Below are positions 1 to 35,406 of a stretch of 35,406 bases of DNA, one piece after another (within the stretch, counting starts at the first letter, position 1; each line of letters opens with the position of its first letter). The notes below the pieces were generated by a model. It worked only from the letters and a program-made list of their open reading frames with translations, was not told the origin of the DNA and made no database searches. The DNA is from Pseudomonadota bacterium (GTDB lineage Bacteria > Desulfobacterota > Desulfovibrionia > Desulfovibrionales > Desulfovibrionaceae). The position numbers and the translations under genes were made by a program. The stretch lies in assembly GCA_018817515.1 (NCBI GenBank), contig JAHIUD010000008.1:1-35406 (forward strand), written 5' to 3'.

Positions 1-136
1 CAAGGGAGATGGCCATGGCCTCCACCGGACCGATCCAGATGGGCAGCGCCAAGTCCCGGGCCTCATCCTTGAGGATGAGCACCGGCGACTGCGCCTTCTC
101 GTCCAGAGCGAGGCCGAAAATCTTCATCTCTACCAT
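1..136 (-). CDS. bifunctional nuclease family (DUF151) protein, 5' part only
   Basis: The first 45 codons of a gene that runs off the left edge. The translation begins MVEMKIFGLALDEKAQSPVL and continues with LPIWIG and EAMAISL, the hallmark N-terminus of the DUF151/bifunctional nuclease fold. Members are small proteins of roughly 160 residues; some have been reported to have RNase and DNase activity, but the role in bacteria is poorly defined. The ATG at 136 overlaps the miaB stop by 7 bases. A second in-frame ATG at 127 lies just past that stop and is an equally possible start. The overlap implies cotranscription and translational coupling with miaB. Family assignment is firm; function is inferred from family only. 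Confidence 0.85.
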   Translation of the reverse strand, partial: MVEMKIFGLALDEKAQSPVLILKDEARDLALPIWIGPVEAMAISL

Positions 137-1584
137 GGCAGGCCGACCTCCTCTCCCAGCAGGGAATGGTTCTTGGCCTCAAGGATGCGCGCGCGCACCA
201 TCCGTCCGCAAAGCGATGCTCCAGAATGATCCAGACCCGAAAGCCCCGTGCCCATGCGCACGTTCACCACGCGCCCGCCCGCATCGCGCCCGCGCCAAAA
301 GTGCGCCCCCTCGTCCTGGCGGCGGCTGGGAGCCTCCAGCAGGACATCGGTTTCGCAGCCTTCCAGCGCTTTTAGACTTTCTTTAGTAATGCCATTTTGT
401 AAAGACTGCAAGCGCAACAACCGCTCCTGTCCGACCTCGTCGGGCACCTTTGGGCGCAGGCGCAGGCTGGCCACCCCGGGCCGGTCGGAATAGCGGAAGG
501 AGAAGCTCGACTCGAAGCGCACCAGCTCCATCATCTCCAGGGTCTGGACGAAGTCCTCCTCGGTCTCGCCGGGGAAGCCCACGATGAGGTCCGTGGTCAG
601 GGCGATGTCCGGCCGGGCCTGGCGCAGGGCCTCCACGATGCCCAGGTAGCGCGCGCGGTCGTACTTGCGGCCCATGCGCTTCAAGACGGCGTCGCTGCCC
701 GCCTGCAGGGGCAGGTGCAGGGCCGGGCAGAGGTTCTCCAGCTCGCCAAAGGCGCGGATCACGGCGGGGTCGATGTCCTTGGGGTGCGAGGTGGTGAAGC
801 GCAGGCGCAGCAAACCGGGGATGGCCGCCACCTGGCGCAGCAGTCCGGCAAAGCCCACGCCCCCGGTCACGTTCGCCCCACCGGAATCAAGCCCGTAGCT
901 GTTGACGTTCTGGCCAAGCAGGGTGATCTCGCGGGCGCCCTGCTCCACGCGGGTACGGCACTCGGCCAGCACGGCCCCTGGCGCGCGCGATTTCTGGCGG
1001 CCACGGGTGTAGGGCACGATGCAGTAGGCGCAGAAATTGTCGCAGCCCTGCATGATGTTCACAAAAGCCTGGGCCGGATGGCCTTCTGCCACGGCCTCGG
1101 GTTCGCCCGCGTCGGCGTCGAAGGCCGGCACCGGCGCCGGGGTGGACAGGGTCAGGACGTCCTCGCGCTCCGGGTAGGCGGTGAGGAAATCCAGCAGGGC
1201 GATGCGCTCGCCCGGGTCGTCGGCCAGGCGATCCAGGGCGTCCGGCGCGCCCGCGATGCCGTCGGACCCGAAGACCAGGCGCACAAAGGGGAAGCGCTCG
1301 AAGAACCCGCGCCCGATCTGCTGGGCCACGCAGCCGCCCACAGCCGCCGTGAGGCCGGGCTTGCCCTTGCCTCCCCGGGTGTAGGCAGAGGCCAGCCGCC
1401 CGAGCTCGCTGTAGACCTTCTGCTCCGGCTTGTCGCGCACGCTGCAGGTGTTGACCACGAACAGCCAGGCGTCCTCTTCCGGCACCTGCCGCCAGCCCCG
1501 GCTGATCAGGGCGCGGGCCAGCCAGTCGGAGTCGCCGACGTTCATCTGGCAGCCGAAGGTCACGATGTGGAAGGTCTTGTCCAA
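130..1584 (-). CDS. miaB: tRNA-2-methylthio-N6-dimethylallyladenosine synthase MiaB
   Basis: Radical SAM methylthiotransferase that converts i6A37 to ms2i6A37 in tRNAs reading UNN codons, using two [4Fe-4S] clusters. The 484-residue product has the N-terminal UPF0004 domain with cluster cysteines at about 12 (FGCQMN), 46 (NTCSVR) and 84 (GGCVAQ). The radical SAM motif CDNFCAYC has cysteines at 180, 184 and 187, followed by the MiaB-typical PYTRGRQKSR. A C-terminal TRAM-like region follows. Length matches the family. The start is a TTG at 1584 (MDKTFHIVTFGCQ) with GGAGAG just upstream. It overlaps the downstream DUF151 gene. A sigma-70-like promoter sits at 1642-1670. Confidence 0.97.
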   Translation of the reverse strand: MDKTFHIVTFGCQMNVGDSDWLARALISRGWRQVPEEDAWLFVVNTCSVRDKPEQKVYSELGRLASAYTRGGKGKPGLTAAVGGCVAQQIGRGFFERFPFVRLVFGSDGIAGAPDALDRLADDPGERIALLDFLTAYPEREDVLTLSTPAPVPAFDADAGEPEAVAEGHPAQAFVNIMQGCDNFCAYCIVPYTRGRQKSRAPGAVLAECRTRVEQGAREITLLGQNVNSYGLDSGGANVTGGVGFAGLLRQVAAIPGLLRLRFTTSHPKDIDPAVIRAFGELENLCPALHLPLQAGSDAVLKRMGRKYDRARYLGIVEALRQARPDIALTTDLIVGFPGETEEDFVQTLEMMELVRFESSFSFRYSDRPGVASLRLRPKVPDEVGQERLLRLQSLQNGITKESLKALEGCETDVLLEAPSRRQDEGAHFWRGRDAGGRVVNVRMGTGLSGLDHSGASLCGRMVRARILEAKNHSLLGEEVGLPW

Positions 1585-1641
1585 GCTCTCTCCGTAGCGG
1601 GCGCGTTGGGGCGAAAATCAATGCAATGGCCCACGCGCGGG

Positions 1642-1670
1642 CCAATATGCCCCTTTGGGGCCAAGGTCAA
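1642..1670 (-). promoter_or_regulatory. putative sigma-70 promoter for miaB
   Basis: On the minus strand, TTGACC (1670-1665) is separated by exactly 17 bases from TATTGG (1647-1642). This places a transcript start near 1635, about 50 bases before the miaB TTG start. The -35 box is strong and the -10 box weak. The spacer contains the inverted repeat GGCCCC-AAA-GGGGC. Inferred from sequence only. Confidence 0.5.
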
Positions 1671-1746
1671 CGTTCGGCCGCAACCCCTGCCGGACATATG
1701 TCCTGACGGGCGCCGGGAGAAGCGGCAGCCCGACATCGGGAGTGCG

Positions 1747-2385
1747 TCAGGAGCGGGGCCGCAGCCTCGGGACGAACATGGGCACGCGGCGCGCGTAATC
1801 CGCCCACACCGGGCCAAGCTCGCGGGCCAGGCGGCGCTCCTCGAACAGGGAGCCCACGATCATGTACAGGCAGCCGAAGAGCGCGAAGGCCGCCCCGCCC
1901 AGGGTCAGGCGCGGCTGCATGGCCAGAAACAGGATGCCGCCCGCGTGCATGGGGTGGCGCACGAGGTTGTACGCCCCGGTGCTGGTGAAGTCCTTGTGCA
2001 TGTCCGCCTCCTCGGGCAGGCGGCGGCGCAGAAAGCTCACCAGTTGCGTCACGCCGAGCATCTTGAGCCCGTGCATGGACATCCCGGCCCAGAGCAGCAG
2101 CGCCAGCCCGGCCAGTTGCAGCGCGTGCATGCCAAGGGCGGCGGGGCCCTCCACCAGCCAGAGCAGCTGCGGCAGGTCCGGCTCCTTCACCATCACCAGG
2201 TAGAAGGTCCACAGGCTGACGGCGCTGTAGGCAGTGGGATAAAAGGCGTAGCGCGGGCCCAGCAGCAGCTCGAAGGCGGCCTTGACGCGCCGGGCGGCCA
2301 GCAGGCTGTGCAGCACGCCCCAGCCCGTCCACAGGCCAAAGGCGTATCCCGCGTATCCCAAGGCCTCGGGGGTGAGCGGGCTCAC
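1747..2385 (-). CDS. ICMT/NnrU-type integral membrane methyltransferase family protein
   Basis: A 212-residue polytopic membrane protein. The C-terminal half carries the isoprenylcysteine methyltransferase/PEMT-like signature: YNLVRHPMHAGG, then a hydrophobic helix, then FEERRLARELGPVWADYARRVP. In this fold the RHP and the EE..Y segments form the SAM and substrate pocket. Several hydrophobic segments precede it. The acceptor is unknown; the family includes isoprenylcysteine, phospholipid and thiol methyltransferases. I chose the GTG at 2385 because its GTGA overlaps the TGA of the upstream kinase gene, a classical coupled start. The open frame extends further upstream, but inside the kinase gene. 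It is the last gene of the tight cluster with the genes at 2382-4160. Confidence 0.8.
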   Translation of the reverse strand: MSPLTPEALGYAGYAFGLWTGWGVLHSLLAARRVKAAFELLLGPRYAFYPTAYSAVSLWTFYLVMVKEPDLPQLLWLVEGPAALGMHALQLAGLALLLWAGMSMHGLKMLGVTQLVSFLRRRLPEEADMHKDFTSTGAYNLVRHPMHAGGILFLAMQPRLTLGGAAFALFGCLYMIVGSLFEERRLARELGPVWADYARRVPMFVPRLRPRS

Positions 2386-3026
2386 GCCGCGCCGCCCGGA
2401 AATCCCGGCAGCCAGCCGTCGAGAAAGGTCAGCACCCGGGCCGTGTTTTCCGGCACGGGCAGCAGGGCGTCCAGCACGCATTCGGCCTGGGGGTCCTCCT
2501 CAAAGGGCACGTCCACGCCCACCACCTCGCCCAGGCCGGGCATTTCCTGGCCGGTGCGCCTGCGCATGAGCGCCCTCTGGTACATGCCCGGGGTCACGGC
2601 GTAGCCGCGCGGGTGGGCCCCTCCTCCCGGCTGGCCGGAGCGCACGGCCTCGCGGCGCATGGCCTCGGGCAAGGGGCAGTTGACGTAGACCTCGGCGAAG
2701 CGCGGGATGAGCGCCCGGGCCTCCTGGCGCACGGCCAGCCGGTGCCCGGTGGCGTCCAGGATGACGCCCTGGCCCTGGCTGGCCAGCTCGGCGGCCTCCT
2801 GCGCGATGAGGCTGTAGGCCACCTTGCGCTCTTCCTCGGTGTAGGCGGGCTTGGGGAAATAGCTCTTGCGGCGCTCGTCCATGACCAGCAGGGCCACCTC
2901 GCGCCCCTGGTTCTCCAGCTCCAGGTGCACGGCGTGGGCGATGGTGCTCTTGCCGCTGCCGGGCAGGCCCGTGAACCAGAGGACCCAGCCGCCGTCCACA
3001 TTGCCGCTGACATGACCGGTAGGCAT
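2382..3026 (-). CDS. adenylylsulfate-kinase-like P-loop kinase
   Basis: A 214-residue single-domain kinase resembling APS kinase (CysC) at its N-terminus: VLWFTGLPGSGKST, with the P-loop at residues 20-28. The CysC APS-binding LDGDxxR motif is replaced by VMDERR (48-53), and the NIRR segment after DRK is lost (here ERKVAYSL). Phosphorylation of APS is therefore doubtful and another small hydroxylated substrate is likely (inference). ATG at 3026 with GGAG overlapping the stop of the upstream phosphotransferase gene (3-base gap), and a GTGA overlap with the methyltransferase downstream. In other bacteria a kinase of this type is found fused to an APH-like domain; here the two are separate adjacent genes. 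Confidence 0.82.
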   Translation of the reverse strand: MPTGHVSGNVDGGWVLWFTGLPGSGKSTIAHAVHLELENQGREVALLVMDERRKSYFPKPAYTEEERKVAYSLIAQEAAELASQGQGVILDATGHRLAVRQEARALIPRFAEVYVNCPLPEAMRREAVRSGQPGGGAHPRGYAVTPGMYQRALMRRRTGQEMPGLGEVVGVDVPFEEDPQAECVLDALLPVPENTARVLTFLDGWLPGFPGGAA

Positions 3027-3029
3027 AGT

Positions 3030-4160
3030 CTACTCCAGGTATCTGTTGGGGTGCCGCCAGTCGAACACCTCGTCCTCCAGCACGCTGGTCAGAAAGCGCA
3101 CCAGCGCGCGCCTGACGGGAAGCGGGTGGTCAGGATACCATTCCGGCGAGACGATGACCAGACCCCGGAAAACGAAGAACGGGGCCATGACCCTGAGCAT
3201 CTCCGCGTCGCCCGTGCGCTCCAGGTACTCCTCGAAGAGCGCCGTCCAGAGTTCCAGGAACGATCCCTCGAGCCGGGCCTTGCCCTGCCCGTGCGCCTGA
3301 CCATGAAGCAGGCCGAAGAGCAGGTAGTTGGCCGCCAGGGTGGCCACGTCGCCCGCAGGCTCGCCCCACTCGCCCCTGCTGCGGTCGAGCACGGAGAACC
3401 CCTTGCGCGCGTCCACAGGCCCGTCCACCAGGATGTTCCAGGGGTGGAAGTCGCCGTGGACCGCGGCCAGCCGGTGCGAGAAGGCCCGCAGCTTCCAGCG
3501 CCAGTCGACAAGGCGCTTCTCCAGGGCCAGGAACTCGGCATCGGCCAAAAAATCGCAGGGGTGCGGGAAGGCCTCGTCAATGAGGCCCATGATGCACTCG
3601 CTGGCGCCCAGCAGGTTGCGGATGTGGCGGTAATAGAGGTCCGGGTCGTCCTTCCGGGTGGCGTGTATCTCGGCCAGCCACCTCGCGAGGTCGCGCGCCT
3701 GGGCCACGTCCCCAGGCAGGAAATCGCCGTGGGGTTGATTGCCATGAGCAATGCGGTCCAGGTCCTGGAAGTAGTCGTAGCCCTCAAGCTTTTCGTTGAG
3801 GATGAAGAATTCCTGGGGCGCGAACACCGGCACCAGGCGGCTGAGCCCGTCAACGTAGCCCAGGCCCAGGGGCCGCACGTGGCGCGGCAGCCGGGCGCTG
3901 GTCTCGTACTGGAACATCAGGATGGCCGCGCGGTCCCAGTAGAACTGGTGGCCGTACTTGTCGCCGCGCATGACCGAGAGCACGCCCTCCTGCTCCACGC
4001 CGCCCACGCGGAAGCGCACCAAAAGCGGCTTGCCGTAGCCAAAGCGCTTGATGCCCTGCTTGTCCAGGGTGCCGATGGCCCCCAGGTCCAGCAGCTCCGC
4101 GTCGTCGCCATAGGCCTGGCGCAGATACTCCGCAACGCTTTCCGGCTTCAGGTCGATCAT
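3030..4160 (-). CDS. APH-family (aminoglycoside phosphotransferase-like) small-molecule kinase
   Basis: A 376-residue protein with the catalytic core of the APH/choline kinase fold: the Brenner motif HGDFHPWN (HGD at 235-237, Asn 242), the metal-binding Asp in VLDRS (259) and a downstream conserved Asp (271). The N-terminal lobe is KxxxxRF-like but divergent. The family phosphorylates hydroxyls on antibiotics, sugars, choline and similar compounds. Nothing here points to antibiotic resistance, and the coupled kinase and methyltransferase suggest a biosynthetic or modification role (inference). ATG at 4160 is preceded by GGAGG at good spacing. It is the first gene of the three-gene cluster. 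Confidence 0.8.
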   Translation of the reverse strand: MIDLKPESVAEYLRQAYGDDAELLDLGAIGTLDKQGIKRFGYGKPLLVRFRVGGVEQEGVLSVMRGDKYGHQFYWDRAAILMFQYETSARLPRHVRPLGLGYVDGLSRLVPVFAPQEFFILNEKLEGYDYFQDLDRIAHGNQPHGDFLPGDVAQARDLARWLAEIHATRKDDPDLYYRHIRNLLGASECIMGLIDEAFPHPCDFLADAEFLALEKRLVDWRWKLRAFSHRLAAVHGDFHPWNILVDGPVDARKGFSVLDRSRGEWGEPAGDVATLAANYLLFGLLHGQAHGQGKARLEGSFLELWTALFEEYLERTGDAEMLRVMAPFFVFRGLVIVSPEWYPDHPLPVRRALVRFLTSVLEDEVFDWRHPNRYLE

Positions 4161-4221
4161 GGGGCCTCCATGAAGCTATGGGCTCGAAGCTGTGCCCCGC
4201 TGGGGCCCGGGCCCAGATGGC

Positions 4222-4257
4222 CCGGCCCTAAAGAGTCCGGCCCTAAAGAGTCCGGCC
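4222..4257. repeat. 15-bp tandem repeat duplicating a stop codon
   Basis: The unit CCGGCCCTAAAGAGT occurs at 4222-4236 and 4237-4251 and starts a third time (CCGGCC, 4252-4257). Read on the minus strand it is an in-frame duplication of the last four codons plus TAG of the PfkB-family kinase gene, so the transcript carries two identical in-frame ends. Confidence 0.95.
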
Positions 4258-5190
4258 GAAGTGCTCGCTCAGCTGCTCGTTCACCATGTCCAGGCTGAAG
4301 AAATGCTCCTGGGTGCCCTTGTGCTCCACGCAGAAGGCCGCGCAGACCGAGCCGAGAGCCGCGGCCTCGGCCAGGGTCTGGCCCAGGCACAGGCCCTTCA
4401 AGAGCCCGGCGCGGAAGGCGTCGCCCGCGCCCGTGGGGTCCAGGGCCTTATGCACCTTCACGGGGGCCACGCGGGTCTCGCTGACGCCCTCGGCGGTGGC
4501 CTCGGCGATGAGCGAGCCCTGGTCGCCCAGGGTGGTCACCAGGGCGCCGGTGCGCTTCAAAAGCTCCTCGCGCGAAAGCCCCGTGGCCTTCATGACCATC
4601 TCCAGCTCGTAGTCGTTGGTGCACAGGGCCAGCGAACCGGTGATGGCCCGGGTCATCTGCTCGCCGGTGAGCGCCGTGATCTGCTGGCCGGGATCGAAGA
4701 TGTAAGGGATGCCCGCCTTCTTGAAGTACTCGGGCAGCTCCACCATGTCCTGCACGTTGCCCGGCGAGATGATGGCCAGGACCTTGCCGTCGTGCTTGGC
4801 CGGAAACTGGTAGCCGCAGCGCTCGCGCATGGCGCCCGGATTGAAGCCGGTGATCTGGTTGTCGCTCTGGTCCGTGGTGATGTAGGCCCCGGCGGTGAAC
4901 TGGCCCTCCACCTTGCGGATGCCGTCCTGGGGCAGGCCGAGAGCGTCCAGGCGCATCCCGTAGGCCGCGAAGTCCTTGCCTGCGCAGCCCAGGATCAGCG
5001 GTTTTTCGCCGAGCAGCGCCAGGTTGTAGGCGATGTTCCCGGCCGTGCCGCCAAAGTATTCGCTCATGCCGTCCACCAGGAAGCAGACGTTCAGGATGTG
5101 GATCTTGTCCGGCAGGATGTGGTCGGCAAACTTGCCGGGAAAGTTCATGATGCGGTCAAGGGCCAGGGAACCGGAAATGTAAAGCTGCAT
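4243..5190 (-). CDS. PfkB-family carbohydrate/nucleoside kinase
   Basis: A 315-residue ribokinase-fold kinase. The C-terminal signature DPTGAGDAFRAG carries the anion hole and the catalytic Asp (257). The N-terminal FGGTAGNIAYNLALLG is the substrate-side glycine motif of the family. The family phosphorylates hydroxymethyl groups of sugars or nucleosides, and this sequence looks closest to the adenosine-kinase-like branch, but the substrate cannot be fixed from sequence. The ATG at 5190 has GGAGGATC immediately upstream. The gene lies between cutA and the APH-like gene, with an 82-base gap to the latter holding a 15-bp tandem repeat of its own 3' end. Confidence 0.9.
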   Translation of the reverse strand: MQLYISGSLALDRIMNFPGKFADHILPDKIHILNVCFLVDGMSEYFGGTAGNIAYNLALLGEKPLILGCAGKDFAAYGMRLDALGLPQDGIRKVEGQFTAGAYITTDQSDNQITGFNPGAMRERCGYQFPAKHDGKVLAIISPGNVQDMVELPEYFKKAGIPYIFDPGQQITALTGEQMTRAITGSLALCTNDYELEMVMKATGLSREELLKRTGALVTTLGDQGSLIAEATAEGVSETRVAPVKVHKALDPTGAGDAFRAGLLKGLCLGQTLAEAAALGSVCAAFCVEHKGTQEHFFSLDMVNEQLSEHFGRTL

Positions 5191-5259
5191 GAAAGATCCT
5201 CCAGATGTGCGGGGGGGCCCGCCGGGTGGTTGGAAATACGTTCCGCCGCGCGGCCCGGT

Positions 5260-5592
5260 TTATTCTCTTTCGGCGGTCTCGGCGGCTATCCAGTCCAGGA
5301 AGGCCGGGTGCCCGCCCTCGATGGGCAGCACCACCACGCAGGGGCAGTCGTAGCTGTGGGCCTCGGCCAGCACGCGGGTCAGCTCCCCGGCCAGGGCCTT
5401 TGTGGTCTTGAGCAGCAGCACGACCTCGTCGGCCCGCTCAAGCCTGCCCTGCCACCAGTACAACGAGCGCATGCCCGGCAGGATGTTGGCGCAGGCCGCC
5501 AGCCGCCGCACCACGGCCAGCTGGGCCAGGCTCTCGGCCTCGGCCAGGCTGGGCGCGGTGACGTAGACCAGGCGGGCGTCTTGGCCGTGCAC
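5260..5592 (-). CDS. cutA: divalent cation tolerance protein CutA
   Basis: A 110-residue protein matching CutA1, a trimeric ferredoxin-like protein linked to divalent metal tolerance. Diagnostic segments are VYVTAPSLAEAESLA, LAACANILPGMRSLYWWQG and ADEVVLLLKTT, then the YDCPCVVVLPIE block. The frame is open far upstream, but the true start is almost certainly the GTG at 5592. It lies 17 bases beyond the stop of the cytochrome c gene, with a weak GGCGG ahead of it. It is probably cotranscribed with that cytochrome gene. Confidence 0.9.
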   Translation of the reverse strand: MHGQDARLVYVTAPSLAEAESLAQLAVVRRLAACANILPGMRSLYWWQGRLERADEVVLLLKTTKALAGELTRVLAEAHSYDCPCVVVLPIEGGHPAFLDWIAAETAERE

Positions 5593-5609
5593 GGGGACTG
5601 CCGCCGGGC

Positions 5610-5894
5610 CTACTGGCAGAGGGGCTTGGCCCCGGGCTTGGCCGTGCCGAGGTATTCGGCCACGGTGCGCGCCTCGGCGTCCGTGAGGCTCGCGCCACGC
5701 GAGACCATGCGCTGCACGGTCTGCTTCCAGACCTCGGTGGTGCGGCTGCCCAGCTGCGCGCAGATGCGGTCCGTGGAATGGCAGGCGGAACAGCGCTCCG
5801 CAGCGAGCTTGGCGGCCCCGGCATCGGCGAAGACCAGGGAGGCCAAGAGCAGGCCCGTGTACAGGCATACGACGACAATCATAAGTTTTTTCAA
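5610..5894 (-). CDS. small periplasmic mono-haem cytochrome c
   Basis: A 94-residue secreted class I-type cytochrome. A signal peptide (MKKLMIVVVCLYTGLLLASL, cleavage probably after VFA) precedes a single CSACH haem-binding site (35-39). Met63 in RMVSRGASLTDAEA is the probable sixth ligand. Cysteines at 45 and 93 could form a disulfide. I prefer the TTG at 5894 because it gives the basic MKKL signal-peptide start; the ATG at 5882 is the alternative. It presumably shuttles electrons in the periplasm, partner unknown. Cotranscription with cutA (17-base gap) is likely. Confidence 0.85.
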   Translation of the reverse strand: MKKLMIVVVCLYTGLLLASLVFADAGAAKLAAERCSACHSTDRICAQLGSRTTEVWKQTVQRMVSRGASLTDAEARTVAEYLGTAKPGAKPLCQ

Positions 5895-6106
5895 TTCGTT
5901 ATCCGCCTGTTTTATGGATGCCCCCGGCAGCGCAAAGGCAGTGCCGGGTGGACTTTTTGAACCACATATCCGCCCCGCTGGCAACGGAAATCCGCGCCTG
6001 CCGCCCGGTTCGGCCCTGGGCAGTGCCCCGCCCGCCCCGCTCTTGCCTACAATCACGCCGGATGCTACCCCACGCCAGAACGCAGAGCGCAACGGAGCAG
6101 CCGACC

Positions 6107-6742
6107 ATGCCCACACAAAAGGACCGCTGCCAGGCCATCTTCGCCCGCCTGGCCGCCCGCTACCCGGACCCCAAGCCCGCCCTGGACTTCCGCGACGCCT
6201 GGAGCCTGCTGGTGGCCACGGTGCTGGCCGCCCAATGCACCGACGCCCGCGTGAACCAGGTGACGCCGACGCTCTTCGCCCGCTGGCCAGGGATCGCCGA
6301 CCTCGCCCAGGCCGACGTGGCCGACATCGAGGAGGTGGTGCACTCCACCGGCTTCTTCCGCAACAAGGCCAAGAACCTGAAGGCCGCGGCGCAGCGGGTC
6401 ATGGAGGTCTACGGGGGCCGGGTGCCGCAGACCATGGCCGAGCTCGTCACCCTGCCCGGCGTGGCCCGCAAGACCGCCAACATCGTGCTGGGCAGCGCCT
6501 TTCACATCAACGAAGGCATCGCCGTGGACACCCACGTGACGCGCATCGCCAACCGCCTGGGCCTCACCGCGAGCCGCGACGCAGTGATCATCGAGCGCGA
6601 CCTGATGCCGCTTTTCGAGCGCCCCCAATGGGCCGACATCAACCACTACCTCGTGTACTTCGGCCGCGAGGTCTGCGACGCCCGCAAGCCCCGCTGCCAG
6701 GGCTGCGACCTGTCCGACCTCTGCCCGCGCAAAGGACTTTAA
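6107..6742 (+). CDS. nth: endonuclease III (DNA glycosylase/AP lyase)
   Basis: A 211-residue base-excision-repair enzyme that removes oxidised pyrimidines and cleaves AP sites. The helix-hairpin-helix LPGVARKTANIVLG holds the catalytic Lys (122). The catalytic Asp (141) is in VDTHVTRIANRLGL. The C-terminal [4Fe-4S] loop has the exact C-x6-C-x2-C-x5-C spacing (190, 197, 200, 206). The frame is open upstream to 5918, but homology begins at the ATG at 6107, preceded by GGAG. It abuts tgt with no gap. Confidence 0.97.
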   Translation: MPTQKDRCQAIFARLAARYPDPKPALDFRDAWSLLVATVLAAQCTDARVNQVTPTLFARWPGIADLAQADVADIEEVVHSTGFFRNKAKNLKAAAQRVMEVYGGRVPQTMAELVTLPGVARKTANIVLGSAFHINEGIAVDTHVTRIANRLGLTASRDAVIIERDLMPLFERPQWADINHYLVYFGREVCDARKPRCQGCDLSDLCPRKGL

Positions 6743-8556
<1,814 letters not shown>

Positions 8557-8575
8557 GAGGTCTTGCGGAGGAAGT

Positions 8576-9064
8576 TCAGCGGGTGGGCTTGCGGGCTTCG
8601 GGACTGGCTTGCGGGCGGCAATCCGGGCAGGTGCCGTAGAGATCCATCTTGTGCCGCGCAAGCGAGAAGCCGTAGCGCTCGGCCAGCTCTTCCTGCCTGC
8701 GCTCGATGACCGGGTCCACGATCTCGATGGTGCGGCCGCAGACCTCGCAAATGAGGTGGTCGTGGTGCTCCACCCCGAAATGCGGCTCGTAGCGGGTGAT
8801 GCCGTCGGCGAAGCTCACGGCCTGGGCCAGGCCGCACTCGGCCAGCAGCTTGAGGGTGCGGTACACCGTGGCCTGGCCGATGGACGGATCGCGGCGCTTG
8901 ATCTTGGCGTAGAGCTCCTCGGAGGACACGTGCCCCGGCTCGGCCAGGAAGACGTCCAGGATGAGCCTGCGCTGCGGGGTGATCTTGAGGCGGTTGGCCG
9001 CGAGGTACCCTGAGAAGACCTCGTGCGGGGTCTGCCGGGTGGCGGGGTGTGTGGCGGCGCTCAT
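8576..9064 (-). CDS. Fur-family metal-responsive transcriptional regulator
   Basis: A 162-residue DNA-binding repressor. The winged helix is at residues 20-85 (ITPQRRLILDVFL, then PSIGQATVYRTLKLL). The metal-sensing segment HHDHLICEVCG follows (Cys 106 and 109), then CPDC (146, 149), a structural zinc pair. The LYGTC ending resembles Fur more than Zur or PerR, but the metal cannot be assigned with certainty. ATG at 9064 is the only good start at the domain boundary and has no clear Shine-Dalgarno. A promoter at 9071-9100 would start transcription almost at the ATG. Confidence 0.93.
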   Translation of the reverse strand: MSAATHPATRQTPHEVFSGYLAANRLKITPQRRLILDVFLAEPGHVSSEELYAKIKRRDPSIGQATVYRTLKLLAECGLAQAVSFADGITRYEPHFGVEHHDHLICEVCGRTIEIVDPVIERRQEELAERYGFSLARHKMDLYGTCPDCRPQASPEARKPTR

Positions 9065-9070
9065 ACTCTG

Positions 9071-9100
9071 TTCATAGGGAATCCCGGCGCCAACTGTCAA
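9071..9100 (-). promoter_or_regulatory. putative promoter of the Fur-family gene
   Basis: Minus-strand TTGACA (9100-9095), an 18-base spacer, then TATGAA (9076-9071). The -35 hexamer is perfect. The predicted start falls within a few bases of the ATG at 9064, implying a very short or absent leader. Confidence 0.55.
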
Positions 9101-9154
9101 TGCCACCCCCTGGCGCGATTTCTCCCGGCCAGGGGCCCGGTAGCCATTGACAGT
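9093..9154. repeat. 10-bp inverted repeat spanning divergent promoters
   Basis: ACTGTCAATG (9093-9102) and its exact complement CATTGACAGT (9145-9154) flank 42 bases. Each arm contains the -35 hexamer of one of two divergent promoters (Fur-family gene leftward, small membrane protein rightward). This could be a shared operator or coincidental promoter similarity. Confidence 0.7.
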
Positions 9155-9175
9155 CCACCCAGGCTGGGGTGTACT
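9147..9175 (+). promoter_or_regulatory. putative sigma-70 promoter of the small membrane protein gene
   Basis: TTGACA (9147-9152), exactly 17 bases, then TGTACT (9170-9175). Transcription would start near 9182, giving a leader of about 36 bases with a G-rich ribosome site (GGGGGGA, 9202-9208). Confidence 0.6.
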
Positions 9176-9217
9176 GCGTTGAGGCCGCAAGGTCGCTAAC
9201 CGGGGGGACAAGCCGAC

Positions 9218-9388
9218 ATGATCGAACTTTCTTTATGGGTGCTGGGCGCTGTGATCGCCCTCGGACTCGTGGCCTGCCGCCTGGCGCGCAAGCCGAAGAA
9301 GGGGCACGATCTGGAGCTGCTGGACTTCGACTTCGACAAGATCAAGACCTACGAGAAGGACGGGCGCAAGTACCCCTTCTCCTACTAG
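9218..9388 (+). CDS. small (56-residue) single-pass membrane protein, unrecognised
   Basis: ATG at 9218 with a G-rich ribosome site about 9 bases upstream. The product begins MIELSLWVLGAVIALGLVAC, one N-terminal hydrophobic helix. A basic stretch (RLARKPKKG) and an acidic/aromatic tail (ELLDFDFDKIKTYEKDG, ending KYPFSY) follow. The basic patch after the helix suggests the tail is cytoplasmic. A perfect -35 box at proper spacing precedes it, and the neighbouring genes do not explain this coding frame. I do not recognise a family. Its TAG shares a CTAG palindrome with the convergent YihY-family gene's stop. Function unknown. Confidence 0.72.
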   Translation: MIELSLWVLGAVIALGLVACRLARKPKKGHDLELLDFDFDKIKTYEKDGRKYPFSY

Positions 9389-10767
9389 GCCCCGCCCACG
9401 GACAACATCCTCTCCAGCAGCAGCGCTTCCGCGTCCTCGCGCACAAAGTCCGCCAGGGTCACGTTGGCCGCGCTCTCGCGCACGACCTGGCCAAAGGCCT
9501 GAAACAGCGCGTCCACGCGGCCGTCGTCGGCCATGATCACCCCGCACTCGTCACTGCCCCCGCATTCCAGCACCGCCGCCGCCACATCGGCCACGCGGAT
9601 GAGCTCCGGCGACACCGCCAGGCCAAAACCGCGCGCGTCCTCGTCGCCGATCTCCACGGTCATGCCCGCAACGGTCAGGATCCCCAGAGCCTCGGCCAGC
9701 ACATCCTCGGGCAGGCGCAGGTCCTGGACGACGTCGGACAAGGGCTGCGGCGCCAGCCCGGCCTGAAAGCGCCGGGCCAGGTGCGCCAGGGCCAAGAGCG
9801 CCGTCTTTTGACGCGAGAGCGGGCTCATGGCCTCTGAGAGCCCCCGGCGCACGTAGCCGTGCAGGCGCTGGGCGGCAAAGGAGATCTCCGCCCCCAGAAG
9901 CACCAGCACCCAGCTGATGTACAGCCAGATCAGGAACAGCGGGAGCTGGGCGAAGCTGCCATAAATGGCGTTGTACTTGGTGAAGCCGATCTGCCAGTTG
10001 ATGTAGGCCCACTGGGCGGTTTGCCACATGGTGCCGGCGATGACCCCGCCGATGGCCGCGGCCTTGAGCTTGACGCGGGTGTTGGGGATGAAGGCGTAGG
10101 CGAAGGTGAAGCCCGCCCAGACCAGGGCCAGGGAGATGCCCTTGAGCAGCAGCTTTTCCAGCCAGTCGTAGGCGGGGTTGGCGATGAAGGCGTGGACCAC
10201 GCCGGTCTTCTGCATGGCCACGGTGAAACTGGCGGCGATGAGCACCACCAGCGGACAGATGATGATGATCGAGAAGAAGTCAGTGAACTTGCGCCAGTTG
10301 GTGCGACCCTTTTTCACCGCCCAGATGGTGTTGAAGGCGCGCTCCACGTTGCCCACGGTGGTGAACACGGTGAGCAGCAGCGCGCCCACGCCCATCCAGC
10401 CCAGGGTCTTGACGTTGGTGTTGGCGATGTACTGGAGGATCTTGTCCACCACCTCGGCGCGCCCGGCGGAAACGCCCATGAGGAAGTCGCGGAAGAACTC
10501 GGCGTTCTGCAGGCCGAAGCCCTTGGAAATGGAGAAGGCCACGGCCAGGAAGGGCACGATGGACAGGATTGTGGTGAAGGTCAGCGCCGAGGCCCGGATG
10601 ATGCAGTGGTCGGTCAAAAAGCCCGTGACCACCATGTACAGCATGCGCGAGGCGGTGTAGGCGCGACGCCGCCAGAGCTCCAGCCCGGCCAGCTCCGTGC
10701 TCCAGATGTCCTGCCGGAAGTGGCGCGTCACGCTCCCCTTGACGTTGCTCATTCTGCCCTTGGCCAT
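9385..10767 (-). CDS. YihY/virulence factor BrkB family inner-membrane protein
   Basis: A 460-residue protein with about six transmembrane helices in residues 60-297 and the family motifs RASALTFTTILSIVPFLAV, GNVERAFNTIW and the WLYISWVLVLLGAEISF block. Formerly misnamed ribonuclease BN; now regarded as a membrane family of uncertain transport or envelope role. Residues about 300-460 form a soluble C-terminal extension (LARRFQAGLAPQPLSDVVQD onward) that looks like a winged-helix domain, as seen in long family members. ATG at 10767; a second ATG five codons in is possible. It starts 30 bases after the asmA-like stop, so they probably share a transcript. Confidence 0.9.
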   Translation of the reverse strand: MAKGRMSNVKGSVTRHFRQDIWSTELAGLELWRRRAYTASRMLYMVVTGFLTDHCIIRASALTFTTILSIVPFLAVAFSISKGFGLQNAEFFRDFLMGVSAGRAEVVDKILQYIANTNVKTLGWMGVGALLLTVFTTVGNVERAFNTIWAVKKGRTNWRKFTDFFSIIIICPLVVLIAASFTVAMQKTGVVHAFIANPAYDWLEKLLLKGISLALVWAGFTFAYAFIPNTRVKLKAAAIGGVIAGTMWQTAQWAYINWQIGFTKYNAIYGSFAQLPLFLIWLYISWVLVLLGAEISFAAQRLHGYVRRGLSEAMSPLSRQKTALLALAHLARRFQAGLAPQPLSDVVQDLRLPEDVLAEALGILTVAGMTVEIGDEDARGFGLAVSPELIRVADVAAAVLECGGSDECGVIMADDGRVDALFQAFGQVVRESAANVTLADFVREDAEALLLERMLSVGGA

Positions 10768-10797
10768 GCGCTTGTTCGTCCTCGTTCTCCGCCCCGC

Positions 10798-13700
10798 CTA
10801 GAACAGCAGGTCCCGGAAGAATTTTATGGGCTTGAGCGGAATGCCCAGGATTTCCTTGATGGTGTTGGTGATGAGCATGCCGGGCCGGAGGTTCATCTCC
10901 GGGTCCCGCAAACGACCGAAGACCTTGATGGGCACGTCCGGCACGCCCGGCATGTTGGCGTTCAGGTTCATGTTGATGCTATCCTCGGCCACGGAGAAGC
11001 TGCCCCGGCCGGTGACGATGTTGTCCGGGCCCTCCAGGCGGAAGTCCCTGGTCTGGAACACGCCGCCGGACACCGCAAGCTTGGCGCTGGCCGCCCAGAA
11101 GGGCGTGCCCACGCGATGCGCCGCGCCCGGCTGGGGGGTGGCCCCAGGCGGAACAGCCCGCTTCTGCTGCGCGGCCTCGGAGTTGCCTGCGAAGGCGTAC
11201 GACCCGTCCACGATCTTGAACCCGGCCATGCCCTCAAGGGTGCGCAGGTACTCCGTGTCCGTGGCGCCGGTGCCCTCCAGGTCCAGGAACATGTCCGTGC
11301 GGCCGGTGATGTATTCCTTGCCCGCCCAGCCGAGCATGAAGCCCCCGGCCTGGAAGCCCTTGGCCGCCAGGGACAGACGCAGCTTCAGGTCGCGCTGGCC
11401 GGCCTGGGCCTGCACCTCGCCCGTGAGCTCGCCGCCGTAGAAATCGGCAGACAGGGGCTTGATGGTCAGCGCGCCGCCCTTGGCCAAGACCGTGGCCTTG
11501 AGCCGCCGCGTGGTCAGCCCGTGGAACTTGAGGCTGCGGAAGCTGACGGTTCCATCCAGGGCCAGGTCGCGCAGCTCTTCCACGGGCAGATCCTCCGGCG
11601 CGGGGCGCTGCTCGTTTCTGGCCGAGCCCCTGACCACAGGCTCCGGCAGGGTCCGGTAGCGGTCCATGTCCAGGGCGCCCGCCTGCAAGGCGAAGCTCTG
11701 CCTGGGCGCGTCGAAATCCGCCACGGCGTAGCTGCCGCGCACGCTGGTGTCGTCCACCTGGGCGTTGAGGTTGACCAGCTGCACGCCCTTGGCGCTGAAG
11801 GAATAGTCCGCCTCGCCCGTGATGCGGGACATGACCTTGCGGTCAGAGGGCTTGAGCGGTTTCATGTCCAGGGCCGCGAACACGCGCTTGGGGTCGCCAT
11901 CCAGGCAGCGCACGTGCCCGGCCAGGCTGTAGTTCGAACCCAGGATCTGCGTTCCGGCAAGGCTGCCCGAGAGGTTCAGGCCGCAGGCCTGCGCCGTGGC
12001 GCTCTGCAGGCTCAAGGTCTGGGTGGAGAAATCCGCGCCGCCCCTGCCCGCGAAGCTGGCCTCGTTCTCACGCTTGGGCAAGAACCAGCCCTTGAGCCGC
12101 CCGGACACGCTCAGGTTGGTCAGGGCGTGCCCGCCGCGCTGGCCGGGGCGCACCAGGGTCGAGAACTTCGCGCCCAGGTTCAGCACGGGTTTGGTGCCCA
12201 CCGCGATGAGCGAGCCGTCGGCCTGCATGGCCCACTCGCCGTTTCCCGCCGGGGCCGGGGCGAACTTGGCCTGGCCCAGGAAGGACGAGAAGGCCATGCT
12301 GCCGCCTTTGACCGCAGGCTTGCCCGGAGACGCGGCCTTGCCCCAGTCCAGGCTGCCCGAACCGATGTTCAGGAAGGCTTCGCCCGTGGCCCGGCGCAGC
12401 ACCCGCGCGACCTTTTCCGTGGGGGCCACTGGCGCCTTGCGCACCTCGGCCCGCAGGCGCAGGTCCGTCCTTCCGCTCAGACCATTCTGGCCGCTCACGC
12501 CGCTGTCCGAATTGCCCAGCCAGGACACCAGGCGCGCATCCGCGCCATCCAGACGCATGGACCCGCCTAGGCCCAGCACCGGATTTTCCGGCGTTCCGGC
12601 GAAAACCGCCGCCAGGTCCGCCGCGAACTGCCCGCCCTGGGCCTTGGCGGGCTTGAGCAGCGCCTTGTGGGCTCCGCCGGAAGCGCTCCATTCAAACTCC
12701 GCGCCCTGGGCCGTGACGCCTGCAAGCTTCAGCGTCTCCGCGCGGAGGCTGCCCTTGCCCGCCACATCGCGCAGGTAGGCCAGGGGCAGATCGCCCACCA
12801 GCAGGGGTTTGCCCGTGGCGTTGGAGTTCAGCGCGGCGGAGTAGGCGTCCACGTCCAGGCGGTCCATGGCGAAATCGAAATCCAGGCCCGGCTTGTCGCC
12901 AAAGCCCAGGCGCAGCTTGCCCCGAACGCGCGCGCCGTCCAGTTTGAGCGCCTCCTCGGGCCTGGTCGCATTGCTGGTGAAGGTCATCTCGTCCTCGTTG
13001 GCGAAGAGGTCGATGGCGCCCTCGGCGTGGTTCAACACGGCCTGAGACTCCGGCGGCAAAGCGTTCGGGAAATAGGCGTTGATGACCCTGCGCGGGCTGA
13101 CGCGCGTGGCCGCGACGTGGCCGCGCATCTCGAAGCGGTCCAGGAAATCCACAAAGGTCAGCTCGCCCGCCAGGTCCGCCCCCAGGACCTTGATGCGCAG
13201 GGCTGACAGGTGCAGGTTGCGCTCGCCCTCCCCCTCCAGGCTCAGGTTGGCGGAGGCCGCTGCCCAGCGTTCCGATTCCGGCAGGAAGGTGCCGCCCACC
13301 TCGCCCTGGGCCACGGTCTCGCTGAAGCTGACGCGGCCCTTGACCTCGTCCCAGTGCATCTTGCCGGTGACTTCCAGGCGGCTGTCCAGGCCGGGCCGGG
13401 GCCAGTAGAAGGCGCAGTTCAGGGCAAAGGCCAGGGGCGTGCCGACCTCGATGCGGCCGGTGTTGAGGCTGAGTTTGGAGAGCACGTAGGACTGGTTGCG
13501 CTTGTCGTCCACCAGGGTGGCCTTGCCACCGGCGATGCGCACGCCCCGGATGACGACCTTGCGGAAATGGGTGTCCGTGGCCCCCAGGGCGTTCTCGCTG
13601 TCGTGGACGCGCTTGACCAGCGGCTCCCAGTTGCCCAGGCCCTGGGCGTCGATGCGCAGGGACACCTCGGCGTCGGTGAACTCCACCATGTCCAGCGACA

Positions 13701-14016
13701 GGCGGCGCATGAAGAGCGGCAGGACGCGGATGCGCGCCGAGAGGGACTTGGCCGTGAGCATGGGCTCCGGGCCGAAGCCGGGGGCGTTGCCCAGGGTGAC
13801 GTCACGCGCGTAGAGCCCGAGCCAGGGAAAAACGCTGATGCCAAGCTCACCGCCCAGGCTGACGCTCTGGCCGGTGGTGTCTTGCAGGAGCCGGGCGAAC
13901 TCGGTGCGGAACTCCGGGGTGCTCATGTAGTGCGAGACCCAAAGCAGCCCCCCCCCTGTGAGGAGCAGAAGCGCGGTCAGGCCGCCCAGGAGGAGGAGCA
14001 GGAGTTTCCGGCGCAT
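10798..14016 (-). CDS. AsmA-family envelope protein
   Basis: A 1072-residue protein: a short basic N-terminus and one transmembrane helix (LLLLLLGGLTALLLLTGGGL), then a very long periplasmic beta-rich region. The opening VSLGGELGISVFPWLGLYARDVTLGNAPGFG is the AsmA N-terminal signature, and the last 250 residues match the AsmA-like C-terminal domain. Relatives (AsmA, TamB, YhdP) are bridge-like proteins that move phospholipids between membranes or assist outer-membrane assembly, which fits the lipid A and Bam genes upstream. ATG at 14016 has a modest GGCGGG ahead. The 169-base gap to lpxI holds an unusual G/T-rich tract. Confidence 0.92.
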   Translation of the reverse strand: MRRKLLLLLLGGLTALLLLTGGGLLWVSHYMSTPEFRTEFARLLQDTTGQSVSLGGELGISVFPWLGLYARDVTLGNAPGFGPEPMLTAKSLSARIRVLPLFMRRLSLDMVEFTDAEVSLRIDAQGLGNWEPLVKRVHDSENALGATDTHFRKVVIRGVRIAGGKATLVDDKRNQSYVLSKLSLNTGRIEVGTPLAFALNCAFYWPRPGLDSRLEVTGKMHWDEVKGRVSFSETVAQGEVGGTFLPESERWAAASANLSLEGEGERNLHLSALRIKVLGADLAGELTFVDFLDRFEMRGHVAATRVSPRRVINAYFPNALPPESQAVLNHAEGAIDLFANEDEMTFTSNATRPEEALKLDGARVRGKLRLGFGDKPGLDFDFAMDRLDVDAYSAALNSNATGKPLLVGDLPLAYLRDVAGKGSLRAETLKLAGVTAQGAEFEWSASGGAHKALLKPAKAQGGQFAADLAAVFAGTPENPVLGLGGSMRLDGADARLVSWLGNSDSGVSGQNGLSGRTDLRLRAEVRKAPVAPTEKVARVLRRATGEAFLNIGSGSLDWGKAASPGKPAVKGGSMAFSSFLGQAKFAPAPAGNGEWAMQADGSLIAVGTKPVLNLGAKFSTLVRPGQRGGHALTNLSVSGRLKGWFLPKRENEASFAGRGGADFSTQTLSLQSATAQACGLNLSGSLAGTQILGSNYSLAGHVRCLDGDPKRVFAALDMKPLKPSDRKVMSRITGEADYSFSAKGVQLVNLNAQVDDTSVRGSYAVADFDAPRQSFALQAGALDMDRYRTLPEPVVRGSARNEQRPAPEDLPVEELRDLALDGTVSFRSLKFHGLTTRRLKATVLAKGGALTIKPLSADFYGGELTGEVQAQAGQRDLKLRLSLAAKGFQAGGFMLGWAGKEYITGRTDMFLDLEGTGATDTEYLRTLEGMAGFKIVDGSYAFAGNSEAAQQKRAVPPGATPQPGAAHRVGTPFWAASAKLAVSGGVFQTRDFRLEGPDNIVTGRGSFSVAEDSINMNLNANMPGVPDVPIKVFGRLRDPEMNLRPGMLITNTIKEILGIPLKPIKFFRDLLF

Positions 14017-14045
14017 GAAGCGAGCCCGCCTTGAGCCGTGGCTAC

Positions 14046-14112
14046 GGTTTTTGTGTGCTGTTGTCGGTTATGGTTGCGATTGCCGGTTGCGGTTGTCAGT
14101 TGTCGATTGCGG
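14046..14112. repeat. G/T-rich degenerate short-repeat tract
   Basis: On the plus strand this stretch is built from variants of GGTTGC, GGTTGT and CGATTGC, with almost all C and A residues at fixed spacing. On the minus strand (the transcribed direction of the asmA-like gene leader) it reads as repeated CAACCG/CAATCG. It lies in the gap between lpxI and the asmA-like gene. No gene or clear promoter was found in it. Confidence 0.5.
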
Positions 14113-14185
14113 CGGGGAAAGCCGACCGCACAACGGATATAGCGGGTTTGCCCCGCCCCGGCAAGGACGCCCGGTCGGCAGCAGC

Positions 14186-15079
14186 CTAGGGAGCGATCAC
14201 CAGCCTGGCGCAGCCGGGCTCATGCCGCCCGAGGTCTTCCAGCCCGATATCCTCAAGCCCGATATCCTCAAGCCCGACAATGGCGATGCCCGCCTTGTCC
14301 GCAAAGGCCACGGTGGACTCCAGGTCGAAGAACAGGCTTTTGCCCGCCTCCACGCCCAGGCAGGTGGCCTTGCCCTCGGCCATGCGCCGCACGGTGTCCA
14401 GGCCCACGCTCGGCAGGTCCACGCGCTCCTCCTGGCCGGGCTTGACCACCTTGACCACCACGCAGCCTGCCCCGCCGAGCTCGCAGCCGCGCCGGATGGC
14501 CGCGTCCGTGCCCTCCAGGGCCTCCACGGCGGCCACGATGCCCTCGCGCAGGACCACGCACTGGCCGATGTCGAGCCGGCCCAGTTCGCGGGCCATGGCG
14601 GCCCCGGCGCGCAGGTCGGCCCATTCGCGCTCGTCCGGGGCGCGCCTGGTGAGCACGCCCGGCGGAGACATGAGTCCGGGTGCATAGGTCTGGGGCGGCA
14701 GGACCTGGATGCCCTCACTCTCCAGCAGGGTCGTGAAGGCGCGCAGGATGGCGTCGTCGCCCTTGCCCTTGAGCGCGAAGATGAGCTTCACGGCGCGGGC
14801 GTCCAGATGGCGGATGTCCATGACTCCGGGCTTGTTGATGGCTCCGGCCATCATGGCCTCCTCCACCTGGTTCTGCTTGAAGAAATCGATGAGTTTGTTG
14901 ACCTGGCCGAGCTTGAGCTCGCGGTAGACGTCGGCCAGGGGATAGACTTCGGGGTTGGTGTGGCCCGTGAACCCGGCCACCACCAGGCGGTGCCCGGCGT
15001 CCTTGATGCCGCGCGCCACCAGCACCGGGAACTGGCGTCCCCCGCTGATGAGTCCCACGGTCTTGACGCCTTGGCTCAT
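14186..15079 (-). CDS. lpxI: UDP-2,3-diacylglucosamine diphosphatase LpxI
   Basis: A 297-residue enzyme of lipid A synthesis that hydrolyses UDP-2,3-diacylglucosamine to lipid X and UMP; it replaces LpxH in alpha- and deltaproteobacteria. The DUF1009/LpxI blocks are clear: VGLISGGRQFPVLVARG, then AGAINKPGVMDIRHLD, then RRGCELGGAGCVVVKV. The ATG at 15079 follows GGGGGAG. Near the C-terminus a 15-bp DNA duplication gives GLEDIGLEDIGLEDL, one extra copy of a five-residue unit. It is the last lipid A gene of the run; a 104-base gap separates it from lpxA. Confidence 0.95.
   Translation of the reverse strand: MSQGVKTVGLISGGRQFPVLVARGIKDAGHRLVVAGFTGHTNPEVYPLADVYRELKLGQVNKLIDFFKQNQVEEAMMAGAINKPGVMDIRHLDARAVKLIFALKGKGDDAILRAFTTLLESEGIQVLPPQTYAPGLMSPPGVLTRRAPDEREWADLRAGAAMARELGRLDIGQCVVLREGIVAAVEALEGTDAAIRRGCELGGAGCVVVKVVKPGQEERVDLPSVGLDTVRRMAEGKATCLGVEAGKSLFFDLESTVAFADKAGIAIVGLEDIGLEDIGLEDLGRHEPGCARLVIAP
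14243..14272. repeat. 15-bp perfect tandem duplication inside lpxI
   Basis: CCCGATATCCTCAAG at 14243-14257 is repeated exactly at 14258-14272. In the minus-strand lpxI frame it adds five residues (GLEDI) near the C-terminus without shifting the frame. Confidence 0.97.
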
Positions 15080-15183
15080 AACTCCCCCTGCGCGGCTGCG
15101 GCCTCAGGCAAGGGGCCGCGCACCCCGGCTCGCTTCGTGACCGCTTCGTCGAGCAGCTACTCGGCGCCGCCCTGTCCGTGCAA

Positions 15184-15993
15184 TTAATCGTCCCCGTTGG
15201 TACTCTTGCCGGCGTCGCTGGTGATGCCGCGCACAGTGCCGCGCACGAACTCCACCAGCCGCTCCACCTCGGGCACGCCCGGCAGCTCTTCCAGGGCCTT
15301 GTTCAGGGCCTCGTCGCGCATGAGGCCGGAGCGGAAGATGATGCGGTAGGCCTTCTTGATGGCTCCGATGGTGGCGCTGGAGAAGCCCTTGCGCTTGAGC
15401 CCGATGATGTTCGGGCCATAGAGCTTGGCCCGGGTGCCCTGGGCCAGCATGTAGGGCGGCACGTCGTTGCTGTAGCCGGAGAGCCCGCCCAGAAAGGCGT
15501 ACTCGCCGATGCGCGCGAACTGCTGCACGGCCGCCATGCCCGAGACGATGGTGTGGTCGCCGATGTCCACGTGCCCGGCCATGCTCACCGCGTTGGCCAC
15601 GATGACGTGGTCGCCGATGCGGCAGTCGTGGGCCACGTGGGCATAGGCCATGAACAGGCAGTGCGAGCCCACGATGGTCTCGCCGTGGCCCTGGGGCGTG
15701 CCCCGGTGCACGGTGACGTACTCGCGGAAATGGTTGCTCTCGCCGATGCGCACCCAGGTCTCCTCACCCTTGAAGCCCAGGTGCTGGGGGGCGTCGCCGA
15801 TGCAGGCGTAGGAGTGGACGTGGTTGCCCGGCCCCATGCTCGTGTAGTTCTTGACCTGGGAGAAGGCGTCAAGGATGCTGCCGTCGCCGATGACGACCTT
15901 TTCCTCGATGACGCAGTAGGGGCCGACGGTGACGTCGGCCCCGAGCGTGGCGCCGGGATGAACCACCGCGGTGGCGTGAATCTCTGTGGGCAC
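15184..15993 (-). CDS. lpxA: UDP-N-acetylglucosamine acyltransferase LpxA
   Basis: A 269-residue left-handed beta-helix acyltransferase catalysing the first step of lipid A synthesis. Hexapeptide repeats fill residues 5-185. The catalytic His (122) lies in AYAHVAHDC, and the C-terminal helical domain carries GLKRKGFSSATIGAIKKAYRI. The GTG at 15993 shares one base with the fabZ stop (TAGTG) and has AAGGGG upstream at good spacing, so I reject longer open-frame starts. Length agrees with the family (262 in E. coli). Confidence 0.97.
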   Translation of the reverse strand: MPTEIHATAVVHPGATLGADVTVGPYCVIEEKVVIGDGSILDAFSQVKNYTSMGPGNHVHSYACIGDAPQHLGFKGEETWVRIGESNHFREYVTVHRGTPQGHGETIVGSHCLFMAYAHVAHDCRIGDHVIVANAVSMAGHVDIGDHTIVSGMAAVQQFARIGEYAFLGGLSGYSNDVPPYMLAQGTRAKLYGPNIIGLKRKGFSSATIGAIKKAYRIIFRSGLMRDEALNKALEELPGVPEVERLVEFVRGTVRGITSDAGKSTNGDD

Positions 15994-16457
15994 TACATTT
16001 TCCCCTTGTCCACAACGGCGGCGGTGAAGATGCCCTCGGCCACGAGGTCGCCGTCCACGGTGGCGCGGCCCTGCATCTTCCAAATGTTCATCTTGTGCCG
16101 GATGACGCTGGCCTCCAGATTCAGGCGGTCGCCGGGAACCACGGGGCGGCGGATCTTGACCGCGTCGATGCCGGTGAAGAGAAACAGCTTGTCCGTAGAA
16201 TCGGCGCCCATGGTCTTGACCACGAAGATGCCTCCGGCCTGGGCCAGGGCCTCAAGGATGAGCACGCCGGGCATGATGGGCTGGCCGGGGAAATGGCCCT
16301 GAAAGAAACCCTCGTTGAAGGTCACGTTCTTGTAGGCCGTGATGCCCACGCCGGAATCGAAGGTGACCACGCGGTCCACCAGCAGGAAGGGGTAGCGGTG
16401 CGGCAGCATCTCCATGATGCTGCGGATGTCATCGACAAAAGCCGGGGCGCTGCTCAT
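15993..16457 (-). CDS. fabZ: 3-hydroxyacyl-ACP dehydratase FabZ
   Basis: A 154-residue hot-dog-fold dehydratase that converts 3-hydroxyacyl-ACP to enoyl-ACP and competes with LpxA for its substrate. Motifs: MLPHRYPFLLVDRV near the N-terminus, then FFQGHFPGQPIMPGVLILEA with the catalytic His55 and Glu69. The ATG at 16457 overlaps the lpxD stop (ATGA) and has AAGGAG upstream. Sandwiched between lpxD and lpxA, the standard arrangement. Confidence 0.97.
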   Translation of the reverse strand: MSSAPAFVDDIRSIMEMLPHRYPFLLVDRVVTFDSGVGITAYKNVTFNEGFFQGHFPGQPIMPGVLILEALAQAGGIFVVKTMGADSTDKLFLFTGIDAVKIRRPVVPGDRLNLEASVIRHKMNIWKMQGRATVDGDLVAEGIFTAAVVDKGKM

Positions 16458-17476
16458 TCCTGATTCTCCTTGTCGTCTGTCCCTGTGGCCTTCTCCAGCC
16501 GCCGCACGCGTCGCATGAGCTCCGGGAGTCTGGGCAAAATTTTGGCGACCTTCAAGTAGGTCGTGATGTCCATGCTGGGCGAGCCGCCAGCCAGGGAGCC
16601 GGGCGGCAGATCCTCGCCCACGCCGCTCTGCGCGGACACCTGAACGCCGTCGCCCAGGCTGATGTTGTCGCGCACGCCCACCTGCCCCGCCAGCACGACG
16701 CCGTTGCCAAGCTTGGCGCTGCCCGCGATGCCCGCCTGGGCGATGATCAGGCAATGCTTGCCGATCTGCACATTGTGCGCGATCTGGGCCAGGTTGTCGA
16801 TCTTGGTGCCGTCGCCGATGCGGGTCGCATCCAGGGCGGCGCGGTCCACGGTGGCGTTGGCCCCGATCTCCACGTCGTTGCCGACGACCACCACGCCCAC
16901 TTGCGGAACCTTCACGTGGCCAGCCGGGCTCTGGGCGTAGCCGTAGCCATCGCTGCCGAGAACCGTGCCGGCGTGGATGATCACGCGGTCGCCCAGCACC
17001 GTTGCGGCCATGAGCACGCTGTTGGGGTACAAAGTGCAGTCCTGGCCGACCACGCAGTCCTCCCCCACATAGACGCCGGGAAAGAGCGTCGTGCCCTGGC
17101 CCACCGTTGCCCGCGCGCCCACAAAGGCGAAGGGGTACACGGTGACGCCCTGGGCGAGCACGGCCTCGGGGTGGACATAGGCCTGCGGGCTCACACCCGT
17201 AAGGCAGCCCTGAGGCCTGGCAAAAAGCGCCACCACGCGAGCCCAGTCGAGCTTGACGTTTTTGCTCAACAGGCAGGTGCGCCCCTCTTGGGCGAACTTT
17301 TCCTCACACAGCACAGCGCCCGCCCGGCTTTGCGCAAGCTCCGGCAGGTGCTTGCGGTTCAGCAGGGGGGCGAGCTCAGCGGGCCCGGCAAGGACCAGCG
17401 TGTTCACTGCGCTAATCTCAAAGTCGTGGCCGGAGAAGGTCAACCCGACCTTTCCGGCCACTTCGGACACACGCAT
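16454..17476 (-). CDS. lpxD: UDP-3-O-(3-hydroxyacyl)glucosamine N-acyltransferase LpxD
   Basis: A 340-residue acyltransferase for the third step of lipid A synthesis. An N-terminal uridine-binding domain (1-95) is followed by hexapeptide left-handed beta-helix repeats, with the catalytic His234 in NLAQIAHNVQIG, and a C-terminal helix. I chose ATG at 17476 (MRVSEVAGKVGL). An in-frame TTG two codons earlier lies too close to the GGAG ribosome site, which is correctly spaced for the ATG. It follows the ompH stop by 16 bases and overlaps fabZ. Confidence 0.96.
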   Translation of the reverse strand: MRVSEVAGKVGLTFSGHDFEISAVNTLVLAGPAELAPLLNRKHLPELAQSRAGAVLCEEKFAQEGRTCLLSKNVKLDWARVVALFARPQGCLTGVSPQAYVHPEAVLAQGVTVYPFAFVGARATVGQGTTLFPGVYVGEDCVVGQDCTLYPNSVLMAATVLGDRVIIHAGTVLGSDGYGYAQSPAGHVKVPQVGVVVVGNDVEIGANATVDRAALDATRIGDGTKIDNLAQIAHNVQIGKHCLIIAQAGIAGSAKLGNGVVLAGQVGVRDNISLGDGVQVSAQSGVGEDLPPGSLAGGSPSMDITTYLKVAKILPRLPELMRRVRRLEKATGTDDKENQE

Positions 17477-17492
17477 CGTCAAACTCCGGCTT

Positions 17493-18029
17493 TTACTTGG
17501 CGGGCCGCTTGTGCCAAGCCTTGTTCAGCTCGAGGGTCACAGTCTTGGTGATGTCGCTGGCAGGCTCGACGTAGTAGGTGATGCCGGGCACCTTGGCCAG
17601 AAGCAGGGTCACGCCGTTCTTGGCGCAGTAGTCGCGCACGACTTCGCCCAGCACGCGCTCGATCTCGGCGAGCTTGGTGTTCTGCTCGCGGTTGACCGCA
17701 CTCTGGAACCGACGCATGTTCTCGGTGAGCTCGAATTCCTTGCGGCGAAGCTCACGCTCCTTGTCCTGCCGGGCATCCGGGGCAAGGCCGAAGGCCTGCT
17801 TCTGGAAGTTCTCCTGCAGCTTGATGAAATCCTTGCGCTCCCGCTCGATCTTGTCGCTCTCGGGCTTCAGCTTGGCCTCAAGCTGCTTGAGGGCCTCGGC
17901 GCCGGGCTCGGAGTTCTTCACGGCCTCGTTGGGGTCAAACGCGGCGATCTTGACCGCTCCGGCTCCGGCGGCAAAGGCCACAGACTGAAGCAGGAACAGG
18001 AAGGTGGCAAGGGCCAGAAACTTACGCAT
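17493..18029 (-). CDS. OmpH/Skp-family periplasmic chaperone
   Basis: A 178-residue periplasmic protein: signal peptide MRKFLALATFLFLLQSVAFA, then a long charged coiled-coil hairpin (about residues 45-130, rich in K/E/R/Q) and a C-terminal return to beta structure. This is the Skp architecture, a trimeric holdase that carries unfolded outer-membrane proteins to the Bam complex. It lies directly between bamA and lpxD, as in many proteobacteria. ATG at 18029 has AAGGAG upstream; an in-frame upstream ATG at 18047 would spoil the signal peptide. Confidence 0.92.
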   Translation of the reverse strand: MRKFLALATFLFLLQSVAFAAGAGAVKIAAFDPNEAVKNSEPGAEALKQLEAKLKPESDKIERERKDFIKLQENFQKQAFGLAPDARQDKERELRRKEFELTENMRRFQSAVNREQNTKLAEIERVLGEVVRDYCAKNGVTLLLAKVPGITYYVEPASDITKTVTLELNKAWHKRPAK

Positions 18030-18091
18030 GTCAAATTCTCCTTTCACCAGTTGGTTGATTCCTTGCTGATCCGTTTAACGCTGCATGACAG

Positions 18092-20830
18092 CTAGAAGGT
18101 CTGTCCCATGTTGAACTCAACCTTGTTACTGGTGCTGTCGTAAACTTCATCCAGTCCGTGCCCGAACTCGATCTTGAGCGGGCCCATGGGCGAGAACCAC
18201 TGGAGGCCGACGCCCACGCTTTTGTAGAGGCCAAGAGGCGGCGATTCGGTGCTCATGCGGGTCGGGTTGCTGAACCACATCTCGCCCTCTTTCCAGGAAT
18301 TGCCGGCGTCAAAGAACACGGATCCGATAATGCCCATTTTCTTGCTCAAGGGATAGAGCAGCTCAAGGCTGCCGACGAACATTTTGTCACCGCCGACGGC
18401 CTCGCCCGTGGCATCATCCAGGGGCGAGATCTTGCGCTGCGTGTAGCCGCGCACGTTGCCCGTGCCGCCCAGGTAGAAGCGTTCGCCCAGGGGGATGGTG
18501 CTGCTGCCCCAGTTCTGCCCAACCCAGGCCAACGCGCTGCGGGACTTCAGCACCAGGTCGCCGAAGAGCCCGTTGTACATGTTGAACTCGTAGCCGACCT
18601 TGACAAAGTTGTCGTTGCCGCCAAGGATTGCGCCGCCGTTGGCGAGGGAGACCGTGTTCACGGTGCCCTTGGAGGGGAGCGTCATGCCGCCGCCGTTGGT
18701 GGTGTTGCGCGTCAGCGTGACAGAGGCCACACTGGCGATGTGCGTGCCCTCGGCGTCCAGGATGGCCTGGGCGGAGGTGGCTGCGACATCATAGATGGTG
18801 TAGCGGTCCAGACGGTAATTCCAGAGCAGGCTGGTGTACTCCCCAACGGGGTAGGAGAAGTTCAGCACACCGCCGATGGTGTTGCGCTGATAGTCGGTGT
18901 AGTTCTCTTCCTTATTGTAGGCGTTGACGCCCACGCCAAGTTTGCTGTCGTCCCAGCGGGGGTTGAAGACGCTCAGGTTGTAGCTGGTCGTCTTGGTGCT
19001 CCACTTGCCCGAAAGGCCGGCTCCCCAGCCCTTGCCGAACATGTTCTGTTCGTCCAGGGTGCCCGCGAAGTAGACGCCGTCGTAGGTGGAATAGCCCACG
19101 CCGCCGCCGATTTTGCCTGTGTCCTTGTCCTTGACCTTGACCTTCAGGTCCATTTCCTCGGGGTTGCCCGTAGGCACGGGCTCAATATCCGCAGAGGAGA
19201 AGTAGCCCATCTTGTCCAGGCGCTCGGTGGAGCGCTTGAGCATCTTGCCGTTGAAGAGGTCGCCGTCCGCCAGGCGCATCTCACGCATGATGACGTTGTC
19301 GCGCGTCTTGGTGTTGCCCTCGATGAGCACCCGGCGGATGTACACCTTCTGCATCTTGCGCATGACATAGATGACGTCCACGGTCTTCTCTTCCGGGTGG
19401 TCGTTCATGCGCACGTTGGCATCGGCGTAGGCGTAGCCGAAATTGCTGTAGTACTCGGTGAGCGTCTTCAGGTCCTCGCGCACCTGGGAGCGGTCGAGGT
19501 AGCCCTTCTTGTCCGCGGACAAGCGCAGCTGGGTCTGCTCCAGGAGCTTGCTCTCGTCGGCGATGAGGTCGCCCTCGATGCTGACTTTCTCCACGCGGAA
19601 GCGGGCGCCTTCCTCGACCTTGAAGGTGATGTAGATGCCGTCTTCCTTGAACTGGATGTCCGGGCTGCCGACCTTGGCGTCCATGAACCCGCGGTTGTTA
19701 TAGTAGGCGGCCAGCGTGGCGGTGTCGCGCTCCAGCATGTCCTCTTTGAGGATGCCGTCCTGGCTGAACCAGGAGAAGAAGCCGCGCTCCTTGAGCATCA
19801 TGTCGCTCTTGAGATCGCTCTCGGAGACCTGCTTGGCGCCTTCAATGGTGATCGTCTTGATGTAGAGCTTCTGGCCCTCGTCAATGACAAAGTTGAGACG
19901 CGCCTGGCCCTGGCCCGCAGTCTCGATCTCGTGGGTGACCTTGGCGTTGTAGTAGCCGTCCTTGCGGTACAGGTCGCGGATGGCGCTCATGTCCTCGGCC
20001 AGGACCTTGGGGTTGAGCACCGCGCCCTTCCTGGAGTTGACGACCTTGAGGACGTCGTCCACGGACTTCTCCTTGGCGCCCTTGACGCCCAGGGCCTGGA
20101 TGCGCGGCTTCTCCACAACCTGGACGATCATCTTCTTGCCGCCGGAGACGTCGCGCAGGATGATCTTGACGTCGTCGAAATATCCCAGGTCGTACACGGT
20201 CTTGAGGTCGTTGTTCAGGGCCTTGGCGTCCAGCACCTCACCCTTCTTGGTGGACAGGCGCAGGAGCACCACGTCCTTGTCCAGCGCGCTGGTGCCCTCG
20301 ACGTCGATGTCCACGATGCGCGAAAGCCCGAGCAGGTCGCCCTTCATCTTGGTAACCAGATCGTCCACGGCGGGCAGCAGGTTGATCAGGCCCTCGCGGG
20401 TGCTGAAAACCGGCATCGGGGGCTTGATGCCAAAGGGGTCGATGACGCGGGCGTCGATGGAGAGGGTTTCGCCGAGCTTGCTGAAGCTGCCGATGATGGC
20501 GTACCCGGCGTTGGTCAAGAGGGCGGCCTCTTTGGCGGCGGCGGGATCAGACGCGCTCAGGCCTTTGGAGGCCAGGGCCGTGGCCACGGCGTCCTTGCCG
20601 ATGACGGTGAACCCGGCATCGCGCAGGCGGTCGGACAAAAGGTCCGGCAGTCCCTGGCGGAGATACTTCAAGTCCTCTCCGGCGTTGACCTCAAAGGGCA
20701 TCACAACCACCGTCACCTCACGCGGGGAGGTCACTGCGGCCTGCGAAGGCCGTGGTGCGGCGATGGCGGACACCAGGACCGCACAGATCGCCATGGCGAG
20801 GAAAAATTTCTTGCTGCTAGCCCTGGGCAT
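18092..20830 (-). CDS. bamA: outer-membrane protein assembly factor BamA with N-terminal TolB/FlgO-like domain
   Basis: A 912-residue Omp85 protein that inserts beta-barrels into the outer membrane. Signal peptide 1-32. Residues about 36-165 form an extra domain (VTVVVMPFEV, then YLRQGLPDLLSDRLRDAG, then AGYAIIGSFSKLGETLSID) resembling the TolB-N/FlgO-type fold. Five POTRA repeats follow, then the C-terminal barrel with GLSGKWST, VRGYTQRK and a terminal Phe (NMGQTF). Typical BamA is near 800 residues; the difference is the front domain. ATG at 20830 with GGGAG; it overlaps the lolD 3' end by 14 bases. Confidence 0.95.
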   Translation of the reverse strand: MPRASSKKFFLAMAICAVLVSAIAAPRPSQAAVTSPREVTVVVMPFEVNAGEDLKYLRQGLPDLLSDRLRDAGFTVIGKDAVATALASKGLSASDPAAAKEAALLTNAGYAIIGSFSKLGETLSIDARVIDPFGIKPPMPVFSTREGLINLLPAVDDLVTKMKGDLLGLSRIVDIDVEGTSALDKDVVLLRLSTKKGEVLDAKALNNDLKTVYDLGYFDDVKIILRDVSGGKKMIVQVVEKPRIQALGVKGAKEKSVDDVLKVVNSRKGAVLNPKVLAEDMSAIRDLYRKDGYYNAKVTHEIETAGQGQARLNFVIDEGQKLYIKTITIEGAKQVSESDLKSDMMLKERGFFSWFSQDGILKEDMLERDTATLAAYYNNRGFMDAKVGSPDIQFKEDGIYITFKVEEGARFRVEKVSIEGDLIADESKLLEQTQLRLSADKKGYLDRSQVREDLKTLTEYYSNFGYAYADANVRMNDHPEEKTVDVIYVMRKMQKVYIRRVLIEGNTKTRDNVIMREMRLADGDLFNGKMLKRSTERLDKMGYFSSADIEPVPTGNPEEMDLKVKVKDKDTGKIGGGVGYSTYDGVYFAGTLDEQNMFGKGWGAGLSGKWSTKTTSYNLSVFNPRWDDSKLGVGVNAYNKEENYTDYQRNTIGGVLNFSYPVGEYTSLLWNYRLDRYTIYDVAATSAQAILDAEGTHIASVASVTLTRNTTNGGGMTLPSKGTVNTVSLANGGAILGGNDNFVKVGYEFNMYNGLFGDLVLKSRSALAWVGQNWGSSTIPLGERFYLGGTGNVRGYTQRKISPLDDATGEAVGGDKMFVGSLELLYPLSKKMGIIGSVFFDAGNSWKEGEMWFSNPTRMSTESPPLGLYKSVGVGLQWFSPMGPLKIEFGHGLDEVYDSTSNKVEFNMGQTF

Positions 20831-21503
20831 AGAGAACTCCCGAACGCAACTCGAACCGCCGTCCCATGACGCCGGCCAGTTCTATATTATGCGTTACGAC
20901 CACGAATGTCATCCCCAAGTCCCTGTTCAGGGACACCAGGAGTTCGCCGACCATTCTGCCCGTCTTCTCGTCCAGGTTTCCGGTGGGCTCGTCGGCCAGA
21001 AGGGCCTTCGGCCGGAGCAGGATGGCCCTGGCGATGGCCGCCCTCTGGCGCTCTCCGCCAGACAAGGTCGTCACCGCGTGATCCATCCGCTGCCGCATTC
21101 CCACCATCACCAGGGCCTCGCGGGCCAGTTCCAGGGCCTCGGCCCTGGGCTTCCCGGCGATTATGCCGGGCATGGCGACGTTCTCCAGGGTCGTGAACTC
21201 CGGCAGCAGGTGGTGGAATTGGAAGACAAACCCCATGTCCCTGTTGCGAAGTACGGCCCTGCGCCTGGCGTCCAGAGCCTCCAGATTCTCCCCGGAGAAG
21301 AAAATTTCTCCACTCGAAGGTGCATCCAGAGTTCCCAGAAGGTGCAGGAGGGTCGTCTTCCCGGAACCGGAGGCGCCTAGTATGGCAATGGATTCGCCAG
21401 GGGCCACGGTCAGATCGACACCGTCAAGCACCCGCAGGCGCTCCCCTGGCCCAGCAAATTCCTTGCCAACCTTGTTCAGGCGGTATAGCGGCTCTTTATT
21501 CAT
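20817..21503 (-). CDS. lolD: lipoprotein-releasing ABC transporter ATP-binding protein LolD
   Basis: A 228-residue ABC ATPase that powers release of lipoproteins from the inner membrane. Walker A GASGSGKTT, Q-loop FQFHHLLPEFT, signature LSGGERQRAAIARA, Walker B LLADEPTGNLD and the switch His in VVTHN. LLPEFTTLENVAMP is the LolD-type Q-loop region that contacts LolC/E. ATG at 21503 overlaps the permease gene by 8 bases; an in-frame ATG four codons upstream is less likely. It overlaps bamA by 14 bases. Confidence 0.94.
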   Translation of the reverse strand: MNKEPLYRLNKVGKEFAGPGERLRVLDGVDLTVAPGESIAILGASGSGKTTLLHLLGTLDAPSSGEIFFSGENLEALDARRRAVLRNRDMGFVFQFHHLLPEFTTLENVAMPGIIAGKPRAEALELAREALVMVGMRQRMDHAVTTLSGGERQRAAIARAILLRPKALLADEPTGNLDEKTGRMVGELLVSLNRDLGMTFVVVTHNIELAGVMGRRFELRSGVLYAQG

Positions 21504-22725
21504 AACGCAAGGCATCCGAGGGCTTAAGGGCAGCAGCGCGCCGGGCCGGGTAGATCGTCGAGAGGTAGCACAGCGCAAGAGCCGCCACGCCGATCAGCGT
21601 CATGTCCAAAAACTCAAGCCGGACAGGCAGATAGTCCACCGGGTAGACATCGCTCGGCAGCTTGATGAACTGGTACTTCTTGAGCAGCAGCGCCACCGGC
21701 AGGCCGATGCCGTAGCCAAGCGCCGTGCCCACAGCGCCGATGAAGCTGCCCTGCCACATGAAAATGCGCCGGATGCACCGCTCGTCCGCGCCCATGGCCA
21801 TGAGCACCGCGATGTCCTTGGTCTTTTGCATCACCAGCATCACCAGCATGGTCACGATGCTGAAGGAACCCACCAGCACGATCATGGCCAGGATGATGAA
21901 CATGGCCGTCTTCTCAAGCTCTAACGCTGCGAAAAGATTGGCATTCATCTCCTGCCAATTGCGCACGAAGACCGGGAAATCGTGCAGCTTGACGCGGATC
22001 TGGTCGCTCACGGTCCCGGCGGCGTAGACATCCGCCAGCCGCACCTCCAGGCCAGAGACGATATCACCCTTGAATCCAAGGAGATTCCGCGCAGCATCGA
22101 TGGTCACGTAGCCAAGGGTGGCATCGTATTCGAACATGCCGGTCTTGAAGATTCCGGCCACGCGGAAGACCTTCACTTTCGGCGTAAAGCCTGCTGCGCT
22201 CTGGGTTCCCGTGGGCGAGAGCAGGTTCACCGGCTCCCCCACCCCAAGGCCCAGGCGCCTGGCCATCTCCGCGCCGATGATGACGCCGGGCAGGTCGTCC
22301 TTGTCCTTCAAATCATTGACGCTCCCGGAGACCATGTCCCGGGTGAGGCTTAAGACCTGATCGGAGGTGGCCGGGTCGATGCCGCGCAGCACCACGCCCT
22401 TGACGCCGCCCTTGGCCGACAGCATGACCTCGGAGTAGACGAACGGCGTGACGCCGGTGACGCCGGGCACCTGGCGGCACAGCTCGGCCACCAGCTCGGG
22501 CTGGCGGATGCCGCCGGAGAAGGCGCTCACCAGCACATGGGCGTTGACGCCCAGGATCTTGTCGCGCAGGTCCTTGGTGAACCCGTTCATGACCCCGATG
22601 ACGACGATGAGCGCAGCCACGCCGAGGGCCACGCCGCACACGGCGAACAGCGAGATGATGGCGATGAAAGACTGTTTGCGCAGCGCGAAGATGTAGCGCA
22701 GGGCGATGAACAGTTCGAAGCTCAT
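21496..22725 (-). CDS. lolC: lipoprotein-releasing ABC transporter permease (LolC/LolE type)
   Basis: A 409-residue FtsX-fold permease with four transmembrane helices (about residues 22-45, 272-297, 318-345 and 375-398) and a large periplasmic MacB-like domain between the first two. The N-terminal FELFIALRYIFALRKQSFIAIIS is the LolC/E hallmark. Only one such permease gene is present, so the complex may use a homodimer unless a partner lies elsewhere. ATG at 22725 overlaps the lysS stop as ATGA. Confidence 0.92.
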   Translation of the reverse strand: MSFELFIALRYIFALRKQSFIAIISLFAVCGVALGVAALIVVIGVMNGFTKDLRDKILGVNAHVLVSAFSGGIRQPELVAELCRQVPGVTGVTPFVYSEVMLSAKGGVKGVVLRGIDPATSDQVLSLTRDMVSGSVNDLKDKDDLPGVIIGAEMARRLGLGVGEPVNLLSPTGTQSAAGFTPKVKVFRVAGIFKTGMFEYDATLGYVTIDAARNLLGFKGDIVSGLEVRLADVYAAGTVSDQIRVKLHDFPVFVRNWQEMNANLFAALELEKTAMFIILAMIVLVGSFSIVTMLVMLVMQKTKDIAVLMAMGADERCIRRIFMWQGSFIGAVGTALGYGIGLPVALLLKKYQFIKLPSDVYPVDYLPVRLEFLDMTLIGVAALALCYLSTIYPARRAAALKPSDALRYE

Positions 22726-24353
22726 GCAGGTCCGGTTGCCGGACCGGCGGGCCCGGATGAGGTTTGGCCGGAATTGGTCTCCAGTCTGAGCAGCGGGAAC
22801 AGGATGACTTCGCGGATGGACGGGGAGTCGGTCAGCAGCATGACCAGGCGGTCGATGCCGATGCCCTGCCCGGCCGCCGGGGGCATGCCGTATTCCAGGG
22901 CGCGCACGTAGTCCTCGTCCATGAAATGCGCCTCGTCGTCGCCCGCGACCTTCTCCTGCACCTGCTCCTCGAAGCGGCCGCGCTGGTCCACGGGGTCGTT
23001 CAGCTCGCTGAAGGCGTTGGCCAGTTCGCGGCCCACCACGAACAGCTCGAAGCGGTCGGTGATCTCCGGGTTCTCCTCGTTGCGGCGGGAGAGCGGCGAA
23101 ATATCCGTCGGGTAATGATAGATGAAGTGCGGCTGGATGAGCTTGGGCTCGACGAAGATGTCAAAGAGCTTGGCCTGCAGCTTGCCCAGCTTCTCGCCCT
23201 TGACGACCTTCTCGCCGCTGCGCTTCACCAAGGCGGCGCAACGCTCGTAGTCCTTGTAGTCGGCCGGGTCCACGCCGCCGATCTTCTCCAGGGAGTCATG
23301 GAAGCTCAAGCGCGTCCACTTGCCCGGGGTCAGGTCGATCTCCAGCTCCTGGTAAGTGACGACGGTGCTGCCGCAGACGTCGCGGGCGACGATGGAGATC
23401 ATGTCCTCGGTCAGGTCCATGAGGTCCCGGAAATCGGCATAGGCCCAGTAGAACTCGAGCATGGTGAACTCGGGGTTGTGCCGGGTGCTGATGCCCTCGT
23501 TGCGGAAATTGCGGTTGATCTCGTAGACCTTCTCGAACCCGCCCACGAGCAGGCGCTTCAAGTACAGCTCCGGCGCGATGCGCATGTACAGCTTCATGTC
23601 CAGCGCGTTGTGATGGGTCTCAAAGGGCCGGGCCGTGGCGCCGCCGGGGATGGGCTGCATCATGGGCGTCTCGACCTCAAGGAAACCCTTGGCGTCGAGA
23701 TAGTTGCGGATGCCGCGCACGATGAGCGTGCGCTTGCGGAAGATCTCGCTGGTGCGCGGGGTGACGATCAAGTCCACGTAGCGCTGGCGGTAGCGGGTCT
23801 CCATGTCCTTCAGGCCGTGGTACTTCTCCGGCAGGGGCCGCATGGACTTGGTCACCAGGGCCACGGTCTTGGCGCGCAGGGTGAGCTCGCCGGTCTTGGT
23901 GCGGAAGAGGTCGCCGGTGATGCCCAGGATGTCGCCGATGTCGTACTTTTTGAAGAGCTGGTAAGACTCCACCCCCAGGTCGTCGCGGGCGACGAAGATC
24001 TGCATGTCGGCGCTGGCGTCCTGGAGCTTGACGAAGGTGACCTTGCCGAACGAGCGCACGGAGCGCACGCGGCCGGCCACGGCGAACACGAGGCCCACGG
24101 CGGCCAGGCCCTCGTCGTCGAGGCCGGAATATTTGGAAACGATGTCGGCCAGGTCGGTGTCCCGGCGGAAGGTGTTGGGATAGAGGGCGACGTTCTCGTC
24201 GAGCAGGGCGCAAGCCTTGTCGATGCGTCCCTTGAGCACGTCGTTGAGTTCATCGCGCGCGGCCAGGGCATCGGCCAGGGGCTTGAAGCGCCCGGCGTGC
24301 ATCGACCCGGCGCGGCTGTCCGCCCCGCCGTTGCGTTGTTCTTTGTCGGCCAA
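22722..24353 (-). CDS. lysS: lysyl-tRNA synthetase, class II
   Basis: A 543-residue class IIb synthetase that charges tRNA-Lys. The N-terminal OB fold binds the anticodon (VAGRVRSVRSFGKVTFVKLQD). Motif 2 is FRNEGISTRHNPEFTMLEFY and motif 3 is GIGIDRLVMLLTD. After the usual VILFPLLR end it has an extra Ser/Gly/Pro-rich tail of about 20 residues. I chose the TTG at 24353 (TTG GCC GAC AAA GAA), which has GGGAG about 9 bases upstream. It is the first gene of the long envelope operon. Confidence 0.96.
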   Translation of the reverse strand: MADKEQRNGGADSRAGSMHAGRFKPLADALAARDELNDVLKGRIDKACALLDENVALYPNTFRRDTDLADIVSKYSGLDDEGLAAVGLVFAVAGRVRSVRSFGKVTFVKLQDASADMQIFVARDDLGVESYQLFKKYDIGDILGITGDLFRTKTGELTLRAKTVALVTKSMRPLPEKYHGLKDMETRYRQRYVDLIVTPRTSEIFRKRTLIVRGIRNYLDAKGFLEVETPMMQPIPGGATARPFETHHNALDMKLYMRIAPELYLKRLLVGGFEKVYEINRNFRNEGISTRHNPEFTMLEFYWAYADFRDLMDLTEDMISIVARDVCGSTVVTYQELEIDLTPGKWTRLSFHDSLEKIGGVDPADYKDYERCAALVKRSGEKVVKGEKLGKLQAKLFDIFVEPKLIQPHFIYHYPTDISPLSRRNEENPEITDRFELFVVGRELANAFSELNDPVDQRGRFEEQVQEKVAGDDEAHFMDEDYVRALEYGMPPAAGQGIGIDRLVMLLTDSPSIREVILFPLLRLETNSGQTSSGPAGPATGPA

Positions 24354-24421
24354 AACGGGTATCTCCCTGGGATGTGGGGACTCTAAAAAAAGTCTCAAAC
24401 AAAGCGCCTGCGCTGGATGTC

Positions 24422-24450
24422 TGCTTAAGCCATCCGCCCTTGACAGTCAA
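24422..24450 (-). promoter_or_regulatory. putative promoter of the lysS-led envelope operon
   Basis: Minus-strand TTGACT (24450-24445), 17 bases, then TAAGCA (24427-24422); with a 16-base spacer the -10 is TTAAGC. The -35 box lies inside a 15-base palindrome (24438-24452), CCTTGAC-A-GTCAAGG, which could be an operator. The -10 match is weak. Confidence 0.45.
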
Positions 24451-24542
24451 GGCGGAGATACTCCTGGGCGCTGGCGAAGTCAAAGCCAAAGATGGCGCAA
24501 CAAGAGGCCTGACGGGCTCTTAACGTGAAGACGAGAAAATCC

Positions 24543-24571
24543 TTGACCCTGCCCGATAGTTTTGCTTAAAG
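24543..24571 (+). promoter_or_regulatory. putative promoter of tRNA-Asn
   Basis: TTGACC (24543-24548), 17 bases, TTAAAG (24566-24571), ending 26 bases before the mature tRNA 5' end. The position and the -35 box are convincing; the -10 box is partial. Confidence 0.5.
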
Positions 24572-24597
24572 AAGCCTCCGCCGCATGAAGCGGCCAT

Positions 24598-24673
24598 TCC
24601 CCGGTAGCTCAATCGGCAGAGCGGGTGGCTGTTAACCACTAGGTTCGCGGTTCAAGTCCGTGCCGGGGAGCCA
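24598..24673 (+). tRNA. tRNA-Asn (anticodon GTT), CCA encoded
   Basis: Full cloverleaf: acceptor TCCCCGG (24598-24604) pairs with CCGGGGA (24663-24669). The D arm is GCTC/GAGC, the anticodon loop is CTGTTAA with GTT at 24631-24633, and the T loop is TTCAAGT. Discriminator G and a genome-encoded CCA (24671-24673) follow. It has its own promoter and terminator and marks the edge of an AT-rich island. Confidence 0.98.
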
Positions 24674-24681
24674 AAAAGATT

Positions 24682-24714
24682 AACGGGTTAGGCGGAAACG
24701 CCTAGCCCGTTTTT
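24682..24714 (+). terminator. rho-independent terminator after tRNA-Asn
   Basis: A 13-bp stem (24682-24694 with 24699-24711, one G-T pair) closed by a GAAA tetraloop and ending in a T run (TTTTT, through 24714). Confidence 0.93.
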
Positions 24715-27107
24715 CAATTTTCAGCGGTTTTAGTGGCAGTATTGGTGGCGATAGGCAGCTTACCTGCTCTTGATCTTTAATTCTCGCCGACGCCTTTAGG
24801 CCGCCACCCCCCAGCATACTTGACCGCGAGTTCAACCAGAGGGTCAGCGCCTTCGGGTTGTGACGACTTCAACACGTCGACCCGCTCTTTAAGAACGGCT
24901 TCGTTTCCGTACAAACCAACCAAAGCATCCCACGCAATGTGGGTTTCACGTTTCACTGCGCGGCCACCAGAGTTTGACAGAGCCTCCCCACTAGCAGATC
25001 GCAATAACGCCAAGGTTGTCCGAGGAGAACTATCGATCTCGACAGGCAAATCCGTGGAACCAGCAGTTCGTTGGACGTGAAGCAACAACTGGAACAAGGC
25101 CATCTCATTTGCCAAAGATTCGGGGCTCGCCTCAGCAACTTCGGCACGCCAATCGGCCTCGAAGCGACTCGCGGATTCCGCAGAGACAAGCTTGTGCCCT
25201 GCCCCTTCTTGGTAGCCCACGATTAGTAGTAGTTCATATTTCGGGGAGAGGGCAACCACTTGAGGCAAAATTTCTCGTACTGCCGATTCTACAGCACTTT
25301 GATCTTTGAGTAACTTTAAAAGCCTGTACACAACCCTCCGAGCTACCATTTTAGTATCGAAATCAAACATGCCGCGCTGACGACTTGGCAAATCTGGCAT
25401 TATGTTTAACAGAACAACAGCTCCAGGAACAACGTCTTGCAAGGTAAATATTTCCTCAAACACAACTAGCGCATTAATAACATCGTGCAATCTATCCACA
25501 TCCAGTGCCCGCAGGCAACTATCAAATTCAGTGGCAGATGACATGTGGCTCCATGCGATCTCAGCATCTATAAAAGCCTTGAAATCGGCACCAGCAACTT
25601 TCTCTAGGTAGAGTCGGAGTACATGCTCATGAGCAACCCGGCGCCCTCTAAGCCATTGGCTTTTCCAGTCGCTCCCATAATTTGTATTTCCAATAAACCT
25701 CTCACCAGCTGGGAACAACCGACGAACAAGTGAGTTGACAACTTCAGAATTGTCTTTTGCAACTTCGATTAGCTTTTCAACTTGCTTTTTTAGGTGTGGT
25801 GGCTCCATGTGCGTGCCAAAGTCGTATGTTGTAGTTAACCCAGAAACAGAGTATTGCAACATACTATGAACATCTGGCATAAACACTCGCACAGCCTCGA
25901 GCGCTAGCAAATCTACAAGATCAATATCTCCACTTGAGCTACGCACAGTGCCGCAAACTGTGGTTACATATCGGCGGACATCTCGCATTGTAATAATGAG
26001 TGGCTTGATTATTTCGTAGAAAACATCAACCCATCTATCTTGATCAAAGCTACTTAAATTCTCAACTCTTGACAGTGCATAGTCAATTCCGCTGGTTATC
26101 TGATGTATTAATACTTTATCCGGAACAACAGGCAGGTCTATGCCAATTTGCAGAATTTTTTCCAGGTAGGAGCGGCCTGGAATCCCCTGTTCCCCAAGAG
26201 CACTTTCCACACGATTACGATCAAATGCCATTAGGTAAATGATGTTTGGGAAATTTGCAGTCAAACGGACCAACTTAAAAATGTCCTGAATTTCTGCGGT
26301 AGTCAGCCTGTCTATGTCGTCCAGGACCACCACAAAAGGTTCCCCGAGTGCACTAAGGGCATTTTCGACCTTGGCCCGACGGCCACTCGAACTTTCTTTC
26401 TTTTGCTGAAACACTTTAGCAATGGCTTTTGCCGCTATCCGTGCCCGCTCAACCCACGGCCCCACAACAGGCACCCAAGCCATCCCAGTAAAAATCTCTG
26501 CATAATCATCCAGCCTTCTACCGACAGCCACAAGTCCTGGGCGAAGCTTTAGTTGTGCCGAAATTTCAGCAAAAAACGAATCTAGGAGTTGTGCTGCCCC
26601 ACTGAACATCCATGGGTTATAGTCAAAGACTACAATACCTTTTTCTTCAAGGCACAGCTTAGCTAGATTAACAAACGACGTCTTACCAGACCCCCAAGGC
26701 CCAAATACGCCGACAACAAGGCCTTTACTTGCATCAATTTGCAGAATCTGCTCTGCGAATTCACGAGCGCTTTTCGCCCTTCCAATGGTGTCTTCTTCTA
26801 GGAATTGGATCGGATTATCTGAACCTACTGTTACCGCGTCTTCCTTCGTTTTTCTCATCGCCTTTACTCCACTATTTTCAATTTCAACATGCCCATTCAA
26901 CATATGCAAAGGCAGGTTTCAGCAAATTTGCAAAACTATTTGAGGAGCTACCTCAGGTTATTGTGAACAAATATTACAGACGGCCTCTTCCCTCAGTCTC
27001 CCATCTACGGGCTACAGATACCAACAAATCCAATTCACATGCAAGGCGCCAAATTCAACCTCTTATGATTCCTGAAGTGGGACAAAATTCCAACCTCACG
27101 AACAGGC
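24715..27107. mobile_element. small AT-rich island between tRNA-Asn and a truncated gene
   Basis: Composition changes sharply: the line 25861-25920 holds 27 G/C of 60, while 27481-27540 holds 48 of 60. The island begins right after the tRNA terminator, contains the KAP NTPase gene, and ends where a GC-rich 3' gene remnant begins near 27108. No integrase, transposase, terminal repeat or duplicated tRNA end was found, so the transfer mechanism is not visible. The exact ends are approximate. Confidence 0.55.
24777..26858 (-). CDS. KAP-family P-loop NTPase
   Basis: A 693-residue STAND-like P-loop NTPase. Visible: the N-terminal SDNPIQFLEEDTIGRAKSAREFA block typical of KAP proteins, Walker A GPWGSGKT (53-60), FDYNPWMFSG (about 78-87) and Walker B FVVVLDDIDRL (about 175-185). 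A mildly hydrophobic stretch (127-137) lies between the Walker motifs. The C-terminal half is unrecognised. KAP relatives include phage-exclusion PifA and animal membrane scaffolds, so phage defence is plausible but unproven. I prefer ATG at 26858 because GGAG lies 8 bases upstream; ATGs at 26903 and 26909 lack a good site. Its AT-rich composition differs from all neighbours. Confidence 0.88.
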   Translation of the reverse strand: MRKTKEDAVTVGSDNPIQFLEEDTIGRAKSAREFAEQILQIDASKGLVVGVFGPWGSGKTSFVNLAKLCLEEKGIVVFDYNPWMFSGAAQLLDSFFAEISAQLKLRPGLVAVGRRLDDYAEIFTGMAWVPVVGPWVERARIAAKAIAKVFQQKKESSSGRRAKVENALSALGEPFVVVLDDIDRLTTAEIQDIFKLVRLTANFPNIIYLMAFDRNRVESALGEQGIPGRSYLEKILQIGIDLPVVPDKVLIHQITSGIDYALSRVENLSSFDQDRWVDVFYEIIKPLIITMRDVRRYVTTVCGTVRSSSGDIDLVDLLALEAVRVFMPDVHSMLQYSVSGLTTTYDFGTHMEPPHLKKQVEKLIEVAKDNSEVVNSLVRRLFPAGERFIGNTNYGSDWKSQWLRGRRVAHEHVLRLYLEKVAGADFKAFIDAEIAWSHMSSATEFDSCLRALDVDRLHDVINALVVFEEIFTLQDVVPGAVVLLNIMPDLPSRQRGMFDFDTKMVARRVVYRLLKLLKDQSAVESAVREILPQVVALSPKYELLLIVGYQEGAGHKLVSAESASRFEADWRAEVAEASPESLANEMALFQLLLHVQRTAGSTDLPVEIDSSPRTTLALLRSASGEALSNSGGRAVKRETHIAWDALVGLYGNEAVLKERVDVLKSSQPEGADPLVELAVKYAGGWRPKGVGEN

Positions 27108-27230
27108 ATCCTGGCGGGGGCGCGCTGCGGGCTGTCCGGCATCCCCAGGCGCTTTCTGGACGGCCTGGCGGACGCGGAGGAAGTGCTCGACCTGGCCCAC
27201 ACCCTGGGCCAGCAGGCCATGCAGGTGTAG
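27108..27230 (+). pseudogene. 3' remnant of an ADP-ribosylglycohydrolase-family gene
   Basis: Forty in-frame codons ending in TAG at 27228-27230 translate as ILAGARCGLSGIPRRFLDGL, then about 20 residues ending GQQAMQV. The AGARxGLxxIPxRxLxxL pattern followed by a short helical tail is the usual C-terminus of the DraG/ADP-ribosylglycohydrolase fold. No start codon or catalytic aspartates precede it: upstream is the AT-rich island. The composition is that of the host. I read it as a resident gene whose 5' part was replaced by the island. Confidence 0.65.
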
Positions 27231-27257
27231 GCGGCCCTGGGGCCAGCCCCGCACAAA

Positions 27258-27299
27258 CCAAAAGGCCCGGAAGACGCGCGCGTCCTCCGGGCCTTTTGG
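27258..27299. terminator. bidirectional rho-independent terminator
   Basis: A perfect 14-bp outer stem, CCAAAAGGCCCGGA (27258-27271) with TCCGGGCCTTTTGG (27286-27299), encloses a second GC-rich hairpin. A/T-rich arms on both sides let it serve the remnant gene from the left and the cysteine desulfidase-like gene from the right. Confidence 0.9.
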
Positions 27300-27310
27300 C
27301 GTGGTTCAGC

Positions 27311-28651
27311 CTACACGTACCCGGCCAGCTTCTTGTTGATCATGATGGCCAGGATGGTGCGGTCGGTTTCCACCATGCCCTGGGTGGAGAGCTGGCCCAC
27401 GTTGCGCATGGTCTGCTCCGGCGACTCGGCGATGATGCCGTTGCTGGCGCCGATGCGCATGCCGTGCAGGGAAAACAGCGCGGCCTGCACCGCCGTGCCC
27501 GCAGCCGTGGCCAGCTTCAGCGCGCACCCGGCCTTGGCCCCGTCGCAGATGACCCCGGCCAGGTCCTCGATGAGGATCTTGATGGCCCCGGCGATGTGGT
27601 GCAGATCGCCGCCGAGCAGCGCGGCCACGCCCGCCGTGGCCCCGGCCCCGGCCGCCACGGAGCAGCCGCACACGGCGGAGAGCCTGCCCGTATGCGCCTT
27701 CACCGAGGCCGTGACGATGTGCGAGAGCCCGATGGCCCGGAGCGCTTCCTCGCGCCCGCAGTCGAGAAAATCCTTCACCGCCCAGATGGGCAGCACGGCG
27801 GTGAGGCCGTGGTTGCCGCTTCCGGCGCTGCTCATGGCCGGCAGCTTGACCCCGTCCATGCGCGCATCGGCTGCGGCGCTGGTCAGCATGCGCGCGGCCA
27901 GGCTCATGTCCCGGGCCATGAGCTTCTGCCGGGCCAGGCGCTCGAAGGTCTTGCCCACGCCCATGCCGCAGCCGGTCTTCAGCCCGTGCTCGGCCAGGCG
28001 CAGGTTGTGGCGCACGCCCTCCTCCAGGAAGGCCAGGTCCTCGGCGTCCAGGTCGTCGGTCAGGGCGATGAGGTCGGACAAAGGCAGCTCGCGCAGCCAG
28101 GTCTCCAGCTCGGCCACCTCGCTGCCACCAGGGCCCATGCCCTTGAGCAGCGGGCTGTCCGTGATGGCCACGCCGTCCAGGCTCAGGGAAACGATGGCGT
28201 CGTGCTGCCCCTCCACCACGGCCTCGGCCTGGCGCCCGTCCAGGCGGGCCTTGGCGCGGATGTGCAGGCCCCGCTGCTCGGAGAGCAGGTTCACGGCCAC
28301 GCGGCCCTGGCGCAGCATGTCCTTCACGGCCGCCACCACCGCCTCGTCCACCGGATCCAGCACCTCCAGGCCCAGGGCGGCGTCGCCCCCCAGCGCCCCC
28401 AGCGCGGCGGCGGTGTCCAGGCCGCTTAAGCCCCCGGTGCCGGGGATGGTCACGGCCAGCCCATTCTTATAGACGTTGGGGTCCACCCAGACCTCGACCT
28501 CCAGCCGGGGGCGGTCCACGGCGGGGATGGCCCGGCGCGCGCCCAGAAGCGAGACCGCAGCGGCGGCGGCCAGGGCCACGGCCACGGGTTCGGTGCAGCC
28601 CAGGGCCGGAGCCACCTGCAAACGCAACACATCCTTCACGCAGAACGCCAT
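27311..28651 (-). CDS. L-cysteine desulfidase/UPF0597 family (serine dehydratase alpha-like) protein
   Basis: A 446-residue soluble enzyme of the family containing archaeal L-cysteine desulfidase and E. coli YhaM/CyuA, which eliminates H2S from cysteine using a [4Fe-4S] cluster. Conserved cysteine contexts are seen at ALGCTEPVAVALA (Cys19), TGCGMGVGKTFERLA, SAVCGCSVAAGAGATAG and GAKAGCALKLATAAGTA. The family's ISSAGSGNHG-like loop appears as AMSSAGSGNHG. The frame is open upstream, but the ATG at 28651 has GAGGTG at good spacing and begins at the domain. A promoter at 28688-28716 and a terminator at 27258-27299 suggest a single-gene transcript. Confidence 0.9.
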   Translation of the reverse strand: MAFCVKDVLRLQVAPALGCTEPVAVALAAAAAVSLLGARRAIPAVDRPRLEVEVWVDPNVYKNGLAVTIPGTGGLSGLDTAAALGALGGDAALGLEVLDPVDEAVVAAVKDMLRQGRVAVNLLSEQRGLHIRAKARLDGRQAEAVVEGQHDAIVSLSLDGVAITDSPLLKGMGPGGSEVAELETWLRELPLSDLIALTDDLDAEDLAFLEEGVRHNLRLAEHGLKTGCGMGVGKTFERLARQKLMARDMSLAARMLTSAAADARMDGVKLPAMSSAGSGNHGLTAVLPIWAVKDFLDCGREEALRAIGLSHIVTASVKAHTGRLSAVCGCSVAAGAGATAGVAALLGGDLHHIAGAIKILIEDLAGVICDGAKAGCALKLATAAGTAVQAALFSLHGMRIGASNGIIAESPEQTMRNVGQLSTQGMVETDRTILAIMINKKLAGYV

Positions 28652-28687
28652 GAGACACCTCTTTGGGCAAAAATGAATCGCTGCCGA

Positions 28688-28716
28688 TAGGTATGCGCGC
28701 GCACCACGGCAGTCAA
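28688..28716 (-). promoter_or_regulatory. putative promoter of the cysteine desulfidase-like gene
   Basis: Minus-strand TTGACT (28716-28711), 17 bases, TACCTA (28693-28688). The predicted start near 28680 gives a leader of roughly 30 bases containing the ribosome site. Confidence 0.5.
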
Positions 28717-28812
28717 GGAAACCAAGGGTCTCCTCCGGGGTCAGGCGGAAGGAATTTCCCTGTCGGCCCCACCAAGGCATGACGTAACAGCTTGAAATAA
28801 CAGCATGCACAC

Positions 28813-28829
28813 TTGGCACGGGTATTGAA
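28813..28829 (+). promoter_or_regulatory. sigma-54-type promoter of the hook operon
   Basis: TTGGCACGGGTATTGAA matches the sigma-54 consensus TGGCACG-N4-TTGCW with exact GG-N10-G(A/C) spacing. The -12 element reads TTGA instead of TTGC. Flagellar hook genes are commonly sigma-54 dependent. Transcription would start about 15 bases before the fliK ATG. Confidence 0.75.
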
Positions 28830-28854
28830 ACATGGCGACTCAAAGGAGCACGCC

Positions 28855-30615
28855 ATGCAGGAAATTCCCGCCGTCAAGGCCAAGTCCAGCGATATATACG
28901 ACCAGCTGCGCTCCGCAGCCCTGGTCGACATGTCCTCCCAGTCCAGCGCCTTCGCCGATTTTCTCGGTCTTATGGACCGCTCCTTCACGGACAAGGGCAC
29001 TTCCGGCACCAAGACCAGCGGGATGAACCTGGTGCAGGACACCCCAGCCAGCGTGGAGACCGTGAAGGCTGCGGCCACGACGACCCAGGAGGTCGCCAGC
29101 ACCGCGCGCACAACGACGGACGCCTCCACGCAGGCCGCCCAGGCAGCCGTGCACACCACCACGGCCCAGTCGGCCCAGTCGGCCCAGACGACAACCACCA
29201 CGGCCAAGGCCAGCGGGCAGGAATCGCGCCTGAACGCCGCCAAGAATCTTCCGGTCTCGCAGGAGGCCTTTGAGGAAATCCGCCCGGCCCTGGCCAGCCT
29301 CGGCCTGTCCAACACGGACATCGAGGGGTTGAGCACGCGCGTCAAGAGCGGTCAACTCACCTGGGGCCAGCTGGTGCACACAGTCTCCTCCAGCCTCACC
29401 GGCGCCAAGAAGTCCGTTGAGCTCTCCGCCAGCCAGGGGCTGGACCTGCAGTCGCTCTTCCAGAAGCTCGGCTTCTCCCCGGATTCGGCCAAGGGCATGG
29501 TGGCCGACGTTGCCAAGGGCGACGGCGTCAAGGTGCTCGCCCAGATCCAGCAGAAGCTTTCCACCATGCCCAACGACCAGACCCTGGGCCTGGACAGCAA
29601 GGAGATGGCCACCCTGTTCAAGGCCCTGCGCCTGCCCGAGGGCACGGCCAACAAGCTCGCCCAGCTCCTGAACTCCGACAGCACCGTGGCCGACCTCAAG
29701 GGCGCGCTGGAGCTGGTGGGCAAGGAGATGCTCCAGCAGCGCAAGCTCGGCGAGTCCCAGGACACCGACGTGCTGCGCTCCATCGGCAAGGTCATGCAGA
29801 AGGACGTGGACAAGGCCCGCCGCGAGGCCGGACTGTCCACGGGCAGCAGCGACCAGCAAGTGGGCAAGGACAGCGGCCAGCCGCGCATCACTGTCGATGT
29901 GGAGACCCCGGACCGCAACAACACCAAGTTTTTCGACAAGCACGACCAGCAGCAGAAGAAGCACCCCGGCAGCGAGGACGCCTCCTGGCGCGAGTTCGTG
30001 GCCCGCGTAAAGACCGAGGACGGCGCAAGCCAGACCCGCACCGACGCGCAGACCGCCAAGGACTCCCTGGAGACTTCCCTGGGCAAGGCCCTGAACCAGA
30101 CCGGCACGCAGCAGGCCAAGGCCCAGACCAGCACCCAGGCCAAGGCCTGGGAAAAAGTTGCCGCGCCCAAGCTGCTGAACCAGGTTCAGGAAGCGCTGCT
30201 CAAGGATCTGGGCCAGGGCCGCAAGCAGATCACGCTGGACCTCGACCCGGCCAACCTCGGCAAGCTGCAGATCATGCTCCAGGTCAAGGGCAAGGAAGTG
30301 ACCGCAACCCTGCGCGCCGACGACCCCGAAACCGCGAAGATCCTCACCGGGCAGCTGGACGCGATCAAGAAGTCCCTGGAAGACCAGGGCCTTAAGGTGC
30401 AGGACATTGAAGTGCAGACCGGCTTGGCCTCGCGCCAGGACCAGCAGCTCTTCAGCGCCGACCAGCACAACCAGGCCCAGGAACGCCAGGACCTTTCCAA
30501 TCTTTTCACACGGCTCAGAAATCTCCGCTCCGATGGCGCTGGCATGGCCCAGGAAATGCAAAATATCGGCATGCAGGCAATTCTTTCCGATACCGGCCTG
30601 CACGTCATCGCCTAA
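28855..30615 (+). CDS. fliK: flagellar hook-length control protein FliK
   Basis: A 586-residue secreted ruler that sets hook length and switches the flagellar export apparatus to late substrates. The C-terminal Flg_hook domain (about residues 440-540) carries GRKQITLDLDPANLGKLQI and VTATLRADDPETAKIL. The long N-terminal part is low in complexity, rich in A, T, Q and K, with T/A repeats around residues 70-120, as expected for the extended ruler region. ATG at 28855 has AAAGGAG upstream. First gene of fliK-flgD-flgE, 15 bases before flgD. Confidence 0.93.
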   Translation: MQEIPAVKAKSSDIYDQLRSAALVDMSSQSSAFADFLGLMDRSFTDKGTSGTKTSGMNLVQDTPASVETVKAAATTTQEVASTARTTTDASTQAAQAAVHTTTAQSAQSAQTTTTTAKASGQESRLNAAKNLPVSQEAFEEIRPALASLGLSNTDIEGLSTRVKSGQLTWGQLVHTVSSSLTGAKKSVELSASQGLDLQSLFQKLGFSPDSAKGMVADVAKGDGVKVLAQIQQKLSTMPNDQTLGLDSKEMATLFKALRLPEGTANKLAQLLNSDSTVADLKGALELVGKEMLQQRKLGESQDTDVLRSIGKVMQKDVDKARREAGLSTGSSDQQVGKDSGQPRITVDVETPDRNNTKFFDKHDQQQKKHPGSEDASWREFVARVKTEDGASQTRTDAQTAKDSLETSLGKALNQTGTQQAKAQTSTQAKAWEKVAAPKLLNQVQEALLKDLGQGRKQITLDLDPANLGKLQIMLQVKGKEVTATLRADDPETAKILTGQLDAIKKSLEDQGLKVQDIEVQTGLASRQDQQLFSADQHNQAQERQDLSNLFTRLRNLRSDGAGMAQEMQNIGMQAILSDTGLHVIA

Positions 30616-30630
30616 CACGGAGGCTACATC

Positions 30631-31356
30631 ATGAGCGTCGTCGCAAACACCGGAATCCTTGGCCAGTATGACTCCATGGCCACCACCACGAGCACCACCA
30701 AGAGCAAGGCCACCCTTGATCAGGACTCCTATCTGACGCTCCTGGTGGCCCAGCTGGAGCACCAGGACCCGATGAACCCCATGGACGACAAAGAGATGAC
30801 CAGCCAGCTCTCCCAGTTCTCAAGCCTTGAGCAGCTGACCAACATCAACACCGGCATCCAGTCCCTGGTGGAGTCGCAGAGCAGCACCAGCATGCTCAAC
30901 GCCGTGAGCTTCATCGGCAAGGGCATCAAGGCCAACGGCTACAACTTGAGCAAGTCCGGCAACTCGACCAGCACGGTCTACTACACCCTGGGCGAGAGCG
31001 TCTCCAACATGCAGGTGAACATCTACGCCTCGGACGGCACCCTGGTCCGCACCGATGCCCTGGGCGCAAGCCAGGCAGGCGAGTTCCAGTACAACTGGGA
31101 CGGCAAGGACACAAACGGCAACACCATGGCGGACGGAACCTACGGCGTGGCCATCGTCGCCGAGGACACCTCCGGCTCGCCGGTGCTCGTGCAGTCCAAG
31201 ATCAGCGGCGAGGTGACGGGCCTGCTCTCCGAGAATGGCACCACCTACCTCCAGCTCAAGGACGGCCGCACCATCGAGCTCTCGAGCGTCACCGAAGTGG
31301 TCCAGCCGACCACGGCAGCCACGGATACAACCACGGATACAAGCACGTCGTCCTAA
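30631..31356 (+). CDS. flgD: flagellar hook capping protein FlgD
   Basis: A 241-residue hook-cap scaffold that guides polymerisation of FlgE. The N-terminal signature LDQDSYLTLLVAQLEHQDPM and the following SQLSQFSSLEQL are diagnostic. A FlgD Ig-like domain follows (about 115-190, with FQYNWDGKDTNG and DGTYGVAIVAED). The C-terminal 30 residues are T/D/S-rich. GGAGG precedes the ATG. The order fliK-flgD-flgE is a common hook operon. Confidence 0.96.
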   Translation: MSVVANTGILGQYDSMATTTSTTKSKATLDQDSYLTLLVAQLEHQDPMNPMDDKEMTSQLSQFSSLEQLTNINTGIQSLVESQSSTSMLNAVSFIGKGIKANGYNLSKSGNSTSTVYYTLGESVSNMQVNIYASDGTLVRTDALGASQAGEFQYNWDGKDTNGNTMADGTYGVAIVAEDTSGSPVLVQSKISGEVTGLLSENGTTYLQLKDGRTIELSSVTEVVQPTTAATDTTTDTSTSS

Positions 31357-31419
31357 TAATCCGGTCTGGGCCGACGTCTAAAGGTCTGAACAGAATTTCG
31401 AAGGGATAGGAGGTTCACA

Positions 31420-33093
31420 ATGTCGCTCTCCGCATCACTGTACCAGGGAATCACCGGCCTGCAGGCCCACAGTGAAAAGATTTCCGTCATCGGCAACAAT
31501 CTGGCCAACGTCAGCACCGTGGGCTTCAAGGGTGCGAGCATGTACTTTGAAGACGTCATGAGCCAGGACGTGTACACCTCGGCCGGCGTGGCCCAGGTGG
31601 GACGCGGCGTGCGCGTGGCCGCCATCTACTCCGACTTCGCCCAGGGCTCCTTTGAAAGCACCACGGAGTCCACCGACCTGGCCATCGGCGGCAGCGGCTT
31701 CTTCACCGTGAAGGCGCAGAACTCCGGCAACCAGTACTACACCCGCGCGGGCAACTTCCGCTTCGACAGCGACGGCTACCTGTGCGACCCGCACGGCTAC
31801 GTGGTGCAGGGCTGGGCCATGGTGAAGGCCTCCACCGCCGCCGCCACTGGCGCCACCACCAGCACGGCCAACACCAACACCTTCTCCATCACCGGCAGCC
31901 CGACGGACATCCGCATCAACAATTTCCAGTCTCCGCCCGAGGCCACCAGCAACGTGAGCATCATCACCAACCTGGACCCGAACACCACCAGCAAGTCCAA
32001 CTCCACCCTGAACCCGTACTTCGCCATGTTCAACAACTGGGACGGTTCCAATACCACGCCGCTGGCCAGCACGGCCTACGGCTACAGCTCCACCCTCAAG
32101 GTGTACGACGCTGTCGGCGCGGCCCACAACCTGACCGTGTACTACGATCAGGTGACCCTCTCCAACGCCGGTGGCAACACCGTGTGGGAATACATGGTCA
32201 CCTGCAACCCCAACGAAGACGGTCGCACCCTCTCCGGCGCCAACGGCTCGCTGACGGCCCTGGCCGGAACCTCCGGCGCAGGCGTGCTGATGATCGGCAC
32301 CATGACCTTCCGCGCCGGCGCCCTGATCAGCGAGAGCGCCTACACGCTCAAGAGCAACGGCGGCGCCCTGGGCATGAAGAACCTGAACACCTGGCAGCTG
32401 GCGGACTTCTCCACCGGCGGCTACCCGCTCATCACCCCGAACTTCATCCAGGCCTCCAACGCCTCCATCGCCACCGCCACCGAGGCCACGCCCATCGCCA
32501 TGAACTTCGGCATCCGCAACACCGATCTCACCAGCAACGGCTCGGGCTCCTATACCGTGGGCTGGAGCCAGAGCAAGGGCCCCCTGGGCGGCACCGCCGC
32601 GGCCGTGGGCGCAAAGATCAGCAACGTCGGCTGGCTGCCGGGCTTCAAGTCCCCGGTCATCGACGCCATGACCACCCAGGCCTACGACACCGGCGGCTCC
32701 AGCACCCTGTTCCAGAGCCAGGACGGCTACACCGCGGGCTTCCTGCAGAGCATCTCGGTATCCCGCGAGGGCATCCTCACCGGCACCTACTCCAACGGCC
32801 AGGTGCTCGACCTCTACTCGCTCACGCTGACGAGCTTCACCAACCAGTGGGGCCTGCGGCGCGAGGGCGGCAACCTGTTCAGCGAGACCCGCGAGTCCGG
32901 CCCGGCCTTGACCGGCCAGGCGAACTCTCCGGGCAAGGGCACCATCGCCTCCAGCACGCTGGAACAGTCCAACGTCGACATGGGCGCGCAGTTCGTCTCC
33001 CTGATCACCGCGCAGCGCGGCTTCCAGGCCAACACCAAGGTGATCACCACGGCGGACAGCATGCTCGGAGAAATCATCGCCATGAAGCGCTAA
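31420..33093 (+). CDS. flgE: flagellar hook protein FlgE
   Basis: A 557-residue structural subunit of the flagellar hook. The N-terminal rod-type helix MSLSASLYQGITGLQAHSEK and ISVIGNNLANVSTVGFKG are universal in FlgE/FlgF/FlgG. LAIGGSGFFTVK marks the D1 domain, and the C-terminal NVDMGAQFVSLITAQRGFQAN plus ITTADSMLGEI completes the coiled core. The central 250 residues are Ser/Thr/Gly/Asn-rich surface domains. AGGAGG lies upstream of the ATG at 31420. A strong terminator ends the operon at 33121-33161. Confidence 0.97.
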   Translation: MSLSASLYQGITGLQAHSEKISVIGNNLANVSTVGFKGASMYFEDVMSQDVYTSAGVAQVGRGVRVAAIYSDFAQGSFESTTESTDLAIGGSGFFTVKAQNSGNQYYTRAGNFRFDSDGYLCDPHGYVVQGWAMVKASTAAATGATTSTANTNTFSITGSPTDIRINNFQSPPEATSNVSIITNLDPNTTSKSNSTLNPYFAMFNNWDGSNTTPLASTAYGYSSTLKVYDAVGAAHNLTVYYDQVTLSNAGGNTVWEYMVTCNPNEDGRTLSGANGSLTALAGTSGAGVLMIGTMTFRAGALISESAYTLKSNGGALGMKNLNTWQLADFSTGGYPLITPNFIQASNASIATATEATPIAMNFGIRNTDLTSNGSGSYTVGWSQSKGPLGGTAAAVGAKISNVGWLPGFKSPVIDAMTTQAYDTGGSSTLFQSQDGYTAGFLQSISVSREGILTGTYSNGQVLDLYSLTLTSFTNQWGLRREGGNLFSETRESGPALTGQANSPGKGTIASSTLEQSNVDMGAQFVSLITAQRGFQANTKVITTADSMLGEIIAMKR

Positions 33094-33120
33094 GTTTAAG
33101 AGAGTCTCCATCCCGAGGAC

Positions 33121-33161
33121 GACCCCGCCTGGCTTGACCGACCAGGCGGGGTCTCTTCTTT
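33121..33161 (+). terminator. rho-independent terminator of the hook operon
   Basis: A perfect 12-bp stem GACCCCGCCTGG (33121-33132) with CCAGGCGGGGTC (33142-33153), a 9-base loop, and a T-rich tail TCTTCTTT. Confidence 0.93.
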
Positions 33162-33225
33162 GGCGCGCCACGGCACCCTTGCGGCCTGACCCGGCAATTT
33201 TTGCCAGGCGCGGCTTGAGGCGCCC

Positions 33226-33250
33226 GGGCTTAGTCCGGGCCTAGTCCGGG
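33226..33250. repeat. 11-bp tandem repeat across a stop codon
   Basis: GGGCTTAGTCC (33226-33236) and GGGCCTAGTCC (33237-33247) differ at one base, followed by GGG. The second unit carries the stop codon of the minus-strand glycosyltransferase gene (CTA at 33241-33243). Confidence 0.85.
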
Positions 33251-34860
33251 AGGAGGCTCAAGCTGTCGAGCTGGCGAAGCTCGGAGAGCCTTGCGAAGTG
33301 TTTGTAGTACATCTTGACGTCGTTCCCCAGGCAGTTGCCGATCATGGCCGGGTTTCTCGCCTGGGTGCGCTGCCCCAGCCCCGAGGACTGGTGATGCACG
33401 CAGGTCACCAGGCCGCAGTACATGACCTTGTAGCCTTCCAGGCACAGGCACAGGTCGTGGTCGATGTCGTCCATCTGCGAGGGCGAGAAGCGGATGTCGA
33501 AGTTCGGCACCTGGCGCAGGGCCTGCGTGCGCAGGAGGTGCAGGCAGCCCATGACCGAGCGCGTCTCCCGCGTGAAGTCGTAGAACCCGTTGTCGTACTG
33601 GTGCGCGATGACGGACAGGCTTAAGCGCAGCAGGTCGTCCCTGGCGATGCTGACGTAGCGGTACAGGTACTGCAGCTTGGCAGGCTGGCCGGGAAAGACC
33701 ACCTTGCACCCCACCACCGCGACCTTCGGGTCGGCCTCGGCCACGGCCAGGTACCATTCCAGCCAGTCCACGGGGACATCGACGTCGTCGTCGAGGAAGG
33801 CCACGTAGTCGTTCTCCCAGGTGGACGCAAGGTTGACCAGCCAGTTGCGCGCTCCCGGCGCGCCGATGTTCACGGGCAGCGGGATGATGGTGAAGGCGTT
33901 CCCCGGAAACAGCTGCCGCGCGGCCTGGGCCACGGCCAGGCTGTGGTCCGTGCAGCCGTTGAGCAGGACGGTGATGGGGGCCGACCCGATGTTCGACGCC
34001 GCGAGGCTTTTAAGCGTGGCCCCGAGCATCTCGGCCTTGTTGAAGGAATACAGGTAAATGGCGACCTTCCTGCGGTCCACGAGGTCCGGCCGCTTGACGC
34101 TTGGCCGCTCAAGCTCCGCCAGGCGGAAGCGCACGGGCCCCTGAGCCGCGTCCAAAGCCAGCGAGCGCCGGTAGAGCTCCACGGCGCGGGGGATGTCGCC
34201 GCCCTGCCGGGCGACCTCGGCGGCGTGGTTGAGGTTCACCTCGTTGATGTCCTCAGGAGGCAGGGCGTCCCAGGCAGCCTGCGCTTCCCTGGTGTTGCCC
34301 AGCGCCGCGAAGTGGTTGAAGAGCATGCTGTTGAAGCCGCCCTGCAAGGGCTTCGGGCAGGCGAACCTGGGCAGCCAGTCGGAGCACTCCCGGCCCTCGA
34401 AGTAGTCCACAGCCAGGAGCCGCGCGGCCGCCTGCGCATAGGTCGGGTGGGCGTCGAGCAGCCCCAGCAGGGTCTCGCGCATTTGGGGCGCGGCCTGCAT
34501 GATGTTGCCGGCGTCGACTTTTGCCAGGGCCTCGGGCGCGAAGTCGTTCTCGCGAAGCGCCGCGACCTTCAGGCGCAACTCCGGGCTCCCCTGCCCCGGG
34601 TCCGTGCACAAGCTCGCAAGATCAAAGGGAGACAGCTGGAGGCATTTGTCCGCGAGATACCGGGCCAGGTCCAAGAGGCCGTCCTGCGCAGTCCTGCCAT
34701 ACTCCGCCAGGAAATGGTTCAGGTAGCAGACCGCCGTGGCCCGGTCCAAATGGAAATTGGCCTGGTGGTTGCGGAAGTGCTCCACCGCCTCCGCTGGCGA
34801 GAGGCACGCCAGCTCGCCAGCCAGGCCTTGCCGCAGGATGTTGAAAAAGTCTTCGTTCAT
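33241..34860 (-). CDS. TPR-containing GT2-family glycosyltransferase
   Basis: A 539-residue protein. Residues 1-250 are helical repeats of TPR type (for example GDIPRAVELYRRSLALDAAQ). Residues about 265-500 form a GT-A glycosyltransferase domain: VAIYLYSFNKAEMLGATLKSL, then ITVLLNGCTDHS, the metal/nucleotide-binding AFLDDDVDVP (DDD 357-359), and DDIDHDLCLCLEGYKVMY near the end. The donor and acceptor are unknown. Its place next to the hook operon suggests flagellin or surface-protein glycosylation, as glycosyltransferases with TPR domains often sit in flagellar loci (inference). ATG at 34860 follows AAGGGAAG; the upstream partial gene ends 48 bases away. Confidence 0.87.
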   Translation of the reverse strand: MNEDFFNILRQGLAGELACLSPAEAVEHFRNHQANFHLDRATAVCYLNHFLAEYGRTAQDGLLDLARYLADKCLQLSPFDLASLCTDPGQGSPELRLKVAALRENDFAPEALAKVDAGNIMQAAPQMRETLLGLLDAHPTYAQAAARLLAVDYFEGRECSDWLPRFACPKPLQGGFNSMLFNHFAALGNTREAQAAWDALPPEDINEVNLNHAAEVARQGGDIPRAVELYRRSLALDAAQGPVRFRLAELERPSVKRPDLVDRRKVAIYLYSFNKAEMLGATLKSLAASNIGSAPITVLLNGCTDHSLAVAQAARQLFPGNAFTIIPLPVNIGAPGARNWLVNLASTWENDYVAFLDDDVDVPVDWLEWYLAVAEADPKVAVVGCKVVFPGQPAKLQYLYRYVSIARDDLLRLSLSVIAHQYDNGFYDFTRETRSVMGCLHLLRTQALRQVPNFDIRFSPSQMDDIDHDLCLCLEGYKVMYCGLVTCVHHQSSGLGQRTQARNPAMIGNCLGNDVKMYYKHFARLSELRQLDSLSLLPD

Positions 34861-34908
34861 GTCTTCCCTTCCCCCCGCGCAAAGCTGCGCCCTCAGGCCG
34901 TCACCTGC

Positions 34909-35406
34909 TCAGAGGATCTCGGCCAGGGCCGCCAGATGCTCCAGGCAGCGGCTGGTGGACGCTTCCGTTGCGTCCTCGTTCTCCAGCACCGCCTCCATGT
35001 ATCCGGCCAGGGGCCGCCAGAACGGCGCGGTCCCGGCGGGCAGGCCCCCTGGCGAGCCCCGGTCCCCGGCGGAGAGGTCCGCCGCCAGGCGGGCGACGGC
35101 GCTGCCCAGGGCGGGCAGGGAACGCCGCAGGCTGTCGCTCAGGCGCGGCTGCGCCACGCAGAGCGCTGCCCAGGCCGCGCGCACTGGCTCGGCCGGGGCC
35201 CCGGCCAAACGCCAGAGGAAAAACGCGCGCCAGAACACCCCGGCCAGGTCATCCACGCCCACAATACCCCCGGGCAGGCCCAATCTGCGCAAGCCGTACA
35301 GGCCCTCGTCCGTGCGCCCGGTGCCGTAGAGGGCCAGCCCCGGCATCTGCAGGCGCTCCAGGCGCTCGGCCGGGCCGCGCAGGATGGTGGCGGCCAGGGC
35401 GGCCAC
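34909..35406 (-). CDS. unrecognised protein, C-terminal part only
   Basis: A frame open to the right edge with a TGA at 34909-34911; 165 residues are visible. The sequence is Ala/Leu/Arg-rich and helical (for example RLERLQMPGLALYGTGRTDEG, then GVDDLAGVFWRAFFLWRLAGAP). It has no motif I recognise. The helical pattern may reflect TPR-like repeats, as in the glycosyltransferase just downstream, with which it is probably cotranscribed. The true start lies outside the window; the GTG at the very edge is not a supported start. Confidence 0.6.
   Translation of the reverse strand: MAALAATILRGPAERLERLQMPGLALYGTGRTDEGLYGLRRLGLPGGIVGVDDLAGVFWRAFFLWRLAGAPAEPVRAAWAALCVAQPRLSDSLRRSLPALGSAVARLAADLSAGDRGSPGGLPAGTAPFWRPLAGYMEAVLENEDATEASTSRCLEHLAALAEIL

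Follow-up and report, generated by a model that had tools for sequence, protein, structure and literature searches.

A single KAP-family NTPase gene in a foreign insert at tRNA-Asn: a probable one-gene defence locus set apart from PifA

Results

A foreign segment lies directly behind a tRNA-Asn gene

The window, by which the whole analysed stretch of 35,406 nucleotides from a Desulfovibrionaceae genome is meant, contains a slot in which a single gene for a KAP-family P-loop NTPase lies between a tRNA-Asn gene and what is left of an ADP-ribosylglycohydrolase gene (Table 1). The segment from 24717 to 27104 has a G+C content of 47.1%, as compared with 66.2% for the remaining window, and stretches of equal length elsewhere in the window, sampled every 100 bases, reach a minimum of 60.5% (sliding mean 66.0%, sd 2.4%). 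Within the insert the KAP gene stands alone, with no second plausible gene, and the AT-rich single-gene island described in an earlier note on this DNA is thus confirmed. Over the region, Rfam at gathering thresholds recognised only the tRNA, and 5 terminator-like hairpin sites were found against 3.4 expected.

Table 1. Features of the tRNA-Asn slot, in window coordinates
Feature	Position	Strand	Evidence or remark
tRNA-Asn (gtt), left edge of slot	24598..24673	+	ARAGORN; Rfam tRNA 64.9 bits, 24598-24670
Foreign AT-rich insert in tRNA-Asn slot (left edge probable)	24674..27104	.	G+C contrast; ends without matches, or with short matches, elsewhere
Terminator-like hairpin behind tRNA-Asn	24682..24711	+	13-pair stem, T tail after stem
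KAP-family P-loop NTPase, 693 aa, intact	24777..26858	-	Pfam PF07693, 2.5e-40
C-terminal half of the KAP protein, residues 385-693	24780..25706	-	Predicted HEAT-like helical solenoid, conserved YxxGWRP motif at end
ADP-ribosylglycohydrolase remnant, last ~41 codons	27105..27230	+	Gene intact in G002 and G007
Hairpin, counterpart of the one directly after tRNA-Asn in the G008 slot	27258..27299	.	Inverted repeat; G008 alignment
Serine dehydratase alpha-chain homologue, next gene past insert	27311-28843		

The right junction can be placed by comparison with G002, a genome of the same genus, homology to which resumes at about 27105. Here, positions 27102-27227 align at 79% identity with residues 319-360 of a 360-residue protein that matches Pfam ADP_ribosyl_GH; a further copy, in G007, was read from its translation. 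Since these relatives hold an intact gene, the 5' end of the glycohydrolase has been lost in the window genome, in which no second copy was found (95% complete, 114 contigs). The neighbouring gene is therefore truncated, as had been suspected from the window alone. Past the remnant, the second hairpin of Table 1 marks, from its alignment with G008, the return of ancestral DNA.

On the left side, homology to relatives ends within a few bases of the tRNA-Asn 3' end. The terminator-like hairpin that follows the tRNA differs from the sequence behind tRNA-Asn in four close relatives (G002, G003, G008 and G013), and the foreign DNA therefore probably starts at the tRNA end itself (24674). The hairpin would in that case have come with the incoming DNA, as is probable from the sequence comparison. 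The earlier note had the insert begin exactly after the terminator; its tRNA slot stands, and its left edge moves outward to take in the terminator. The sole matches of the hairpin in the order are weak (84% over 37 bp, E 2e-4) and lie in G218 and in G023, a genome of the same genus as G218, directly behind tRNA-Glu in G218 and at a place where ARAGORN called no tRNA in G023. In the 345 genomes of the order searched, the insert end at 24674-24790 gave just short matches, in 3 other genomes, and the end at 26862-27104 gave no match in any other genome.

Of the hallmarks of a tRNA-borne integrative element, the insertion directly at the tRNA 3' end is present, and integrase and att repeats were not found. 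Neither a copy of the tRNA-Asn 3' end at the far side of the insert nor a direct repeat bracketing it was detected, in agreement with the earlier note, which had seen no integrase or repeat. With neither an integrase nor an att repeat left, the route of movement is one that we can only infer. An assembly artefact is a poor explanation of the junctions, as the contig continues past both ends of the insert in the gene order of the genus (lysS, fliK) and the right junction is located inside a real gene. A 23-base motif shared with G143 was also considered; it occurred in no third genome of 342 and was dropped, and a shorter form of it was absent from viral contigs.

The slot holds different genes in related genomes

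The earlier note proposed that the tRNA-Asn locus be compared across relatives, and pointed out that a gene of foreign origin should not be present at this site, with matching composition, in all of them. The tRNA region and both flanks were accordingly searched for in the window's own genome and in 14 genomes of the same genus, none of which contains the KAP gene of the window. The slot was read in 10 of the 14, in one case (G009) partly as N; the unread slots are those of G006 and G010, where the contig ends ~55 bases past the tRNA, of G005, where the tRNA was not recovered, and of G011, which gave no match beyond a distant tRNA.

Slot content differs among the genomes read, as would be expected of a site that takes up varying cargo, and one of them holds a known defence gene. 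Two slots have no insert: in G008, tRNA-Asn is followed by a hairpin, the serine dehydratase alpha-chain homologue and fliK, and in G003, fliK lies 138 bp past tRNA-Asn. A hemerythrin gene precedes fliK in G013. The slot of G002 contains a MarR regulator, a methyltransferase, the intact ADP-ribosylglycohydrolase and the dehydratase homologue, and that of G007 the intact glycohydrolase; in G012, a glycohydrolase match lies 18.3 kb past the tRNA, with a sensor kinase-type protein among the intervening genes. The known defence gene, a type I restriction R subunit (L103:2195-4465), occupies the slot of G014 up to the contig end. In G009, an N stretch is followed by a Mom-family gene (L104:4548-5285), which suggests that the slot holds phage DNA. 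G001 and G004 hold other genes, read by eye. Taken with the composition and the junctions, horizontal arrival of the insert is well supported.

Two further observations concern these genomes. In G005, G006, G007, G009, G010 and G014, the serine dehydratase homologue and tRNA-Asn have their matches on different contigs; in G007 the dehydratase gene is located elsewhere, because the tRNA contig of that genome continues with other genes, and a contig break could explain some of the rest. In addition, G005 encodes a different KAP NTPase (L002, 28% identity), which is not on the contig of its tRNA-Asn match.

The KAP protein has an intact ATPase and a solenoid-like C-terminal half

The protein matches Pfam KAP_NTPase (PF07693) with 139 bits against a cut-off of 20, which bears out its earlier assignment to the KAP family. 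The longest open reading frame (24777-26909) would give 710 residues from a TTG start; the start is likely to be the ATG at 26858, which has GGAG upstream, gives 693 residues and agrees with the starts of relatives. Walker A lies at approximately residues 53-61 and Walker B at approximately 176-183, and Gly56, Gly58, Lys59, Asp180 and Asp181 are invariant in all 35 aligned sequences (window included). Arg292 and Arg296 are also invariant.

The structure model of the protein has a pLDDT of 84.4 and a pTM of 0.75. Its C-terminal half, called unrecognised in the earlier note, has no Pfam match above cut-off; at E 0.01, 33 of 34 members are without any match in this half, and the window protein alone gives one, SAC9_C, below the cut-off of that family. 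From its modelled fold, the solenoid of this half may serve as the sensor. Between Walker A and B, a low-confidence region of the model (residues ~110-155) bears a conserved hydrophobic patch, and one could guess that this insertion is the effector. Apart from the ATPase, the protein has no recognised active site of an enzyme, and neither an effector domain nor a toxin was recognised in it. By simple hydropathy, the highest 19-residue value is 1.52, and there is no clear membrane helix; because some aligned relatives reach 1.7-2.0, the protein may nevertheless insert into a membrane.

Relatives are patchy and span many phyla

Across the order, a match at E≤1e-10 is present in 9 of 348 genomes, among them the window's own; the best of the others has 32% identity, for which reason vertical inheritance was rejected. 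An alignment-based scan of species genomes gave 436 loci, of which the best 80 were used. Among the matches listed, the nearest relatives align at 50-55% identity over most of their length and belong to Marinobacter (55%), a planctomycete and a cyanobacterium, with others in this range from Methylocaldum, acidobacteria, a WOR-3 bacterium and Rheinheimera; full-length relatives of 30-55% identity among these matches represent at least 10 phyla.

A quick tree of 86 rows places the window protein in a 42-row group with support of 99, which includes at least 10 phyla by the names in the tree and does not include PifA of the F plasmid. The latter is in a 41-row group (support 93), on a long branch and with an unsure place. 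Among the 8 other matches from the order, L109-L112 and L002 are on the PifA side and L114 and L115 outside both groups; all 7 of these are outside the window's clade, and L113 is absent from the tree. The 44-locus set used below consists of 39 loci of the 42-row clade, L162 and L179 from the PifA side, and L122, L138 and L156, which are not in the tree; it leaves out L157 of the clade and the plasmid row L116. The 38-locus neighbour set is the same 39 clade loci minus L170, and alignment A3 leaves out L154.

A prophage gene and a plasmid gene were also considered and rejected. No match was found in 50,697 phage records, nor in viral contigs by the scan for close relatives, and 72,556 plasmid records gave 1,050 matches, one of which covers at least 80% (Streptomyces, 34%). 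A single-protein scan of species genomes found 32 stretches that fit the pattern, with 0 confirmed, while the alignment scan did find the 55% relatives; because these were missed, null results of single-protein scans, the viral ones included, are weak evidence.

Neighbours of the relatives include defence genes and no conserved partner

When neighbours up to 8 genes away were clustered for the 44 loci, among the best 80 of 436, no conserved partner gene was found; the two largest clusters comprise 4 of the 44 loci each and are, by eye, a GTPase and an ABC transporter. At 64 of 79 loci, clade or not, among the matches listed, the G+C content of the KAP gene is below that of its flanks by more than 2 points. 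Also among the matches listed, 6 of 44 loci have a tRNA within 1.3 kb where 1.7 would be expected (p 0.003), and 9 of 80 have one where 4.0 would be expected (p 0.003), with a cut-off that was set post hoc, the distances being already known.

These findings bear on whether the gene is a selfish or neutral remnant, in which case it would be all that survives of an integrative element in decay and would persist by chance, with no function at present. The truncation of the flanking gene, and the lack of an integrase, an att repeat and any other gene of such an element, would fit this reading. Yet the 693-codon frame is intact, the invariant KAP residues are present, and the relatives are lone genes in many phyla whose neighbours are not shared. 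We therefore regard a remnant as unlikely.

Defence had been put forward as the likely role in the earlier note, and the neighbours of the relatives strengthen that view. At 1e-10, 279 PADLOC families were matched from 150 neighbours at most 3 genes away, compared with 60 from 149 genes at least 7 genes away, of equal length, although these counts are not independent because one protein can match many related models. Of 171 eligible ORFs (L118-L153), the near-neighbour bag (A4) took the first 150, and the control bag (A5) took 149 drawn at random from 178; some of the ORFs are spurious, because they were called by a simple longest-ORF script. Mobility is weakly marked, because just 2 of the 150 near neighbours match Phage_integrase.

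In addition, 20 large neighbours from 12 loci, picked by size after the bag search, were tested as single proteins. Defence models were matched at 1e-40 by 9 proteins in 6 loci and not by the other 11, and in 6 of the 12 loci probed no tested protein gave a match at E≤1e-40. The neighbours identified are LmuA and LmuB of Lamassu (L130), type I S and M together with a type IV-like enzyme (L129), GajA of Gabija (L139), PDC-S06 (L136 and L149) and a helicase (L125). Thus, some loci have genes of Lamassu, type I restriction or Gabija at most 3 genes from the KAP gene.

A separate arrangement was observed outside the window's clade. In 7 of 10 loci compared there (L160, L161, L163, L164, L167, L168 and L176), the KAP gene is internal, between a large gene and a DrmA gene, with a RapA/SNF2-type helicase gene upstream, which we take to resemble a DISARM operon. 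In L160, the large gene matches MmeI weakly (E 2.8e-5), the DrmA gene matches solved DrmA with E 0, and the helicase has E 1.9e-33. A gene of ~660 aa, GHKL ATPase-like by eye, is present in 5 of the 10.

Discussion

Comparison with PifA and other systems

The earlier note had linked the window protein to PifA, a KAP NTPase long known for phage exclusion. PifA of plasmid F, which excludes T7, is also a KAP P-loop NTPase and, at 741 aa, is similar in length. The two proteins share 27% identity over window residues 12-243, and a profile comparison gives 99.8% probability with residues 14-577 of 693 aligned, compared with 0.1% for the C-terminal half alone. However, the PADLOC PifA model scores the window protein at 191 bits, over residues 11-383 only, and PifA itself at 963 bits over its full length. 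In the quick tree the window protein does not group with PifA, being in a separate clade, and pifC, which adjoins pifA on F, is not found beside the window gene. The link to PifA is therefore not supported in the form in which it was put.

All 35 aligned sequences match the PADLOC PifA model (best 1.2e-78). Scored singly, clade members (the window protein, L118 and L123) reach 191-215 bits, with coverage of the first half only for the window protein and L118, and up to model position 701, almost its end, for L123 (215 bits). The PifA-side KAP proteins L109, L110, L111, L112 and L160 reach 351-393 bits over nearly the full model, and L002 reaches 263. The PADLOC matches of the clade rest largely on the common KAP domain. 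Full-length common ancestry with PifA is possible, because the profile alignment reaches residue 577 and L123 matches almost to the model end. As for the function of PifA, the consulted sections of PMC8594841 relate that earlier work suggested sensing of T7 proteins and killing by membrane depolarisation, that sensitivity in that study was confined to T7 and one close relative, and that immunity, in the view of its authors, may not be what PifA primarily evolved for.

The best structural alignment of the N-terminal half of the window protein is to RdrA of RADAR, with 12-14% identity; by Foldseek E-value, RdrA ranks 10th, with ORC chains above it. In RADAR, the rdrB deaminase adjoins rdrA, whereas the flanks of the window gene are tRNA-Asn and the glycohydrolase remnant, and a match of RdrA to the C-terminal half was not established. 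QatA models are matched by all 35 aligned sequences, but NCBIfam NF041923 gives 32 bits against a cut-off of 600, and qatBCD are absent, because the insert has no second gene. The PADLOC candidate PDC-S20 (model PDLC04959) is likewise matched by 35 of 35. For STAND/Avs, scores remain below the cut-offs (nSTAND_NTPase5, 15.5 bits against 34; AAA_16, 31.4 against 32.6). Tmn, described as a KAP-family NTPase defence in the consulted part of PMC11846954, has two transmembrane domains, unlike the window protein, in which simple hydropathy (maximum 1.52) detects no membrane-spanning-like stretch. The searched portions of the literature, including PMC8594841, PMC11846954, PMC9994260, PMC9122126 and PMC10952713, contain no phage challenge of any clade member.

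A horizontally spread KAP NTPase could also perform a cellular job other than defence, be it membrane, cytoskeletal or regulatory. KAP NTPases are diverse and, to our knowledge, some are not known as defence proteins; with no test of a clade member found in the literature searched, such a job would be in keeping with this diversity. It is made quite unlikely, however, by the patchy distribution, in which 7 tree-placed of the 8 other matches in the order (348 genomes, E≤1e-10) are outside the clade, by the defence genes among the neighbours, and by best structural alignments to a defence ATPase. That the protein acts as part of a multi-gene system, in the way that RdrA depends on RdrB, and that its partner is elsewhere in the genome or lost, would fit the RdrA-like N-terminal half and the DISARM-like operons of KAP relatives outside the clade, but is very improbable given that no neighbour cluster goes beyond 4 of 44 loci (among the best 80 of 436) and that the insert lacks a second plausible gene.

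A proposed role for the KAP gene

We favour, with reasonable confidence, a horizontally acquired, single-gene KAP immune ATPase, whose solenoid would sense infection and whose ATPase would assemble. On the sequence evidence assembled here, the KAP gene probably has a defence role, working alone against viruses. As to the order of events at its arrival, we infer that an element would have entered at the tRNA-Asn 3' end, bringing its own terminator, and that a flanking deletion would then have removed the glycohydrolase 5' end and any integrase. For the trigger and effector, we propose that the C-terminal helical solenoid would detect a phage product or infection state, and that ATP binding would make the N-terminal KAP/AAA+ domain assemble in a ring-like form, similarly to RdrA. 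The assembled protein would then stop phage growth, perhaps by abortive infection. The original reading of the locus as horizontal transfer and defence is thus largely upheld, with its PifA link weakened.

More tentatively, the clade might constitute a distinct, undescribed family of one-protein immune receptors, in which the protein would combine a ring-forming KAP ATPase with a HEAT-like solenoid as its sensor and would have no separate effector. Its members would be lone genes in at least 10 phyla, apart from PifA, whose label the family may borrow in catalogues. These results also suggest that the name PifA may be given in defence catalogues to two separate clades via the common ATPase domain.

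The clade presents a minimal form of a KAP NTPase, a lone gene whose product has a sensor-like half; no partner is conserved beside it, and the window protein shows no clear membrane segment. Its relatives in many phyla offer a choice of candidates for expression and structure. The clade is well suited to studies of how KAP proteins sense phage and stop it.
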